Below are positions 1 through 64,000 of a stretch of 64,000 bases of DNA, in pieces. The notes beneath the pieces are model-generated. The model was not told the DNA's origin. It saw only the letters and a list, made by a program, of their open reading frames with translations, and ran no database searches. Source of the stretch: Rosistilla ulvae (GTDB lineage Bacteria; Planctomycetota; Planctomycetia; Pirellulales; Pirellulaceae). Each line of letters opens with the position of its first letter. Position 1 is the stretch's first letter. The position numbers and the translations under genes are program-made. The stretch is taken from the NCBI RefSeq assembly GCF_007741475.1, contig NZ_CP036261.1:5953798-6017797 (forward strand), written 5' to 3'.

Positions 1-2
1 AT

Positions 3-266
3 GCGTCGGGACGCTTTTCGTTGGTGACCGTCCAAGCTGGCGAAGGCGCCGTGGCCGGCACTCACAACGTGAGCGTTTCCAAAAGGGTCGTAACGGGTGT
101 AAACACCGACGCGGACGTCGATTTAGAGATCTTCGTTCCGTCAGTAACCGAAGAGAATCAGTTGCCGGAAATCTACAACGCGTTTGAGACTTCAGGCCTG
201 ACATTCGACGTCTCCGACCAACAGGCGACCGAAATTTCGATCGCGTTGGAAACTCAGACACCGTAG
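3..266 (+). CDS. Small secreted transthyretin/carboxypeptidase-regulatory-like protein (3' part)
   Basis: The open frame runs in from the left edge, so the 5' end and any signal peptide are missing. The visible 87 residues open with SGRFSLVTVQAGEGAVAGTH and then a V-S-V-S-K strand. This matches the Gly-x-Tyr/His-x-Val-x-Val pattern of the small beta-sandwich lipoproteins (carboxypeptidase regulatory-like) that are abundant in planctomycetes. The rest is acidic and ends with a strand-like IALETQTP. The role is unknown in this family; an envelope location is an inference from relatives. A GC hairpin follows at 333-351. Confidence 0.55.
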   Translation, partial: ASGRFSLVTVQAGEGAVAGTHNVSVSKRVVTGVNTDADVDLEIFVPSVTEENQLPEIYNAFETSGLTFDVSDQQATEISIALETQTP

Positions 267-685
267 CCTCCCCTCTGTGACGGTCGACCGCCGGTTGATG
301 CCATTTCCCCGGCACCAACCGGCCATTTCTCGGGCCCCGTGTTCCGGGGCCGGGGTGCTGCGTGCGTCCTATACCTCACGCCGACCACCGACCACGACCG
401 TGATTGCTTACCGTAGCGTTCTGCCGTCGAATTAAGCGGCAATTCCACAGAGTGGTTCGCAGGATTTTGCGTTGGCGACACCATGAACCTGCAGCGACAC
501 CGCGGATGTCAACGCGGTCAGACAGTGTCAGCGGAGGTTGACGCAATTTATGCCGATTGAACGGTTTGCGCGACTCCACAGCTGAATTTACGCAATTTTA
601 ACCATCTGGCATGTTGATTGCGTAGTTCTTCTTGTGACACCACGGGGGTGCCGATTCTGGTCCACTTCTTAGAAGGAGCCCCAAC
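267..685. other. Gene-free stretch with a GC hairpin
   Basis: No convincing gene. The stretch holds a GC-rich hairpin (7-bp stem, 333-351) downstream of the truncated gene and a good ribosome binding site (AGAAGGAG at 671-678) for the small membrane peptide at 686. Confidence 0.5.
333..351 (+). terminator. GC-rich hairpin, possible terminator
   Basis: GGCCCCG and CGGGGCC form a perfect 7-bp stem around a 5-nt loop, 67 bp after the stop of the upstream gene. There is no T-run after it, so intrinsic termination is uncertain. Confidence 0.3.
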
Positions 686-832
686 ATGTTGATGCGCAAT
701 CCTGAGATGATGCTGCACGATTCAAACGATCGGACTCAAAACACTGCTGCTTCCACTTCCCGCGAAAATTTGCTCGGGCAAGTGATCGTGATGCTCTTAC
801 TGATGATCGCGATCCTGCTGCGAGCACTGTGA
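686..832 (+). CDS. 48-residue single-pass membrane peptide
   Basis: A short ATG-to-TGA frame preceded by a strong ribosome binding site (AGAAGGAG at 671-678, 7 nt before the ATG). The peptide has a polar first half (MLMRNPEMMLHDSNDRTQ and onward) and a hydrophobic second half, residues about 30-47 with GQVIVMLLLMIAILL, ending in an arginine. This is what one expects of a small membrane-anchored or tail-anchored protein. No family is recognised. The strong ribosome binding site and the coherent helix are the only evidence that it is real. Confidence 0.5.
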   Translation: MLMRNPEMMLHDSNDRTQNTAASTSRENLLGQVIVMLLLMIAILLRAL

Positions 833-1031
833 CAATCTCGTGCGAGCCAAGTTGGCAAGACAAACATGTCGCCGAACTTTCGGTTTCCGTTCGCGAAGCA
901 CGGAGACCGCTTCCGAAACAGCGTGGCAAAACATCGCACCGACACCTTTACATCACCAAACACCGTCCAATGGCACTGCGATTGCCCTTGGAAACGGGTG
1001 CGACTTGATTCCAACCGCTTCACCAACATGG

Positions 1032-1376
1032 ATGGTGCCGATGTCATTTGATCGATGGAGCCAGGAGAATGAATTCCTGAATGCCTTGGCAACAAATCTA
1101 GTCCGCGAAACCCATGGTCTGATCGAAGACTTATCGATCGATTCGGATCGTGACTCCGCCATTGTTTACGGCACAGTGTCGTCATACCACGACGTGCAGC
1201 GGGCCATCCACGCGACCCAGTCTTTTGGTCGTGAGCAGACGATCTTTGCGAGGACTAGGCTCTCCTTTCGAGTGTGCGGTCGAACGCTCGATTTGACCGT
1301 CCCCCATCTCGGTGCAACACGGCGGGTGCCAACGCCAGCGGACAGTTGTCAACGCGAGTTAACGCTGATTTCGTAA
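1032..1376 (+). CDS. Small BON-like domain protein (tentative)
   Basis: The frame is open back to a GTG at 840, but protein-like composition begins near the ATG at 1032 (or 1041). Residues about 22-90 read VRETHGLIEDLSI, then AIVYGTVSSYHDVQ, then a strand LSFRVCGRTLDLTV. This follows the BON-domain pattern of a helix, a strand ending G-x-V-x-S-Y, a helix and a final strand. BON domains usually bind membranes or phospholipids in the periplasm. No signal peptide is visible and no good ribosome binding site precedes either start, so both the start and the identity are uncertain. Confidence 0.4.
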   Translation: MVPMSFDRWSQENEFLNALATNLVRETHGLIEDLSIDSDRDSAIVYGTVSSYHDVQRAIHATQSFGREQTIFARTRLSFRVCGRTLDLTVPHLGATRRVPTPADSCQRELTLIS

Positions 1377-1609
1377 CCGCGGCGACACATCCAAAGCAAA
1401 TCGCTTGACCTGTGCATCGTTGCAGCAGCTGGCAAAAAATCGTTTTGCCGCGGCCCTTATATTTTGCGACTCACGGCGTCGAACCGATCATTTGGTCCGC
1501 CGCTTGCATTAGCAGCCGACTCGGTAGGCAACTCTTACATCGCCCCAAGAACACGCTTGCCACTGCGTGCTTCGATTGATATCACCAACTAACAACATGG
1601 ACCTCGGCT

Positions 1610-2043
1610 ATGGCTGTTCGAAAAATTGTCGTCACCCGTCAGGACTGTCAACGCCTTGAAAGCATGCTTGCTAGCGATTTCACGCAAGCGCTTTGCAACA
1701 AAGGCAATTTGAAGAACTTGCGCGGCGAACTTGCGCTCGCTCGGATCGTCGAGCCCGATAAGGTTCCCCCGGATGTCGTCACGATGGGATCGACAGTCCG
1801 CCTGCTGGATCTCGACTGCGACGAACTGGAAACGTTTACGTTGGTCTATCCCGACGAAGCGAACATCGCCGAAGGAAAACTTTCGGTCCTAGCGCCGATC
1901 GGGACCGCCATCCTCGGCTACCGGGTGGGAGATATGGTATGTTGGAAAGTCCCTAGCGGCGAAAGCCGAACACGTATCGAAGAGGTCTTGTTCCAGCCCG
2001 AACGAGATCAGCCAGCCGAAAATCCGACAAGCCTAACGACTTG

Positions 2044-2044
<1 letters not shown>
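1610..2044 (+). CDS. rnk: Rnk/GreA-GreB-type transcription regulator
   Basis: A protein of 144 residues, the usual size for Rnk. A short N-terminal helical part (MAVRKIVVTRQDCQRLESML) replaces the long coiled coil of GreA. A GreA/GreB C-terminal domain follows at residues about 50-130, with MGSTVRLLDLD, ETFTLVYPDEANI, LSVLAPIGTAILGYRVGD and the final VPSG element. Rnk proteins bind RNA polymerase near the secondary channel and, without acidic tip residues, act as regulators rather than cleavage factors. The stop codon overlaps the ATG of nhaA (TGATG), so the two are translationally coupled. This suggests stress-linked expression of the antiporter. Confidence 0.85.
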
Positions 2045-3408
<1,364 letters not shown>

Positions 3409-3632
3409 AGTGCCCCGGCACGCACCACAGCCGACGGACACCACTTCAAGAACCAAAGCGAGCAAAAATCTCTACCGCGTCCCCTGGATCCCCACACGCT
3501 CAAAAGTCCTGTTGAAGCCGCCCGTCACGAAAGTTTTCATCCAACCCGGGCTCCGCGACCGTCCCAAACGCCACGCCGCACTCACCGCGGCATCCCAAGT
3601 CCACCTCTAAGTGATATCGTATGATGCGTGTT

Positions 3633-3662
3633 CTTGATGGCCTAGGCGAACGGGCCATCAAG
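3633..3662. terminator. 10-bp perfect hairpin downstream of nhaA
   Basis: CTTGATGGCC and GGCCATCAAG form a perfect stem around a 10-nt loop. It lies 225 bp after nhaA and has no T-run, so it may be a terminator or only a palindromic repeat. Confidence 0.3.
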
Positions 3663-4105
3663 GGCATGAACGGTTCTTGACGCGTCAAGCAATAATTGCC
3701 CGCGCTGAGCGGCTTCTTAACAGACACTCAGCGCTGTGCCAGCGATTTCGACCAGATCGCACCAGGCGGGTGCGTCGAGCCAGAATCCATGCAAAATATG
3801 CGGGGGCAAGTCTCGCATATCGTCGCGCATCGGACGCCCATTCCAGTCTGCGAGTGCTGGATAAATCCGGCACAACGCTCGATGCAAAACACGATCTGCA
3901 CCTGCCCAGTATCGATCAACTCATCTCACGTTTGCCGAGACATCTCCAAGTCCTCCAGCGGTCACCCCCGTGAAATACCGTGCCGCCTGCTCTTCCCGCA
4001 GCGCCCGAACCGCAAACATTAAGTACAGCCGACACCAGAGTGGCGATCATTTTGTGGGCGTCCCCAGGGCTAATGACTTTTTCTAACTGCAGCGGCTCAG
4101 GGAAC

Positions 4106-4164
4106 GGTAACCCAACGCGTAAGCGAAGAATTCACTAGGCGTCTCTTATGCGCGTCGGGTTATC
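4106..4164. repeat. 59-bp imperfect palindromic repeat, copy 1
   Basis: It begins GGTAACCCAACGCGTAAGCG and ends with the near-complement GCGCGTCGGGTTATC. A second copy of the same length and ends lies at 28874-28932. Both are intergenic. This is a dispersed REP-like element. Confidence 0.6.
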
Positions 4165-4541
4165 AAGAGTGCCTAACCCCAAACATTAAATAGCCCTGTG
4201 AGTGCCCGGATACTGCCATTCTGTACACGAAGGAATACTCACCGAACGTATCCTAGGGTCGCGTATCCATCACTAAACACCACACCGCTTAGGAGACAAA
4301 CAGATATTACGCTGCATAGCGACCAGTCTTGGGGCAGATCTCCCTATGCCACGCTAAACGCTTCCTCTATAAGCAAAGTGCGTTGCAGTGGAAAGGATTC
4401 AAGCCTTGGAGCTTTCGAGGCATTGTGACGCTTAAATTTGCTATAGATGGAATCACGCACGAGAACCGTTTTCCATGCAACACCCAACGCAATAACATGA
4501 ATTCCGTACGTTGGCGCTGCCCTGCCGAAATTGGGCAAACG

Positions 4542-6995
4542 ATGCGCATACTTCAATGGGTTCTCATTGGCACATACTTGCCATCGGCAATTGCGTTTGG
4601 GCAGGCATTGTCTGTTGGGGACGCGAATTCGTCCGTCGTCACCACTCGCATCGTACCTCTCTACTATTCCCAAGACGTCGCGGAAGTCATGTCATTGGTG
4701 CGAGGGCACTTGCCGGAAAAGGTCGTGCCACCAGTCGATTCCTCAATCGCCGCATTGCAGCAGCTGAGCGCTGAGCGTCAGAAATTGCTCGATCGTCGGA
4801 AAATGCTTTCCGACGATGCGACATCCGGCAGCAACATTCAGGAACCCTTGGCATCGGCGCTCGGAATCGGAAGCGCTGCTGATCCCAAGGATTCTGAGTT
4901 GCAACGGATTGATCGGTCGCTCGCACAGATCAGCGCCAACGAGCAAGCGATTCGCGCCGAAGCATTTAGGCGGGGCAACGAATCGCCAGTGACTACAAAC
5001 AACCAGATGTGGGAACCGAGCGCGAATTCCTCCGACATCACCCAACATGTGCAAATTGGTGTCGCAGGGCAGGGCCGATTGCATCTTCGAGGCCCGTTGG
5101 AGGGCGTCAATGCAATCACTCGAATGCTGCACAAGCTTGATCAACCCGTCGGGCAGGTCAAGATTGGCATCCACGTTCTGCAACTGGATGGCTCCAACGA
5201 TGAAGACATCGAAGACATGCACATTGCTATCAATGAAGTTCTCTATCACGCGCGGTTCATGGCCCGGGAGTCTCAGCAACTGTTTCATTTTGCGTTTCGG
5301 ACCGTTGTCAGCCAGGTACATGCCGAAAATCCAAACAGCTTCGCCGAAGCGTTCTTTTTTGATTCGTGCATCAGCAACTTTCGCGAACTACACAACGCCA
5401 ACAAAGGCGAAATCTCAGTCGAGGCATTTGACTCGCGGGACATCGTTAGCACACTTTTTTTCGTGGCAATCGCTAAGTCTCACGTACGACAAAAGGTTCT
5501 TGCCGAATTCCATCGACTGGTTGCCAACGAATTCCCCCGTTTTCACGAACGGTACCGGATGGCGATGTTAGCGTCGGTGCCAAAGAATCCAGACGCTAGC
5601 GGTTTTCGCATACCGGGCTTCACTTCCAGCGAACCCGACACCCCGACGATCGAAGTTCACGAGCCCGATTTTTCTTTCTCACGAATCACGTCTTACCTTC
5701 AATCACTGGGACAGGACGATGCAGCGGCAAATAGCGTTCAGGTTGCGTTGGTACGTTTTCAACGAGCGAGTATAGCGCTCCAAACCACCGGTGCGGCGAT
5801 TGCGAAAATGCGTGACCATCGAGTGCTTTTTCAAGCCTCACAAACGCGCGATGGTTCCACCACCACAGCTCATCCGATTTCGGGAGAAGTGATGAGCATC
5901 GCGGCCTTTTGCCAACTGACGGATCGAGTCATTCACGAGCGAGAAAAGAAATACTTGGATCATCAAGAAAGCCTCCGAGGCGAAGTGGCAATGCTTGACG
6001 GGCACTTGCGAAGTCTTGCCGAGGCGTTCGAAGAGGATGTTCGACGACAGTTTTATGAGCCTGTCCTCGGGGATCTACGTGGTGCATCGCACGGTTGGAA
6101 GGTGCAGATGGGGCAACTCCAAACGACGACGATCGTTACCAACGACCGGCAGCGAGCACGCGTTAGCCCCGAACAAGTTGCGGTATTGGATCAACCTAAG
6201 CGAGCAATTTTGTTGCAAGAGGGGTTGGAGGTCGCCAACGGTCTGGCCCAGGAAGCGCGTGGCCTCGGCCTGTCCATTGCAGCGCAGACGGCAAGTGAAA
6301 CGATGGTCCCGGGAAGCAGCGGTCTGCTGTCAGCCGCAGGCGTTACGCAGGCGCCAGGTAAACACCTTGAAGCATTGACAACAAAAACCTCGCGTCGGAC
6401 AGTAACCGTTGGGGATGAGATTGATTTGACCCCGGTCATCCAACCAGACGGCACAAGTGTTGCTTTTCATCTGCTCTATACGCATTCGCCTCGTGTCGAA
6501 TCGTCCGACGAAGACGCCTCCAGCACTTCAGGCATTCGACGCCACTTCGTCGAGTCTCAGGTCCATGCACAAAGCCACGACTTCAGCGAAGTCAGTCGAT
6601 TTCGTGTCGCAATTCGCTCTAAGCAACAGGGCAACGGAGTTGCGCTGATGGAGAACATTCCTCTTGTGGGCGGACTGTTCCGTCCACGCGAGAGTCTGGT
6701 GACAACGAGTCAGGAGAACATCATTTTTGCCGATGTCGTCATCTATCCCACATCTCGATCATTAGGTGACAGTTGGCTCGCATTCAAAGACAGCGGCCCA
6801 ATCAACCAACGCAACGAACATCCTGCAGGTGTGCCCGGCTCGCAAGACGTGAATCTGGTGCACTGGGTTGAACGGACTTTGAAACAGCATGCGGAAACCA
6901 CGCTCTTGGTCCCCACCGAAACGTCGCCGACATTGCTTGCATCGCCACCCTCGAGCTACGCACCGCCTTCCGCAAGCAATGGTTTCCGACGTTGA
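4542..6995 (+). CDS. Orphan secretin-like outer-membrane protein
   Basis: Encodes 817 residues from the ATG that starts a clear signal peptide (MRILQWVLIGTYLPSAIAFG). An upstream extension of the frame has no such feature. Residues about 45-135 are charged and helical. At about 182-215 there is a secretin N-domain-like stretch (GPLEGVNAITRMLHKLDQPV, then QVKIGIHVLQLD). Near the C-terminus, from about residue 624, come GDEIDLTPVIQPDG, then ENIPLVGGLFR (about 704) and ENIIFADVVIYPT (about 725). These correspond to the end of the GspD/PilQ secretin domain (V-P-x-L-G-x-x-P-x-x-G-x-L-F-R and N-L-x-I-x-x-x-P). The usual glycine-rich VVLGGL element is not visible, so the pore may be modified. No other type II or IV secretion gene is nearby. 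The stop overlaps the next ATG (TGATG), so it works with the DUF1207 protein. Confidence 0.6.
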   Translation: MRILQWVLIGTYLPSAIAFGQALSVGDANSSVVTTRIVPLYYSQDVAEVMSLVRGHLPEKVVPPVDSSIAALQQLSAERQKLLDRRKMLSDDATSGSNIQEPLASALGIGSAADPKDSELQRIDRSLAQISANEQAIRAEAFRRGNESPVTTNNQMWEPSANSSDITQHVQIGVAGQGRLHLRGPLEGVNAITRMLHKLDQPVGQVKIGIHVLQLDGSNDEDIEDMHIAINEVLYHARFMARESQQLFHFAFRTVVSQVHAENPNSFAEAFFFDSCISNFRELHNANKGEISVEAFDSRDIVSTLFFVAIAKSHVRQKVLAEFHRLVANEFPRFHERYRMAMLASVPKNPDASGFRIPGFTSSEPDTPTIEVHEPDFSFSRITSYLQSLGQDDAAANSVQVALVRFQRASIALQTTGAAIAKMRDHRVLFQASQTRDGSTTTAHPISGEVMSIAAFCQLTDRVIHEREKKYLDHQESLRGEVAMLDGHLRSLAEAFEEDVRRQFYEPVLGDLRGASHGWKVQMGQLQTTTIVTNDRQRARVSPEQVAVLDQPKRAILLQEGLEVANGLAQEARGLGLSIAAQTASETMVPGSSGLLSAAGVTQAPGKHLEALTTKTSRRTVTVGDEIDLTPVIQPDGTSVAFHLLYTHSPRVESSDEDASSTSGIRRHFVESQVHAQSHDFSEVSRFRVAIRSKQQGNGVALMENIPLVGGLFRPRESLVTTSQENIIFADVVIYPTSRSLGDSWLAFKDSGPINQRNEHPAGVPGSQDVNLVHWVERTLKQHAETTLLVPTETSPTLLASPPSSYAPPSASNGFRR

Positions 6996-7972
6996 TGAAG
7001 ACTTGGTACACACGGATTCAACAGTTACGGCGCAGTATTCGAACCCAACGGTCAGAGCAAACGCATGCAATAGGATTCTTGCCGACAACGGGGGTGAAGC
7101 TATTGATTCTCACGCTTGCGTGGGGATGCTTGCTCGATTCAATTCCACTTGCGCGTGCCGATGAATTTGACCCTTTTGCGACGCCGGTGGCTGAGCCGCT
7201 CGTTGTCATGCCGCAATGGGGATGGCACTTTCTTCCCGAGGGATTGATCTATCATCCCTACCTCGCTGGACCGAAAGAATCGCGAACGAGTATCGAACTG
7301 CTGAAGAACGATGATTTTGGCTGGATCTACGATTCTTCGATCGGAGGCCAATGGGGATTCTTACGCGTCGGTTCGGACGATCCTTACTCTCCTACCGGTG
7401 TGCAGTTCGATCTTGAAGCGTCCGCACAAATGCGTCAAACCAACCTTGCCTCCCTCGATCTCCTCACCAGTGATATTCGTGTAGGGTTTCCTGTTTCGTT
7501 TGGGCGTAATAACCATCAAACCAAGCTCGGTGTCTACTTTTTGCGTTCACATCCCACCGACAGTTTGATCGATAGAATTCCCACGCTCCGCAATGAAGAT
7601 TTTTTCCAACGTCAATCGCTCGTGCTCGGACATTCTCGGTACTTTGCTGAGCGATTTCGGTTGTACGGCGAGGCTGGTTATGCCTTTAAGTCGACGATCA
7701 GCAAAAAATGGGAACTCCAGTTTGGTGCTGAATACGCTCCGGTGATGCCAACCAATTGTTTCGGTGCACCTTTCATCGCCGCCAACGCTTACCTCAGGGA
7801 AGAGGTCGATTTCGGTGGGACATTCACATTGCAAGCCGGTTGGGCATGGCGTAAAAAAAATGGACGACTGTTTCGAATCGGCGCTCAGTATGCGAACGGA
7901 ATGAGCAATCAATTCGCGCTCCACGACCGGTACGAGCAACAGCTTGGAATTGGCATATGGCACGATTTCTAG
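6995..7972 (+). CDS. DUF1207 family protein, predicted outer-membrane barrel
   Basis: A 325-residue protein. After a basic N-terminus comes a hydrophobic segment (about 34-50, VKLLILTLAWGCLLDSI) and a cleavage-like LARADEFDP. The mature part shows the DUF1207 pattern: WGWHFLPEGLIYHPYLAGPK, then GWIYDSSIGGQWGFLRVG, then long alternating strands such as LYGEAGYAF, WELQFGAEYAP and TLQAGWAW. It ends in GIGIWHDF, an aromatic C-terminal residue typical of outer-membrane barrels. The family is frequent in planctomycetes and has no known function. Translation is coupled to the secretin-like gene through TGATG, which suggests partners in one envelope complex (inference). Confidence 0.7.
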   Translation: MKTWYTRIQQLRRSIRTQRSEQTHAIGFLPTTGVKLLILTLAWGCLLDSIPLARADEFDPFATPVAEPLVVMPQWGWHFLPEGLIYHPYLAGPKESRTSIELLKNDDFGWIYDSSIGGQWGFLRVGSDDPYSPTGVQFDLEASAQMRQTNLASLDLLTSDIRVGFPVSFGRNNHQTKLGVYFLRSHPTDSLIDRIPTLRNEDFFQRQSLVLGHSRYFAERFRLYGEAGYAFKSTISKKWELQFGAEYAPVMPTNCFGAPFIAANAYLREEVDFGGTFTLQAGWAWRKKNGRLFRIGAQYANGMSNQFALHDRYEQQLGIGIWHDF

Positions 7973-8354
7973 GGTTCTGCAACTCGACCATTAGCCTTCA
8001 GGCGAGCTTGTGAATTGACCCAGCTGACTTGTCTCTTGCGATTCCGATCGCATGTTTGGAACGGGTGGGGATGGTTGGGGATCGTGATGGGCTGGCCAGC
8101 TGGTAGATGCGACTCGAAGAATCTGCTGTTAGCGGGTTCTGTTGCGGTTCGGGGAGAACTCTATTTAGCACCGAGAGTCTTGGATCTGCAGTTCAAATAC
8201 CTCACGTCCCGCCAGCGGAGTGGCGGGACTACGGTTGCAAGACCGCGGTGGCACGATTTTCTGGACTCCCGCCGCTTGGCCCGCTATCTTGGTGCCAGTT
8301 CTCCCTCGCCCCCCTCTCTCCTTCCCGCCGCCTCATTCCCCAAGGAATGTTTGT
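7973..8354. other. Gene-free region with a hairpin
   Basis: No supported gene. It includes a perfect 9-bp hairpin at 8206-8229 (GTCCCGCCA / TGGCGGGAC, 6-nt loop) and a ribosome binding site (AAGGA, 8342-8346) for the gene at 8355. Confidence 0.5.
8206..8229. repeat. Perfect 9-bp inverted repeat
   Basis: GTCCCGCCA and TGGCGGGAC flank a 6-nt loop, 125 bp upstream of the sugar dehydrogenase gene. It may be a leader hairpin, an upstream terminator or a REP-type palindrome. Confidence 0.4.
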
Positions 8355-11309
8355 ATGGATCGAACGACCCGCGACTCCGCGGCCACTGTCGTCAGATGGG
8401 GGCTTTTTGTTTGGCTGGCTTGCACGCTGCAGCTGAGTTTATCCGCGGATCAACCGCTGGCGAAGACCGATCCTCGCCCCGCTTGGACCACTTCGCAAAT
8501 CTCCGGATCGCCTGAACCGCCACTTCCCTATACGACCGAGCGCGCCTTCCCGTCGCTCTCCTTCAATCGCTGTTTGGATATCACCGCCGCCCCCGGCAGC
8601 GACCGACTGTTTGTCGTCGAGGAACGGGGTAAAGTCTTTTCGTTTCCGAATCGGTCGGATGTGGAATCGGCTGATCTCGTGATCGATTTGGCGAAAGCGA
8701 TCCCCGGAGTTAGCCGCGTCTATTCGCTGACCTTCCATCCCGATTTTGAAACCAATCGCTACTGCTACGTCTGTTACATCAAAAAGGCTGGTGAGCCCGA
8801 TGGCACGCACGTGGCTCGGTTTAAAATGACCGACGCCGACCCGCCGACGATCGATGCGGCCAGCGAAACGACTCTGCTCACCTGGCTCTCCGGCGGCCAC
8901 AACGGCTGCTGTTTGAAGTTTGGCCCCGACGGCTGTCTCTACATTTCCACCGGCGATGGCGGTCCAGCCAACCCGCCCGATCCGGAACACGCCGGGCAGG
9001 ATGTCAGCAATTTGCTGTCCTCAATTTTGCGGATCGACGTCGACCAAACGACCGCAGACCGGAACTATCAGATCCCGCCCGACAATCCGTTTGTCGATCT
9101 CGCCGGCGCGCGAGGCGAAGTCTGGGCGTACGGTTTGCGAAATCCGTGGCGGATGAGTTTCGATTCCGACACGGGCGACCTGTGGGTTGGCGATGTCGGC
9201 TGGGAACTTTGGGAGATGCTCAATCGCATCGAGCGCGGCGGAAACTATGGTTGGTCGGTTCTAGAGGGTTCGCACCCGTCGAATCCCGAACGGAAACGCG
9301 GTCCGACACCGATCCTGCCACCGACGATCGAACATTCGCACACCGAATCCTCTTCGATCACCGACGGCCTGACCTACGTCGGATCTCGGCTGCCCGAGCT
9401 CCGCGGCACGCACATCTACGGCGACTACGACACCGGAAAAATCTGGGGCTTCCGCTATGAAGCGGGCCAGGTTGTCGAGCACCGAGAACTAGCCGACACC
9501 ACGCATCGGATCGTTTCGTTTGGCGAAGATAACAACAACGCGATGTACCTGCTGGACCACACTGCCGGGACGATCCAGCGGCTGGTCGCCAATCAGCCCA
9601 CCGAGCAACCGAGCCGCTTTCCGCGAAAGCTCAGCGAAACCGGGCTCTTCGATTCCGTTGTCGATCAAACCCCGATGCCGGGCGTAATCCCCTATTCGAT
9701 CGCCGCCCAACCGTGGGCCGATCATGCAGTCGCCCAGCGGTTTGTCGCAGTTCCCGGCAACGGGGTGATCGAAACCAAGCCAAAAACTTGGGCATTTCCG
9801 ACCGGGACAGTCCTCGTTAAAACGCTGTCGCTCGACTTGGAACAAGGCAACCCCGCGACGCGGCAACACGTCGAAACGCAGATCTTGCACTACGATGGCA
9901 TCGATTGGTTGCCGTATACCTACGCCTGGAACCAGCAGCAGACCGACGCCACGTTGGTCCCCAGCGATGGCGATCAACGCGCGTTCGAAATCGTCAACGC
10001 GGCATCGCCCGGCGGTCTGCGGAACCAGACATGGCGATTTGCCGGGCGAGCCGAATGCCAGCGATGCCACAACTCGTGGTCGGGTCCGCCGTTGGGCTTT
10101 AACACTCTGCAATTGAACTGCGATCTCGATGACGGCGACGCCCCTGTTTCGCAGCTGGATCGACTGGCCGAGATCGGATTGATCGACAAACCGATCGATC
10201 CTAAAGATCGCGAAGGCTTAGTCGACCCAAGCGATACGTCGGCGGAGACCGATCCCCGAGCCCGAGCTTATCTTCAAGCGAATTGCGCCCATTGCCATCG
10301 CCAGCATGCGGGGGGCGCTGTGTTGTCGAAGATGCATTCCGACATTCCCCTTGCCGAAACGAATATGCTCGACGCCCGCCCATCGCAGGGAACGTTTGGC
10401 ATCCATTCGGCGCATGTGATCACGCCCGGCGATCCGCTGCGTTCGGTACTTTGGTACCGGATGGCGAAGCTCGGCAGCGGCCGGATGCCTCATATCGGCA
10501 GCAGCGAAGTCGACGTGGCGGGGCTGGCATTGATCGAAGATTGGATCGGGCAACTGCCGCCAAGTGAGTCGTCTTCCGATCCGGCAGCGCTCCGGCGCCA
10601 AGCCGATGCGTTGGCGGCACTTGCGGAATTGGAACGGTCGGCTGAAACGGAAGCTGACGCCGAAGCGTCGCTCGAAAAACTGTTGTCGACAACCGAAGGG
10701 GGCCTGCTGTTGATGAGGTCGTTGCAGCAGAAGTCGCTTCCCGAGGCGGCCGCTTCGCTGGCGATCGCTCGCGCTGCGAAGCATCCTGACGCCGGTATCC
10801 GCGATCTCTTTGAACGCTTTCTGCCAGCGGACCAACGCGTGGAGCGATTGGGCAATGTCGTTGCGACCGATCAAATCCTGGCGTTCTCGGGCGATGCAGA
10901 TCGCGGCCGATTGGTCTTCTTCGAAACCGCAGGTGTATCGTGCAAGAACTGCCATCGGATCGGTGACACCGGAACGGTGGTCGGTCCCGACCTGACAACG
11001 ATCGGCAAAAAACTCTCCGCCGCCGAATTGCTCGAAAGCATCCTCGAACCCTCTAAGCGAATCGACGCCCCCTACCTGACCTACCTGTTGGAAACAATCG
11101 ATGGCCGCGTCTTAAGTGGCCTGCTGGTCGATAGGGATGACAACCAGGTGACGCTTCGCGAAGCGACCGGTACCGTTGTTGTCGTCGCTGCCGACGATAT
11201 CGAACAACTGGTCCCGCAGCGGAAGTCGCTAATGCCCGAACTGTTGGTCCGCGACCTCACCTCTCAACAGGTCGCCGACCTGTTGTCCTACCTGATTTCG
11301 TTAAAGTAA
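8355..11309 (+). CDS. PQQ-type sugar dehydrogenase fused to c-type cytochrome domains
   Basis: The 984-residue product starts at the ATG with an AAGGA ribosome binding site and a signal peptide (about 1-35). Residues about 60-420 form a glucose/sorbosone dehydrogenase six-bladed propeller, with SGGHNGCCLKFGPDGCLYIS, GDGGPANPPDPEHAGQD, YGLRNPWRMSFD and GGNYGWSVLEG. Three CxxCH heme motifs follow: CQRCH (about 567), CAHCH (about 644) and CKNCH (about 862). The last sits in the planctomycete heme-binding domain that ends LLSYLISLK. Likely role: periplasmic oxidation of a sugar with electrons passed to attached hemes. It may form an operon with the Tat-exported protein 30 bp downstream. The substrate is unknown. 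Confidence 0.85.
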   Translation: MDRTTRDSAATVVRWGLFVWLACTLQLSLSADQPLAKTDPRPAWTTSQISGSPEPPLPYTTERAFPSLSFNRCLDITAAPGSDRLFVVEERGKVFSFPNRSDVESADLVIDLAKAIPGVSRVYSLTFHPDFETNRYCYVCYIKKAGEPDGTHVARFKMTDADPPTIDAASETTLLTWLSGGHNGCCLKFGPDGCLYISTGDGGPANPPDPEHAGQDVSNLLSSILRIDVDQTTADRNYQIPPDNPFVDLAGARGEVWAYGLRNPWRMSFDSDTGDLWVGDVGWELWEMLNRIERGGNYGWSVLEGSHPSNPERKRGPTPILPPTIEHSHTESSSITDGLTYVGSRLPELRGTHIYGDYDTGKIWGFRYEAGQVVEHRELADTTHRIVSFGEDNNNAMYLLDHTAGTIQRLVANQPTEQPSRFPRKLSETGLFDSVVDQTPMPGVIPYSIAAQPWADHAVAQRFVAVPGNGVIETKPKTWAFPTGTVLVKTLSLDLEQGNPATRQHVETQILHYDGIDWLPYTYAWNQQQTDATLVPSDGDQRAFEIVNAASPGGLRNQTWRFAGRAECQRCHNSWSGPPLGFNTLQLNCDLDDGDAPVSQLDRLAEIGLIDKPIDPKDREGLVDPSDTSAETDPRARAYLQANCAHCHRQHAGGAVLSKMHSDIPLAETNMLDARPSQGTFGIHSAHVITPGDPLRSVLWYRMAKLGSGRMPHIGSSEVDVAGLALIEDWIGQLPPSESSSDPAALRRQADALAALAELERSAETEADAEASLEKLLSTTEGGLLLMRSLQQKSLPEAAASLAIARAAKHPDAGIRDLFERFLPADQRVERLGNVVATDQILAFSGDADRGRLVFFETAGVSCKNCHRIGDTGTVVGPDLTTIGKKLSAAELLESILEPSKRIDAPYLTYLLETIDGRVLSGLLVDRDDNQVTLREATGTVVVVAADDIEQLVPQRKSLMPELLVRDLTSQQVADLLSYLISLK

Positions 11310-11339
11310 TCCCCGCCTCAGAAATCAACGAGTGGAATC

Positions 11340-12587
11340 ATGCCATCTCCATCGAAGCCCACGCGTCGAGCCTTCTTAGCCAGCACGGCGATCGCAGCCG
11401 CCAGCAGCCCGTGGTTGAACGTCGCCACCGCCGAAACGCCCACGGTAAAAACAAAATCGGTCGCGGCGGTCCTCACCGCATACGAACACGGTTTGCACGC
11501 CGACGTTCTGATCGGCAAGATCCTAGAAGGTTGGAAACAGGACGGCGGACCGGGGCCGCGTTTGACGCTCGCCTCGATGTACGTCGACCAGTTCACCGAT
11601 AGGGACATGGCTCGCGGGCTCTCTCAAAAATATGGCTTTCCGATTTTTGAAACGATCGAAGAAGCTGTCACCGTCGGCGGCAACACGATCCCCGTCGATG
11701 GCGTGATCAGCATTGGGGAGCACGGCGATTATCCGTGGAACGACAAAAAGCAGCATCTTTATCCACGCCGTCGCTTTTTCAAAGAGATCACCGATACGTT
11801 TGTGAAATACGATCGTGTCGTCCCGGTCTTCAACGACAAGCATCTCGGTCCGGTCTGGAAAGATGCGAAATGGATGTACGACCGCGCCGTCGAACTGAAC
11901 ATTCCTTTTATGGCGGGTTCTTCGATGGCGGTCGGCTACCGCACGCCCGAGATCTCCGTCCCGCCGGGCTGCCCCATCGAAGCCGCAGTGGGCATCGGGT
12001 ACTCCGGTCTGGACATCTACGGCAGTCACGCGTTGGAATTTTTCCAGTGCCATGTCGAACAGCGACCCGGCGCCGAGCAGGGCGTTCGCTGGGTGCAGTG
12101 CCTGCAAGGCGATGCGGTCTGGCAGACGCTGGACGATGGCTTGATCAGCCAAGATCTTTTTGATGCCGCGTTGGCCGCGATCGATCATCGCGACGGCGAT
12201 GTGCGGCAGAGCGACGACGCCACGTTGTTCCTGTTCCAATATGCCGACGGCCTGTTGGGAGCTCTCTTTATGCTGCCGACCTACGCCCGCGGGACGTCGG
12301 TTGCGCTGCAAGTCGCTGGCAAAACGGAGCCGCTTGCGACGCGGTTCGACGAGCGAACGGAACCGCGTTATCCGCACTTCGCCTGGCTGCTCAAAGGGAT
12401 CGAAACGATGATCCACACCGGCCGGCCGACCTATCCCGTCGAGCGGACGCTGCTGACCAGCGGGATCTTGGATCGCGCCCTCACCTCGCTGGCCGCAGGG
12501 CAAACCAAACGGATGACTCCCGAACTGGAGATCGCTTACCAACCGGCAAATTACGGCCACGCTCCCCTCCCGCGACTCGGCGGTTAG
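11340..12587 (+). CDS. Tat-exported protein of unknown function
   Basis: This gene encodes 415 residues. The N-terminus carries a twin-arginine signal (TRRAFLASTAIAAASSPWL), so it is exported folded, which often goes with a bound cofactor. The mature part reads SVAAVLTAYEHGLHADVLIG, then GVISIGEHGDYP, VVPVFNDKHLGPVWKDA and IPFMAGSSMAVGYR. These are alternating strand-helix units that resemble a Rossmann-type oxidoreductase fold, but no clear nucleotide motif is visible. It follows the sugar dehydrogenase gene by 30 bp on the same strand, so shared transcription and a role in the same oxidation pathway are plausible. The function is not established. Confidence 0.75.
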   Translation: MPSPSKPTRRAFLASTAIAAASSPWLNVATAETPTVKTKSVAAVLTAYEHGLHADVLIGKILEGWKQDGGPGPRLTLASMYVDQFTDRDMARGLSQKYGFPIFETIEEAVTVGGNTIPVDGVISIGEHGDYPWNDKKQHLYPRRRFFKEITDTFVKYDRVVPVFNDKHLGPVWKDAKWMYDRAVELNIPFMAGSSMAVGYRTPEISVPPGCPIEAAVGIGYSGLDIYGSHALEFFQCHVEQRPGAEQGVRWVQCLQGDAVWQTLDDGLISQDLFDAALAAIDHRDGDVRQSDDATLFLFQYADGLLGALFMLPTYARGTSVALQVAGKTEPLATRFDERTEPRYPHFAWLLKGIETMIHTGRPTYPVERTLLTSGILDRALTSLAAGQTKRMTPELEIAYQPANYGHAPLPRLGG

Positions 12588-12591
12588 AATA

Positions 12592-12656
12592 GGTCGCCTT
12601 TCGCTCCGCGAAAGGGCGTTTGCAGGACTCGCACTTTCGCGGAGCGAAAGGCGACC
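12592..12656. repeat. Perfect 23-bp inverted repeat with 19-nt loop
   Basis: The left arm 12592-12614 starts GGTCGCCTTTCGCTCCGCG; the right arm 12634-12656 is its exact reverse complement. It lies between two co-directional genes. A stem this long could stop or attenuate transcription, but its form also fits a dispersed intergenic palindrome. Confidence 0.7.
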
Positions 12657-12741
12657 AACTTACAACACGTTCCCTTTCACCGCCCGCCCCCCCTCCCAAC
12701 TCGAACAGTCTCACCAAGAGCTACTTCTCAGGAGATCCCTC

Positions 12742-14613
12742 ATGCTCGCATGCACTCGTTTCGTATTTCAAATCCCCATCATCGCGCTGTTGGTTACCAG
12801 CGGTCTCGTCGCTGCAGCCGAAGATTATCACCTGGAAAAGAACGTGATGGTCCCGATGCGCGATGGCGTTCGGCTGGCGACCGACATCTATCGACCGATG
12901 GTCGATGGCAAACCGTCGGAGGAGCGGCTGCCGGTGATCCTGTCGCGTCTGCCGTACAACAAAAACGGAGCCAAGTCGCGCGGTGCTTATTACGCAAAGC
13001 ACGGTTACGTTTACGTCGCGCAAGACACTCGCGGACGCTACGCATCCGAAGGAGTCTGGCACATGTTGACCGATGATGGCCCCGACGGCGTCGACTGCGC
13101 CGCCTGGATCGGCAAGCAACCTTGGAGCGACGGCCAGATCGGAATGATCGGAACGTCTTATTTCGGCGGCACCCAGCACGCGATGGCGATGGCTGGCGCG
13201 CCGGAGCTGAAAACGGTAATTCCTGTCGATGCGATGGCGAACATGGGAAGGCAGAGTATTCGCAATGCGGGTGCGTTTGAGTTGCGTTTCTGGAACTGGA
13301 TCTTCTTGAACGCGAGCAACGGCAGCCGCGCCGGACAAGATCCCGGCACCAAAAAGGTGTTGAAAGAGATGGCCGATCAACGCCACACCTATCTGCAGAA
13401 TTTGCCGACACGTCGCGGGATGACTCCGCTGCGTCTGGCACCCGAATACGAAGACTGGTTGATCTCGGCGATGGAGAATGGCGCGAACGACGAATTTTGG
13501 GAGCAAAACAACATCGTCGATGCGCCGCACAAATACAAAGACATCCCCGTCTACCTGGTCTCGGGTTGGTACGACTCTTGGGGCGGCAACAACACCGCCA
13601 CATTTAAGGCGCTGCGACCGGAGATCAAGGGCCCAGTCTATATGATCATGGGTCCGTGGATTCACGGCCAACAAGCCGGTTACGCCCACGGGCAGGTTTC
13701 GTTTGGCAAGCAGGCCGCGATCGCTGACCAATGGGCGTGGCGACGCGAGTGGTACGACCACTGGCTCAAAGGAATCGACAACTCCGTCGGCAAAGCGGAT
13801 CCCTTCAAGACCCCGGTGCGGATCTTCGTGATGGGAACCGGCGATGGCGGCAAAGATGAAAAGGGACGTCTGCAGCACGGCGGCTACTGGCGAAGCGAAC
13901 TGGATTGGCCGCTGGAACGGACTCAGTACACCGACTTTTATCTGCAACCCGATGGCGGGCTCGCGACGGAGAAGCCAGCGGTCGAAGAAGCTGTCACCCA
14001 ATACGATTTCGATCCCAAGGATCCAGTCCCCAACATCGGCGGGAACATCTCGTCGGCCAACGACATCATGCTCCAAGGGGCTTTTGATCAAAAGGGAGGC
14101 AGCCACATTTGGAACTTCAAGAATCCGATTCCGCTGTCGGCTCGCAAGGATGTCCTGGTCTTCCAAACCGAACCGCTGACCGAAGACTTGGAAGTCACCG
14201 GCGAGTTGGAAGTTCGCTTGTTCGCGTCCAGTTCGGCGGTCGACACCGACTTCACCGCCAAGCTGATCGATGTCTATCCTCCTTCGTCCGATTGGCCGGG
14301 CGGATTTGATATGAACATCGCCGACGGGATCGTGCGAGCAAGGTTCCGCGAGTCGCTGAAGAAGGAAGTCCTGATGACACCGGGCGAGACGTACGAATTC
14401 ACGATCAAGATGTATCCGACGTCGAACGTCTTCAAAAAGGGACATCGGATTCGCGTCGACATCTCCAGTTCGAACTTCCCTCGCTTCGACGTGAACCCCA
14501 ACACGGGCGAGCCGTTGAACCGTCATCGCCGAACCGTCGTGGCGACGCAAACGATCCACCACGACGCAACACGTCCTAGCCGGATCATTTTGCCGGTGAT
14601 TCCAGCGGAATAG
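12742..14613 (+). CDS. CocE/NonD family hydrolase, secreted
   Basis: Encodes 623 residues with an AGGAG ribosome binding site 7 nt before the ATG and a signal peptide (residues 1-24). It is an alpha/beta hydrolase of the X-Pro dipeptidyl-peptidase (S15)/cocaine esterase type. The nucleophile motif is GTSYFGG with Ser near 138. The acid is probably the Asp in SGWYDSWGG (about 277) and the His in MGPWIHGQ (about 307). From about residue 370 there is the jelly-roll C-terminal domain (VTGELEVRLFASSSAVDTDF, RIRVDISSSNFPRFDVN). Family members hydrolyse esters or acyl-prolyl bonds; the substrate cannot be read from sequence. A short hairpin after the stop (14635-14653) may end transcription. Confidence 0.9.
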   Translation: MLACTRFVFQIPIIALLVTSGLVAAAEDYHLEKNVMVPMRDGVRLATDIYRPMVDGKPSEERLPVILSRLPYNKNGAKSRGAYYAKHGYVYVAQDTRGRYASEGVWHMLTDDGPDGVDCAAWIGKQPWSDGQIGMIGTSYFGGTQHAMAMAGAPELKTVIPVDAMANMGRQSIRNAGAFELRFWNWIFLNASNGSRAGQDPGTKKVLKEMADQRHTYLQNLPTRRGMTPLRLAPEYEDWLISAMENGANDEFWEQNNIVDAPHKYKDIPVYLVSGWYDSWGGNNTATFKALRPEIKGPVYMIMGPWIHGQQAGYAHGQVSFGKQAAIADQWAWRREWYDHWLKGIDNSVGKADPFKTPVRIFVMGTGDGGKDEKGRLQHGGYWRSELDWPLERTQYTDFYLQPDGGLATEKPAVEEAVTQYDFDPKDPVPNIGGNISSANDIMLQGAFDQKGGSHIWNFKNPIPLSARKDVLVFQTEPLTEDLEVTGELEVRLFASSSAVDTDFTAKLIDVYPPSSDWPGGFDMNIADGIVRARFRESLKKEVLMTPGETYEFTIKMYPTSNVFKKGHRIRVDISSSNFPRFDVNPNTGEPLNRHRRTVVATQTIHHDATRPSRIILPVIPAE

Positions 14614-14634
14614 ACGTTTCGGTGAAATTGTCGA

Positions 14635-14653
14635 ACTCGGTTTCCAGCCGAGT
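14635..14653 (+). terminator. Weak hairpin after the CocE-type gene
   Basis: ACTCGG and CCGAGT pair around a 7-nt loop, 22 bp after the stop and between convergent genes. It is followed by GGGGG, not T residues. Low confidence. Confidence 0.25.
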
Positions 14654-14694
14654 GGGGGCGTCATGCGGTTCGTCGAAAGATGGATCGCGGCGCG

Positions 14695-15087
14695 TTATCG
14701 GACGCCGACGTCATCCTTTTGCGATGGCGTCAGGTCGACGCGGAGATTGCGGTAGTCGACTCGTAGTTCGAGTCCGAGGAGCAACCCGACCCCAAGCAGT
14801 GGAGACTCGCCTTGATTGGCAATGATTTCGAGCGGCTTGGAGGTTCCAAACCACTCGATCGTGCAGCTGTAAGTGCTCAAGCCAATCTGTGAACCATCGG
14901 CTAGGATCGCATCAACGCTTCCCGATGGTTCGAGCTGCAAATCCTCGATTGCCGCTGTCGGAAGGACGAGGTCGCCGGTGAACCCCGTGTCGATCCAAAC
15001 CTGAAAAGTTGTCGCGTCCGTGTCGGCTGACCTACGCAATTCAACCGGTATAAGTGCTCGGCCACCGCTGTCTACGATCCCTTTCAT
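14695..15087 (-). CDS. Clan AA (retropepsin-like) aspartic protease
   Basis: A 130-residue protein. The motif FQVWIDTGFTGDLVLP places the catalytic D-T-G at residues 33-35 in a retropepsin-like single-domain fold that must dimerise to be active. A second hydrophobic strand with a glycine, PLLGVGLLLGLELRVDY, fits the family's C-terminal segment. No signal peptide is present, so it is probably cytoplasmic. Its ATG overlaps the stop of the upstream small gene by 4 bp (ATGA), so the two are translationally coupled. Pairs of a small DUF5678-like protein and such a protease recur in bacteria, with no known substrate. Confidence 0.8.
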   Translation of the reverse strand: MKGIVDSGGRALIPVELRRSADTDATTFQVWIDTGFTGDLVLPTAAIEDLQLEPSGSVDAILADGSQIGLSTYSCTIEWFGTSKPLEIIANQGESPLLGVGLLLGLELRVDYRNLRVDLTPSQKDDVGVR

Positions 15088-15338
15088 CGGACGTGCAGAC
15101 CAAAATGTACGGCTGCCTTGTGCCCGACTCGGATCGCATGGCTGAGGCGATCGGGAAACTGCTTCCGCGCTTTTCCGATCGCTTCGCTCAACGTCGCACC
15201 CAAGAAATGTTCGCCGGAGTCGGGTTCGATTGCCACGAACTGGTCCAACGCTATCTTTTCGAGCACCGATTTCAGGCGATCTTCGTAGATTTTCTTCGCG
15301 CGATCTGCAACACTAGGGTCTGTGTTTTGCATCATCAT
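15084..15338 (-). CDS. DUF5678-like small protein, partner of the aspartic protease
   Basis: Up to 84 residues. Three ATGs follow one another (15338, 15335, 15332) after a GGAGG ribosome binding site (within 15341-15347); spacing favours the second. The frame stays open further upstream without coding features. The product starts MMMQNTDPSVADRAKKIYED and carries FVAIEPDSGEHFLGATLSEA and IGKARKQFPDR. This is the strand-turn-helix pattern of DUF5678-type proteins (a short beta-hairpin, then a helix with regularly spaced alanines). It is coupled by ATGA to the protease gene. A role as substrate, inhibitor or adaptor of the protease is inference only. Confidence 0.65.
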   Translation of the reverse strand: MMMQNTDPSVADRAKKIYEDRLKSVLEKIALDQFVAIEPDSGEHFLGATLSEAIGKARKQFPDRLSHAIRVGHKAAVHFGLHVR

Positions 15339-15571
15339 CCGACCTCCATATTTCGTTTTCCATTGTATGCAGACGACGTGGGACCGTCCAATAAACCGTC
15401 CCGTCTTCGCAGGGCATTTGGTAACGTAAATCCATCGGAGCCGTGTTGGTCCTCCCGTTGCATTGCTTGCAAATGATTCATCACCAACCGGTGATACAAA
15501 ACAATCTGGTTCGCTCGTGAGCCAGCCCCCCAGAAAAGATCCCCCTCCCATTCCCCTTCGGCACAAAAAAC

Positions 15572-18500
15572 ATGTTTGCATGTTGGGTTCCGTTTCGCAG
15601 TGATCGTGTTACCGCCCCTTTCCTGATCCTGACGCTGCTGAGTTCCGGCGTGGCGGTTGGCGAAGAGCCGGCGTTTTTTGAAACGCAGATCCGGCCGATC
15701 CTGCGGGAGTATTGTTTCGATTGCCACGGCGCGACCGAAGAGTTGGAGGGTGGGCTCGATCTGCGACTGGTTCGCTTCATCCAATCGGGAGGTGATTCGG
15801 GGACGGCGCTCGTGCCGGGCGATCCTGAGGAGAGCTTGCTGCTGACGCGCGTTCGCGACGGCGACATGCCGCCGGGAGAAGCTCGCGTCTCGGACGAAAA
15901 AATTGCGATCCTTGAAAAATGGATCGCCAGCGGCGCCGCGACGCTGCGTCCCGAGCCCGAACAGATCGGGCCGGGGATTCCGATCACCGAAGAGGAACGC
16001 AATTACTGGGCCTACCAACCGATCGCGCCACCGCAAACGCCGCTTCCCGAAGCGCGAGGAACGATCCGCACGCCGATCGATGCGTTGCTGGCCGCCGCGA
16101 TGCCCGAAGGCCTAAGCTTTTCGCCCGACGCCGATCGCTTCACCACGATCCAGCGTCTGTCCAACGACTTGATTGGCCTCCCGCCGACTGCGGAACAAGT
16201 CGACCAATGGATGCAGCATTCCGATCCCGATTGGTACGAACAGCTTGTCGAAGAGCTGCTCCGTTCGCCGCATTATGGCGAACGCTGGGCCCGACATTGG
16301 TTGGACGCAGCGGGCTATGCCGACAGCGACGGCTACACGGTCGCCGACAGCAGCCGCGATTGGGCGTGGCGGTACCGCGACTACGTGATCCGGTCGTTCA
16401 GCGCCGACAAACCGCTGGACCGCTTTATCACCGAACAGATCGCTGGCGATGAATTGGCCGGCCCCGCCAACGGCGATTGGACTGCGGAGCAGATCGAACT
16501 GCTGACCGCGACCGGTTTCCTGCGGATGGCAGCCGACGGAACCGGCAGCGGCGACAACAGCCCCGAAGCTCGCAACAAAACGATCGCCGACACGATGCAG
16601 ATCGTTTGCAGCACGCTGTTGGGTTCCAGCGTTCATTGCGCTCAGTGCCACGACCACCGTTACGATCCGATTTCGCACGTCGATTATTTTGCAATCCGAT
16701 CGGTCTTTGAACCCGCCCTGGACTGGAAATCTTGGAAGGCACCCAGGAGCCGTTTGGTCTCGTTGTACACCGCAGCGGATCGGGCTGCCGCAGCGGCGAT
16801 CGAAGAGGAAGTCAAACTGGTCGCGAAGGAGCGAGCGGAGAAACAGGCTGCGTTTATCCAAGAGGTCTTCGAAGAAGAGCTGCTGAAATTTGAAGATCCA
16901 CAGCGCTCGCAGCTCCGCGAGGCCTACAACACCGCCAAGGACAAACGGACCGAAGAGCAGAAGAAGCTGCTGGCGGCCAACCCCGCCGTCAACATCACCG
17001 CTGGCGTGCTGTACCAATACCGGCCCGATGCGGCTAAGGAGCTGAAGGAATTCGACAAGCGGATGGCCGAGATGCGAGCCAAGAAGCCAGCCGAAGAGTT
17101 TATACACGCGTTGGTCGAAGCTCCCAATCACGCCCCGGTCACGCATCTGTTTCACCGCGGCGACTTCAACCAACCCAAGCAGGAAGTGTTGCCGGCGGGG
17201 CTGACCGTCGTCGCTCCCGAAGGCGCCGTGGCCCAATTCCCCAGCAACGATCCGGAATTGCCAACGACCGGCCGCCGACTGGCCTTTGCTCGCTGGTTGA
17301 CCGATGCCAAAAGCAATCCGCTGACGCCCCGAGCGATCGTGAATCGGATTTGGATGCATCACTTCGGTCGCGGGATCGTGTCGACGCCGGGCGACTTCGG
17401 TCGCCTGGGCGGAGAACCAACGCATCCGGAGTTGCTCGATTGGTTGGCGAACGATTTTGTCCAGCACGGTTGGAGTCTGAAGCACCTGCATCGCCAGATC
17501 CTGAAATCGACAGCGTGGCGTCAGTCGTCGTATCGCGAACCGACGCGCGAGGCGATCGATGCCGATAACCATTACTATTGGCGAAAGTCGCTGCAGCGAG
17601 TCGACGCGGAAATCCTTCGCGATTCGATCCTGTCGGTTTCCGGCAATCTGGACGTCGATCGTTTTGGGCCTCCCGTCGATATCGCCGAAGATGAAACCGG
17701 ACAGGTCCGCGTCGATGCCAAGCGGCCGCGGCGCAGCATCTACGTCCGGGCGCGACGCAGCCAACCGGTCGGGATGCTGCAGACATTCGACGCCCCGGTG
17801 ATGAGTGTCAACTGCGATGTCCGCTCGGTCTCGACCGTCGCTCCCCAGTCGCTGATGATGCTCAACGGCGACTTCATCCTCGAACAAGCCGCCTTGGTCG
17901 CCGAGCGCGCCGTCGCCGCCGAACAAGCTAGCCAGGCCGCGGCAGCGGAATCCGGCGCTGCGGCCAGCGAAGCGGTCGACAGTTCGTGGATGCCCGCGAT
18001 CCCTAAACCGATCTGGACTTACGGCACCGGAGAAGTCGACGAAGCGACCGGCACGCTGGCTCGTTTCGAAGCGTTGCCGAACTTTACAGGGACGCAGTAT
18101 CAGGGAGGCCCGAAAGTGCCAGCTCCTGGTTTCGGCTGGGTCTTTCTGACCAAAACCGGCGGCCATCCGGGCAATCCGAAGAATCCCGCCATCCGACGTT
18201 GGACCGCTCCGACCGACGGCCAGTTGAGTATTTCCGGATCGCTGCAACACAGCAGCGAAAACGGCGATGGCGTTCGCGGGCGGATCCTTTCGGCCGGCGG
18301 ACTGCGAGGCAGCTGGAACGCGTTCCACAATTCAACGGCTACCGACGTCGCGACCTTTGCTGTCGCCAGCGGCGAAACGATCGACCTCGTTACCGATTGT
18401 TTGACCAGCGAAACGTCCGACTCCTTCAGCTGGCAAATAAAGCTCGACTTCACACCCACCGACGGCAAACCTCACGTCTACGATTCGGTCGCAGATTTTG

Positions 18501-18748
18501 GCGGCCCCGCCAAATCGGAGGACATCGCGCCGCTGCCCGCTCAGATCGCAGCAGCTTGGCAAATCGTGTTGTCGCGTTCGCCAACGGATAGCGAAAAGCA
18601 AACCGCGTTGCAGTTTGCCAACCGCCAACTGACTCAGCTGTTTGCCGACCCTCAGGGCACACCGCAAGACAAAACACCGGGACGCCAGGTGTTAATCAAC
18701 ATCTGCCAGATGCTGATCAATTCCAACGAATTCCTGTACATCGAATAA
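15572..18748 (+). CDS. PSCyt1-PSCyt2(DUF1549)-PSD1(DUF1553) secreted heme protein
   Basis: A 1058-residue protein with a signal peptide (about 1-30). Residues 35-135 are a PSCyt1 cytochrome domain with CFDCH (48-52) and a possible axial Met in GDMPPGEAR. PSCyt2/DUF1549 covers about 165-385 and includes LIGLPPTAEQVD, SPHYGERWARHWLDAAGYAD and CAQCHDHRYDP. A charged coiled stretch lies near 410-510. PSD1/DUF1553 begins near 570 (GRRLAFARWLTDAKSNPLTP, WMHHFGRGIV). PSD1 is interrupted at about 806-975 by a beta-sandwich insert (GGHPGNPKNPAIRRWTAP), after which it resumes with AAWQIVLSRSPTDSEK. These proteins are a planctomycete hallmark of unknown exact function. It lies 13 bp upstream of the DUF1501 gene, its usual partner. 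Confidence 0.9.
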   Translation: MFACWVPFRSDRVTAPFLILTLLSSGVAVGEEPAFFETQIRPILREYCFDCHGATEELEGGLDLRLVRFIQSGGDSGTALVPGDPEESLLLTRVRDGDMPPGEARVSDEKIAILEKWIASGAATLRPEPEQIGPGIPITEEERNYWAYQPIAPPQTPLPEARGTIRTPIDALLAAAMPEGLSFSPDADRFTTIQRLSNDLIGLPPTAEQVDQWMQHSDPDWYEQLVEELLRSPHYGERWARHWLDAAGYADSDGYTVADSSRDWAWRYRDYVIRSFSADKPLDRFITEQIAGDELAGPANGDWTAEQIELLTATGFLRMAADGTGSGDNSPEARNKTIADTMQIVCSTLLGSSVHCAQCHDHRYDPISHVDYFAIRSVFEPALDWKSWKAPRSRLVSLYTAADRAAAAAIEEEVKLVAKERAEKQAAFIQEVFEEELLKFEDPQRSQLREAYNTAKDKRTEEQKKLLAANPAVNITAGVLYQYRPDAAKELKEFDKRMAEMRAKKPAEEFIHALVEAPNHAPVTHLFHRGDFNQPKQEVLPAGLTVVAPEGAVAQFPSNDPELPTTGRRLAFARWLTDAKSNPLTPRAIVNRIWMHHFGRGIVSTPGDFGRLGGEPTHPELLDWLANDFVQHGWSLKHLHRQILKSTAWRQSSYREPTREAIDADNHYYWRKSLQRVDAEILRDSILSVSGNLDVDRFGPPVDIAEDETGQVRVDAKRPRRSIYVRARRSQPVGMLQTFDAPVMSVNCDVRSVSTVAPQSLMMLNGDFILEQAALVAERAVAAEQASQAAAAESGAAASEAVDSSWMPAIPKPIWTYGTGEVDEATGTLARFEALPNFTGTQYQGGPKVPAPGFGWVFLTKTGGHPGNPKNPAIRRWTAPTDGQLSISGSLQHSSENGDGVRGRILSAGGLRGSWNAFHNSTATDVATFAVASGETIDLVTDCLTSETSDSFSWQIKLDFTPTDGKPHVYDSVADFGGPAKSEDIAPLPAQIAAAWQIVLSRSPTDSEKQTALQFANRQLTQLFADPQGTPQDKTPGRQVLINICQMLINSNEFLYIE

Positions 18749-18761
18749 CCGCGAGCTTCGC

Positions 18762-20204
18762 ATGAATATGCTTCCCAAAACACGACGGCAATTTTTGCAG
18801 AGCACCGGCATGGGTGTCGGTTCGCTGGCGCTGCAGTGGATGCTGGCTCAGGAGACCGCAACGGCCAAGCCGCCGGTGCTGAAGGCGACGCCGCACAACG
18901 ATCTACTGCCGCGGCAAACGCACTTCCAGCCGCGGGCAAAAGCGATGATCTCGCTGTTCCAACACGGCGGCCCGTCGCACATGGATCTGACCGATCCCAA
19001 GCCGGAGTTGACGAAATACGACGGCACCGAATACTCGGGCGATATCCATTTTTCGTTCGTCAACGACGCCAGCAAAAAACTGCTCGGCAGCCCGTTCAAG
19101 TTTAAGGCTCACGGCCAATGCGGGATGGAGCTGTCCGAACTGCTGCCGCATACCGCGGGCGTGGCCGATGAACTGTGCTTGATTCGCAGCATGCATACCG
19201 GTGCCAATGGGCACGAGGTTTCGATCCGCTATTTCCACGGCGGCATCCCCGCGGTTTTGGGGCGGCCGACGTTTGGTTCGTGGCTGACCTACGCCCTGGG
19301 CTCCGAAACGCAAGACCTTCCCGCGTTCATGGTCCTTGCCGATCCAGGCGGCCATCCCGTCGATGGGGCGACGAACTGGAGCAACGGATTTATGCCGTCG
19401 ATGTTCCAGGGAACGGTTCTGCGGCCGAAGGAGCCACGGATCTTGAACCTGCAGCCGCCATCGCACCTGGCTGGAGACTACCAGCGTCAGAACCTCGACT
19501 TCTTGCAGGAACTGAATCGCCAGCATCTGGACGCGCATCCGGGCGAATCGGATCTCGAGGCCCGGATCGCCAGCTACGAACTCGCTGCGCGGATGCAAAC
19601 CGCCGCGACCGAAGCGTTGGACATCTCGCAAGAGACCGCCGCGACGCACAAGATATACGGCTTGGATAATCCCAAGTCGCGCGAATACGGCACGCGGTGT
19701 TTGTTGGCTCGGCGGCTTGTCGAACGAGGCGTCCGGTTTGTGCAGCTGTTCCACAGCGGCCAGCCTTGGGACAATCACAGCAACCTCAAAGGCGGCCTGA
19801 CATCGGTTTGCGAGAAGACCGATCAACCGACCGCCGCGCTGGTCGCCGATCTTCGCCAACGCGGGATGCTCGACAGCACCCTGGTCCACTGGGGCGGCGA
19901 GATCGGCCGGCTGCCCGTGACGCAGGGGCAAGGAGCCGCGGACAAAGCGGGCCGCGATCACAACGGCCAGGGCTTCAGCATCTGGATGGCTGGCGGCGGT
20001 GTCCGCAGCGGGATGACGTTTGGCAAGACGGATGAGTTTGGGCACCACGCTGTCGAGAACATCGTCACTCCAAACGACTTCCAAGCGACCGTGATGCATC
20101 TGTTTGGGCTCGATCACGAACAAGTCGTCTTCCCCCATCGCAATCAACAACAGATCGTCACCGCTCATCGGCCAGCCCGCGTGGTCAAAGAAGTGATCGC
20201 ATGA
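18762..20204 (+). CDS. DUF1501 family protein, Tat-exported
   Basis: 480 residues starting at MNMLPKTRRQFLQST, a twin-arginine signal. The mature part follows the DUF1501 pattern, which is related to the sulfatase/alkaline phosphatase fold. It has KAMISLFQHGGPSHMDLTDP near the N-terminus, GVADELCLIRSMHTGANGHE, RRLVERGVRFVQLFHSGQPW and DNHSNL, and near the end VHWGGEIGRLPVTQG and RDHNGQGFSIWMAGGGV. The canonical sulfatase CxPxR is absent. DUF1501 genes almost always follow a PSCyt/PSD1 gene, as here, so the two products are thought to act together in the envelope. Substrate and activity are unknown. Confidence 0.9.
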   Translation: MNMLPKTRRQFLQSTGMGVGSLALQWMLAQETATAKPPVLKATPHNDLLPRQTHFQPRAKAMISLFQHGGPSHMDLTDPKPELTKYDGTEYSGDIHFSFVNDASKKLLGSPFKFKAHGQCGMELSELLPHTAGVADELCLIRSMHTGANGHEVSIRYFHGGIPAVLGRPTFGSWLTYALGSETQDLPAFMVLADPGGHPVDGATNWSNGFMPSMFQGTVLRPKEPRILNLQPPSHLAGDYQRQNLDFLQELNRQHLDAHPGESDLEARIASYELAARMQTAATEALDISQETAATHKIYGLDNPKSREYGTRCLLARRLVERGVRFVQLFHSGQPWDNHSNLKGGLTSVCEKTDQPTAALVADLRQRGMLDSTLVHWGGEIGRLPVTQGQGAADKAGRDHNGQGFSIWMAGGGVRSGMTFGKTDEFGHHAVENIVTPNDFQATVMHLFGLDHEQVVFPHRNQQQIVTAHRPARVVKEVIA

Positions 20205-20609
20205 GCCAATAGTCCCGGTAGGGACGACAGCAGGTAGCCCATGGCGTGAGCCATGGGTAATTTGACGCCATTCAAATCATGGACCGCGAATGCGGTCACA
20301 GAGCCGTCGATGGTGTGACCACCTTCGGGGTCAACATCGCCCGGGATTCTCGTACCGGTGGTGTCGCTTCGCTCGACCACCGGCTAATTGCTGCAACGCC
20401 GTCGGCGTATTGAACCTTGACCGTGATCGCCCAAACGATGCGCGCCCGGTTGCCCATTTGGTGAAACGGATCGAGGGTGTGCGCACAAAAATACGACGCG
20501 TTGCGGATCGCAGCGCGTCGTTTCGAATTCTCGTCCGTTGACGTCTACCGCTCGGCCAGCCGCCGCTTAAGCTGCGACCGGTTTGCGGAATGAACGACCA
20601 ACGTTTCGA
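20205..20609. other. Convergent intergenic region with several palindromes
   Basis: No supported gene between the convergent DUF1501 and triple-DUF1080 genes. It holds a short CCATGG-type palindrome near 20238, an inverted repeat at 20355-20383 (CCGGTGGT / ACCACCGG) and a perfect 8-bp hairpin at 20493-20521. These look like fragments of dispersed intergenic repeats. Confidence 0.5.
20493..20521. terminator. 8-bp hairpin between convergent genes
   Basis: ACGACGCG (20493-20500) pairs with CGCGTCGT (20514-20521). Short A- and T-runs flank the stem (ACAAAAAT before, TTTCG after), so it could terminate both convergent transcripts. Confidence 0.4.
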
Positions 20610-22724
20610 TTATTGCTTCAGCTCGTCGTTGGGAGCTTTGCCCAGTGGCCACAGTTCGTAGCGGCGGACAAACATCTCGGCCAACTCGGTTTGCAACAGC
20701 AGCTTGCCGAAGCTTGGCGAAGCGTCGAAGGCTTCGTTGATGACAACGCCGTTGACTTTGTAGATCAAGTGATCTCCATCGGCGATGACTTCCATCCGAG
20801 TCCATTCACCGAAGGGACTTTCGACATCGTCTTTGCCGCGGAAGTCGACCTTGTCGGCCCAATCGACATCGCGTTTCAGCCAGTTGACGCGGCCGCGGGA
20901 AAGCGAGGTCATCTCGCCACCCTTCTTCCAGATCTTCTCGCCGTCGCGATCCTTGGTGATCTCAGCACTCAACGAAGTCGGCAGGACCTGCCCGGTCTCG
21001 GGATCGGTTCCCGTGAGAACCAAGATATCGCCGACGCCTCCTTCGATGATCTGGGCTTCGATCGATGCCATCCAGGTCTTGGCATAGCCGCCATCGGGAC
21101 CCCAGCAGTGCAGCAGAACGCCGCTGTCGCGAGCACGATCCTTACGGGTGCTCCAGGTTCGCTCGCCCCATTTGAATTCGACGATCAAGTGGTAATCGCG
21201 GTAATAATCGTTGGTGATCAGTCCACCCCAGCCATCGCCGGTGATGTGGATCATGCCATCCTTGACGGTGAAGATCTTGCGAGGATCGGCGTAGGCGGTG
21301 TCGCGGATCCAGGTGTAAAAACCTTCCAGGTTGCGACCGTTGAACAGCTTGATCGGGCCATCGGTTGGGCTGATCGCGATGTCGCGGCTAGGCGGCGTCG
21401 CTGGTTCGCCTGGCAGTTCGCGGATCTGCAAGTTGCGAATCGCAACCTGATCGTTGTGGCCACACAGACCGAAGTGGCCGCTCTTACGCTTGGCTCCCGG
21501 AGGCACCGCGCCATCCTTCGATTCTTTGATCGTCGACAGGTCGGTTTCCAGGATCGTGGTTCCGTTGAGTTCGACTTTGACATTCGAACCAACCATCGTC
21601 ACCTTTTGGAAGTTCCATTCGCCGGTCGGACGCAGGTAACCGCGGTGAGGGGCGGCCAGGCCGTAGACCGAACCGTGGTATTGGCGTGGGTCGAGCTTGG
21701 CGTATTTAGGATCTTCGTCGTCGAGGATCTGCAGTTCCAAGCCGTCCAAGTGCGGTGCTCCGGTGCCGGGATAACGCAAGGTCAGGCCATGGTTTCCGCC
21801 CGGTGGCAGTTTGAATTCGAATAGAGCGACGAAGTCGGAGTACTCTTTTTCGGTGAAGATCGTTCCCGCTTTGCCTGGCTTGCAAACAATCGCGCCGTCG
21901 ATGACTTCGTGCTCGTCCAACTTACCTTTCCATCCGGTCAGGTCTTTGCCATTGAAGATCGGCGTGAACAAGTCGGCTGGCTCGCGAGCAGCCAGGATCT
22001 CGTTAGCTTCTTCGGTCGGGATCTCGCGGATCGAGATGTCGCGGAAGTAGAGCGTGTTGCCATGGTTCTGCAATTCGATCTGGCCGCGAGGGTAGATCGG
22101 CAGGCCGCGGTCCCAGATGTTTTCCATCACGACGTCGTCGAAGACCAGCGTGTCGTTCAGCTTGACGGTCACGCGCTCGCCGACCATGCGGATGTAGAAC
22201 CTGTTCCATTGGCCAACTGGCTTGTCCGCTTTGGCTAGCGGGAAACGTGGGTTCTTTTGGTTGTTCCACAACGCACCCGAACCGTTTTCGGCACCGTGGC
22301 GGAAATAGTTCTCAAACTCGGTGTCCCAGATCTGGATCTGGGGGCTGCCACGCAGATAGATCCCGCTGTCGCCTCCCTCCAAAATCTTCCAGTCGACGTA
22401 CATTTCGAAATCGCCGTAGTCCTTGTCAGTGCAAAGGCTCTTCCCCTTGCCGTCGAACTTCAGCACGCCATCTTCGACCGACCAGTGGTCGCGCATCAGT
22501 TGGTCAGCTTCCTTTTGGGCAGCGGCCAGTTCGTCGGCGCTCATCGCCGCTCGCGTCTTGGGATTCCCGACCAGTCCCTTCCAGCCCGACAGATCGGTGC
22601 CGTTGAACAGAGGCGTAAAGCCTTCGGGAGCCGCCGCGTTGGCGGTCGATTGGGCTGACTGGATTCCAATTGTCAGCGACAGCATGACAAGGGTTGCGAA
22701 GGCCATCGGACCTATTCGTCTCAT
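20610..22724 (-). CDS. Secreted triple DUF1080 (3-keto-disaccharide hydrolase-like) protein
   Basis: 704 residues from the ATG at 22724, which has a GGAG ribosome binding site. A TTG five codons earlier is less likely. The signal peptide is about residues 1-32. Three DUF1080 jelly-roll domains follow. The first starts at GFTPLFNGTDLSGWKG and includes GIYLRGSPQIQIWD. The second starts at LFTPIFNGKDLTGWKG and includes PPGGNHGLTLRYPG. The third starts at PIKLFNGRNLEGFYTW and includes RDSGVLLHCWGPDG. DUF1080 members bind or hydrolyse carbohydrate, including 3-keto-glycosides. The first two domains resemble the protein at 58674-59945, so the genes are paralogs that differ by one domain. Confidence 0.85.
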   Translation of the reverse strand: MRRIGPMAFATLVMLSLTIGIQSAQSTANAAAPEGFTPLFNGTDLSGWKGLVGNPKTRAAMSADELAAAQKEADQLMRDHWSVEDGVLKFDGKGKSLCTDKDYGDFEMYVDWKILEGGDSGIYLRGSPQIQIWDTEFENYFRHGAENGSGALWNNQKNPRFPLAKADKPVGQWNRFYIRMVGERVTVKLNDTLVFDDVVMENIWDRGLPIYPRGQIELQNHGNTLYFRDISIREIPTEEANEILAAREPADLFTPIFNGKDLTGWKGKLDEHEVIDGAIVCKPGKAGTIFTEKEYSDFVALFEFKLPPGGNHGLTLRYPGTGAPHLDGLELQILDDEDPKYAKLDPRQYHGSVYGLAAPHRGYLRPTGEWNFQKVTMVGSNVKVELNGTTILETDLSTIKESKDGAVPPGAKRKSGHFGLCGHNDQVAIRNLQIRELPGEPATPPSRDIAISPTDGPIKLFNGRNLEGFYTWIRDTAYADPRKIFTVKDGMIHITGDGWGGLITNDYYRDYHLIVEFKWGERTWSTRKDRARDSGVLLHCWGPDGGYAKTWMASIEAQIIEGGVGDILVLTGTDPETGQVLPTSLSAEITKDRDGEKIWKKGGEMTSLSRGRVNWLKRDVDWADKVDFRGKDDVESPFGEWTRMEVIADGDHLIYKVNGVVINEAFDASPSFGKLLLQTELAEMFVRRYELWPLGKAPNDELKQ

Positions 22725-23195
22725 CGTTTTTTTCTCCAAAGGATGTGCAAGCCGGCGCTGGCTCGCCTCGATTATTCAAGGCAACCGATGGCCGCACGCA
22801 AAGGCGGATGCGGGGCGGTCGCTGTTAGAAAACGCGAACGGGCGAGAGGCTAAGCGAGAGGCGGGAATTCGATCCTGGGCGAAAGCCGCAGAACCATCAC
22901 GAGGGGTAGGCAAAGAAGTGGAAGGCAAGCGGTTTTTCATGGGCGATCTCGATCGAAATCTGAAGCCCTGCGAGGGCGTTTTCCATTGGGTCAAACCACA
23001 TGCCATTCGCTGAACGTCTGCGTCGTCGGATCGGACCAAGAGACCCTGGCGGTTCCATTCCTTCAAACCACATGCTATTTGCTGTCTGACATCCTGGCAA
23101 GCGCCGCGTTCGGATTCCACCCAAATGGCCTATCTTTCCGCCCAGGGAAATCTGTGCCGCGGCGCGGCAACCTGCTGCGTTTTCCGCAACGCCTG
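22725..23195. other. Intergenic region with a 32-bp direct repeat
   Basis: No supported gene between the PhoD and DUF1080 genes (both minus). Two similar blocks at 22981-23012 and 23053-23084 share TTCCATT, three or four variable bases, then TCAAACCACATGC and a CTATTTGCTG-like end. The region probably contains the DUF1080 gene promoter. Confidence 0.45.
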
Positions 23196-25337
23196 CTATT
23201 GGCCGATCTTGGCCGGTTTGCCGTTCCCGTACAGCGATTGCAGTTCAGCTGCTGAGAGGACCCGTTGCCAGATCGCCACCTCATCGATCGCACCATCAAA
23301 ATTGCGGCCCACGCCGGCGCGGTGTCCGCCGAGGATCAAGCCGCCGAATTCGGCAGCCGGTCCGGGGATGGGGAGCGGTTGATCGATCACCATTTGCCCG
23401 TTGACGAACATCTGCATCCGTTGGCCATCAAACGTCAAAGCGACATGATTCCACTGGCCTTTCAGTTGGTCGCGATCGAGCATCGCGCCAAACGGCGTTT
23501 GCGCGATCGCTTGCGGAGCGGCTTCGGGCTTGGCCGCTGGTTGCAACGTCACGGTATGGACTTGTACGTTGACCTGATCTGGATTTTCGCCCGTTCGCAA
23601 ACCGAGCGACAAGTGCCAGGCGCGCTGGCCGTCGGGAGACCCTTCGGCGGTGCTCTCAAAGAGAAACTGACGCTCTGAAGAACCGTGAGCCGGCAGGCTG
23701 TCGGATCGGAACCAAGCCGAGACGGTGTGGGCGGTGGAGTTCTCGTCGAGGAAGCTGCGAGGGACGTTGAGGAACTGTTGCTGCGAACGCTTCAGTTGAA
23801 CCGCACCGCCACGGATTCCAGCATCCGCGACGACGGCAGCTCCATTTTTCGCCGACGCATCGATTCGATCCCCCAAGACCGACGCGTTGGAGAGGTCGCC
23901 GTCGAAGCTCCAATACGCTCGCAGTTCACGCGACAGAGACGTGGTGTCTTTATTATCTTCGGTTGGGATTGGCGTTGCCGATGCGAGATCGATGACGACC
24001 TCGCGGTTCACGATTCCTTCGGGCTGACGAAACTGAGCTACCAGTTTGCGATCGGCTCCCTTTCCCGAAGCAGTCAGTGTCAGGAACTGCCAGCCTTCGA
24101 CAAGCGACCATTCCAGCGACGGGTGATAGACGTCCAGTTCCGTGATCACGCGAGTGTGCCCGGGCGAGATCACAAAGTCGTGCAGATCGTAACCGACGCG
24201 TTGCGGATGCCGTAGATGCCGCGCGACGTGAATGTCGCCTCCCAACAAAACGACGCCGCCGATCTTTTGCTGCTTGACAAAATCCAACAGCGCGTCGCGC
24301 TCGTACCAATAGGTGAACATGTCGTCGGTTTCACTATTCTTCTTGTCCTCCCAGATCGCTCCCATCGCCAACACCTTAAACGGTGCCTTCGATTGCTGCA
24401 GGCCATCCAACAGCCATTCCCACTGCTGCTTGCCAAAACAAGTCGGTTGGCTCGGATCGACCGGCGACGGTTCGGTCTGCGAAAAGTAACGCGGATCCAG
24501 CAGGAAGACCTCGATCATTCCGAGGTCGACCTTGTGATACACCCCTTCGCTACCGTTGCCGTATTTCGAGTGGGCGCGGTATTCGACAAAGCCGCGGCGC
24601 GTGGCCGGCTTCCCTTTTTGCATGTTCAAGCCGTTGCCGTTGTTCAAGCCAAAGTCGTGATCGTCCCAGGTGCCGACGACCGGAGTCGATCGGGCAAGCG
24701 CGGCCAGTTCATCCATCTGCATGAACTTGCGATGCCGGTCGCGGACGACCTTGAGATCGGCGGTGTCGATGTAGGGAGTGTCTCCCATCAGACAGAGTGT
24801 ATCGATCTCCAGTTCTTGCATATCGGCCCACATCCCGTTGGGTTCGATATCGACGCACGAGACGAATCCGACACTCACACGGTTGTCGTCGCGTGCCGGC
24901 GTGGCGGTCGTGAACGCATGTTTTTCATCGGCCTCCACTAACGCGATTGATTTCGATTGGCGATTTGCTTTTCCCGTCAGCTCTTCAATCTTATAGCGAT
25001 ACGTTGTGCCGGGCTGCAGTCCCGCCACGGCAAACTTGGCGACGTAGTCGTTCGCCTGTTCGCTGCTCGCATCGACCGTCTTGATCACGTCGCCCGTTTC
25101 GGAAAGGAGCGTCAGCCGCATCCGCTTTTCCGCTGCCGCGGGACGATACAAAAGATGCGCCGTCGTCGATTCGACCGCACCAACGACAGGCCCCACGACA
25201 TCGTTGGCACAAGCTGGCAGTTGGATCGCGGCGATCAGAACGACCAACAGCCCGACGCGCCATGCTCTGGTAGACGCGAAAAGTGCGATGCGGTCGGCGA
25301 GCGTTTCAACAGGTGCGGGACGATTTGGAGCAGACAT
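23196..25337 (-). CDS. PhoD-like alkaline phosphatase with C-terminal LamG domain
   Basis: The product has 713 residues. A long N-terminus leads to a hydrophobic segment (about 28-42) ending LPAC, which could be a lipobox or a signal cleavage region. Residues about 50-145 are a fibronectin-like PhoD N-terminal domain. The metallophosphoesterase part (about 150-430) shows VSVGFVSCVDIEP, LCLMGDTPYID, VVGTWDDHDFGLN and GGVVLLGGDIHVARH, which supply the Asp, Asn and His metal ligands. From about 490, SRELRAYWSFDGDLSNASV begins a LamG/concanavalin-like carbohydrate-binding domain. It probably releases phosphate outside the cytoplasm, held to polysaccharide by the LamG domain. It lies 52 bp after phnX on the same strand, which suggests co-transcription. 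Confidence 0.85.
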   Translation of the reverse strand: MSAPNRPAPVETLADRIALFASTRAWRVGLLVVLIAAIQLPACANDVVGPVVGAVESTTAHLLYRPAAAEKRMRLTLLSETGDVIKTVDASSEQANDYVAKFAVAGLQPGTTYRYKIEELTGKANRQSKSIALVEADEKHAFTTATPARDDNRVSVGFVSCVDIEPNGMWADMQELEIDTLCLMGDTPYIDTADLKVVRDRHRKFMQMDELAALARSTPVVGTWDDHDFGLNNGNGLNMQKGKPATRRGFVEYRAHSKYGNGSEGVYHKVDLGMIEVFLLDPRYFSQTEPSPVDPSQPTCFGKQQWEWLLDGLQQSKAPFKVLAMGAIWEDKKNSETDDMFTYWYERDALLDFVKQQKIGGVVLLGGDIHVARHLRHPQRVGYDLHDFVISPGHTRVITELDVYHPSLEWSLVEGWQFLTLTASGKGADRKLVAQFRQPEGIVNREVVIDLASATPIPTEDNKDTTSLSRELRAYWSFDGDLSNASVLGDRIDASAKNGAAVVADAGIRGGAVQLKRSQQQFLNVPRSFLDENSTAHTVSAWFRSDSLPAHGSSERQFLFESTAEGSPDGQRAWHLSLGLRTGENPDQVNVQVHTVTLQPAAKPEAAPQAIAQTPFGAMLDRDQLKGQWNHVALTFDGQRMQMFVNGQMVIDQPLPIPGPAAEFGGLILGGHRAGVGRNFDGAIDEVAIWQRVLSAAELQSLYGNGKPAKIGQ

Positions 25338-25389
25338 CGGGCGGGCTCTCGGGTGGTTGAAGGAGTTGGATGGGACCGGCGTGTGACGA

Positions 25390-26232
25390 TCAGAGCGTGG
25401 CAGAGACGGGATCGATGACTTGCGGATACTCCAGCGAGCGTTCGTTGATCGTATCGATCAACGCGGGGAGATCGGCGATCGAATCGACCGCCGCATGGCT
25501 TCCGGCGGCGCGAAACGCCGCGGCGGTTTGGGCCAGCTGATCGCGGCGTTGATCTTCGGTCAGGGCTGCGAATTGCTCGACCGAAAGTCCGGTCAGGCTG
25601 CTGCTGTCGCAGACTCCGATCGACCAGCAACCAGCGGACAGGCCGGACTGGATGTCGGCGACCGTATCGCCGACTTTGACGACAGCGGATGGCGGATAGA
25701 CGCCCAAGCGTTCCATAGCGCGATAGATCATCCACGGGGCGGGGCGGCCCTGCGGAACGTCATCGGCGCAAATGTTGGTGTCGGGGGCAAAACCAGCCGC
25801 GGCGGCGCGTTCGGCAACCGCTTCGGCAGCCGCGCGGAAGTATCCGGTCGTGCCGGCAATCTGCAGGTTGCGGTCGCGCAATTGTTGCACTATCTCGGTC
25901 AGCCGTGGCACCAACTGGGCAAACTGCTCGATCGCCTTCAATTGCAACGGCACAAACTCGTGATACATCGCATCGATATCGTCGTCGGTCCAATCCTTTT
26001 GATAGACTTCCCGCCACCGCTTCGCGATCTCCGGCTGACGCAGCATCGCGATCAGATGCTCCCGCTTATTCAGCCCCATCGGAGCGCGCGATTCATCGCC
26101 GCTGACTTCGATTCCGCGGGCGGCGAAGACGCTGGTGAAGGCGGCCGCGGGGGCTTGGGAGCCGAAGTCGATGGTGGTGCCGGCCCAGTCGAAGACGACC
26201 AAGCGGATCGGATTCGCCGTTTCGTTGTTCAT
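25390..26232 (-). CDS. phnX: Phosphonoacetaldehyde hydrolase (phosphonatase)
   Basis: The 280-residue product belongs to the HAD superfamily. The nucleophile motif is VVFDWAGTTIDFG, the PhnX-specific form of DxAGT. RAPMGLNKREHL holds the lysine expected to form the Schiff base with phosphonoacetaldehyde. QIAGTTGYFR contributes the motif II Thr, and VKVGDTVADIQSGLSAGCWS the final acidic motif. The enzyme cleaves the C-P bond to acetaldehyde and phosphate in the cytoplasm. The start is the ATG at 26232, though the frame is open further upstream. It follows the iron alcohol dehydrogenase gene by 40 bp. No aminoethylphosphonate transaminase (phnW) gene is in the window. Confidence 0.92.
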   Translation of the reverse strand: MNNETANPIRLVVFDWAGTTIDFGSQAPAAAFTSVFAARGIEVSGDESRAPMGLNKREHLIAMLRQPEIAKRWREVYQKDWTDDDIDAMYHEFVPLQLKAIEQFAQLVPRLTEIVQQLRDRNLQIAGTTGYFRAAAEAVAERAAAAGFAPDTNICADDVPQGRPAPWMIYRAMERLGVYPPSAVVKVGDTVADIQSGLSAGCWSIGVCDSSSLTGLSVEQFAALTEDQRRDQLAQTAAAFRAAGSHAAVDSIADLPALIDTINERSLEYPQVIDPVSATL

Positions 26233-26272
26233 ATTAGATCCGTAGCGGTTGAGAGTTGGAGGTTGCAGAGGT

Positions 26273-27433
26273 TTAGATTTCGTTTTCCGCGAGGTTGCCT
26301 TTGAGCAACTGAAGCAAAATTTCGGGGCTTGCGCTGCGCGGATTATTGGACAGCCGTTGCGTGTTGACGCTGTCGACGATCTGTCGCAGCGCTTGCTCGT
26401 CGCAAATGCCAGCTTCGGCAAGGGACGAAGGGCAGCCGAGTTCCGCAAAAAAGGCTTCGATTCGCTGGCAAGCGTCGGCGACATCGGCAGCTTCCAGCAG
26501 TTCGACGATGATCGCGATTCGTCGTCGGACCGCTTCGGCACCACGCGGGTCGGTGCAATCCAAATCGGAGACTTGAGCGTTGTAGGCCAGCATTGGGCTG
26601 AGCGTCATCGCGACGGCGATCCCATGCGGAATTTCGTGCAGCGAGGTCAACGGATACGAAAGGGCGTGCGAAGCAGTCGTCTTGCTGATGTTGATCGCGC
26701 GGCCCGCCAGATGCGCGGCGCGACACATTCCCAACCGATCTGCCGGCGTCGGATCGTGAGTCGCGGCGACAAGGTGTTGCAACGCAAATCGGCCCGCGGC
26801 GACGGCATAACCAATCGATTCATCGGTCGATCCCACGGCCCAGATCGATTCGATCGCTTGGCAAAACGCATCCAGCCCCGTCGCTGCGGTGATTGTCGCC
26901 GGCAGGCTGTAGGTCAGTTGAGGATCGACGATCGTGTAGCGCGGCAGCAGCGACCGATCCGCGATCGAATATTTATCGTGCCCGACGTAGGCGACAGCAA
27001 AATGAGTCGCTTCGCTGCCGGTCCCCGAGGTGGTCGGAATGGCCAGCAGCGGCGTCCCGGCACGTTCGATCGACGCTTGCCCGGTCACGATCTCGCGAGG
27101 AGATGCGTCCTGATGGGAAAGCGAACTGATCAATTTCCCCAGATCGATCGCCGTTCCCCCTCCCAACGCGATCACCAGATCGGGAGTAAACGCTCGCGCT
27201 TGATCGACGCCGCGTTGAACGTCGGCAAGTTTCGGATTCAACTCAAAATCGGAGAACCAAGAAACTTCGAGAGCTTCTAGACTCGGCTGAATCACCGCGG
27301 CGGCGCCACTCGCTTCATAGGCCGCCCGATCGACGACCATCATGATCCGCTTGGCAGCCAGGTCTTGGACGACCCGAGCCACTTTGGCGAGATCGCCTGG
27401 TTTCAACAAAACAGAATCGTCCTGAACAGTCAT
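26273..27433 (-). CDS. Iron-containing alcohol dehydrogenase, possible phosphonoacetaldehyde reductase
   Basis: 386 residues from ATG 27433; a GTG ten codons earlier is possible. It is a type III alcohol dehydrogenase. VIALGGGTAIDLGKLIS is the NAD(P)-binding GGG motif. Metal ligands fall in GLDAFCQAIES (Asp and His-like position), TTASHALSYPL (His) and LHEIPHGIAVAM (His). Location next to phnX suggests that it acts on phosphonoacetaldehyde, like PhpC-type reductases that make hydroxyethylphosphonate, or on the acetaldehyde released by PhnX. Sequence alone does not decide between them. The gene is first of a probable operon with phnX and the PhoD gene. Confidence 0.8.
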   Translation of the reverse strand: MTVQDDSVLLKPGDLAKVARVVQDLAAKRIMMVVDRAAYEASGAAAVIQPSLEALEVSWFSDFELNPKLADVQRGVDQARAFTPDLVIALGGGTAIDLGKLISSLSHQDASPREIVTGQASIERAGTPLLAIPTTSGTGSEATHFAVAYVGHDKYSIADRSLLPRYTIVDPQLTYSLPATITAATGLDAFCQAIESIWAVGSTDESIGYAVAAGRFALQHLVAATHDPTPADRLGMCRAAHLAGRAINISKTTASHALSYPLTSLHEIPHGIAVAMTLSPMLAYNAQVSDLDCTDPRGAEAVRRRIAIIVELLEAADVADACQRIEAFFAELGCPSSLAEAGICDEQALRQIVDSVNTQRLSNNPRSASPEILLQLLKGNLAENEI

Positions 27434-28190
27434 CGGTCTTCCAGCGGGCTGTGAGTCGTTCACGGATGGAGCGTCGCGGAAAAGCGATAGTTCGATCTGC
27501 TTCGCCGGTATACACAGGTTAATGAACCGTCACCCCACTCGACGCAATCAAGGGGTTCGCTGCGCTGCACCATGTGGCAAGCTAACGCTCTTCCATTTCG
27601 CCACGATGCACAAAATGTGACTCTGAGTCAACTCTCCGGGATCCGGTTCGTGAGCTCCCGCCGCACTGAGCGCCCCGCGATGGATATGGCATCGGTCCGT
27701 AGGCAAGTTTCCGGCCCGGCGATCCAGAGCGACCGAGCTCCGCAGTCGCCGCGACAATAGTCGCAAGTTCCGTGCCCCAACCAGCAGAAATCCCTACCTC
27801 AATGCGATCTCTTGCTTCGCCGATGGGCCGGCTGCGAACGTCGCTCCGGAGCGTGTCGTTAGGTTGTAGCGTGCCATCCAGCGGCCCGCTCTTCTGGTTG
27901 ATGAAGATTGCAAGAATTCCGGGATGCGCCCGAGGGCGGCGACGCGGGCGATGAACGATCGGCGCGGACGGGGCGTTTAGAGATCGGGGTGGAGAATGCG
28001 ATCGTCCGTGGACCAAATCGCAGCGATTTGGCAGGGAACTCGCGTCATTCGCCCCGACCACGCGCGATCTGCTCGCGTCGGTAAGACATCCTACCTGCGG
28101 TGTTGGTGTCGATATATCGCGGAGAATCGCGTGTCCGCGTGGTGGTTTCCAAGAGTAGTCATTGCGGTGGGATTCGCGTATCATCCCGCC
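27434..28190. other. Intergenic region upstream of the phosphonate genes
   Basis: About 750 bp without a supported gene, between the start of the dehydrogenase gene and the XRE-cupin regulator. One minus-strand frame (27582-28214) has a protein-like middle (AIFINQKSGPLDGTLQPNDT) but overlaps the regulator start and has poor composition elsewhere. It may be the remnant of a lost gene. The promoters of both flanking divergent genes should lie here. Confidence 0.4.
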
Positions 28191-28766
28191 ATGAATCTTG
28201 TCGAACTCGCCCAACGAATCCGCGCCTTTCGATTAGAGCGTCGCTTGACGCTCGATGAAGTCGCATCGCGCGCTGGCCTGACGCCGGGCTGGCTTTCCAA
28301 AGTCGAAAACTTTCGGATCACGCCGTCGCTTCCCGCCCTGGCGAAGATCGCCGAAGCGCTCGGTGTTTCGACGGCGGACCTGGTCGCTGGTCTGGACAAT
28401 AAACCGGCGTTGGTTTTGGTTCGCGTCAACGAACGCAAGGTGGTCGAGCGCGACCGCAGTCGCGAGAACACCACGGTCTACGAAGCGTTGGCTCACAAGC
28501 GTCCCAACCGGGCGATGGATCCTTTCCTGCTGACGATCCCGCCGGGCGTGGCCCGCGAAAAATCGCTCGCCCATGAAGGGGAAGAGTTCTTAATGGTGCA
28601 GCAAGGGACGATCGAATTCGAGTTCGGCGACCAGAGCGAATTGCTTCGACAGGGGGACGCGGTCTATTTCGACAGCAGCGTTCCGCATCGGATCATCAAC
28701 TCCTACAAGCGACCGGCTGTCGTGTTGTGCGTCTTCCACGGCCCATCGGGCACCGCGGCAAACTGA
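28191..28766 (+). CDS. XRE-family regulator with C-terminal cupin domain
   Basis: 191 residues. Residues about 5-60 are a helix-turn-helix of the Cro/C1 type ([20 protein letters not shown], then [19 protein letters not shown] and [12 protein letters not shown]). Residues about 110-185 are a cupin barrel ([20 protein letters not shown], then [18 protein letters not shown]) that should bind a small ligand or metal. Such proteins (SutR/PuuR-like) control genes for the ligand they sense, often amines, amino acids or sulfur compounds. It is divergent from the phosphonate genes across a 757-bp gap, so it may regulate them, but no operator was identified. Confidence 0.88.
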
Positions 28767-28873
28767 TAGTTCCCAGCGAGCAAGGCTTTCAAAATGAGAA
28801 GTCGTCCCGCCGGCTCAGGCCGCTCGCGGCAACAAGCAACAGGGGCGTCCTGCGTTTGGGAGTAGGCACATTT

Positions 28874-28932
28874 GGTAACTCAACGCGTAAGCGAGGCGCC
28901 GTGTGAATTTCTCGCTTACACTTCGGGTTACC
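28874..28932. repeat. 59-bp imperfect palindromic repeat, copy 2
   Basis: Starts GGTAACTCAACGCGTAAGCG and ends CTTCGGGTTACC. It has the same length and ends as the copy at 4106-4164. Confidence 0.6.
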
Positions 28933-29015
28933 AGTTCCTGAGACGTTCCAATTTGAAAAAGTGATTAGCCTTGCGGTAGGCAAATTGGAGCGACCCTTTT
29001 CTTGATTGTTGGGGT

Positions 29016-29021
29016 TATAAT
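29016..29021 (+). promoter_or_regulatory. Possible -10 box for the propeller gene
   Basis: TATAAT lies 46 bp upstream of the ATG at 29068. The -35 region (near 28993) is a poor match, so this is only a candidate. Confidence 0.3.
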
Positions 29022-29067
29022 CCAATTCGCAAATCAATCTTTCGATTCTCCCTTTCAGGATACGTTC

Positions 29068-30321
29068 ATGCGTTTGATGCTCCTCGCAACGGCAATCAGC
29101 TTCTCTTTTGTCGTCTCCACGTCTCGGGCTGACAATTGGGGACACTGGCGCGGTCCCGATGGGAATGGTGCCGCGGCCAACGCATCGCCGCCGACGCAGT
29201 GGAGCGACACGGAGAACGTGAAATGGAAAGTCGCGATTCCAGGCAAAGGCTCGGGATCGCCTGTCGCTTGGGAGAACCAAGTCTTTGTCGTCACGGCGGT
29301 TCCCGCGGCGAACGCTCCCGCCGAGACGCTCGACTTTCTGCTGATGTGCTTTGATCGGGCCAACGGCAAACTGTTGTGGCAGCAGACTGCGACAACCGCC
29401 CGTCCGCACCAAGGGACTCACGCGACCAACGGCTTTGCGTCGGCATCTCCCTGCACCGACGGCCAGCATGTCTACGCCCACTTTGGATCGCGCGGGCTCT
29501 ATTGCTACACGATGGACGGCCAACTGGTCTGGAAACGGGACGACCTTGGCAAGATGAACACCCGACTTGGTTTTGGCGAAGGGAGTTCCCCCGTCCTGGC
29601 CGGTAACAAGATCATCGTCCCCTGGGATCATGAAGGACCTTCGGCGTTGATGGCGTTGGATAAGTTGACCGGGACGACGATCTGGAACGTTGCACGCGAG
29701 GAGCCATCCGGTTGGGCGACTCCGCTGATCGTCAGCCATGACGGTCAAAAGCAAGTGGTCATGAACGGAGACGGCAATGCCCGCAGCTACGAGCTTGAGA
29801 CGGGGGAAGAGTTGTGGCGTTGCGGCGGGCAAACGATGCGTCCCGGCGCATCGGCGGTCGCCGGTGACGGGATGATCTACGTTGCCAGCGGCTTTCGCGG
29901 ATCGTTTCTCGGCGCGTTCACCCCCGATGGCAAAGGAGATATCGAAGGGACAAGGAAGGTTGTCTGGTCGCTCGGCCGCGACACGCCCGACATCGCCTCG
30001 CCGCTGCTCTCCGCGGGGCGGCTGTACTTCTACAAAGGCAGGTCGGGGTTGTTGAGTTGTCTGGACGCGAAGACGGGCGAGCCGCACTACGCAGCTTCGC
30101 GGATCGCCGGGATCAACAGCACCTACGCCTCTCCCGTGGCTGCCGGCGGATACGTCTTCTTGAGCGGCCGCAGCGGCAGGATTGTGGTGATTAAGGATTC
30201 GCCGGAATTGGAGATCGTAGCGACCAATGCGATGAACGAAACCGTCGACGCGACTCCCGCGCCGATCGACAACGAACTGTTCATCCGCGGCGAGCGGCAT
30301 CTGTTCTGCATCGCCAACTGA
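29068..30321 (+). CDS. Secreted PQQ-like beta-propeller protein
   Basis: This gene encodes 417 residues, with AGGA 7 nt before the ATG and a signal peptide ending near TSRADNWGHWRGPDG. The mature part is a BamB/PQQ-type propeller with repeated strand units: LMCFDRANGKLLWQQ, LYCYTMDGQLVWKRD, LMALDKLTGTTIWNV, SYELETGEELWRCGG and LSCLDAKTGEPHYA. The opening WGHWRGPDGNGAA is typical of the secreted planctomycete branch, whose role is unknown. Methanol-dehydrogenase-type catalytic residues are not evident, so enzyme activity should not be assumed. Nothing links it to the genes on either side. Confidence 0.85.
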   Translation: MRLMLLATAISFSFVVSTSRADNWGHWRGPDGNGAAANASPPTQWSDTENVKWKVAIPGKGSGSPVAWENQVFVVTAVPAANAPAETLDFLLMCFDRANGKLLWQQTATTARPHQGTHATNGFASASPCTDGQHVYAHFGSRGLYCYTMDGQLVWKRDDLGKMNTRLGFGEGSSPVLAGNKIIVPWDHEGPSALMALDKLTGTTIWNVAREEPSGWATPLIVSHDGQKQVVMNGDGNARSYELETGEELWRCGGQTMRPGASAVAGDGMIYVASGFRGSFLGAFTPDGKGDIEGTRKVVWSLGRDTPDIASPLLSAGRLYFYKGRSGLLSCLDAKTGEPHYAASRIAGINSTYASPVAAGGYVFLSGRSGRIVVIKDSPELEIVATNAMNETVDATPAPIDNELFIRGERHLFCIAN

Positions 30322-30907
30322 GCAACGCTCGGCGACAGCAAATGCCCCCGCTCGGCGGGAGCCACCGGCGAGAGACCGATGCCTTCCCAACAGGTCGAAG
30401 TTGCAGGCGTTTTGCCGAGCGGCAGCCGCCAAAAATGGGGCTCGAGCTCCGGTGGGACCGCCAGCAAACAAAAATTGTCGGCAATCGGATCGTTCCCCAA
30501 CGATTAGGCATTGCTGACCGGCGGGGGCTGTCGATACAACATCAAATCAAAATTAAAAACACTCTTTTTCATAAAGAGGTTTGCGGGCTCTTAAACGGCC
30601 GTGAACCTTTCGCCGCTCACACGCTTCCACTGTGATTGTTCTCGCGAATCGAACTCAGCCTTTGACCTGGCTGCGTTGCGGTCCGCCCCGATTGTTGAAC
30701 TTCCGCGTTTGAATGCTCTCTAACACACGTCGATCGACGTGAGGTCGTCGCTAGTCCGTCGAAGGATTCGCGCCGGTTGGCTTTCCGTTTTCCGTTTGCT
30801 GTCTGTTGTTGCGTTTCGCCTGTTGTTGCGTTTCCGTTTGCAAATCCCCTGCACATTCCTGTGGGGAAGTTGCGCCACCCTTTTGACTATCCGAGATTGG
30901 AGAAGAA
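30322..30907. other. Intergenic region with short direct repeats
   Basis: No supported gene. A small A/T-rich hairpin (CTCTTT / AAAGAG near 30562-30578) and a duplicated CTGTTGTTGCGTTTC at about 30798-30832 are the only structures noticed. Confidence 0.4.
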
Positions 30908-31447
30908 GTGATCGAAAGTTTCAGCGTGCCGCTAGCCAGTGCCGCACTGATCTTTGTTCTGCGCCTGGTCGATGTTTCCCTGGGAGCCTTGCGGATCTCG
31001 ATGCTGTTTCGCGGTCGCCGCACCCTGGCGGGGATATTTGGCTTTTTTGAAGCACTCACCTGGCTGATCGCCGCTTCGTTGGTGTTGGGGAATCTCGACA
31101 GCCCGATCAAATTCATCGCCTTTGCCAGCGGATATGCTGCCGGGACGATGCTTGGCAGCACCGTGGAGAGTTGGCTGGCGATCGGGGATGCACTGGTCCG
31201 GATCGTGACCCCGTCGGGGACTCCCGAACTGTCGCAACTGATGCGCGATGCCGGATATTACGTGACGACAGTCGACGCTCGCGGACGCGATGGGGACGTG
31301 CAAGTCAATCTGAGTGTCATTCCGCGGCGGATGGTCCCCGCCCTGATGTCGATGATCCACGGGATCAATCCGCAAGCGTTTATCACCTACGAAGAAACGA
31401 CGCCGCTGCGGCTAGCGACCACCGCCGCCTTATGCGTTCGGAAATAG
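30908..31447 (+). CDS. DUF5698/UPF0316 (DUF2179-type) membrane protein
   Basis: 179 residues starting at GTG with a GGAG ribosome binding site 5 nt upstream. Three hydrophobic segments (about 8-26, 42-60 and 66-90) include FVLRLVDVSLGALRISMLFR and GIFGFFEALTWLIAASLVLG, the conserved N-terminal DUF5698 pattern. A soluble C-terminal DUF2179-like domain reads GYYVTTVDARGRDGDVQVN and RRMVPALMSMIHGINPQAFI. The family is widespread, sits in the cytoplasmic membrane and has no firm function; the C-terminal domain resembles a ligand-binding ferredoxin-like fold. It is convergent with the amidohydrolase gene 29 bp downstream. Confidence 0.85.
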   Translation: MIESFSVPLASAALIFVLRLVDVSLGALRISMLFRGRRTLAGIFGFFEALTWLIAASLVLGNLDSPIKFIAFASGYAAGTMLGSTVESWLAIGDALVRIVTPSGTPELSQLMRDAGYYVTTVDARGRDGDVQVNLSVIPRRMVPALMSMIHGINPQAFITYEETTPLRLATTAALCVRK

Positions 31448-31476
31448 GAAGCGTCCGACGCGCCAGCGGCTTACGA

Positions 31477-32433
31477 TCATTTGTCGAAGCGGACGGCGCG
31501 GGTATCCTGTTCGTCGCCTCGGCGGCGAGCCAACGACCGGTAGAGATCGGGCCGGCGGGCGCGCATCCAACGCACGCCGGTGCAGCGCTCCCGAAGCGTG
31601 GGATCGAGGTCGGCGACAACCATGTCGTCGCCGGCTTTGCACGTTTCGACAATCACGCGGCCGTAGGGATCCAGGATCATCGCATTGCCGGTGCGGACCT
31701 CGTCGTCGTCCGGGCCGACACCGTTGCTGAAGACATAAAAAACGCCGTTGTCGTGGGCTCGCGACGGGAGCCAACGCATCAGCCACCCGCGTCCCTTGTC
31801 GCCCGTGATCTCGGCCGCGATCGCCTCGGGATCGGTCTGCCGCGCATCCCAGACCGCGCAATCGATCACGCTCATCGCCTGCGGGCTTCCCGAATTGCAA
31901 CCGCCGGTTTGGTGAGGTGCCAAGATCACCTCCGCTCCCGCCAGCGCGCAAGCCCTCGCGTTTTCGAGGATGTTGTTGTCGTAGCAGATCAGCACGGCAA
32001 CTCGCCAACCGTTGGGAAGATCGAAGAGAGTGTAGGTATCCCCCGACTCCATGAACTCGCTGATAAAGCAATGCAATTTGCGGTGACAGTAAACTTGGCC
32101 GGTGGGCGTCGCAACGACATAAGAATTGTAGAGCACTCCCGCCGCGTCGACCTCGATCAGCCCCGCCCCGATGGTGATGTTGAACTCGCGCGCCCAAGCG
32201 ATCAACGTTTGCGTGGTCGGCCCGTCGGGAATCGGTTCGGCCAGTTCGGCCAACTGCTGCGACGACAGTTTGCGCAAATGCCAATACCCGGTCACGCAGC
32301 ACTCGGGAAAACAGACAAGCTCCGCCCCTCGCCCCGCCGCCGATTCGACAAACGGACGCATGATCGCCAAATTCCCCGCCTTGTCGCCAGGCAGATGGTT
32401 GAACTGCACCGAAGCAACGCGAAAGTTTTTCAT
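31477..32433 (-). CDS. Carbon-nitrogen hydrolase (nitrilase superfamily)
   Basis: A 318-residue protein beginning at MKNFRVASVQFNHLPGD, with AAGGAG just upstream; the frame is open for 24 codons before it. The catalytic triad can be read: Glu in LVCFPECCVTGYW, Lys in YCHRKLHCF and Cys in VLICYDNNILENAR. It acts on a non-peptide C-N bond (amide or N-carbamoyl group) in the cytoplasm. An insertion around ITGDKGRGWLMRWLPSRAHD separates it from the smallest family members. The C-terminal RRRGDEQDTRAVRFDK tail may aid oligomer contacts. The closest subfamily (carbamoylputrescine amidase, aliphatic amidase or other) cannot be fixed by eye. Confidence 0.88.
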   Translation of the reverse strand: MKNFRVASVQFNHLPGDKAGNLAIMRPFVESAAGRGAELVCFPECCVTGYWHLRKLSSQQLAELAEPIPDGPTTQTLIAWAREFNITIGAGLIEVDAAGVLYNSYVVATPTGQVYCHRKLHCFISEFMESGDTYTLFDLPNGWRVAVLICYDNNILENARACALAGAEVILAPHQTGGCNSGSPQAMSVIDCAVWDARQTDPEAIAAEITGDKGRGWLMRWLPSRAHDNGVFYVFSNGVGPDDDEVRTGNAMILDPYGRVIVETCKAGDDMVVADLDPTLRERCTGVRWMRARRPDLYRSLARRRGDEQDTRAVRFDK

Positions 32434-32630
32434 CAGCTCCTTGGCCTCTCTGGTGAAATGATAGGTTCGCCGCCCAAACGAATCGTCGAACCGGCCGCGG
32501 CACACACTCCATCAAACCCGCCGATTCAGCGAAGCAAATTGACATAGGCCGCCTGAATTACCGCACCATCATAAAGAGCTGGAAGGCCAGCAACAACAAA
32601 CGCTCTTATGGTTGCGACTGTGAACGCCAG

Positions 32631-32658
32631 GGAATTGATTTGCGAATTGCGACCAACG
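32631..32658. repeat. 28-bp dispersed repeat, copy 1
   Basis: GGAATTGATTTG, four variable bases, then TTGCGACCAACG. It matches 35714-35741 at 26 of 28 positions; both copies are intergenic. Confidence 0.5.
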
Positions 32659-32716
32659 CACGAGATCGATCTCCCGAGATAATACGGGCCATGGCTGAAT
32701 GGCGAGAGTATAAGCG

Positions 32717-32894
32717 CTAGAGTCGAGGCTTCAGCCGATCGATGCGCATCTGAACCGGCGACCGCTCCAATCCCACGGCCAATATCCGTTCAAACGCTTC
32801 GTACCCGGCGTCCCAGTGAAAAATATCGGCCCACGCATTGCCCCGGTTCGGTGCGTGGTAGATCGCGTTTGCCTCGTCAGCTCGTTTGGGGCAT
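32717..32894 (-). pseudogene. Remnant of a RAYT (Y1/IS200-like) REP-associated transposase
   Basis: Reading minus from the ATG at 32894, the frame stops after five codons. Removing one base of the C4 run (32888-32891) gives MPKRADEANAIYHAPNRGNA, then WADIFHWDAGYEAFERILAV and GLERSPVQMR. This is the N-terminal signature of RAYT transposases (YH-x-x-NRGN, then F-x-x-D-x-x-Y-x-x-F-x-x-x-L). The catalytic MPNHWH and Tyr parts are missing. After about 32750 the sequence changes into the core of the palindrome family at 49106-49798 (shared GGCTGAAGCCTCGACT), which ends the frame at TAG 32717. RAYTs copy or maintain REP palindromes, so a RAYT cut by such an element is informative. Confidence 0.7.
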
Positions 32895-33115
32895 GTGATT
32901 TTTTAGGAATACCAGGGCAAATTGAGCCGGAAAGAGTTTCGCCCCTCTTTTTTCGCACCAAGTACCTTGTCTGCCACTCTGTACCTTAGTACCTCAGTGA
33001 GAGCCCTTGTGCTGGGGTCCGGAGAACTCTCACGGAGACACTAAGGCACAGAGCATTGATGGTATGTGAACAGCCGCGAAGGTAAAACTGCGTCGGGACC
33101 GAAACTGTTCGCTTT

Positions 33116-33188
33116 TACTAGCACGAAGCGCGAGCGAGTGAAATCATGAGCGTCGATGCAAATCACTCGCTTGCGCTTCGTGCTAGTA
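33116..33188. repeat. 26-bp near-perfect inverted repeat
   Basis: The arm TACTAGCACGAAGCGCGAGC and onward (33116-33141) pairs with 33163-33188, with one mismatch and a 21-nt loop. It is intergenic and has the form of a REP/BIME-type palindrome. Confidence 0.65.
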
Positions 33189-33229
33189 TTGCCACCGCGA
33201 TGGAACGATCCAGCGTCATACCACAATTC

Positions 33230-33259
33230 GTTTAACCGCGTGCCCAACGGGCCGCGCGG
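33230..33259. repeat. Half copy of the GTTTAACCGCG palindrome
   Basis: GTTTAACCGCGTGCCCAACG followed by GGCCGCGCGG matches one end of the elements at 40966-41478 and 49156-49798, without the second arm. Confidence 0.6.
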
Positions 33260-33409
33260 TGGAGGTTGGTTTAAGGACTCATTTTGTGTCGCAGGATGCG
33301 GGGAAGGACGAAAAAAGTTGTTAGGGCATTTTTCGTCCAGCCATTCTCAAGTAGCAGACGAATTCGATCGTTGAATTCGCCTGCTGAGCCTGCTCGCGTG
33401 TGGATTTAA

Positions 33410-34147
33410 CTATCGCTGGTAGCCAACAGCGAACACGGTACCGAACAAGCCGAACGTCTCGCCATCATCGGTTGTATAGCCGTTCCAGTTCTGGGCTTCA
33501 ACACCGGCGCGACCGAATACCATGCCGCCACAGTTCAAGGCGAGTTGACCTTGAATACCGACTTGCAATTCGGTAGCGCTAACTGCTAGGTCATCGTCGT
33601 TACCGCTGTCACCAAATAACACGCTGTGGCGAGCGATACTGTAAAGAGCAATCGAATCGCTCCACATGTACTGAAGTTCGGCCCCGACGATTAATCCATA
33701 ACCGTCCTCCAGCGTATCGCCTTCTGTCTCGGTCATTTCAGCCCAGCGGGCACCACCAGAGAAAGTTCCCAACCAACGGCTACCCATTTCGATCGTACTA
33801 AACAACTCACCGTCGACGGTTTGCATCGTGAAGTCTGCGTCCGGGGTGTTAACGTCGTAGTCCAACCATCGGCCGCGGAATCCAAATCCGGTAGGACTAA
33901 CGTAGCCGATTGTCAGGCGGAGCGCCTCCTTAAAATCGTGCGTGTCGGAATCCGAGTCACCATCGGGATCCGTATTGTAAGGACGCAGCAACAACAGTTC
34001 GGGCATGATGAAGGCACCACCCGAGTTAAAGCCGCTGCTATTTCCATTGAAGTAATGACTGTTCTGTCCGTCAGCGGCATCCACGTTACCAAGTCCCCCG
34101 ATTACCGAGTAAATCGCAAGCGTGGAAAACAAAAATAACAATCTCAT
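33410..34147 (-). CDS. Porin-like outer-membrane beta-barrel protein
   Basis: 245 residues. The signal peptide is MRLLFLFSTLAIYSVIGGLG with cleavage near NVDAADGQ. The mature part is a run of amphipathic strands: LRLTIGYVSPTGFGFRGRWL, YGLIVGAELQYMWSDSIALY and FGRAGVEAQNWNGY. The end, FGLFGTVFAVGYQR, is strand-like but lacks a final aromatic residue. The overall pattern is that of the Lpg1974/MOMP-like barrel proteins of planctomycetes. It has an acidic linker (DPDGDSDSDTHD). A short hairpin (34252-34269) lies in its probable leader. The lipoprotein gene at 34665 is divergent. The transported substrate is unknown. Confidence 0.7.
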   Translation of the reverse strand: MRLLFLFSTLAIYSVIGGLGNVDAADGQNSHYFNGNSSGFNSGGAFIMPELLLLRPYNTDPDGDSDSDTHDFKEALRLTIGYVSPTGFGFRGRWLDYDVNTPDADFTMQTVDGELFSTIEMGSRWLGTFSGGARWAEMTETEGDTLEDGYGLIVGAELQYMWSDSIALYSIARHSVLFGDSGNDDDLAVSATELQVGIQGQLALNCGGMVFGRAGVEAQNWNGYTTDDGETFGLFGTVFAVGYQR

Positions 34148-34664
34148 CGCCTTAGTCCCTTAAAGAATGATTTACGTACACGACCGTACAGATACTTCGG
34201 CGAGGTTGAGCGTACGACGTCGCCGCCTAAATCCTGCCACCTAACACGGGAGCCAATGTCTTCATTGGCGGCGTATACATCGCTACCAAGCTGCATCGTC
34301 TCGGCACTCGATCTACCAATGCCAATTGCAGATCGGGGGGGCAAGCAGGACGTAGTTGTAAGACGTCGCAAGACCCGTGTGACTACAACCATGCAACCTA
34401 CTGGAGCCACTCTGTTTATCTATGTTGACCTCTGATTTTGTTTTGCCCACAGGCAAAGACTTACAGACGCCCTCGGTCAGCTGTTAGCCGGCGCACATGC
34501 CTGCCCAAATATCTCACACAAACGGTACGACCCGAAACAATCGCACTATCGTTGCGCAGCCGAACTTGCGGTGACGATCATCCCTCTAACTCCGGAAATC
34601 TCTACGACGCGACGATTCTGATACGCCCACATGCAGTTTTCCATCTAACACAGGCGATGTCACG
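34148..34664. other. Divergent intergenic region
   Basis: No supported gene. It should hold the promoters of the porin-like gene (minus) and the lipoprotein gene (plus). A perfect 7-bp stem with a 4-nt loop lies at 34252-34269. A minus-strand frame at 34144-34410 overlaps the porin-like ATG by ATGA but has no recognisable content. Confidence 0.45.
34252..34269 (-). promoter_or_regulatory. Tight hairpin in the leader of the porin-like gene
   Basis: GCCAATG and CATTGGC form a perfect stem closed by TCTT, 105 bp upstream of the porin-like gene's ATG. It may be an mRNA leader structure; no effect is known. Confidence 0.25.
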
Positions 34665-35309
34665 ATGATTGTTTCTCAGCGACTACTATGGATCGCATTC
34701 GTGGGCCTGACATGTAGTGCGGCAGGATGCCGCTTACCCGCGGTAAAGACGGTGGCATCACCCGAGTCGGAAGTCGCGCCGACCGCCACGACTCGGATAA
34801 CTTACAGCACGGCGTCGGATCGTCTGAATCTCGCAGGCGGCGCGGCAACAACGCTGCTGGCAGCTCACGGCCACGTGCCACAGATGGTGCTGCCGAATAT
34901 GACACGCAGCACAATGCAAATTCAGTACCCCCATCCGTCAGGGAATGCCGAGTCGGCTCAAGTTACATTAATTACACATCTCGACGATGATGAAACCGCC
35001 AGCGTGCCAACGATGCTCGCAAGTTTTGCGTCGCAACACCCCGATTCACCTCGATCCGATCGTCGAGTCGTGGATGTCGTAACGCTCGACATTCCTGCTT
35101 GGCAAGCCGTAGCACTGCGGAACCAATTACAGCAGCAGAAATTCTTTCGTCGTTCGCGAGTACTCAACGCCGAAGTCGAACTGGCCGTGGATGAACCCAG
35201 CGGTCGATTCGGCAAGTCGTTTCACTCAGTCCCAGAATTTGATGCTTTGTTGCTGCGAGCCGCTATGGAAGGACGGCAGTTGCGTCCCAATCCCACTCCC
35301 CAAATCTAA
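34665..35309 (+). CDS. Lipoprotein of unknown function
   Basis: 214 residues. The signal peptide ends in a lipobox, VGLTCSAAGC, with the lipidated Cys at about residue 22. The mature part is hydrophilic, with ITYSTASDRLNLAGGAATTL and a probable alpha/beta segment VVDVVTLDIPAWQAVALRNQ. The C-terminal part reads VELAVDEPSGRFGKSFHSVP. No known domain is recognised. It is divergent from the porin-like gene across 517 bp. Base composition is less GC-rich than in the catabolic genes. An envelope location is the only firm inference. Confidence 0.65.
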   Translation: MIVSQRLLWIAFVGLTCSAAGCRLPAVKTVASPESEVAPTATTRITYSTASDRLNLAGGAATTLLAAHGHVPQMVLPNMTRSTMQIQYPHPSGNAESAQVTLITHLDDDETASVPTMLASFASQHPDSPRSDRRVVDVVTLDIPAWQAVALRNQLQQQKFFRRSRVLNAEVELAVDEPSGRFGKSFHSVPEFDALLLRAAMEGRQLRPNPTPQI

Positions 35310-35902
35310 ACCGTTACCAACGCCCGCGAATCGAGTAAGTTGGGGCAGAAGGGGACATCCACAAAATGATCGCCTTCCCAACGAGCAAAAAAAGGTGGGC
35401 AGGACTCTTTTTTTGTGCAAGCTGCGCTGTCCAAGGCAGTGACGAGTTTGCAAAGTTCCTGGATCGTTTGGGGCTCGTTGAATCTGATCGCGTTAACTCT
35501 TCTGATCCTGACGCTCTTGGCGGTCCTCGCCTTTGCTCTCATCGGTGGCGCAGCATTCGACTCGTTTCGCTCCTCTTTTCCGATGGGCTGATCCGCTGGC
35601 GTTATGGCTAGCCGACCAACTCGTGCTGCTGGTTCGATTCACCGTCAACAACCGCGGTCTATCGCCCGACCGAATTGCAAGCACCCGGCGTGTTTTGGTT
35701 CGAGGACCACGCGGGAATTGATTTGTGATTTGCGACCAACGACACTATTGGATCGCGAGATCTGTTCATTTGAGGCTCGGGGATGTGGCGAGTTGGCGGC
35801 GCGATGGGGGTGGCATGCCTCATCGATCTGCCGCGCGAGAGTGAATTGCGGAATCGAGTCGTCGCTTGCTCCCGATCGATCCAAAACTCTAAGGGGTTCG
35901 GT
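35310..35902. other. Intergenic region before the sulfatase
   Basis: No supported gene. A plus-strand stretch near 35587-35690 reads LALWLADQLVLLVRFTVNNR, which is protein-like but lacks a start and a match, and could be a remnant. The second copy of the 28-bp repeat is at 35714-35741. AAGGGG at 35891-35896 is the ribosome binding site for the sulfatase. Confidence 0.4.
35714..35741. repeat. 28-bp dispersed repeat, copy 2
   Basis: It matches 32631-32658 at 26 of 28 positions, in the same orientation. Confidence 0.5.
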
Positions 35903-37669
35903 ATGCGTTTGTTTGTTGCCACGTCGATGCGAATTCGCGGAGTGTTTGCGCACCGTCGGACGACTTGTTGGCGGAGTCGCTTGCCGATGGCGGCGTTTGC
36001 TGGGATCGTTGGCATCCTGCTGGCCGGGCCGCAGCGCGACGTGGTGGCTGAGCAGACCAAGGCCAACAATCGGCCGAACATCATCTATATCCTGGCCGAT
36101 GATATGGGGTTCTCCGACATCGGTTGTTATGGCAGCGAGATCGCGACGCCAAATTTGGATGCGTTGGCCGACAACGGGATTCGGTTCACTCAGTTCTATA
36201 ACACGGCACGGTGCTGCCCGACGCGAGCGAGCTTGCTGACGGGTCTCTATCCTCATCAAGCGGGCATCGGGCACATGATGGACGACCGCGGGCACGACGG
36301 ATATCGCGGCGACTTGAACCGGAACTGTGTGACGATCGCCGAGGTGTTGGGGCAGGCGGGCTACCGGACTTACATGTCGGGCAAGTGGCATGTCACCAAG
36401 ACGGTTCAGCCCAAAGATGAATCGGGCAAACAGAACTGGCCACGGCAGCGCGGATTCGATCGCTTCTATGGCACGATCCACGGCGCGGGCAGCTTCTACG
36501 ATCCCAATTCGTTGACTCGCGACAACCAATTGATCTCCCCTTATGCCGACCCGCAGTACCAGCCCGAGACCTATTATTACACCGACGCGATTAGCGACCA
36601 CGCGGTGCGGTTTATCGAGGAGCATCGCGAAGAAGCCGACGGGCAGCCGTTTTTTATGTACGTTTCTTACACCGCGGCGCATTGGCCGATGCACGCGTTG
36701 GAAAAGGACATCGCCAAATATCGAGGCAAATACGACGCGGGGTACCAGGCGATCCGCGACGCTCGGTACCAGCGGATGATCGATTTGGGAGTGATCGATG
36801 CGGAGAGCACGATCAATTGGCCGATCCCCGACGCCTGGAAGCTGACCAAGTTTCTCGACTGGGATATTCGCAACATGGAAGTCTATGCGGCGATGATCGA
36901 CAACATGGATCAAGGGATCGGGCGGATCATCGCTTCGCTGAAAGCGACCGGGCAGCTCGACAATACGCTGATCTGTTATCTGCAAGACAACGGTGGTTGC
37001 GCGGAGAACTACGGCCGTGGCAAGATCGGCCCACAGCGAGAAGATAAACCGACACTGACGCCGTTGGCTGACGTTTATCTGCAACCCGACATGCAGCCCA
37101 AACAGACGCGCGACGGATATCCGGTCCGCGTCGGCAAGGGGGTCATGGCGGGACCGGCGGACACCTATATCGGATACGGTCGCGGCTGGGCGACTGTCTC
37201 CAACACGCCGTTTCGCGAATATAAACACTGGACGCACGAGGGAGGTGTTTCGACGCCGATGATCGTCCATTGGCCCGCCAGGATCGACCGACGGGGAGAG
37301 CTGGAAAAGACGCCGGGCCACCTGATCGATCTGATGGCGACAGCTGTCGATGTCGCCGAGGCGGACTATCCCGAGACCTTTCACGACGGCCAGTCGATCA
37401 AACCGATGGAGGGAAAAAGCTTGCTGCCCGCCTTTGCCGGCCGACCACTGCAGCGCGAAGCGATCTACTGGGAGCACGAAGGGAACCGAGCGGTTCGCCG
37501 CGGCGATTACAAGCTGGTCGCCAAGGGGGCTGAGGGGCAATGGGAACTGTACAACATCGCCGCCGATCGCAGCGAACAGAACGACCTGGTGACTCAGCAG
37601 CCGCAGATCGTCAAAGAACTGGCGGCGCTATGGAGGCGTACGCCGAGCGGGCCAACGTGTTTCCGCTGA
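35903..37669 (+). CDS. Arylsulfatase with a frameshifted C-terminus
   Basis: 588 residues from an ATG with an AAGGGG ribosome binding site; a signal-like hydrophobic stretch (about 31-45, MAAFAGIVGILLAGP) precedes the mature part. RPNIIYILADDMGFSDIGCY supplies the metal-binding Asp pair. NTARCCPTRASLLTG holds the C-x-P-x-R formylglycine motif with Cys near 104. TYMSGKWHVTK gives the active-site Lys and His, and LQDNGGCAENYG further ligands. It removes sulfate esters, probably from polysaccharide, outside the cytoplasm, after activation by a formylglycine-generating enzyme that is not in this window. After KELAALW the frame slips: one extra G near 37633 would give EAYAERANVFPLKPRPLGH and a stop at 37692. 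The end therefore looks frameshifted or misread. Confidence 0.9.
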   Translation: MRLFVATSMRIRGVFAHRRTTCWRSRLPMAAFAGIVGILLAGPQRDVVAEQTKANNRPNIIYILADDMGFSDIGCYGSEIATPNLDALADNGIRFTQFYNTARCCPTRASLLTGLYPHQAGIGHMMDDRGHDGYRGDLNRNCVTIAEVLGQAGYRTYMSGKWHVTKTVQPKDESGKQNWPRQRGFDRFYGTIHGAGSFYDPNSLTRDNQLISPYADPQYQPETYYYTDAISDHAVRFIEEHREEADGQPFFMYVSYTAAHWPMHALEKDIAKYRGKYDAGYQAIRDARYQRMIDLGVIDAESTINWPIPDAWKLTKFLDWDIRNMEVYAAMIDNMDQGIGRIIASLKATGQLDNTLICYLQDNGGCAENYGRGKIGPQREDKPTLTPLADVYLQPDMQPKQTRDGYPVRVGKGVMAGPADTYIGYGRGWATVSNTPFREYKHWTHEGGVSTPMIVHWPARIDRRGELEKTPGHLIDLMATAVDVAEADYPETFHDGQSIKPMEGKSLLPAFAGRPLQREAIYWEHEGNRAVRRGDYKLVAKGAEGQWELYNIAADRSEQNDLVTQQPQIVKELAALWRRTPSGPTCFR

Positions 37670-37709
37670 AGCCACGGCCACTGGGACATTAGTTAAGAGC
37701 GGGCCGACG

Positions 37710-38477
37710 CTACGTCAGTGGAATTCGCATCCCGTCGTAAGCGAGGTTGATTCCCGGCGGCAGTTTTGCGTCGTCGATGTCGTGATCCAATTCGTGGCAG
37801 ATGTGGGTTAGGTAGGTCTGCTTGGCTCCCGTTTTGCGGGCGACTTCGATCGCTTGGTCGACGCTGAAGTGCGTCGCGTGAGGCGTGTGGCGGAGGGCGT
37901 CGATGATCAACACATCGAGCCCTTCCAACAGCGGCCAGCTCTCGTCGGGGATCTCGTTGGTGTCGGTGCAATAGGCGATGCTCCCGACGCGAAAACCCAA
38001 AACATCGAAGTGCGGTCCGTGACGCAAGCGGATCGGCGTCACTGTCGAACCCAAAACGTCAAACGGTTCCAGCCCGATCTGCAGCATCGTCAGCGCCGGG
38101 CGAGCTCCGGGATGCGTGTCGTCGCGGTCGGCGAAGGCGTAGTCGAAGGCAGAGTAGATCCGCTTTTGAACCAGCGGTTCGCTGTAGATCGGGATCGGAT
38201 GGCCGACATAAAAGGGGAACAGCCGCAGATCGTCGAGTCCATATAAATGGTCGGCGTGTTCGTGGGTGTAGGCGACCGCGTGAACCAGTCCGATCCGTTC
38301 GCGGAGCAATTGTTCGCGAAGATCGGGGGGGGTATCGATCAACAGATTCCCCTCGGGCAGCCCTAGAATGACCGAACAACGGGTCCGATTATTCTTCGGA
38401 TTGGAGCTTTGGCAGACGTCGCATCCACAGCCAATGGCGGGAACTCCGACGCTGGTTCCCGTTCCCAGCATGATCAT
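37710..38477 (-). CDS. PhnP-like MBL-fold metal-dependent hydrolase
   Basis: 255 residues from ATG 38477; the frame is open to a TTG at 38573 and a GTG at 38516 is also possible. It begins MIMLGTGTSVGVPAIGC and has CGCDVC (about 17-22), which resembles the extra Cys cluster of PhnP. The metal motif is YTHEHADHLYGLDDLR with HEHADH at about 72-77. Later come IRLRHGPHFDVLGFRVG, TDTNEIPD and LTHICHELDH, giving the remaining His and Asp ligands. PhnP is a cyclic phosphodiesterase of C-P lyase metabolism, but other members of this branch cleave other phosphodiesters. No C-P lyase genes are nearby, so the substrate is open. Confidence 0.8.
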   Translation of the reverse strand: MIMLGTGTSVGVPAIGCGCDVCQSSNPKNNRTRCSVILGLPEGNLLIDTPPDLREQLLRERIGLVHAVAYTHEHADHLYGLDDLRLFPFYVGHPIPIYSEPLVQKRIYSAFDYAFADRDDTHPGARPALTMLQIGLEPFDVLGSTVTPIRLRHGPHFDVLGFRVGSIAYCTDTNEIPDESWPLLEGLDVLIIDALRHTPHATHFSVDQAIEVARKTGAKQTYLTHICHELDHDIDDAKLPPGINLAYDGMRIPLT

Positions 38478-38779
38478 CTGGCCCGAAAAGTCGGTGGAGA
38501 CCAGTTTCTTTTTCACGATTGTGGCCAAAAATTTGAGCGACCGAGGAGGACGAAACACGCTGAATCGTTGCAATTCGCAAGCCTAACCGGGTTTGCTCTC
38601 GGCTCCAACCGGGATCGGACCGGCTTTCTCCACGCCGAACCGCAACGATTTGCCAAAACCCACTATACGTTTTGCGTGCTTTTTGCCATACTTCTGCGTT
38701 CTGAATCGACAAAAACAACTGCCCGCGGTGGGCGACACGAACAAACGTTAATAGATAAGAATTGGTACGGAGTAGATCT
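38478..38779. other. Divergent intergenic region
   Basis: No supported separate gene. It should contain the promoters of the PhnP-like gene (minus) and the isomerase gene (plus). GGAG at 38769-38772 serves the GTG start at 38780. Part of it could be coding if the PhnP-like protein starts at 38516 or 38573. Confidence 0.4.
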
Positions 38780-39688
38780 GTGTACAAGAATTTCGCAGCA
38801 CAGGGTTTAGGGATTTCGGGTCGCCAGAGCGAATTGATCGAGTTGGCACTCACCTACGGCTTCCGCGGACTGGACATCGATCTCAGCGACATGTACCGCC
38901 GCGTTCAACGCAGCGACTTCGATCGCGCGGCCCGTTTCCTGCACGCCGCAGAAGTTGTCGTCAGCGGTTTTGATGTCCCCGTCGACCTGGACGCCGACGA
39001 CGATTCGTTTGCCGCTCAAGTCGCTCAACTGCATCCAGCAGCGGAAGTCGCGGGCAAACTGGACGCCAAAGTCGCCAGCATCGTCGTCCCGGCGGCAACC
39101 GATCGCTTGCCCTATCACGAATACTTCGAAGCGATCACCAAGCGATTGAACCAAATCGCCGAATGCCTCGGTGGTCAAAACATCCAATTGGCCGTTGGAT
39201 TCCAAGCCGCGTCGGAATTGGGCGAAGGAAAGCAGTTCGAATTCATCCGCAATGTCGAAGGCTTCCTGCCATTGGTTAAAGGGGCTGGCGACAACATCGG
39301 CTTCTTGGTCGACACCTTCAACTGGTTCGCTGGTGCCGGCACGCTGGAACAATTGACCGCGTTGGATGCCGACAAGATCTTCGCCGTTCGTTTGTCGGGC
39401 ATCAGCGAAGAAGCCGACGCCGCAGCGATCACTCGCGCTGACCGCACGTTGCCAGAGATCAACGAAAAGATCGATTTCGTGGCACTCGCACAGCACTTGA
39501 TCTCGATCAACTTCGACGGACCTGTTTCCGCTTATTCGGCTCCGGGCAACGTCCGTGGCGGAACGCGAGAGACTGTCAGCAACAAGGCTCAAGAAGCTTT
39601 GGACGCGATCTTCACCGGCGCTGGTTTGACCGTGGCACCGCGCCCCATGGACACCATCTCCGACATCGTCGTCGACATGATGGAATAA
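38780..39688 (+). CDS. Sugar phosphate isomerase/epimerase-like TIM-barrel protein
   Basis: 302 residues from a GTG with a GGAG ribosome binding site 7 nt upstream. The order of strands and helices fits the xylose isomerase-like (AP endonuclease 2) TIM barrel: LIELALTYGFRGLDIDLSDM at the first strand, VASIVVPAATDRLPYHEYFE, IGFLVDTFNWFAGAGTLEQL and IFAVRLSGISEE. The acidic and His metal ligands are not all obvious, so the activity is uncertain. It lies 16 bp upstream of the M20 amidohydrolase gene and is probably co-transcribed with it. Confidence 0.75.
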   Translation: MYKNFAAQGLGISGRQSELIELALTYGFRGLDIDLSDMYRRVQRSDFDRAARFLHAAEVVVSGFDVPVDLDADDDSFAAQVAQLHPAAEVAGKLDAKVASIVVPAATDRLPYHEYFEAITKRLNQIAECLGGQNIQLAVGFQAASELGEGKQFEFIRNVEGFLPLVKGAGDNIGFLVDTFNWFAGAGTLEQLTALDADKIFAVRLSGISEEADAAAITRADRTLPEINEKIDFVALAQHLISINFDGPVSAYSAPGNVRGGTRETVSNKAQEALDAIFTGAGLTVAPRPMDTISDIVVDMME

Positions 39689-39704
39689 ACCGAGCAGAGG
39701 CAAC

Positions 39705-40943
39705 GTGGAATCGAAGGCACCGCAAGAACATGCGGCCTGGATCGGGCCGCTTGAAGCCGCCGTCGAAGAGTCGCTTGAAGGGCTGTTCCTGTTGCGGCGT
39801 CACCTGCACCAGCACCCAGAGCTTTCGGGCGAAGAGCTGGAAACGACCACTCACGTTGCTCGACTGATCGAAGGCCTGGCGCTGCCGCTGAAAATTGCGG
39901 ACCAACAGCGCGGGCTGACCTGTGAATTATTGGCTCCCGATTCGGCGAGCGATCTTCCCCGGCTCGCGCTACGAGCCGATATCGACGCGTTGCCGATCCA
40001 GGACGCAAAGCAGGTCGATTACCACAGCTGTCGCGAAGGTGTCATGCATGCCTGTGGTCACGACGTCCACACGACGATGCTTTATGGAGCCCTGCGGGTT
40101 CTGAAACAATTGGCCGATGACGACCATCTGCCTTGGCCGATCGCTGTTCGCGGCATCTTTCAGCCCGCCGAAGAGACGGCTCTGGGCGCTCGCTACATGA
40201 TCCTCAACCAGGCGCTGCGCGATGTCGCGGCGATCATCGGGATCCATTGCGACCCCAGTCGCAGCGTCGGCCGGATCGGGATCAGCCCGGGCGTCCTGAC
40301 GGCCAATTGCGATATGTTCAAAGCGAAGTTCCGCGGCCGTGGCGGTCACGGCGCTCGGCCTCACCAGACGATCGACCCGATCGATGCGGCGACGCAGTGG
40401 GTGCAATCGGTCTACCGATCGGTCTCTCGATCGTTAGACCCACACGAAGCGACGGTGATCTCGATCGGCCGCTTCGATGCGGGAAACAAGGCCAACGTGA
40501 TTCCCGATAACGCGATCCTCGAAGGAACGTTGCGGACATTCCATTCCGGCGCGCGAGCATCGGCCCTGGAAACGATCGGTAAGATCAGCGAAGCGGTGAC
40601 GCTGGCGACAGGTTGCGACATCGACTTTGAACTCGGCTTCTCCGCTCCGGCTGTCGACAACGATCCCGCATTGGTTGAAGTCATCTCCCACGCGGCTCGT
40701 CAAACGCTGGGCAAGCACGCGGTTGAACCGATCCCGCGTCCCAGCATGGGGAGCGAAGACTTTTCTTATTATCTGGAACATCTTCCCGGCGCGATGTTCC
40801 GCCTGGGAACGTGCAGCGAACAGATTGGCCAAGAGCCGCTGCATTCGCCCCATTTCGATATCGACCAACGGGCGATCGCCGGTGGTGTACGATTATTAGC
40901 AGCGACGGTGATCGAATATTTTGATCCCCGCCGCAACGACTAA
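39705..40943 (+). CDS. M20 family amidohydrolase
   Basis: 412 residues from a GTG preceded by AGAGG. The M20D signature is complete: LLRRHLHQHPELSGEELETT near 29-48, LALRADIDALPIQD, and MHACGHDVHTTM with metal ligands near 115-122. FQPAEETALGARYMI holds the catalytic Glu. A dimerisation domain follows (about 190-300, GRGGHGARPHQTIDPIDAA). The end, RPSMGSEDFSYYLEHLPGAM, holds the last His/Glu-type ligand region. The enzyme removes an acyl group from an N-acyl amino acid or a similar amide in the cytoplasm. Its substrate may be linked to the isomerase-like protein encoded just upstream. A 74-bp repeat array begins 23 bp after the stop. Confidence 0.92.
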   Translation: MESKAPQEHAAWIGPLEAAVEESLEGLFLLRRHLHQHPELSGEELETTTHVARLIEGLALPLKIADQQRGLTCELLAPDSASDLPRLALRADIDALPIQDAKQVDYHSCREGVMHACGHDVHTTMLYGALRVLKQLADDDHLPWPIAVRGIFQPAEETALGARYMILNQALRDVAAIIGIHCDPSRSVGRIGISPGVLTANCDMFKAKFRGRGGHGARPHQTIDPIDAATQWVQSVYRSVSRSLDPHEATVISIGRFDAGNKANVIPDNAILEGTLRTFHSGARASALETIGKISEAVTLATGCDIDFELGFSAPAVDNDPALVEVISHAARQTLGKHAVEPIPRPSMGSEDFSYYLEHLPGAMFRLGTCSEQIGQEPLHSPHFDIDQRAIAGGVRLLAATVIEYFDPRRND

Positions 40944-41601
40944 TAAGACCGTATTGTATTTCCTCGTTTAACCGCGAGCCCATCGGGCCGCGCGGCCCTG
41001 AAAACCGCGGGGCGTTGCCCGCGCGGTTAAACTAAGAACATTGATTGGCGAGTTCGTCGGGCCGTGCCGCCAGCAAAACCGCGGGGCGTTGCCCACGCGG
41101 TTAAACTAAAAACATTGACCGGTGAGTTCATCGGGCCGTGCCGCCAGTAAAAACGCGGGGCGATGCCCACGCGGTTAAACGAATAACGTTGACCGGCAAG
41201 TTCATTGGGCCGTGCCGCCAGAAAAAACGCGGGGCGATGCCCACGCGGTTAAACTAATAACGTTGACCGGCGAGTTCATTGGGCCGCGTGCCGTCAGTAA
41301 AAACGCGGGGCGATGCCCACGCGGTTAAACTAATAACATTGACCGGTGAGTTCATCGGGCCGTGCCGCCAGTAAAAACGCGGGGCGTTGCCCACGCGGTT
41401 AAACTAAAAACATTGACCGGCGAGTTCATCGGGCCGTGCCGCCAGTAAAAACGCGGGGCGATGCGCACGCGGTTAAACTAGATATTCGATGCTTGCTGTT
41501 CAGGCCTCCGCAGGCAACCGGTCCGACGTCGCCAAAACGTCGGCCTCGCGCCGGCGGAGCTGAATCGATAACTACTCCGCTCGGCAGAGGAACGCTGGCC
41601 C
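40944..41601. other. Intergenic region filled by the 74-bp repeat array
   Basis: Nearly all of this stretch is the array at 40966-41478. The remaining 120 bp before the ligand gene contain AGAGGAA, a ribosome binding site candidate. Confidence 0.7.
40966..41478. repeat. Array of about seven 74-bp REP-like repeats
   Basis: GCGGTTAA ends each unit, starting at 41023, 41097, 41171, 41245, 41321, 41395 and 41469, giving periods of 74 (one of 76). The first unit is a complete palindromic element, beginning GTTTAACCGCGAGCCCATCG and ending GCGTTGCCCGCGCGGTTAAA. Later units keep the right arm and replace the left arm with ACATTGACCGGTGAGTTCAT or close variants. The array shares its ends with the one at 49156-49798. 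It lies between two co-directional genes. Confidence 0.9.
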
Positions 41602-42720
41602 ATGGGTAAATTGCATTTCAACGGCAACGATTCCAAGACGATCGGCGTCGAAATCGAACTCGCTCTGGTCGACGCCAATACGTTTGCGTTGGCCAACCGG
41701 TCGGATGATTTAATCAGCCGCTTGCCGCCGGAATACGCGGGCCAATACAAGCCCGAACTGATGCAAAACTGCGTCGAGATCAACACCGGGGTCTGCGACA
41801 CCGTGGCCCAAGTGCGGCAGGATCTCACCGCCAAAACAAAGATCCTCGAAGCGACCGCCGATGCGTTGGGGATGCGGCTGTGGTGGGGATCGACGCATCC
41901 GTTCAGCCATTGGCGCGATCAGGTGATCACACCGAGCGATCGGTATCAGAATCTGGTCGTGCTGCTGCAAGAAATGGCACGGCGGATGGCGACCTTCGGA
42001 CTACATGTTCACATCGGCGTCGATTCAGGCGACAAGGCGGTGATGATCTGCGACCGGATCATGCAGCATCTGCCAACCCTGCTGGCGCTCAGCTGCAGCA
42101 GTCCCTACTGGGAGGACCGCGATACCGGTCTGCATTCCCATCGCTCCAAGATCATGGAGGGGCTACCGACAGCCGGCCTGCCGACGCTGATGCGGAACTG
42201 GAGCGAATACGTCTGGCTTGTCAATCACATGATCGAGACCGGGTTCATCAATTCGATCCGCGAGATCTGGTGGGATGTCCGCCCGCACCACAACTTTGGC
42301 ACCGTCGAGGTTCGCGTCTGCGACATGCCCGGCAGCATGGATGATGTTTGCGCGCTGTCGGCGCTGATCCAGTGTCTTGTGAAGCAGTTGTCCGATGAGA
42401 TCGACGAGGGGACCTACCAATTCGATTGCCATCCGATGATGGTCCAACAGAACAAGTGGCGAGCGGCCCGTTACGGGATCGATGCGGGACTAGTCAACAC
42501 CTACAGTTACGAGGTCCAACCGGTGGTGGAAGTCGCCGACAGCTTGGCGACGTGGCTCAAGCCGATCGCACAAGAATTGCGATGCGAGGACGAACTGGCA
42601 GAGATTTCCAGGATCGCCCGAGGTCCCAGTTGGGCACAGCGGCAGCGAGACCTGTTTGAACTCAGCGGCGACAAGCGAGACGTCGTCCGCGTGCTGACCG
42701 ATCAATCGCGGCTCGGTTAA
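41602..42720 (+). CDS. YbdK-type carboxylate-amine ligase (GCS2 family)
   Basis: 372 residues. The start KLHFNGNDSKTIGVEIELAL holds the G-x-E-x-E motif that binds Mg/ATP in the glutamate-cysteine ligase 2 family. ELMQNCVEINTGVCDT, WWGSTHPFSHWRDQ, TFGLHVHIGVDSGDKA, SCSSPYWEDRDTGLHSHR and PHHNFGTVEVRVCDMPGS are the further conserved family blocks. The E. coli relative has weak glutamate-cysteine ligase activity; in many bacteria the true amine partner is unknown. AGAGGAA precedes the ATG. Upstream is the 74-bp repeat array; downstream is a convergent lipoprotein gene. Confidence 0.92.
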   Translation: MGKLHFNGNDSKTIGVEIELALVDANTFALANRSDDLISRLPPEYAGQYKPELMQNCVEINTGVCDTVAQVRQDLTAKTKILEATADALGMRLWWGSTHPFSHWRDQVITPSDRYQNLVVLLQEMARRMATFGLHVHIGVDSGDKAVMICDRIMQHLPTLLALSCSSPYWEDRDTGLHSHRSKIMEGLPTAGLPTLMRNWSEYVWLVNHMIETGFINSIREIWWDVRPHHNFGTVEVRVCDMPGSMDDVCALSALIQCLVKQLSDEIDEGTYQFDCHPMMVQQNKWRAARYGIDAGLVNTYSYEVQPVVEVADSLATWLKPIAQELRCEDELAEISRIARGPSWAQRQRDLFELSGDKRDVVRVLTDQSRLG

Positions 42721-42742
42721 AATCGCCGCCGCGTCGACCGGT

Positions 42743-43267
42743 TTATTGAACCGGTTGTTGCCAATTCAGCGGCGATGTCGACGGCTTGGGCGCCGGCGGC
42801 TCATCTTGCATCCCCGCATACTGAGCAGTACTGGTGGCTGGTTGCGGAGTCGGAGCAAAATTGGATGCGGGCGTGGACAATGGAACTGGCTGCCTTGCTT
42901 CGGCAAATCCGCGGAAGCCGCTCAGGTCGCCGCCGGTCTGCGTGACACTGGCAGCTGGTTGGGGAGTGCTATTTCGATCGACAAACGATGACTGCACGAC
43001 ACCGCTGCCAATGGCACCACTGCCAACCGCAGCGTCATTGCTAGCTAAATTGACTGCCGACTGACCAGCCGCCGTGCTTGCTTGCCCTGCTGCCGGCTGA
43101 CCTTTGTAATAGCGGTCGGGAATCGGATAGCTGCCCGTTGCTGGCGGCGGCACTCGGCTGGGCGTCAGCGCGGTCAACGGATTGGGGACGGTCGCTCCTT
43201 GACGGCACCCGCTGGCCAAGGCCACAAATGCAATCAAGGCGACAAGGGAGGTGGTTTGATGACGCAT
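42743..43267 (-). CDS. Proline/alanine-rich lipoprotein
   Basis: 174 residues from ATG 43267; the frame is open for 56 codons upstream but without features. The signal peptide ends in a lipobox (LIAFVALASGC, Cys near 21). The mature part is low-complexity and rich in Pro, Ala, Ser and Thr (PSRVPPPATGSYPIPDRYY, then PATSTAQYAGMQDEPPAPKP), so it is probably unfolded and spans or lines the envelope. No domain is recognised. Confidence 0.6.
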   Translation of the reverse strand: MRHQTTSLVALIAFVALASGCRQGATVPNPLTALTPSRVPPPATGSYPIPDRYYKGQPAAGQASTAAGQSAVNLASNDAAVGSGAIGSGVVQSSFVDRNSTPQPAASVTQTGGDLSGFRGFAEARQPVPLSTPASNFAPTPQPATSTAQYAGMQDEPPAPKPSTSPLNWQQPVQ

Positions 43268-43442
43268 TGCAATCAAGTCATGTATGGATTGAACATCTCT
43301 CGGACACCGCAGTGTTCCCGAGGATCCAGGGGAACTTGCGATCCACCGTACCAATCCGTTCGGTGTGACGTACAGATCAATTCCCCGGAAAACCTGACTG
43401 GGTCGGAACCGACCGCCAACCGAGGCACCGACCACAATGCGG

Positions 43443-43823
43443 TTACGACTTCACCAACGGCACGATCTGGTCGACGGCGGTCTGCAGCGAACGAGCCGCC
43501 ATTTGAAAGTTCGTGTGTCCGCTGACCTCCGGCTGGATCGCGACGAACAACTCCGTCGCCTTTCGCAGCTTGCTGAGCTTCTTTTTTGCTTGCTTTAGAT
43601 AGACGGCGTCGTCTCCGCTGGCCAACGCTGGCCCCAAGGCGAGCATAAAGTCGTACAGGTCGCGATGGATCTCCTGCAGTTCGTCGTCGTCGATCGCTTC
43701 GTCGCAGTGTTTCAGGAAAGCGCGAACCATCCAAACATGACTGACCAAACGATCGATCGCCGCGACGCGACCGGCTGGGGAAAGGGAGTCATCGGGAACC
43801 GAAGGGACGGATGAATCGTTCAT
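43443..43823 (-). CDS. Small helical protein of unknown function
   Basis: 126 residues, mostly helix-forming: AAIDRLVSHVWMVRAFLKHC, DDELQEIHRDLYDFMLALGP, YLKQAKKKLSKLRKATELFV and a final helix SLQTAVDQIVPLVKS. There is no signal peptide, so it is probably cytoplasmic, perhaps a helical bundle. No family is recognised. It is divergent from the membrane protein gene at 43936 and lies upstream of the lipoprotein gene on the same strand. Confidence 0.6.
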   Translation of the reverse strand: MNDSSVPSVPDDSLSPAGRVAAIDRLVSHVWMVRAFLKHCDEAIDDDELQEIHRDLYDFMLALGPALASGDDAVYLKQAKKKLSKLRKATELFVAIQPEVSGHTNFQMAARSLQTAVDQIVPLVKS

Positions 43824-43935
43824 GGATCGTGGGATATGTGGACTGGGGTCGCTGTCAGATTTGCCTCAAATCACTATACTTCAACGGCGTCAGTCCGCAG
43901 ACATACCGCCATTAAAGAGACTTGAGGTCAACCGT

Positions 43936-44535
43936 ATGAAGATATTTCTACCCGTTCTGTTTGCTTTGTGCACCGCGATGTGTTGGGGAATGTATGGCCC
44001 AACGATCGGTAACGCGCAAAGCAAATCGTGGTCGCCGTTCAAACCCTATGTATTTATCGGCATCGCTTACCTGGTCCTGGCGATCATCGGCGGTCTGATC
44101 GCGATGCGGTTGAAAGGGGATACGTTCTCCTATACCGGCGAACACTTTGCGCCGGCGAAGTGGGGATTCTTGGCCGGTTGCTTGGGTGCTTTGGGAGCTT
44201 TGTTCCTGACCTCCGCGATGATGACCAGCAAAGGGAATGCGTTGTTGGTGATGCCGATCGTCTTCGGTGGAGCCGTCTCGGTCACCGCACTTTATTCGAC
44301 ATGGCGGTTGTGGGGGCACGTTCAGATCAGCCCCGTGCTGTGGGTAGGGATCGCGATGGTTGCGGTCGGCGTCATTCTTGTGGCGACCAACACCCCTCAC
44401 GGTCATGCCGCCGCCAAACCCGCCGCCGCAGCAGCAACCGCTGGCGATTCGGCAGCCCCCGAGCCAGCAGCGCCTGCAATCGGTGGATCGGATGACGCGG
44501 ATCCCGAACCGATCGCGCCCGATTCGAAATCTTAG
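43936..44535 (+). CDS. EamA/DMT-like membrane protein
   Basis: The gene encodes 199 residues from an ATG with GAGGT 7 nt upstream. Four to five hydrophobic segments can be seen: FLPVLFALCTAMCWGMYGPT, YVFIGIAYLVLAIIGGLIAM, FLAGCLGALGALFLTSAMM, LLVMPIVFGGAVSVTALYS and VLWVGIAMVAVGVILVATN. The opening AMCWGMYGP is typical of the drug/metabolite transporter superfamily. A low-complexity Ala/Pro/Asp tail (about 160-199) follows. It is about half the length of a ten-helix EamA transporter, so it would have to dimerise. The cargo is unknown. Confidence 0.75.
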   Translation: MKIFLPVLFALCTAMCWGMYGPTIGNAQSKSWSPFKPYVFIGIAYLVLAIIGGLIAMRLKGDTFSYTGEHFAPAKWGFLAGCLGALGALFLTSAMMTSKGNALLVMPIVFGGAVSVTALYSTWRLWGHVQISPVLWVGIAMVAVGVILVATNTPHGHAAAKPAAAAATAGDSAAPEPAAPAIGGSDDADPEPIAPDSKS

Positions 44536-44568
44536 CCCTATTCAACGTTTTGCGTCGCGGAGTCCGTT

Positions 44569-46032
44569 TTGTTTCAACCAGCAACGCTGTCGATCGCCGC
44601 ATCGATTCTACACCTCACGGTGGCAATCGCGATCTCCTTTCGTGTGATCATGCGGAAGCCGCCGGTCGGAGTCGCTCTGGCGTGGTTATTTTTGGTCGCC
44701 GCGGTGCCGCTGGCAGGTGTCGGTTTTTATCTGTTAGTCGGCGAACGTCGTGTCGGCCAACGCCGGGCCCGAAAGATTGCCCGCTTGCGGATCGATTACG
44801 AACGCTTGGCGGAACTGGCGATCACCGAAGGCTTAACCGATGTCGATTGGACAACGCATCGCCGCGAGTCCGCCGCCATGAATCGGCTGGGGCTGAGCCA
44901 AGTCGGAGTGCCGACGGTCTCGGGCAGCCGAGTCGAGCTGCTCAAGGATGCCGATTCGATTCTTCGAGGGATTGCCGCCGACATCGATCAAGCTCGCAAC
45001 AGCGTCCTGATGGAGTTCTACATCTGGAACCAAGGTGGCGCGGCGGAACTGGTTTTTGAGGCTCTGAAGCGTGCCGCCCAGCGCGGCGTCTCTTGCCGGC
45101 TGCTTGTCGACAGCGTCGGCGGACGGCCGTGGTGGAAGGGGCCTCAACCGGCGGAGCTGCGCGAAGCGGGAGTCCTCTGTCGGCCGGCGCTGAAGGCAGG
45201 ACTGTGGCGAACGATCTTTGCTCGCAACGACCTTCGCCTGCATCGCAAGATCGTGGTCGTCGATGGCGAGGTGGCTTGGACGGGCAGTATGAACTTGGTC
45301 GATCCCAAGTTCTTCAAACAGGATGCCGACGTTGGCCAATGGGTCGACGCGATGCTGCGACTGCAAGGTGCCGCGGTCTCGCCGTTGGCGATGACGATGA
45401 TCGGCGACTGGATGCTGGAGACCGATGAATCGGTCGATGAAATCATCCGCTGTGCCGAACTGCGGATGGTTGAACGCGAAGGAACTGGCGATATCCAAGT
45501 GATTCCTTCGGGACCGTCGGAGACCGATGACGGACTGCTGCAGATGCTGCTGGCGTTGATCAATTCAGCTCACGATGAACTGGTCTTAACGACCCCTTAT
45601 TTTGTTCCCGACGATTCGATGGTCCGGGCGATTCGCGGCGCCGCCGGACGAGGCGTGAAGGTGCATCTGGTAGTGCCGAACCGCGTCGATTCGATGCTGA
45701 CGCACTTCGCCAGCCGGTCCTACTACGATGAACTGTTAGAGGTGGGCGTGCAGATCTATCTGTACGACCAGGGCCTGTTGCACACCAAGTCGGTGACGGC
45801 CGATGGTGACATGGCGATGTTCGGAACGGTGAACCTGGACATGCGCAGCTTGTGGCTGAACTATGAAGTCTCGTTGTTCCTGTACGGCCAGGATTTGACC
45901 GGTCCGGTTCGCGACCTTCAAGGAACCTATATCGAAGCCAGCAAGCGATTGGATCCGGCGGAATGGACCAATCGGTCGCTGCGTGAACGCTTTTTAGAGA
46001 ACGTCCTGCGACTGATTGGTCCGGTGCTTTAG
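44569..46032 (+). CDS. cls: Cardiolipin synthase (phospholipase D family)
   Basis: 487 residues from a TTG with GGAG 6 nt upstream. The N-terminus has two transmembrane segments (about 8-26 and 34-56, VALAWLFLVAAVPLAGVGFY). Two phospholipase D active sites follow: LHRKIVVVDGEVAWTGSMN near 225 and LHTKSVTADGDMAMFGTVNL near 404. Between them is TTPYFVPDDSMVRAIRGAA. It makes cardiolipin by transfer of a phosphatidyl group in the cytoplasmic membrane. It starts 33 bp after the EamA-like gene and may be co-transcribed with it. Confidence 0.93.
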   Translation: MFQPATLSIAASILHLTVAIAISFRVIMRKPPVGVALAWLFLVAAVPLAGVGFYLLVGERRVGQRRARKIARLRIDYERLAELAITEGLTDVDWTTHRRESAAMNRLGLSQVGVPTVSGSRVELLKDADSILRGIAADIDQARNSVLMEFYIWNQGGAAELVFEALKRAAQRGVSCRLLVDSVGGRPWWKGPQPAELREAGVLCRPALKAGLWRTIFARNDLRLHRKIVVVDGEVAWTGSMNLVDPKFFKQDADVGQWVDAMLRLQGAAVSPLAMTMIGDWMLETDESVDEIIRCAELRMVEREGTGDIQVIPSGPSETDDGLLQMLLALINSAHDELVLTTPYFVPDDSMVRAIRGAAGRGVKVHLVVPNRVDSMLTHFASRSYYDELLEVGVQIYLYDQGLLHTKSVTADGDMAMFGTVNLDMRSLWLNYEVSLFLYGQDLTGPVRDLQGTYIEASKRLDPAEWTNRSLRERFLENVLRLIGPVL

Positions 46033-46055
46033 CGTCGACGCGACAATCGCGATGG

Positions 46056-46406
46056 CTATGCGCTGACCTGCCGGATCAATCGATCGATATCGGAGAGCAT
46101 CTTCGACTCACAACGCAGCACGCCCGAATCGGTGCCTTCACCCACCAGAGCCGGTTGGTCGCCGGTGACGACAAACTTGCTTGTCAGTCGACCGGTCGAA
46201 TCGGCGATGTGCTGATAGACATCGCGATTGTCCCCAGTTTCGACTGCTTGGTCGACGACGATCACATCATAGCGATTGCCAAGCAACCGCTGTTCGGCGG
46301 TTTGCCAGTTGTGAGCAGTCTCACAAGCTAAGCCACGCGAGTTGACCTGTTGACGCGTCCGATCTGTCAATTCAATGTTCTGATTGACTACCAACCATCC
46401 ACTCAT
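46056..46406 (-). CDS. Stand-alone receiver-like protein with altered acidic pocket
   Basis: 116 residues with GAGGTAGGATAG before the ATG. A CheY-like fold is suggested by GWLVVNQNIELTDRTRQQ, AEQRLLGNRYDVIVVDQAVE, SKFVVTGDQPALV and VLRCESKMLSDIDRLIRQVS. The Asp in VVVDQ, the Thr in VVTG and the Lys in ESK fit the phosphorylation site, switch Thr and Lys. The acidic pair that normally holds Mg at the end of strand 1 is replaced by N-Q (VVNQN), so phosphorylation may be weak or absent. It has no output domain. It is divergent from the GGDEF gene at 46912. Confidence 0.55.
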   Translation of the reverse strand: MSGWLVVNQNIELTDRTRQQVNSRGLACETAHNWQTAEQRLLGNRYDVIVVDQAVETGDNRDVYQHIADSTGRLTSKFVVTGDQPALVGEGTDSGVLRCESKMLSDIDRLIRQVSA

Positions 46407-46911
46407 CTATCCTACCTCGACGTTGAAAGTAATCGTGCATTTGTTGCACAGCCAACCCAATAGCCGATGGCTCACCTTCCCTGCAACGCCGAATCAGGTT
46501 CCCTCAACGGACCCGAAAGGCGGGCAAAGCTTCATTGAACCAACAATAAGCGTGACCCCGTCGTGCAACTTATCTGTAATTCGTCGACATCAACCACGCG
46601 GTTTCTGAAGCCGTACCTGAAACATAGCTAACCAATAGAAACAGAAACGTTTGCTTGCAGTGATTTTTGCAAAGCAATACGAGGTACAGCAGGCAGCATT
46701 GGCAAAATCGCCGCGACCCCTAAAACGCGTTGCCGGCCCCCCCAAGGATTTCTCAGCCGCCGATTGCAGCAAGCATCCTGTGGGGCAGCGGTGTTCTATA
46801 GTTTTGTTGCGAGCACCGCACGAGCCCCTTCGCGGGTCTCAATCGCCCGCCTGCCAACGGTTTGCTGCGGCAGAGTCCCTCGCGGTGCAACGCTAGAAAC
46901 TGGCTCGACTA
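46407..46911. other. Divergent intergenic region
   Basis: No supported gene between the receiver-like and GGDEF genes. Short frames here have no ribosome binding sites or recognisable domains. Confidence 0.4.
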
Positions 46912-47865
46912 TTGAATACATCTCGATTGCAGATCCTGCTCGTCGAACATCGCGATGCCGATGCGCTGCTGCTGCATCGCATGTTGCGGCACGCTCCCCA
47001 ACACTGCTTCGAGATTCGGGTTTGCGAATCGGCCGCCGAAGCGATCCTGCTGCTGGCGCGACAGCGATTCGATGGATTGATCATCAACCTGGATCGCCAG
47101 GACCAAGATCCTTTTGAAGTGCTGCTGCAGGTTCGCAATCTCGATTCGCAACTCGCAATCCTCGGACTCACCGACCGCACCGACGAAGCATTTGGATTGC
47201 GGGTTGTCGAATGTGGCGCGCAAGATGTCCTCGCCAAAGATTTGATCAACGGACAACTGCTGTATCGAGCGATGCGGTATGCGATCGCACGCCAGAGTCA
47301 GATCAGCTTTCTTAAGACCGCCGCCCACACCGACGCGCTGACCGGCCTGGGAAATCGCCGCGCTCTGGATCAAGCGCTCAACCAAGCGGTCGGCAAGTTT
47401 GCTCGCGATCAACAGCCCTTTGGGTTCTTGATCCTCGATGTCGACAATTTCAAACAGTTCAACGACCAGCACGGGCACCGCGCGGGGGACTATGTGCTGA
47501 GCGAATTAGGACATCTGCTCCGCGATTCCTTGGCCGACGACAACATCGGCTCGCGCTACGGTGGCGAGGAATTTGGAGTCTTGTTGCCAGCGACGTCGCA
47601 CCAGCAGGCGGTCGCAAAAATGCAGGACCTGCTGGAATCCATTGCCACGCTCCAAATTGAGTTCGAAGGAACGCGGTACCGCGTCACTTCCAGCGCTGGT
47701 TTGACGATCTCGCACCCAAATGATACCGTTGGCAACATAATCGAGCGCGCCGATATCGCGTTGTATCAGGCGAAGTCCAATGGCCGCAACCGCGGCGAGC
47801 TGAATCTAAAAGCGGCCACGGCGATCCCGTTGCCCAACGAGGCAGTCGTTGGCAGCAATGTTTAA
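46912..47865 (+). CDS. Diguanylate cyclase with degenerate receiver domain
   Basis: 317 residues from a TTG; no strong ribosome binding site was seen, so the start could be later. Residues about 5-120 form a receiver-like domain (LQILLVEHRDADALLLHRML, FDGLIINLDRQDQDPFEVLL, LGLTDRT and VLAKDL). Aligned with D-x-x-x-x-D-x-x-x-P, the phosphoacceptor position reads Asn (DGLIIN). Residues about 140-300 form a GGDEF domain with LTGLGNRRALDQAL, FLILDVDNFKQFNDQHGH and an intact SRYGGEEFGVLLP. The inhibitory RxxD site reads LADD, so product inhibition is probably lost. It should make cyclic di-GMP, with control other than phosphorylation of the receiver. Confidence 0.85.
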   Translation: MNTSRLQILLVEHRDADALLLHRMLRHAPQHCFEIRVCESAAEAILLLARQRFDGLIINLDRQDQDPFEVLLQVRNLDSQLAILGLTDRTDEAFGLRVVECGAQDVLAKDLINGQLLYRAMRYAIARQSQISFLKTAAHTDALTGLGNRRALDQALNQAVGKFARDQQPFGFLILDVDNFKQFNDQHGHRAGDYVLSELGHLLRDSLADDNIGSRYGGEEFGVLLPATSHQQAVAKMQDLLESIATLQIEFEGTRYRVTSSAGLTISHPNDTVGNIIERADIALYQAKSNGRNRGELNLKAATAIPLPNEAVVGSNV

Positions 47866-47919
47866 GCGGCTCGCGAGCAGCTGCCCAATCGCAACGCCTT
47901 ACGCCAAGTTTGTCTTCGC

Positions 47920-48702
47920 ATGCAAAAAAGTCTCTACGATTACCCGCAGTATTACGACCTCGCCTTCCGCGATGAAACCGATGACGAAGCCGACTTCATC
48001 GAGGCGGCGTGGGCTAAGTTTGGCGACGGTCCGCTGAAACATCTGCTGGAACCTGGTTGCGGCAGCGGACGCTTAGTCGTCGAACTCGCACGCCGTGGGT
48101 ACGACGTGACCGGATTTGATCTCAGCGAACCCGCCCTCCGCTACACCCGCTCGCGACTCCGCCGTATCGATCGCACCGCCGAGGTGCTCAACGCCGACAT
48201 GATCGACTTCTCGCTGCCGCGGAAATTCGACATGGCCTACTGCACGATGAACACCTTCCGGCATCTGTTGACCGAAAACGATGCCCAATCCCACTTGCAA
48301 ATGGTCGCCGATCATCTGCGTCCCGGTGGTCTGTATCTGTTGGGATTCCATTTGCTGCCCCCCGACGCCGACGAAGAGTGTATCGAACGCTGGCGTGGCA
48401 GCAGCGGCAAGACGTCGGTCTGCTTCACCTTGCGCGTGCTCGATTTCTGCCGCCGCACCCGGCTCGAATCGCTCCGCATCTCGATGCTAGCCAAGACGCC
48501 GCGTGGCGAGATCCGCGGCCGCTCCGAATTCCAATTGCGACTCTACAAAGCCGCTCAATTCAAGACGCTGATCGCCAAAGTCCCCGATCTGGAGCTGTTG
48601 GAAGTTTTTGATTTCGATTACGACATCGATGAACCACAGCGTTTGGACAACGAATTAGCCGACGCCGTCTTCGTCTTCCGCCGCCGCGATTCAAACGCTT
48701 AA
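47920..48702 (+). CDS. Class I SAM-dependent methyltransferase
   Basis: A protein of 260 residues. Motif I is LEPGCGSGRLVVELARRGYD near 43-62, followed by VTGFDLSEPALRYTRSRL (acidic residue that binds ribose). AEVLNADMIDFSLPRKFDMA carries motif II, and LRPGGLYLLGFHLLPPDADE is the post-motif strand. It transfers a methyl group from SAM; the acceptor cannot be deduced. The start MQKSLYDYPQYYDLAFRDET is a common opening for this class. It lies 54 bp after the GGDEF gene with no clear ribosome binding site. Confidence 0.88.
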   Translation: MQKSLYDYPQYYDLAFRDETDDEADFIEAAWAKFGDGPLKHLLEPGCGSGRLVVELARRGYDVTGFDLSEPALRYTRSRLRRIDRTAEVLNADMIDFSLPRKFDMAYCTMNTFRHLLTENDAQSHLQMVADHLRPGGLYLLGFHLLPPDADEECIERWRGSSGKTSVCFTLRVLDFCRRTRLESLRISMLAKTPRGEIRGRSEFQLRLYKAAQFKTLIAKVPDLELLEVFDFDYDIDEPQRLDNELADAVFVFRRRDSNA

Positions 48703-48795
48703 GATCGGAACGCCCCCAGCTCGCGAACCCTTTCGATGAACCATCGGTTTCGTTCGCGCAGCGACTGGGGCTCTTCAACGCATCAAGGATCAATC

Positions 48796-49104
48796 ATGTT
48801 TGCCAAATGGTTCCGACGCAGCCGCCGTCCGGTGGTCGATCGCACCCCCTGTCCACATTGTGGTGCGATGATTCTGGAAACGGCGACGTTTTGCCGGCAC
48901 TGCGGCGCATCGGATGCTTCGGGTTGGCAGGACGAGACCGAAGGCTACGCCGACGACATGGCGGACGATGATTTCGACTACGACGAGTTTTTGCAGCGCG
49001 AGTTCCCCGACGAAGCCCCGCCCCGCCGCGATTTCAAATCGTTTGTGATCATCGTGCTGCTGATCTGTTTTGTCGGCGGATTGCTGCTGTCGCTGGGGAT
49101 GTGA
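48796..49104 (+). CDS. Small zinc-ribbon protein with C-terminal membrane helix
   Basis: 102 residues from an ATG with AAGGA 6 nt upstream. Two CxxC pairs, TPCPHCGAMILETATFCRHC, form a zinc ribbon near 18-37. An acidic linker (EGYADDMADDDFDYDEFLQR) follows. The end is a membrane helix, FKSFVIIVLLICFVGGLLLS. It is probably tail-anchored in the cytoplasmic membrane with the ribbon inside. The function is unknown. A 134-bp repeat array starts right after the stop. Confidence 0.75.
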   Translation: MFAKWFRRSRRPVVDRTPCPHCGAMILETATFCRHCGASDASGWQDETEGYADDMADDDFDYDEFLQREFPDEAPPRRDFKSFVIIVLLICFVGGLLLSLGM

Positions 49105-49814
49105 GGATGCGCTCCGTCGGCTGAAGCCTCGACTCCAGCGCGGCCAGTCGTTTTCGTTTAACCGCGTGGGCAACGCCCCGCGCGTCGGTGCGCAACGTAC
49201 AGAAGATGCGCTCGGTCGGCTGAAAGCCTTCACTCCAGCGCGCGGCCCGATGGGCACGCGGTTAAACGAGAGGGCATCCGACTCAACTCGTTTAACCGCG
49301 TGGGCAACGCCCCGCGCGTCGGTTAGCGACGTACAGAAGATGCGCTCGGTCGGCTGAAAGCCTTCACTCCAGCGCGCGGCCCGTTGGGCACGCGGTTAAA
49401 CGCGAGGACGGCCAAATCAATTCGTTTAACCGCGTGGGCAACGCCCCGCGCGTCGGTGCGCAACGTACAGAAGGTGCGCTCGGTCGGCTGAAATCCTCTA
49501 CTCCAGCGCACGGCCCGTTGGGCACGCGGTTAAACGATGGGGCGGCCAACTCAATTCGTTTAACCGCGTGGGCAACGCCCCGCGCGTCGATGCGTAACGT
49601 CGAGAGATGCGCTCGGTCGGCTGAAGCCTTCACTCCAGCGCGCGGCCCGATGGGCACGCTGTAAAACGATGGGGCGGCCAACTCAATTCGTTTAACCGCG
49701 TGGGCAACGCCCCGCGCGTCGGTGCGTAACGTCGAGAGGTGCGCTCGGTCGGCTGAAAGCCTCGACTCCAGCGCGGCCCGTTGGGCACGCGGTTAAACGA
49801 TGGGGCGTGGCCCG
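49105..49814. other. Intergenic region filled by the 134-bp repeat array
   Basis: Everything between the zinc-ribbon gene and the peptidase gene is repeat sequence, starting with a partial unit at 49106. Long open frames here (for example minus 49364-49681) are made by the repeats and are not genes. Confidence 0.75.
49106..49798. repeat. Array of five 134-bp REP-like palindromic repeats
   Basis: A partial copy (49106-49155) is followed by full units whose GTTTAACCGCGTGGGCAACG starts at 49156, 49290, 49424, 49558 and 49690 (periods 134, 134, 134, 132). Each unit ends with GGGCACGCGGTTAAAC or a close variant, the inverse of its start, so each is a long palindrome. The core contains GCTCGGTCGGCTGAAAGCCT. 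The ends match the array at 40966-41478; the core matches the tail of the RAYT remnant at 32717-32750. Confidence 0.9.
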
Positions 49815-50339
49815 TTAATCGAACTGTTGTTTAGCTTGCTCGAACAGATGCCGGACCGCTCGGCCGCTGATCGTTGTCTTTTCGATCAACTCCTTTGCGA
49901 TCCGCTCGATCGCCACCGCATGCGCTTCATCGCTTAACAGATGTTCCGTCTTGTCCAACAGTCGCCGCTGCAAGCGTTCCAGTTGACGCTGGGTCTTCGC
50001 GCGGCCTTCTAGAACACGTTCGACCGTTCGCAGATCCTGGGCGGCACCGCGTGGGCAATACCGACCAGTGAATCGCGCCTCGGCGACCATTCCAGCCAGC
50101 AGGATCAGCGCCTCGTCTTCGACCACATCTTGCGACGACCGGCCGCGTCCCTTCCGCAACTCGCAGACGCCCAACCGATAGCCGCCAGTTTGCAGCGGCC
50201 CCGGAGCGATCGTTACCTTTTGAATCGGTCGGCCCAACGAGATCGCCATCACCGCATGCCCCGCTTCGTGATAGGCGGTCGCTGTCAATTCGATCGCCGC
50301 TTGGCGAGCGGCCGGGTCGGCAGGCGGTTCGTTCATCAT
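49815..50339 (-). CDS. M41 (FtsH-like) peptidase domain without AAA module
   Basis: 174 residues. TAYHEAGHAVMAISLGRPIQ carries the zinc motif HEAGH at 24-28, as in FtsH. VEDEALILLAGMVAEARFTG matches the next FtsH helix, and CPRGAAQDLRTVERVLEG supplies the likely third ligand, Asp near 101. The C-terminal helices (LLDKTEHLLSDEAHAVAIER, then IAKELIEKTTISGRAVR) also match FtsH. The AAA+ ATPase part and membrane helices are absent, so it cannot unfold substrates by itself. It starts 17 bp after the stop of the propeller-diheme gene and so is probably in the same transcript. Confidence 0.85.
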   Translation of the reverse strand: MMNEPPADPAARQAAIELTATAYHEAGHAVMAISLGRPIQKVTIAPGPLQTGGYRLGVCELRKGRGRSSQDVVEDEALILLAGMVAEARFTGRYCPRGAAQDLRTVERVLEGRAKTQRQLERLQRRLLDKTEHLLSDEAHAVAIERIAKELIEKTTISGRAVRHLFEQAKQQFD

Positions 50340-50356
50340 CGTTTCCCAGACAGGCT

Positions 50357-52180
50357 CTACAGCGAACGCAGATAGGCGATCAAATCGTCGACTTCATCGT
50401 CGCTCAACTTCGGCAGCCCCGAAACCTTCTCGGGACTGTGCAAGTCGGTCAGCACACGCTCCAGCGATTTCGCTCGGCCGCTGTGCATCCAACGCACCTT
50501 GCGATAGGTGCCACGCAGCGTCGGCGTGTTGTAGCCGTCGTAATGATCCGACTTCGAACCGGTTCCCACATCGTGGATCTCGCCGTCGGTAAACTGCGGC
50601 CCGCTGTGGCAATCGGCACACGCGGCGCGGCTGCTGTGAAACAGCTCCTTGCCCCGCTGCGCCGCGGCCGAAAGCGTACCATCGGGTCCGATAAACGGAT
50701 TCGGCGGGCTCGGCATCGTGCTCAGAAACTCGATCAACGCATCGGTTTGCGTCTGCGTCGGCTGCTTCCCCTGCATCGTCACCGTAAACGACTTCTTCAT
50801 CGCATCGTCCAGATCCTCCTGCCAACCGTGCCACGTCCAAGGGCCGGTCTGCGTCAGTTCATACAACGGCAGGACCGTCTTCAACGTCATCTCGGTGCCA
50901 TCGTTCCAGGTATCCATCGGTCGCGAATTGATCCCGCCGTTTTGATGGCACGAGTGACAGCTGTACCATTGATCGAGGCTGTGCTGTGCGTCGTAGAAGA
51001 TCGCCATCCCCTGCCGCGCGGGCGATGGAGTCGCAGGTCCACCGAGATCGATCTCGCGGACAACTTGTTTCGTTTTCAAGTCGACCGACTGCAGCGAATT
51101 CTTCAGATAGTTGGCGACATAAACCGTTTGGTTGTCCGCGGCGATCTCCAGTCCCATCGGCCGGCCGCCAACATCGATCCGACTGAAGCGGTCGCGATCG
51201 CGCTGCAACCGGCGATCGATCAGATCGCCGGGGCCACCGGTCGAAACAAACGGCAGATCGGGCAAACGATAGACGAGCAGTTCGTGAGTCCCCGAAGAGG
51301 ACGCAACCAAACGCTGGCCGTCGCCGCTGATCGCCAAGCCGTGTGGATCGGCCACCGCCATCTCAGGTACATCCAACGAGATCGCCTCGCGATACGAAGC
51401 TCCATCCAGTCGCACGCGGCCGATTCGGCTGGCCAAAATCCAGCCCCGTTGAATGTTGTCGCGAGTGATTGGATTGGTGCGATAGATCATCCATGTGAAG
51501 TAGGCGTATTGTCCGTCGGCCGATGGCGTCACGTGTCCAATGTTCACACCGTTAGCCAATGGCTCCTCGTATAACGGTTCCGCCGTTGCTGTGTCGATGA
51601 CTTCGATCTCGGCATCGCCGCTGGAACCAACAGCCAATCGCGTCCCATCGGGCGAGAGGGTCAGATACCGCGGCCAATTCCCAACGTCGATTCGGCGAAC
51701 CACCGCCAGACTGCGAAGATCGACTTGAGCGACCTGAGCCGCAGCGGTCAGCCCCACGTACACGGTTCGGTTGTCCGGAGCGATCGCAAAACCTTGCGGA
51801 TGCCCGCCGAGGTGGACGGTTCCGATGGCGGCAAGTTTGCCTTCGCGAATCGCTAGCAGACTCAGTTCGCCCGACCACTGATTGGTCGCCAAAATCGTCG
51901 CCCCATCGGGCGTGAAGTCGATGTGCGCCGGATGGCTTCCAATCCGAAGCTCGTCGACCACACGTCCTGCTGCGGCGTCGATCAACGACACGCTGCCGGA
52001 GGTTTCGTTGGCGGTGACCAGCCACTTTCCATCGGGCGAGAGGGCCAAGTCGACGGGCGAACGATCGATCGATGGATCGATCACGTCCGCTCGAGCCGCA
52101 ACCGCAACCGCAGCTCCACAACCGACAGCCAAACTCAGGTAAACCAACGTCAGCAACAAGGCTCGCGATCGAGATTGCAT
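50357..52180 (-). CDS. YVTN-type beta-propeller with diheme cytochrome peroxidase-like domain
   Basis: 607 residues from ATG 52180; the frame is open for 32 codons before it. The signal peptide is about residues 1-31 (LLLTLVYLSLAVGCGAAVAV). Residues about 40-370 are propeller repeats: PVDLALSPDGKWLVTANETS, PAHIDFTPDGATILATN, PQGFAIAPDNRTVYVG and GLEIAADNQTVYVANYLKNS. The last third carries two heme motifs, YSCHSCHQNGG near 407 and AACADCHSGPQFTDGEIHDV near 520, as in MauG/cytochrome c peroxidase-like proteins. Such fusions are extracytoplasmic; electron transfer or peroxide reduction is the likely role. It is followed by the M41-like peptidase gene. Confidence 0.85.
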   Translation of the reverse strand: MQSRSRALLLTLVYLSLAVGCGAAVAVAARADVIDPSIDRSPVDLALSPDGKWLVTANETSGSVSLIDAAAGRVVDELRIGSHPAHIDFTPDGATILATNQWSGELSLLAIREGKLAAIGTVHLGGHPQGFAIAPDNRTVYVGLTAAAQVAQVDLRSLAVVRRIDVGNWPRYLTLSPDGTRLAVGSSGDAEIEVIDTATAEPLYEEPLANGVNIGHVTPSADGQYAYFTWMIYRTNPITRDNIQRGWILASRIGRVRLDGASYREAISLDVPEMAVADPHGLAISGDGQRLVASSSGTHELLVYRLPDLPFVSTGGPGDLIDRRLQRDRDRFSRIDVGGRPMGLEIAADNQTVYVANYLKNSLQSVDLKTKQVVREIDLGGPATPSPARQGMAIFYDAQHSLDQWYSCHSCHQNGGINSRPMDTWNDGTEMTLKTVLPLYELTQTGPWTWHGWQEDLDDAMKKSFTVTMQGKQPTQTQTDALIEFLSTMPSPPNPFIGPDGTLSAAAQRGKELFHSSRAACADCHSGPQFTDGEIHDVGTGSKSDHYDGYNTPTLRGTYRKVRWMHSGRAKSLERVLTDLHSPEKVSGLPKLSDDEVDDLIAYLRSL

Positions 52181-52371
52181 AAAGCGGTTCCGGTGGGATT
52201 TCGGGAAGGAAGGAGTAAAGGATCGGGGCACGGCTCCAATCCGTTTCGCGTTTCCATTGCGGAGATCAACCGGCACACGCTAGCGTCCGATTCGCCCCAA
52301 TGGAAACCACCTCGACGCAGTGCATTGTATCAACCAAGGTTCCCACTGTCCGCGCCGATCCTCGCAACGAA

Positions 52372-53235
52372 TCAACTGGGCAGTAGCAAACCGCTGCGGG
52401 GCTCGGCGGTTTGCTTGCGCCGCGCCTTGATCCGCACATAGGGTGCGATATAGGTGGCTCGGTGAGCGAACGCCCCCGGTTCCGCATCGGCCTTGGTGTG
52501 CATCGGTTCGACAAGATCTTCGATCACCATCCCCGCGCGGCAGATTCCGCCAACGATCTGTTCCCAGCGATGCAGGTATTCGATCGCGCGATCCTCCCGC
52601 AACCGCTTGGCGGCATGCGTCTTCTCCGTCGCCGCAGGGATCGCTTGCTGCCGGTAATAGGTGTGCTGAACCGCATAATGTCCGCTAGCCGATGGGGACA
52701 GCGTCGACTGCAAACTTGTCGGTTGTTTGTGTTGGCTGATGTAGAGCGCGCCGGGCAGCAGCAACCGCGCGATCTCTTGAAAAACAGGAGCCACGTCGGG
52801 GACGTAACATGTGCTGACGGGATGGATGATCAGATCGAAACTGGCCGAATCCAACATCGGCAGATGCTGCATGTTCGCCTGGATCGTGCGGATCGGCAAC
52901 TGATGTTCCTGAGCCGCGCGGCGATCGAGTTCCAGCATCTCGCCGCTGATATCGACAACCGTCACGTCGGCTCCCGCTTTGGCGTACAACGCACTCTGCC
53001 GACCGCCGCCAGCCGCCAAGCACAACACTCGCCAACCGGCGATGCTTTTGCCCAGCCAGCCGATTCGATCGACAGTCCCCAGCGGATCGCTCAATTCCGC
53101 TTTGGTCGCCGGGCGACACAACGGCTCGCCCGCCAACGCCATCTGATCGTACGCGCGGCGGTTGTGATCGATCGCGGCATCGTGATCGTTTTGCGTCAGC
53201 CGGGACTGCGGGTCGGAATTGCTCAATTCAATCAA
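52372..53235 (-). CDS. Class I SAM-dependent methyltransferase
   Basis: 287 residues from a TTG start with no strong ribosome binding site, so a later start (for example near AAIDHNRRAYDQMALAG) is possible. WRVLCLAAGGGRQSALYAKA is motif I, ADVTVVDISGEMLELDRRAA motif II, FDLIIHPVSTCYVPDVAPVF motif IV and LLLPGALYISQHKQ the post-motif. The pattern is that of small-molecule or quinone-type methyltransferases. The substrate is unknown. It is divergent from the sulfatase gene at 53424. Confidence 0.85.
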   Translation of the reverse strand: MIELSNSDPQSRLTQNDHDAAIDHNRRAYDQMALAGEPLCRPATKAELSDPLGTVDRIGWLGKSIAGWRVLCLAAGGGRQSALYAKAGADVTVVDISGEMLELDRRAAQEHQLPIRTIQANMQHLPMLDSASFDLIIHPVSTCYVPDVAPVFQEIARLLLPGALYISQHKQPTSLQSTLSPSASGHYAVQHTYYRQQAIPAATEKTHAAKRLREDRAIEYLHRWEQIVGGICRAGMVIEDLVEPMHTKADAEPGAFAHRATYIAPYVRIKARRKQTAEPRSGLLLPS

Positions 53236-53423
53236 CTTTTCTGGTGCGTGATGCGACGCTGCGGTCAGTTTTGCCCTGATTCGCTGACAAACTGCTCGAT
53301 TCGAGCGATCACATCTCGGTATGATAGGGAGGCCCCGTTCTTGCGGAACCGATCATTGTCGGATCGATTCCCAAAAACGCAACTTCAAATCCGTTTGCCC
53401 TCAAATTCCAACGGAATCCCAAC

Positions 53424-54986
53424 ATGACGTACGCTCCACTTTCGACGATCCGACCGCGCGTCGGCCGCTCTGCGATAATCAGCTGCTGCCTGCTGATGAT
53501 CCTCGCATCCTCGGCGATGCTGCAAGCCGCCGACCGTCCGAATATCTTATTCATCATCGCCGACGATCAATCTCCGTTCGACTTGAAGTCGTACAATCCC
53601 GATTCGGCGCTGGAGACTCCCGTCCTGGATCGCTTAGCCGCCGAGGGGATGACGATCGACGGAGCGTATCACATGGGATCGTGGTCGGGCGCAGTCTGCA
53701 CCCCGTCGCGGCACATGGTGATGGCGGGGCGAACGCTGTGGCATCTGCCCGGCCCCAAACCGAACAAGAAGCAAAAAGCCAAAGCGGGAAACAACAAGCC
53801 TGTCGGATTCGATCATGCCCCCGCCGATCTGGCGGAGCATACGATGGCAGCGGTCTTCAACCGCGCCGGGTACGCGACGATGCGAACCTGCAAACGGGGG
53901 AACAGTTACGAAGCGGCCAATCGCCAGTTCACGCGGCGGCACGACGCGACGAAACGTGGCGGGACGGCGGAATCCGGCAGCGCGTGGCATGCCGAACAAG
54001 TCCTGGACTATCTGAACGATCGCGAATCGGAAAAACAGACCGATCCGTTTCTGATCTACTTTGGTTTTTCGCACCCTCACGACACGCGCGACGGTACTCC
54101 CGAACTGTTGTCTAAATATGGAGCGGTCAACCATGCCGATCCCGAAACGTTACCGCCAGCCAACGAAGATGCACCGCAACTGCCGGTCAACTACCTTCCC
54201 GAACATCCGTTCCATCACGGGCACCCGAACCTTCGCGATGAGGTCAGCGTCAGTGGCGTCTGGAAACGCCGCGACCCGACGACGATCCGCAACGAGATCG
54301 GACGCGAATTCGCCTGCAGCGAGAACATCGACATCCAGATCGGCCGCGTGTTGGAAAAACTAGACGCGATGGGAGAACTGGACAACACCTACATCGTCTA
54401 CACCGCCGACCATGGCATGGCGATTGGCCGACACGGATTGCAGGGCAAACAGAATCTTTATCAACACACTTGGCGCGTGCCGCTGATCGTCAAAGGCCCG
54501 GGGATCAAAGCGGCCAGCCGCGCCGAGGGGAACGTCTATCTGTTGGACGTCTTGGCGACGCTTTGCGATCTGGCGGGCGTTCAACCGCCCGAGACCAATG
54601 AAGGAACCAGTTTTGCTCCGGTCCTCGAGGGAGAACAGGACAAGATCCGCGACGTTCTCTACGGCGTCTATTGCGGCGGCACCAAGCCGGGCATGCGATG
54701 CGTCAAACAAGGGGACTGGAAACTTATCAAATACGATGTCCTCGATGGCAAGGTCCGCGAGACGCAACTTTTCAACCTGGCCACCAATCCGCATGAATTC
54801 CTGACGCAGCATCACGCAGCGGCGGTCAGCACGTTGACGGGAACTGCCCCCACCGAGGACCAAGTGAACCTGGCCGACGACCCGCGATTTGCGGAGAAGC
54901 GGAAAGAACTGGAAGCGTTGCTGTTGTCGCAGCAGGTGAAGTTCGACGATCCCTACCGATTGTGGGACCAGCCGCAGAACGACTGA
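53424..54986 (+). CDS. Sulfatase, secreted
   Basis: 520 residues with a signal peptide (about 1-36, IISCCLLMILASSAMLQAAD). RPNILFIIADDQSPFDLKSY has the metal Asp pair. WSGAVCTPSRHMVMAGRTLW carries the C-x-P-x-R formylglycine motif with Cys at 92. IVYTADHGMAIGRHGLQGKQ, with Asp-His, and TWRVPLIVKGPGIKAA are typical of the type I sulfatase fold. It hydrolyses sulfate esters outside the cytoplasm, probably of algal polysaccharide. Its sequence differs enough from the sulfatase at 35903 to suggest another subfamily and substrate. Confidence 0.93.
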   Translation: MTYAPLSTIRPRVGRSAIISCCLLMILASSAMLQAADRPNILFIIADDQSPFDLKSYNPDSALETPVLDRLAAEGMTIDGAYHMGSWSGAVCTPSRHMVMAGRTLWHLPGPKPNKKQKAKAGNNKPVGFDHAPADLAEHTMAAVFNRAGYATMRTCKRGNSYEAANRQFTRRHDATKRGGTAESGSAWHAEQVLDYLNDRESEKQTDPFLIYFGFSHPHDTRDGTPELLSKYGAVNHADPETLPPANEDAPQLPVNYLPEHPFHHGHPNLRDEVSVSGVWKRRDPTTIRNEIGREFACSENIDIQIGRVLEKLDAMGELDNTYIVYTADHGMAIGRHGLQGKQNLYQHTWRVPLIVKGPGIKAASRAEGNVYLLDVLATLCDLAGVQPPETNEGTSFAPVLEGEQDKIRDVLYGVYCGGTKPGMRCVKQGDWKLIKYDVLDGKVRETQLFNLATNPHEFLTQHHAAAVSTLTGTAPTEDQVNLADDPRFAEKRKELEALLLSQQVKFDDPYRLWDQPQND

Positions 54987-55038
54987 TCCAGATTGCCAGC
55001 ATCCCACCGCCAAGGCATCACCGCCGGGGCGGTGGTGT

Positions 55039-55044
55039 TATAAT
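55039..55044 (+). promoter_or_regulatory. Possible -10 box for the Dabb gene
   Basis: TATAAT lies 47 bp before the ATG at 55092, after a GC-rich palindrome (CACCGCCGGGGCGGTG). No clear -35 box was seen. Confidence 0.35.
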
Positions 55045-55091
55045 TCGACCTTCAAAAATCACTCACCTTTCACCCCGACAGGTTCCACATC

Positions 55092-55538
55092 ATGAGATTT
55101 CAAACTCTTGCTTCACACAAATGGTTCGTCGCAGCATCTCTGGCCAGCGTTCTACTGGGCGGTGCGATCATGAGCGGACAACTGGGAGACCGATCGATGG
55201 CGATCGCCGACGAAAAGCCAGCAGCCAAGACACAGCTGTTGCGGCACGTGGTGCTGTTTAAGTTCAAAGAGAGTTCATCCGAGGCGGACGTTCAGAAGGT
55301 CGTCGACGAGTTCGGCAAACTGAAGAGCAAGATCCCGCAGATCCATGCCTATGAGCATGGCACCGAGAACAGCCCCGAAGGGCTCGCCGACGGGTTCACT
55401 CATTGCTTTCTAGTGACCTTCAAAAGCGAAGCCGATCGCGCGGCCTACCTTCCCCACGCCGATCACCTCGCCTTTGTCGACGTGCTGAAGCCCCACTTGG
55501 ACAAAGTGTTAGTCGTCGATTACTGGACCAACGAATAA
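55092..55538 (+). CDS. Secreted Dabb (dimeric alpha/beta barrel) protein
   Basis: 148 residues with a signal or anchor segment (about 10-30, WFVAASLASVLLGGAIM). Residues about 48-145 are a Dabb/stress-responsive A/B barrel: LLRHVVLFKFKESSSEADVQ, VVDEFGKLKSKIPQIHAYEH and GFTHCFLVTFKSEADRAAYL, ending VLVVDYWTN. Dabb proteins dimerise and often bind hydrophobic or aromatic ligands; several are stress induced. The secreted form is common in planctomycetes and its ligand is unknown. Confidence 0.88.
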   Translation: MRFQTLASHKWFVAASLASVLLGGAIMSGQLGDRSMAIADEKPAAKTQLLRHVVLFKFKESSSEADVQKVVDEFGKLKSKIPQIHAYEHGTENSPEGLADGFTHCFLVTFKSEADRAAYLPHADHLAFVDVLKPHLDKVLVVDYWTNE

Positions 55539-55596
55539 GCGTCGCCCGATCGCTTGCCGTCGCTGGTCTCGCCGACCAGCGCGGCCGGCCGAAGCA

Positions 55597-56619
55597 TTAG
55601 ACAGCTTCGACCATCCCCTCGGGATTTTTGTGTTGCCAGTTCCATCCATCGCGACACATGTCCAATAGATTCCGCGTCGCCTTCCAGCCCAGTTCTCGCT
55701 CGGCACGCGACGGATCGGCATACGCGACGATCACGTCGCCGGCGCGACGGTCGACGATTTCATAAGGCAGATCGATCCCCGTCGCTTCGCGGAACGCAGC
55801 GATCACCTGCAACACGCTCGACCCGGTTCCCGTTCCCAGGTTGTACGTGAAGATCCCCTCGTCGGTGCCGACCTTTTCGACAGCTTTGACGTGCGCCAGT
55901 GCGAGGTCGACGACATGGATGTAATCGCGGATGCAGGTTCCGTCGGGCGTGTCGTAATCGCCGCCGAAGACATTTAATTTCTCGTGTTTGCCCAACGCAA
56001 CTTGCGTGATGAATGGCAGCAGATTGTTAGGAATGCCATTGGGATCTTCGCCGATGTCGCCGCTGGGATGGGCACCGACGGGATTGAAGTATCGCAGCAG
56101 GGCGAAGTTCCAACTGGGGTCGCTGACGTAGACGTCGCGCATGATCTGCTCGGTCATCAGCTTGGTCCAACCGTACGGGCTCTCCGCTTGAGCGACCGGA
56201 TGGTCCTCGGTCACAGGGCGTTGCTGCGGTTCGCCATAGACGGTGCAGGACGAACTGTAGACGAGGTTCTTGCAACCGCAGGAGCGCATCGCATCCATCA
56301 GGTTGATCGTGCCGGTGACGTTGTTCTGGTAATACTCCAACGGTTTGGCGACCGATTCGCCAACCGCCTTAAAGGCTGCAAAGTGGATCACGGCATCAAA
56401 ATCGGCGGCGGCCAAGACGCGGGTCAACGCATCGCGATCCAACAGGCTCAATTCGTGGAATTCCAGCGTCTTGCCAGCCAGTTGTTGGACGCGGCGCAGC
56501 GACTCGCGCTTGCTGTTGCTCAAGTCGTCGACGACGACCAATTCGTGCCCCGCCTGCAGTAATTCCACGCAGGTGTGGCTGCCGATATAGCCTGCACCGC
56601 CGGTCACTAGAATTCGCAT
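55597..56619 (-). CDS. galE: UDP-glucose 4-epimerase
   Basis: 340 residues starting MRILVTGGAGYIGSHTCVEL, the NAD-binding G-x-x-G-x-x-G (7-13). VDDLSNSKRESLRR, FDAVIHFAAFKAVGESV and LVYSSSCTVYGEP give the active-site Ser/Thr. SPYGWTKLMTEQI carries the Tyr-x-x-x-Lys pair. LRYFNPVGAHPSGDIGEDP and RDYIHVVDLALAHVKAVE are GalE-specific. It interconverts UDP-glucose and UDP-galactose in the cytoplasm, supplying polysaccharide synthesis and galactose use. The length is normal for GalE. AGGA lies 9 nt before the ATG; the frame is open for 39 codons further upstream. Confidence 0.95.
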   Translation of the reverse strand: MRILVTGGAGYIGSHTCVELLQAGHELVVVDDLSNSKRESLRRVQQLAGKTLEFHELSLLDRDALTRVLAAADFDAVIHFAAFKAVGESVAKPLEYYQNNVTGTINLMDAMRSCGCKNLVYSSSCTVYGEPQQRPVTEDHPVAQAESPYGWTKLMTEQIMRDVYVSDPSWNFALLRYFNPVGAHPSGDIGEDPNGIPNNLLPFITQVALGKHEKLNVFGGDYDTPDGTCIRDYIHVVDLALAHVKAVEKVGTDEGIFTYNLGTGTGSSVLQVIAAFREATGIDLPYEIVDRRAGDVIVAYADPSRAERELGWKATRNLLDMCRDGWNWQHKNPEGMVEAV

Positions 56620-56986
56620 CCGTATCGATCCTGCCCAAGTTAAATAGGAAGTTGGTGTTGTGTCGCGATTTGCGATCGCAGCGATCATCCGGCCCCATCG
56701 TGGTCCGAAAAACAGACGTCGCCGCACTCGAGACAAATCGCTGGACGCTAAAGCTTAGGTCACAATCCCACGCTGTCCAACCAGTAGTCGCCGCGCCGCC
56801 CCGGGGGCAAATCACTGTTTCATTTGAGCTATCAGCCGCCACGCGTCAGCGGCCCGTTGTCGGGAGAACCGGACGCTAACGGCTCGTCAGTTTAAACGTT
56901 AGCCCCGGTTCCGCTGCCACTAAACCGGGGCTAACGCCCAAACGGCTAATGCAAGGAAGCTCCGTTGTGAGTAAACCGACAAGCCG
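56620..56986. other. Intergenic region with a 13-bp hairpin
   Basis: No supported gene. It contains the palindrome at 56898-56935 and a related GCTAACG-rich stretch (56870-56960), both typical of dispersed intergenic repeats. Confidence 0.5.
56898..56935. repeat. Perfect 13-bp inverted repeat
   Basis: GTTAGCCCCGGTT (56898-56910) pairs with AACCGGGGCTAAC (56923-56935) around a 12-nt loop, 52 bp after the cyclase stop (minus). It could terminate the cyclase transcript or be a REP-type element. Confidence 0.6.
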
Positions 56987-58537
56987 CTAATGCGTGGCGG
57001 CTGATTCGCGGAGACCGTAGGTGACGATCGGATCTCGGATTCCCTTGACCGGTTGCGGGGCGTGAGGCTGCAGATCGTGAGGGCGTTTCAGTTGCCTGTG
57101 CGTTGCCGCGGTCAACAGCATCGTGGCGCCGACGGTTTTGGTCAGCGATTCGATTCGCGACGCGATGTTCACAGCATCGCCGATCGCTGTGAATTCGAGC
57201 CGTTGATTCGACCCGATACTTCCGACCAGCGCGGTTCCCGTATGGATCCCGATACCGATCCGCAGCGGCGGCATCTGCCGCGAATCAAACGCCGTGTTCA
57301 GTTCCGCCAAGCGATCGATCATGCTCACCCCGGCATCGACCGCATCGTCGGCGTGCTGAGGGCGATCGTCGCCAACACCAAACAGGGCCATAAAACCATC
57401 GCCCAGATATTTGTTGACCATCCCGTGATGTTGCGTCTCGACGACATCGACCATCGCCGTCAGAAACTCGTTCAGCACCGCAACGACTTCGGTGGCGTCG
57501 CGTCCTTCGCTGCTGGCGGTGAAGCCTCGGATATCGACAAACATCACAGTGATCTCCCGCTCCACACCACCGAGTCCCGGCACGCTGGCCAGGATCTGTT
57601 CGGCCGCTTGGCGGCCGACGTGCAGACCAAACATCCGCCGCAGCGACTCCTTCTCTTTCAGCCCCCGCGTCATCTGATTGAACTCTTCGATCAACGGCCC
57701 AAACTCGTCGGCTCGCAACAGCCGGATGTCGGTATCCAACTGGCCGCGACCGACCGCTTGAGCCGCTTTCTTCAGCTCGCGGATCGGCGTTCCGTACAAG
57801 CGACCGACCAGCCACGCCGATACGAGCCCGAAGAGCATCGCGATACAGCCGACGGCGATCGGAAAGGCAAGCCCCCGCTGCGCCTCGGGCTGCGGGACGT
57901 AGAACAACAGCAGGATCGAAACGATTGGACAAAAGACCGCCGACAGACTCCAAGCGATCCCGCGACCGCGGAGCGTCAATGGATACGCACCTCGAATCGA
58001 CGACGGCTGGACGTCTTCGAACAACAACGGAAACAGACACTTATGTAACGCAAGTTCCAATGCAAAGAAGGCGTGCGTCAATGCGATCATCGCCGACACG
58101 ATGATCGAAACCGTCAGCAGGATTGGGACCCGGGAATCGAGCCCACTGTCGGCCAGGTTCAATGGGATAACGATCATCGGAATACACGTCAGCCAGGCCA
58201 GGCCGCCGATCAAGATCATCCACCAGGGAAGATTGATCGCCAGGCGTTGAATCGATTCCAGTCGATCCGGGGGGATCGGTAGGGCACGCTCCCGCTGACT
58301 CAGTATCGATTGAAAACGCCAGACGACGCTCCCCCAAGCAATCGTCGCCGCCGGATAGACAAGGCAATTGACCCACATGATCGAACGCAGCAGCACCGCC
58401 TGCTGAGCGTCGGAGATCAGCGGGCGGACGTGGGCGACGTTGTAAAAAATATTGAAAGCGCTACCGACCAATTGAGCCGCGATGGGAATGATCGCGACAA
58501 AAATTAAGGCTTGGCGGTAGGTAATCGGACGCTGCAT
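56987..58537 (-). CDS. Membrane-bound class III adenylate/guanylate cyclase with HAMP
   Basis: 516 residues. About six hydrophobic segments occupy residues 8-245 (FVAIIPIAAQLVGSAFNIFY, WWMILIGGLAWLTCIPMIVI, VGCIAMLFGLVSAWLVGRL). A HAMP linker follows (about 245-295, GTPIRELKKAAQAVGRGQLD). The catalytic domain (about 330-510) has metal Asp residues in ITVMFVDIRGF and YLGDGFMALFG, Lys in VNKYLGDG, and the transition-state Asn-Arg in FTAIGDAVNIASRIE. The Thr before AIGD favours ATP as substrate. It makes cyclic AMP in the cytoplasm in response to a membrane or periplasmic cue. No signal-specific domain is recognised. Confidence 0.9.
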   Translation of the reverse strand: MQRPITYRQALIFVAIIPIAAQLVGSAFNIFYNVAHVRPLISDAQQAVLLRSIMWVNCLVYPAATIAWGSVVWRFQSILSQRERALPIPPDRLESIQRLAINLPWWMILIGGLAWLTCIPMIVIPLNLADSGLDSRVPILLTVSIIVSAMIALTHAFFALELALHKCLFPLLFEDVQPSSIRGAYPLTLRGRGIAWSLSAVFCPIVSILLLFYVPQPEAQRGLAFPIAVGCIAMLFGLVSAWLVGRLYGTPIRELKKAAQAVGRGQLDTDIRLLRADEFGPLIEEFNQMTRGLKEKESLRRMFGLHVGRQAAEQILASVPGLGGVEREITVMFVDIRGFTASSEGRDATEVVAVLNEFLTAMVDVVETQHHGMVNKYLGDGFMALFGVGDDRPQHADDAVDAGVSMIDRLAELNTAFDSRQMPPLRIGIGIHTGTALVGSIGSNQRLEFTAIGDAVNIASRIESLTKTVGATMLLTAATHRQLKRPHDLQPHAPQPVKGIRDPIVTYGLRESAATH

Positions 58538-58673
58538 CTAATCATTGAACCCAACGGCGGGGGTTTCGGGAATGCGGGGCGCCAGAAACCGTAGCTTACC
58601 TGCGATGCTCAGGTTACAATGGCGATCCCCGTATATCTTACCCACCTCTATTCGAAACTGGAGTGCCTCGCGC

Positions 58674-59945
58674 ATGCTGCGTTCTGCTTTAATCGTTCCC
58701 CTTTTGGCTTTGGTTTGCACCTTCGCCAATGCTCAAGAGTTCACCTCTTTGGTCCCCGAATCGGGACTCGAAGGCTGGCACGGACGTCCCCATTTGGACC
58801 CACGCAAGTATGCCGACGTCGACGCTGAAAAGCTTGCTCAATGGAAGCAAGAGACCGAAGCCCACTGGTCGAACAAAGACGGCGTGCTGATCAACGACGG
58901 CCACGGCCCGTACCTGACGACCGACAAAGAATACACCGATTTCGAACTGAAGCTGGAATACCGCACCGTTGCCAAAGCGGACAGCGGGATCTATCTGCGT
59001 GGCACACCACAGGTTCAGATCTGGGACACAACCGACGAAGCCAAGTTTAAGCACGGTGCCCAACTCGGCTCCGGCGCCCTCTGGAACAACTCCGCCGGCG
59101 CTCCCGGCAAAGACCCATTGGTCAAAGCCGACAAGCCGTTTGGCGAATGGAACTCGGTTCGCGTGATCCAAGTCGGTCAACGCACGACCGTCTACTTGAA
59201 CGATCAATTGGTCGTTGACAATGCCCTAATGGAAAACTACTGGGACCGCAGCCAACCGCTATTCCGCAGCGGCCCGATCCAATTGCAAACCCACGGCGGC
59301 GAGATCCTGTGGCGCGACGTTGCGATCCGCGAGATCGGTGCCGACGAAGCGAATCAGATCCTGGCGTCTCATGGGAACGAAGGCTTCGAATCGGTATTCG
59401 ATGGCAAAACGCTGAACGGTTGGAAGGGTGCTGTCGACAACTACGAAGTCGTCGACGGGATGATCCGCTGCAAGCCAAAGCACGGCGGAACCCTGTTCAC
59501 CGACAAGACCTACGGCGACTTCAAGGTCCGCGTGATGTTCCGTCTGCCTCCAGGCGGCAACAACGGCTTGGCGATTCGTTACCCTGGCGAAGGCAACCCA
59601 GCTTATGCGGGAATGACCGAACTGCAGGTTCTGGACAACACAGCTGAAAAGTATGCCAAGCTCGACGCGCGGCAATATCACGGTTCAGCTTACGGCATGG
59701 CAGCGGCGGCTCGCGGCTTCCTTCGCCCTGTTGGCCAATGGAACTTCCAAGAGGTGACAGTCAAAGGACCGACGATCACCGTCGAACTCAACGGCAACAA
59801 GATCTTGGAGACCGACGTCAGCAAGGTGACTGAATTCATGGCCGATTCGCCACACCCAGGTCGCGAACTCAGCAAAGGTCACTTCGGATTTGCCGGACAC
59901 AACGATCCGGTTGAATTCAAAGAGATCAGCATCTTGCCACTGTAA
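58674..59945 (+). CDS. Secreted double DUF1080 protein
   Basis: 423 residues from an ATG with GGAG 10 nt upstream. The signal peptide is MLRSALIVPLLALVCTFANA. The first DUF1080 domain (about 22-220) has GIYLRGTPQVQIWDTTDEA, LGSGALWNNS and WNSVRVIQVGQRTTVYLND. The second (about 235-423) has FESVFDGKTLNGWKG, LPPGGNNGLAIRYPGEGN and GHFGFAGHNDPVEFKEISI. It is closely similar in order and motifs to the first two domains of the protein at 20610-22724. It probably binds or cleaves glycosidic substrates outside the cell. Confidence 0.88.
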   Translation: MLRSALIVPLLALVCTFANAQEFTSLVPESGLEGWHGRPHLDPRKYADVDAEKLAQWKQETEAHWSNKDGVLINDGHGPYLTTDKEYTDFELKLEYRTVAKADSGIYLRGTPQVQIWDTTDEAKFKHGAQLGSGALWNNSAGAPGKDPLVKADKPFGEWNSVRVIQVGQRTTVYLNDQLVVDNALMENYWDRSQPLFRSGPIQLQTHGGEILWRDVAIREIGADEANQILASHGNEGFESVFDGKTLNGWKGAVDNYEVVDGMIRCKPKHGGTLFTDKTYGDFKVRVMFRLPPGGNNGLAIRYPGEGNPAYAGMTELQVLDNTAEKYAKLDARQYHGSAYGMAAAARGFLRPVGQWNFQEVTVKGPTITVELNGNKILETDVSKVTEFMADSPHPGRELSKGHFGFAGHNDPVEFKEISILPL

Positions 59946-59959
59946 GGTTTGTTCTCAGA

Positions 59960-61156
59960 TCAATAACGCCAAACGCGTTTGATCATAAAGACAGCGACAA
60001 TCGCCACGACGGAGTTTGCCATCCACACACTGTAGGGTGGCAATTCTCCGTTTTTGGCATAGTCCTGGCCGACGATGAAGATCGGAAAATAGAACAGCAG
60101 GATCGGCAGGAAGACCATTCCAAAGCTTGTCCAATAATCGGCGGTCTTAGCCATGATCGCCAACGGTGCACCGACCAGCACAAAGAAGAAACAAGAGAAT
60201 CCAAACGACCAACGTCGCCAGGGTTCGACGTGCAATCGAGTCAATCGATGGGCGCCGCCACCGATCGCTCCACGCAGCTGTGCCCCGGGCGAGCCGACGA
60301 TATCGCTCCAGCGACCGTTGGCTAACGCGAAACCTGTCTGCGCCGCCAAACGTTGCCGGTCGATCGACATCGCTTTCTCGCTGCGGATCGCTTCGGGACC
60401 AATCAAATACAACGGCAGATCCGCCGGTCGCGAACTGCTGGGGTCACCTTTGGCGAAGGCTTTGTTCAGTGGAATCTCCGGCACGATCTCGCCGGGGAAG
60501 TGGCTGCGGAAGGCTCCGCCCCCCTCGATTCGGCTGTCGACTAACCGCAGCATCAACGTCTCCCGCTCGGGATTCAGATGCAAGCTTCCTTCGCTGGCCG
60601 TAACGGTGATCGGCAACTCGCTGCCCGAATTGTGCAAAGTGACCGTGGGCCATAACAGCCGGCGATCCTTGACATCTTGAACGTGGATCGAAAACCCTTT
60701 GTCCGAACTGTAGGAACGCTGGGCTTGAAGTCGTCGATAAACAATCTCTTCGAGTGAATGCAGCAGCACATGTTTGACTCCCGGCTTGCCCCAGGAGACA
60801 GCCAGATCGTTCAACCCCACTGCGATCGGACTGAGGATCAGTCCGAAAATAAAGGCGGGCTTCAAAATCGTCAGTGGTGAAATTCCAGCCGCTTTGATCG
60901 TCGCGATCTCTCCGTCGGCAGCGATCCGGCCATAGACAGCGCTCACAGCAAACAGCGCCGTCGTCGGCAACGCAAACTGCAAACTCAACGGCAGGAACAA
61001 CGGCAACAGCTGCAACAAGGCGGCCGGACCGAGCCCTTGGCGCAATAATTCGCGGGCGACGACGATCAATAAGATCAGCACCGTGAGCGAAACAATCGCA
61101 ACCAGGAACACCTTCGTGATTTCCCAGAGGATATATCGGGTCAGCCTTGTCGGCAT
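59960..61156 (-). CDS. LptF/LptG family lipopolysaccharide-export permease
   Basis: 398 residues from ATG 61156 (MPTRLTRYILWEITKVFLVA); the frame is open for 37 codons further upstream. TM segments lie near 10-33, 50-70 and 95-120, and three lie near the C-terminus (SFGFSCFFFVLVGAPLAIMA, GMVFLPILLFYFPIFIVGQD, SVVAIVAVFMIKRVW). FALPTTALFAVSAVYGRIAA and DGEIATIKAAGISPLTIL are the conserved LptF/G blocks. A periplasmic beta-rich domain lies between (about 180-290). LptF and LptG form the inner-membrane part of the LPS transport ABC machine; only one is in this window and the ATPase LptB is not. Confidence 0.88.
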   Translation of the reverse strand: MPTRLTRYILWEITKVFLVAIVSLTVLILLIVVARELLRQGLGPAALLQLLPLFLPLSLQFALPTTALFAVSAVYGRIAADGEIATIKAAGISPLTILKPAFIFGLILSPIAVGLNDLAVSWGKPGVKHVLLHSLEEIVYRRLQAQRSYSSDKGFSIHVQDVKDRRLLWPTVTLHNSGSELPITVTASEGSLHLNPERETLMLRLVDSRIEGGGAFRSHFPGEIVPEIPLNKAFAKGDPSSSRPADLPLYLIGPEAIRSEKAMSIDRQRLAAQTGFALANGRWSDIVGSPGAQLRGAIGGGAHRLTRLHVEPWRRWSFGFSCFFFVLVGAPLAIMAKTADYWTSFGMVFLPILLFYFPIFIVGQDYAKNGELPPYSVWMANSVVAIVAVFMIKRVWRY

Positions 61157-61372
61157 CCGGCAATCACACTTGAGGCCTTGAGAATCTAAATATTGGGCGA
61201 AGAATAGCGAATTCCGCGAGAATCGGAAACGCCGATACGCCTTTACTTCGATAGATAATCGGCCCAACTGCTGCAGTCGATGAGTCCCAATCGCAGCGGC
61301 GACGTTGCCAATCCGGTGCCGAACCCGAATTGGCGCCAGTCAGTCAAAATAGGAGGGCGAATGCTAGCGAGT

Positions 61373-63331
61373 TCAGTCGCCCGTTTCGACCTCGGCGCGC
61401 GTCAGAATGCTATCACCATTGCGGTCCAAGCGATCGAAGGTTGCATGCAATTCTGAGGGCGTTTGCTGGCGCGTGATCTTGCCATCGCCATCGGTATCGA
61501 TCCGCTCGAAGACTCGCAAGCGACCGTTTCGCCGAATCGCTTCAGCTGCCCGCTGGCGCATCGTCGGCGCGGCAGCCTTCGCTTCCCCACGCGGCACCGC
61601 GTAATGAAAGTACCCGATCATCATCTCGTCCCAAGTCTGATCGCCCCAGCGAACCGTCGCTTTGGGATCGGGATTGTTCAGGTTCTTGGAACTGTTATCA
61701 AACGCGGCGGTGCACAGCATCTGCGAACCGGCGTCGACCGACATCGGATTGTCGAACAGATAAAACGTCTGCCAATTAAAGTCGTAAGCGGGGATGTCCA
61801 ACAACGTGCTTCGCTGGCCGTTAGGGTCGACCAATTCGTACCGGAACGCCTTGCCGCGGAGATGCATGTGCGGACTGAAGCCCAGCAGTTGACTGTTGGG
61901 CAAATCTCGCTGCACCGCAGTGACAGTGTAGTTGTCGTCGCCGGGAGGGATGTTTAATCGAGGCTGTACCGCGCTGGTGGTGACGATCTCGTGAGTGATC
62001 TCCGCATCGTCGGCAAAGATCATCCCCAGTCGACTGTGGTCGATTTGCGGCGTCCCGATCGGAGTGTAGTGGACTTGGAAGATCAGCTCGCTGCCAGCGG
62101 GAATCTTTTTGGCCCAGCCCTTGGGGATCGGTTCAATCCGCGTGCCAGGGACATATCCCACCAAATACCCTCGCTCTGCATTGAGCCGCTTCGATCCATC
62201 CTTGGGACGGGCGAAGGCCAAGATGTGATGGACCACCTCGCGATTGCCAGGCTGCAGTTCGGCATAACGCAGCCATTTGTCTTCGGTGAAACCTGGATCG
62301 ACACGGAAGTATTGGTACTTGACCGCTCCATCGGCTGGAACCTCAAAAGGCTCGGGGCTGACGTTGACGATCATGTCGGGCGCTTCGGGCAGCAGCCAAC
62401 CGGGAGTGTATTGGATCGGCTCGGGAAGATTGGCCAGATTGCCCGCCGGAGCGCCGGCGTCAGCCCAATCGTATAGCGTCTGTTTGTCCTCGTCGGACAT
62501 CGAGCGATCGTTGGCAAACGATCCGTGCGCGGGATCGGCGTGCCATGGAGGCATACGTCCGCCGCGAACGGTTTCGGCGATCATGTCGGCCCATCCGGAG
62601 ACCTCATCGTAATCGGTCAATGCAAACGGCGCGATCTCTCCCTCGCGATGGCACTCGACGCAGTGCTTCTGCAAGATCCGCGAAACCTGATTGCCAAAAG
62701 TGATCTTCGCATCGCTGTCAGCTTTCTTTTGACGGCCGATGATACATCCAATCGATCGCGTTACCGGCGTCTTGATCGGACGATCGGCCAGTCGATCGTC
62801 GAGCGCATTTTTCAGATCGAAGCTGCGAGGGAAATCGCGGGCGAATCCGATCCCGTATTGGTCGTCGACGCGTCCCCAATAGATGACCTTTCGCTCGCGG
62901 TCCAGCAGAAAGACCTCGGGCGTCCGCTCGGCAGCCAGTCGATCGGCGATCCGATTCCCGGCGTCTTTGAGCACAGGAAACGTCAACTTGTGGTCGCGAG
63001 CAAAAGCGGCGATCTCAGCGATCGAATCCTGCGTGTTACTCATCACGGCGACAAAGCCGACGCCGCGGGAAGCGTATTCTTTTTCGAGCTCGACCAACCG
63101 CGTCGCATACAGTTTTGCCAGCGGACACTGAGTCCCAAAAAACGCGACGACCAAGAGTTGCGGTTCGGCAACGTCTTCGAGTTGCCAGCGCCGTCCGCGA
63201 AAGTCGTCGGCATCGATCTGGGACAACTGGGTCCCTAGATGGCCAGCCAACGAATCGGCAGCGGAGAGTGGAGAGGCGATTGAAGCAACGACCAATAAAG
63301 CAGCAACGAGCGAGCGAAGCACGAGGTACAC
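61373..63331 (-). CDS. Redoxin-cytochrome-copper monooxygenase-like fusion with EF hands
   Basis: 652 residues from a GTG at 63331, with GGAA just upstream; the GTG at 63322 is equally possible. The signal peptide is about 1-24. Residues about 30-175 are a redoxin/AhpC-like domain with one Cys in AFFGTQCPLAKLYATRL and LLDRERKVIYWGRVDDQYG. CVECH (about 224-228) is a heme site, followed by MPPWHADPAHG. From about 320 comes a copper type II ascorbate-dependent monooxygenase-like region: NREVVHHILAFARP, IFQVHYTPIGTP and GFSPHMHLRGKAFRYEL, all candidate copper ligands. The end has two EF-hand-like loops, DTDGDGKIT and DRNGDSILT. It is probably a periplasmic redox enzyme; the substrate is unknown. 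Confidence 0.85.
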   Translation of the reverse strand: MYLVLRSLVAALLVVASIASPLSAADSLAGHLGTQLSQIDADDFRGRRWQLEDVAEPQLLVVAFFGTQCPLAKLYATRLVELEKEYASRGVGFVAVMSNTQDSIAEIAAFARDHKLTFPVLKDAGNRIADRLAAERTPEVFLLDRERKVIYWGRVDDQYGIGFARDFPRSFDLKNALDDRLADRPIKTPVTRSIGCIIGRQKKADSDAKITFGNQVSRILQKHCVECHREGEIAPFALTDYDEVSGWADMIAETVRGGRMPPWHADPAHGSFANDRSMSDEDKQTLYDWADAGAPAGNLANLPEPIQYTPGWLLPEAPDMIVNVSPEPFEVPADGAVKYQYFRVDPGFTEDKWLRYAELQPGNREVVHHILAFARPKDGSKRLNAERGYLVGYVPGTRIEPIPKGWAKKIPAGSELIFQVHYTPIGTPQIDHSRLGMIFADDAEITHEIVTTSAVQPRLNIPPGDDNYTVTAVQRDLPNSQLLGFSPHMHLRGKAFRYELVDPNGQRSTLLDIPAYDFNWQTFYLFDNPMSVDAGSQMLCTAAFDNSSKNLNNPDPKATVRWGDQTWDEMMIGYFHYAVPRGEAKAAAPTMRQRAAEAIRRNGRLRVFERIDTDGDGKITRQQTPSELHATFDRLDRNGDSILTRAEVETGD

Positions 63332-63689
63332 CTTTTTCCAAACGAAGATACGGAATCCGAGGCAACCGACACGCCAGCCGACCACCGACGTCTCCCCTCT
63401 CAAATGATACGCAATCCCGCCAGAGACCGCACCGTCAAGAAACGCAGGCTTAACCAGAGTTGCATGCTTCCTTGCAGGTCGCACGATTCACCGGCTACCA
63501 CCCCACAGTCTCACTGCAGCCCCCCCAAGGAACGCCACGGCACACCTACCCACCCATGCCCCTACAACAATAGCATGGATTACGCCATAGTGATGCTTTA
63601 CAATCCGAAAGGTCGAAGTCGAAAGCACTCGATTTTCTGTTCCGCAGGGCTACCTGCGTCTCCTTCCCTCTCATAAGAAAGTGGTTGAC

Positions 63690-64000
63690 ATGGAACCAAA
63701 AAAACAAGGATTCACGCTTGTTGAACTGTTGGTCGTCATTGCCATCATTGGAATATTGGTGGGCCTTCTATTGCCAGCGGTCCAGGCAGCGCGTGAAGCG
63801 GCTCGACGACTGCAGTGCAATAATCACCTGAAACAATTTGGTTTGGCGCTTCACAACTACGCCGACACGTATGGCAAGTTCCCACACGGATCGGGCGGAG
63901 GTGCTCACACCTACAATCGTCTAAACGCGATGGTTTCGATGTTGCCCTTCTTTGAGGAAACGGCCTTGGCGGACATGGTCAATTCGCAACAGACTTTTGG
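63690..64000 (+). CDS. DUF1559 pseudopilin-like protein (5' part)
   Basis: The gene runs off the right edge. It starts [20 protein letters not shown], the prepilin-type signal with cleavage after Gly and Phe+1/Glu+5, followed by the hydrophobic helix [40 protein letters not shown] and [11 protein letters not shown] are the conserved opening of DUF1559. The family is expanded in planctomycetes, and its members resemble type II secretion or pilus minor subunits. No secretion gene cluster is visible. The start has no strong ribosome binding site; a weak -10-like TACAAT is at 63599-63604. Confidence 0.9.

What the first reader, a model, noticed from the sequence alone, without database searches (positions are those of the whole stretch)
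4542..7972. Orphan secretin-like protein translationally coupled to a DUF1207 barrel
The first gene shows secretin N-domain and C-terminal elements (ENIPLVGGLFR and ENIIFADVVIYPT), but the usual VVLGGL part is not visible and there are no secretion-system neighbours. Its stop overlaps the ATG of a DUF1207 protein that looks like an outer-membrane barrel. A two-part envelope assembly with a modified secretin and a barrel partner would be new; both families lack a known role. The long gene-poor leader and less GC-rich look suggest a separate unit.
Basis: partly seen in the sequence, partly recalled or inferred. Interest (0 to 1): 0.65.

Follow-up and report, generated by a model that had tools for sequence, protein, structure and literature searches.

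The report
Divergent secretin paired with degenerate barrel
Next to each other in a planctomycete genome lie a gene for an unusual secretin (the kind of protein that forms large ring-shaped pores in bacterial outer membranes) and a gene for an outer-membrane barrel that has lost what looks like an enzyme active site; the pairing recurs in a second genus, which makes a joint role testable but does not prove one.

Summary
Window 4542-6995 encodes an 817-aa secretin-fold protein: Pfam Secretin matches 24 of 25 family members and all 40 significant Foldseek hits are secretins. It departs from canonical secretins by helical insertions (in the N-domain, and about 300 residues after the first barrel strand) and a replaced VVLGGL hairpin, but keeps the membrane-contact loop. 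Its stop overlaps the ATG of a DUF1207 protein (TGATG) in all three species of the genus. DUF1207 is predicted as a 12-strand outer-membrane barrel with OMPLA as best fold match. In 46 other DUF1207 proteins an OMPLA-like H-x-S...N motif is (nearly) invariant; the window protein belongs to a 10-member clade that lost it.

The secretin family was found only in planctomycetes. A giant form (about 1500-2050 aa) has its own conserved partner genes, never DUF1207. The short form occurs in five lineages; DUF1207 adjoins it in two (this genus head-to-tail, another genus divergently), both times from the degenerate clade. Three lineages lack it. The pairing recurs but is optional, so a two-part outer-membrane assembly is plausible and unproven. 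New variant of a known kind.

The parts
3409..4541 (+). gene-poor leader; the last 207 bases before the ATG are 97% identical in the sister species
   Evidence: only short ORFs; no Rfam family; no sigma-70-like site; flank comparison
4542..6995 (+). divergent secretin, short form, 817 aa, signal-like N-terminus; an in-frame ATG at 4497 is an alternative start
4638..4703 (+). first half of an N3-type secretin N-domain (aa 33-54, TTRIVPLYYSQDVAEVMSLVRG region)
   Evidence: model strand and helix; VIA alignments to secretins begin at residues 28-34
4710..5006 (+). helical (coiled-coil-like) insertion inside the N-domain, aa 57-155; nearly absent in the G478 relative
5052..5192 (+). second half of the N-domain and first barrel strand, aa 171-217
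5193..6095 (+). all-helical insertion of about 300 residues (aa 218-518) after barrel strand 1; 540-670 residues in the giant form
6096..6746 (+). rest of the secretin barrel domain, aa 519-735; Pfam Secretin match at 6387-6728
6636..6686 (+). retained membrane-contact loop GVALMENIPLVGGLFRP (aa 699-715), equivalent of the secretin amphipathic helical loop
   Evidence: conserved columns, pattern scan, role in other secretins from PMC6532946
6993..6997 (+). TGATG stop/start overlap
   Evidence: identical in three species
6995..7972 (+). DUF1207 protein, 325 aa, signal-like N-terminus ending ARA|DE, C-terminal F
7286..7966 (+). predicted 12-strand outer-membrane barrel, aa 98-324
   Evidence: pLDDT 84.9; best match OMPLA Z 18.2
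7538..7615 (+). degenerate site: the family's H-x-S-S-H-x-G-D-E ... N ... D reads F-x-R-S-H-x-T-D-S ... F ... Q here (aa 182-207)
   Evidence: column counts, 10 clade members against 46 others

Best explanation
The first gene encodes an exported secretin-type subunit that most likely oligomerises through its N-domain and barrel domain into a ring and contacts the outer membrane by the retained IPxxGxLFR loop (shown: fold and motif; inferred: oligomer and membrane insertion). A large helical domain has replaced the segment after barrel strand 1, where canonical secretins carry part of their gate, so the pore is probably plugged or regulated by helices instead of the usual gate (inferred). The second gene, translated from an overlapping start, makes a 12-strand outer-membrane barrel of OMPLA fold from a DUF1207 clade that lost the putative catalytic residues (shown: fold prediction, residue loss; inferred: no activity). 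The barrel most likely serves as a non-catalytic outer-membrane accessory of the secretin ring, for example an anchor or assembly aid in the place of a pilotin (inferred from gene order only). Cargo is unknown, and no secretion machinery is encoded at the locus.
For: Secretin fold: 24 of 25 members match PF00263, profile comparison with canonical secretins E 9e-7, 40 of 40 Foldseek hits at E<=0.001, first 27 VIA rows, Z 9.3-12.6. Barrel: pLDDT 84.9 and 12 strands, OMPLA Z 18.2 at 3.2 A over 199 residues, terminal F/Y in all 52 rows that reach the end. Pairing: TGATG overlap kept in three species under purifying selection; both genes share an unusual GC3; a second genus, G429, has a DUF1207 of the same clade 276 bp upstream, divergent.
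Against: Three of five short-form lineages have no adjacent DUF1207 and six lineages with this DUF1207 clade have no short-form secretin. Genus-level co-occurrence is not significant (2 shared of 68; p about 0.1 by hand). The G429 case is one contig of a fragmented assembly. The secretin model is only moderate (pLDDT 61). No complex was modelled and no experiment exists.
Confidence: 0.4

Rival explanations
1. A true but divergent secretin whose DUF1207 neighbour is only an operon passenger: both reach the outer membrane independently and do not act together.
For: The two genes occur without each other in most carriers; the giant secretin form has other conserved partners and never DUF1207.
Against: Adjacency in two genera in different orientations, both times with the same degenerate DUF1207 clade; by my estimate (2 DUF1207 genes among about 5,500) the G429 adjacency has a chance below 1 in 1,000; translational overlap in three species.
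Confidence: 0.35
2. A secretin-derived ring or scaffold that no longer forms a pore: the gate region and the VVLGGL hairpin were lost, and the helices turn it into a structural envelope protein.
For: Helical insertion of 300 (short) to 670 (giant) residues in the barrel domain and replacement of the hairpin; no secretion genes nearby.
Against: The barrel-domain strands and the membrane-contact loop are conserved across the family, which argues for an outer-membrane ring.
Confidence: 0.2
3. The first protein is not a secretin; the ENIPLVGGLFR resemblance is accidental.
For: The single-sequence Pfam score (20.4) is under the curated cut-off of 27.5; phmmer against the PDB finds no secretin.
Against: Family-level Pfam, profile comparison and fold searches agree on secretins alone.
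Confidence: 0.05

Closest known systems
Secretins (PF00263: GspD/PulD, InvG, PilQ, RcpA, pIV)
   Same: N3-type domain plus barrel domain, conserved membrane-contact loop, exported
   Different: Helical insertions in the N-domain and after barrel strand 1, VVLGGL hairpin replaced, no secretion or pilus genes nearby, below the Pfam cut-off as a single sequence
Giant planctomycete secretin family (about 1500-2050 aa, unnamed; defined here)
   Same: Shares the N-domain, both insertion sites and the barrel core (25-30% identity); sister clade
   Different: Has an extra N-terminal region, longer insertions and two conserved partner genes; never beside DUF1207
DUF1207 (PF06727)
   Same: Full-length match, same predicted barrel
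   Different: The window's clade lost the otherwise invariant H-x-S...N...D motif
Outer membrane phospholipase A (OMPLA, PldA, PF02253)
   Same: 12-strand barrel, best fold match (Z 18.2); ordinary DUF1207 has H-x-S at the end of strand 5 and N before strand 6, as in the OMPLA triad
   Different: No significant sequence-profile match; the window protein lacks H, S and N and is not expected to be a phospholipase

Membership tests
Secretin superfamily (PF00263) | sequence-profile homology in the barrel domain | tested here: met
   24 of 25 members match, best E 4.3e-6; hhalign E 9e-7 to canonical secretins. The single window sequence is below the curated cut-off
Secretin superfamily (PF00263) | secretin fold (N-domain plus barrel domain) | tested here: met
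   40 of 40 Foldseek hits and the top 27 VIA rows are secretins; model confidence moderate
Secretin superfamily (PF00263) | membrane-contact amphipathic loop (VPxLxxIPxxGxLF) | tested here: met
   GVALMENIPLVGGLFRP; conserved in the family
Secretin superfamily (PF00263) | VVLGGL hairpin | tested here: not met
   replaced by FSEVSRFRVAI; family consensus LREVSRYxVAL. A typical rather than strictly defining feature: one of five canonical secretins of this genome did not match the simple pattern either
Secretin superfamily (PF00263) | homo-oligomeric ring in the outer membrane | not testable with these tools
   no multimer prediction or experiment available
Type II/III/IV secretion or pilus system | machinery genes next to the secretin | tested here: not met
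   none among the neighbours tested; the giant form also lies outside such clusters
DUF1207 (PF06727) | profile match over the curated cut-off | tested here: met
   40.4 bits against 22
DUF1207 (PF06727) | invariant H-x-S...H..DE...N...D motif (found here in 46 other members) | tested here: not met
   H182F, S184R, N203F, D207Q in the window protein
OMPLA / PldA (PF02253) | 12-strand OMPLA-type barrel | tested here: met
   Z 17.6-18.2 to six OMPLA entries, next families about 15
OMPLA / PldA (PF02253) | His-x-Ser...Asn catalytic residues | tested here: not met
   absent in the window protein; present at the topologically equivalent place in ordinary DUF1207
OMPLA / PldA (PF02253) | sequence-profile homology | tested here: inconclusive
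   hhalign probability 27%, out of register at the motif, with a shallow OMPLA profile; no PF02253 match among 56 members

The most novel reading that the evidence does not exclude
A short-form planctomycete secretin with a helical gate domain works together with a catalytically dead OMPLA-type barrel as a two-component outer-membrane complex, the barrel having been recruited from an outer-membrane lipase family (DUF1207).
Probability: 0.25. Interest if true: 0.75.

Novelty: new variant of a known kind. Interest (0 to 1): 0.52.

Why it matters
Secretins are known as the ring pores of secretion and pilus machines. A family in which the segment after the first barrel strand is replaced by 300-670 helical residues, outside any such machine at the loci seen, and with its own conserved partners in its giant form, would widen what this fold is used for. 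Planctomycetes take macromolecules across their outer membrane by an uncharacterised route and carry unexplained crateriform outer-membrane structures (PMC5394234), so unassigned large outer-membrane complexes in this phylum are worth naming; no link to those structures is shown here. Separately, fold plus motif turn DUF1207, a family without a paper in the library searched, into a testable candidate outer-membrane lipase.

Tried and rejected
A PDB sequence search with the single protein gave nothing useful, and with the family profile mainly repeat and coiled-coil noise with weak secretin hits. Crateriform pits as the function: rejected as unsupported, because the family is in only 20 of 397 genomes of the order and 36 of 241 of the family. 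Rfam and promoter scans of the leader: nothing. DUF1207 as a classical OMPLA by sequence: not supported. A PF03372 protein as a general neighbour of the degenerate DUF1207 clade: in two lineages only. An earlier, smaller tree put the G429 and window DUF1207 in one clade of six; with more members they fall on two branches of a clade of ten, so a single ancestral pairing is possible but not shown. The helical insertions were not folded alone, so known folds for them are not excluded.

Full report
WHAT IS THERE. The window lies in a complete 7.48-Mb chromosome of a planctomycete (my reading from PSCyt1/DUF1549/DUF1553/DUF1501 neighbours). Two co-directional genes, 4542-6995 and 6995-7972, overlap by one base (TGATG). 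The overlap, frames and lengths are the same in the two other species of the genus (95-97% aa identity, dN/dS 0.16-0.34). Both genes have low third-position GC (0.57 and 0.53; most convincing neighbours 0.66-0.76), which fits joint acquisition (inference). The leader 3409-4541 is gene-poor, and no RNA family or promoter-like site was found in it. The neighbouring genes tested are not secretion genes.

THE FIRST PROTEIN IS A DIVERGENT SECRETIN. Alone it scores below the Pfam cut-off (20.4 bits against 27.5). With relatives the case is strong: 24 of 25 members match PF00263, best E 4.3e-6; a profile comparison with five canonical secretins of the same genome gives E 9e-7 and 91% probability; and the AlphaFold model hits secretins and nothing else at E<=0.001 (40 of 40), with VIA-align Z up to 12.6 and the first 27 rows all secretins. 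Caveats: the model is moderate (pLDDT 61), TM-scores are low and rmsd is high.

ANATOMY. A signal-like start; the first half of an N3-type domain (33-54); a helical insertion (57-155), nearly absent in G478; the second half of the domain and the first barrel strand (171-217); an all-helical insertion of about 300 residues (218-518); and the rest of the barrel domain (519-735) with the loop GVALMENIPLVGGLFRP. In type II secretins this amphipathic loop is the most conserved region and is thought to start contact with the outer membrane (PMC6532946).

THE FAMILY. It is in 20 of 397 genomes of the order, 36 of 241 of the taxonomic family and, in a sample of 392 of the phylum, clearly only in one further family of the same class (hits there near E 1e-3 are probably ordinary secretins). 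Two clades have full support (long branches, so the root is unsure). The giant form (about 1500-2050 aa) has an extra N-terminal region and an insertion of 540-670 residues after strand 1. In all 16 giant-form loci inspected, a conserved unnamed gene related to a 263-aa reference lies beside it, in most also a second unnamed gene, and DUF1207 in none. Among 40 relatives the 263-aa gene occurs in exactly the three genomes that carry the giant form. The short form (about 750-860 aa) occurs in five lineages: this genus, G077, G478, G429, and a decayed copy in G010.

THE SECOND PROTEIN. DUF1207, E 2.4e-10. The model is confident (pLDDT 84.9): 12 strands over residues 98-324, with a terminal aromatic residue as in outer-membrane barrels (F/Y in all 52 rows that reach the end). 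The best fold match is OMPLA, Z 17.6-18.2, above the next families at about 15. In 46 of 46 DUF1207 proteins outside the window's clade H182, S184, H186, D189 and E190 (window numbering) are invariant, and N203 and [DE]207 hold in 45. They lie at the end of strand 5 and just before strand 6, where OMPLA has His142-x-Ser144 and Asn156 (triad from PMC5043575; strand places in OMPLA are my reading of the sequence). A profile comparison with OMPLA was not significant and out of register, so shared descent or chemistry is a hypothesis (I give it about 0.6). The window protein belongs to a fully supported clade of ten in which H182 is F in 10 of 10, and S184, N203 and the acidic 207 are lost in 10 of 10. 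The other two DUF1207 genes of the same genome keep the motif.

DO THEY BELONG TOGETHER? For: head-to-tail overlap in three species; in G429, another genus, a DUF1207 of the same degenerate clade lies 276 bp upstream of a short-form secretin and divergent from it. With two DUF1207 genes among roughly 5,500 genes such adjacency has a chance below 1 in 1,000 (my estimate). Against: G077, G478 and the G010 remnant have no DUF1207 beside the short secretin (in G077 the contig ends about 760 bases downstream, but that genome has no DUF1207 match to P0002 at all); the degenerate clade occurs in six lineages without a short secretin; genus-level co-occurrence is not significant (8 and 5 carriers among 68 genera, 2 shared, p about 0.1, hand calculation). 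The linkage is recurrent but optional.

VERDICT. Observation confirmed. The most striking points were not in the finding: the large helical insertion, the giant sister form with its own conserved partners, and the loss of an OMPLA-like motif in exactly the DUF1207 clade that pairs with the secretin.

Noticed in passing
DUF1207 family at large: alignment A6, e.g. L024 9297-10328 and L054 1498-2544 (two other copies in the window's own genome): Ordinary DUF1207 proteins have an invariant H-x-S-[SA]-H-x-[GA]-D-E...N...[DE] motif on an OMPLA-like barrel: candidate outer-membrane lipases. Sequence-profile comparison with OMPLA was not significant.
   Followed up: partly
L018, L019, L021, L087-L093, L132-L135, L194, L195: A conserved unnamed module in planctomycetes: giant secretin (about 1500-2050 aa) next to a gene of about 260 aa, and mostly a second one of about 205-340 aa; neither small gene that was tested matches Pfam.
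   Followed up: partly
L020 9785-11403 (G010): Decayed short-form secretin: the N-terminal piece is followed directly by a piece matching residues 472-690, then unrelated sequence; the same genome also holds a giant form.
   Followed up: partly
L189 5289-8322 (G264) and L190 974-3964 (G403): In two genera the same degenerate DUF1207 clade lies beside a PF03372 (endonuclease/exonuclease/phosphatase) protein, 56% identical between the two.
   Followed up: partly
L086 about 11030-11350 (G077): Downstream of the short-form secretin lie several copies of a repeat with CCCTTCCAAAAGGTGCCACCCACATTT, seen by eye in the sequence.
   Followed up: no
L130 5232-7067 and L131 6528-7386 (G429): G429 seems to hold two closely similar short-form secretin copies (or strain variants), each cut by a contig end; only one shows its upstream DUF1207.
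   Followed up: no
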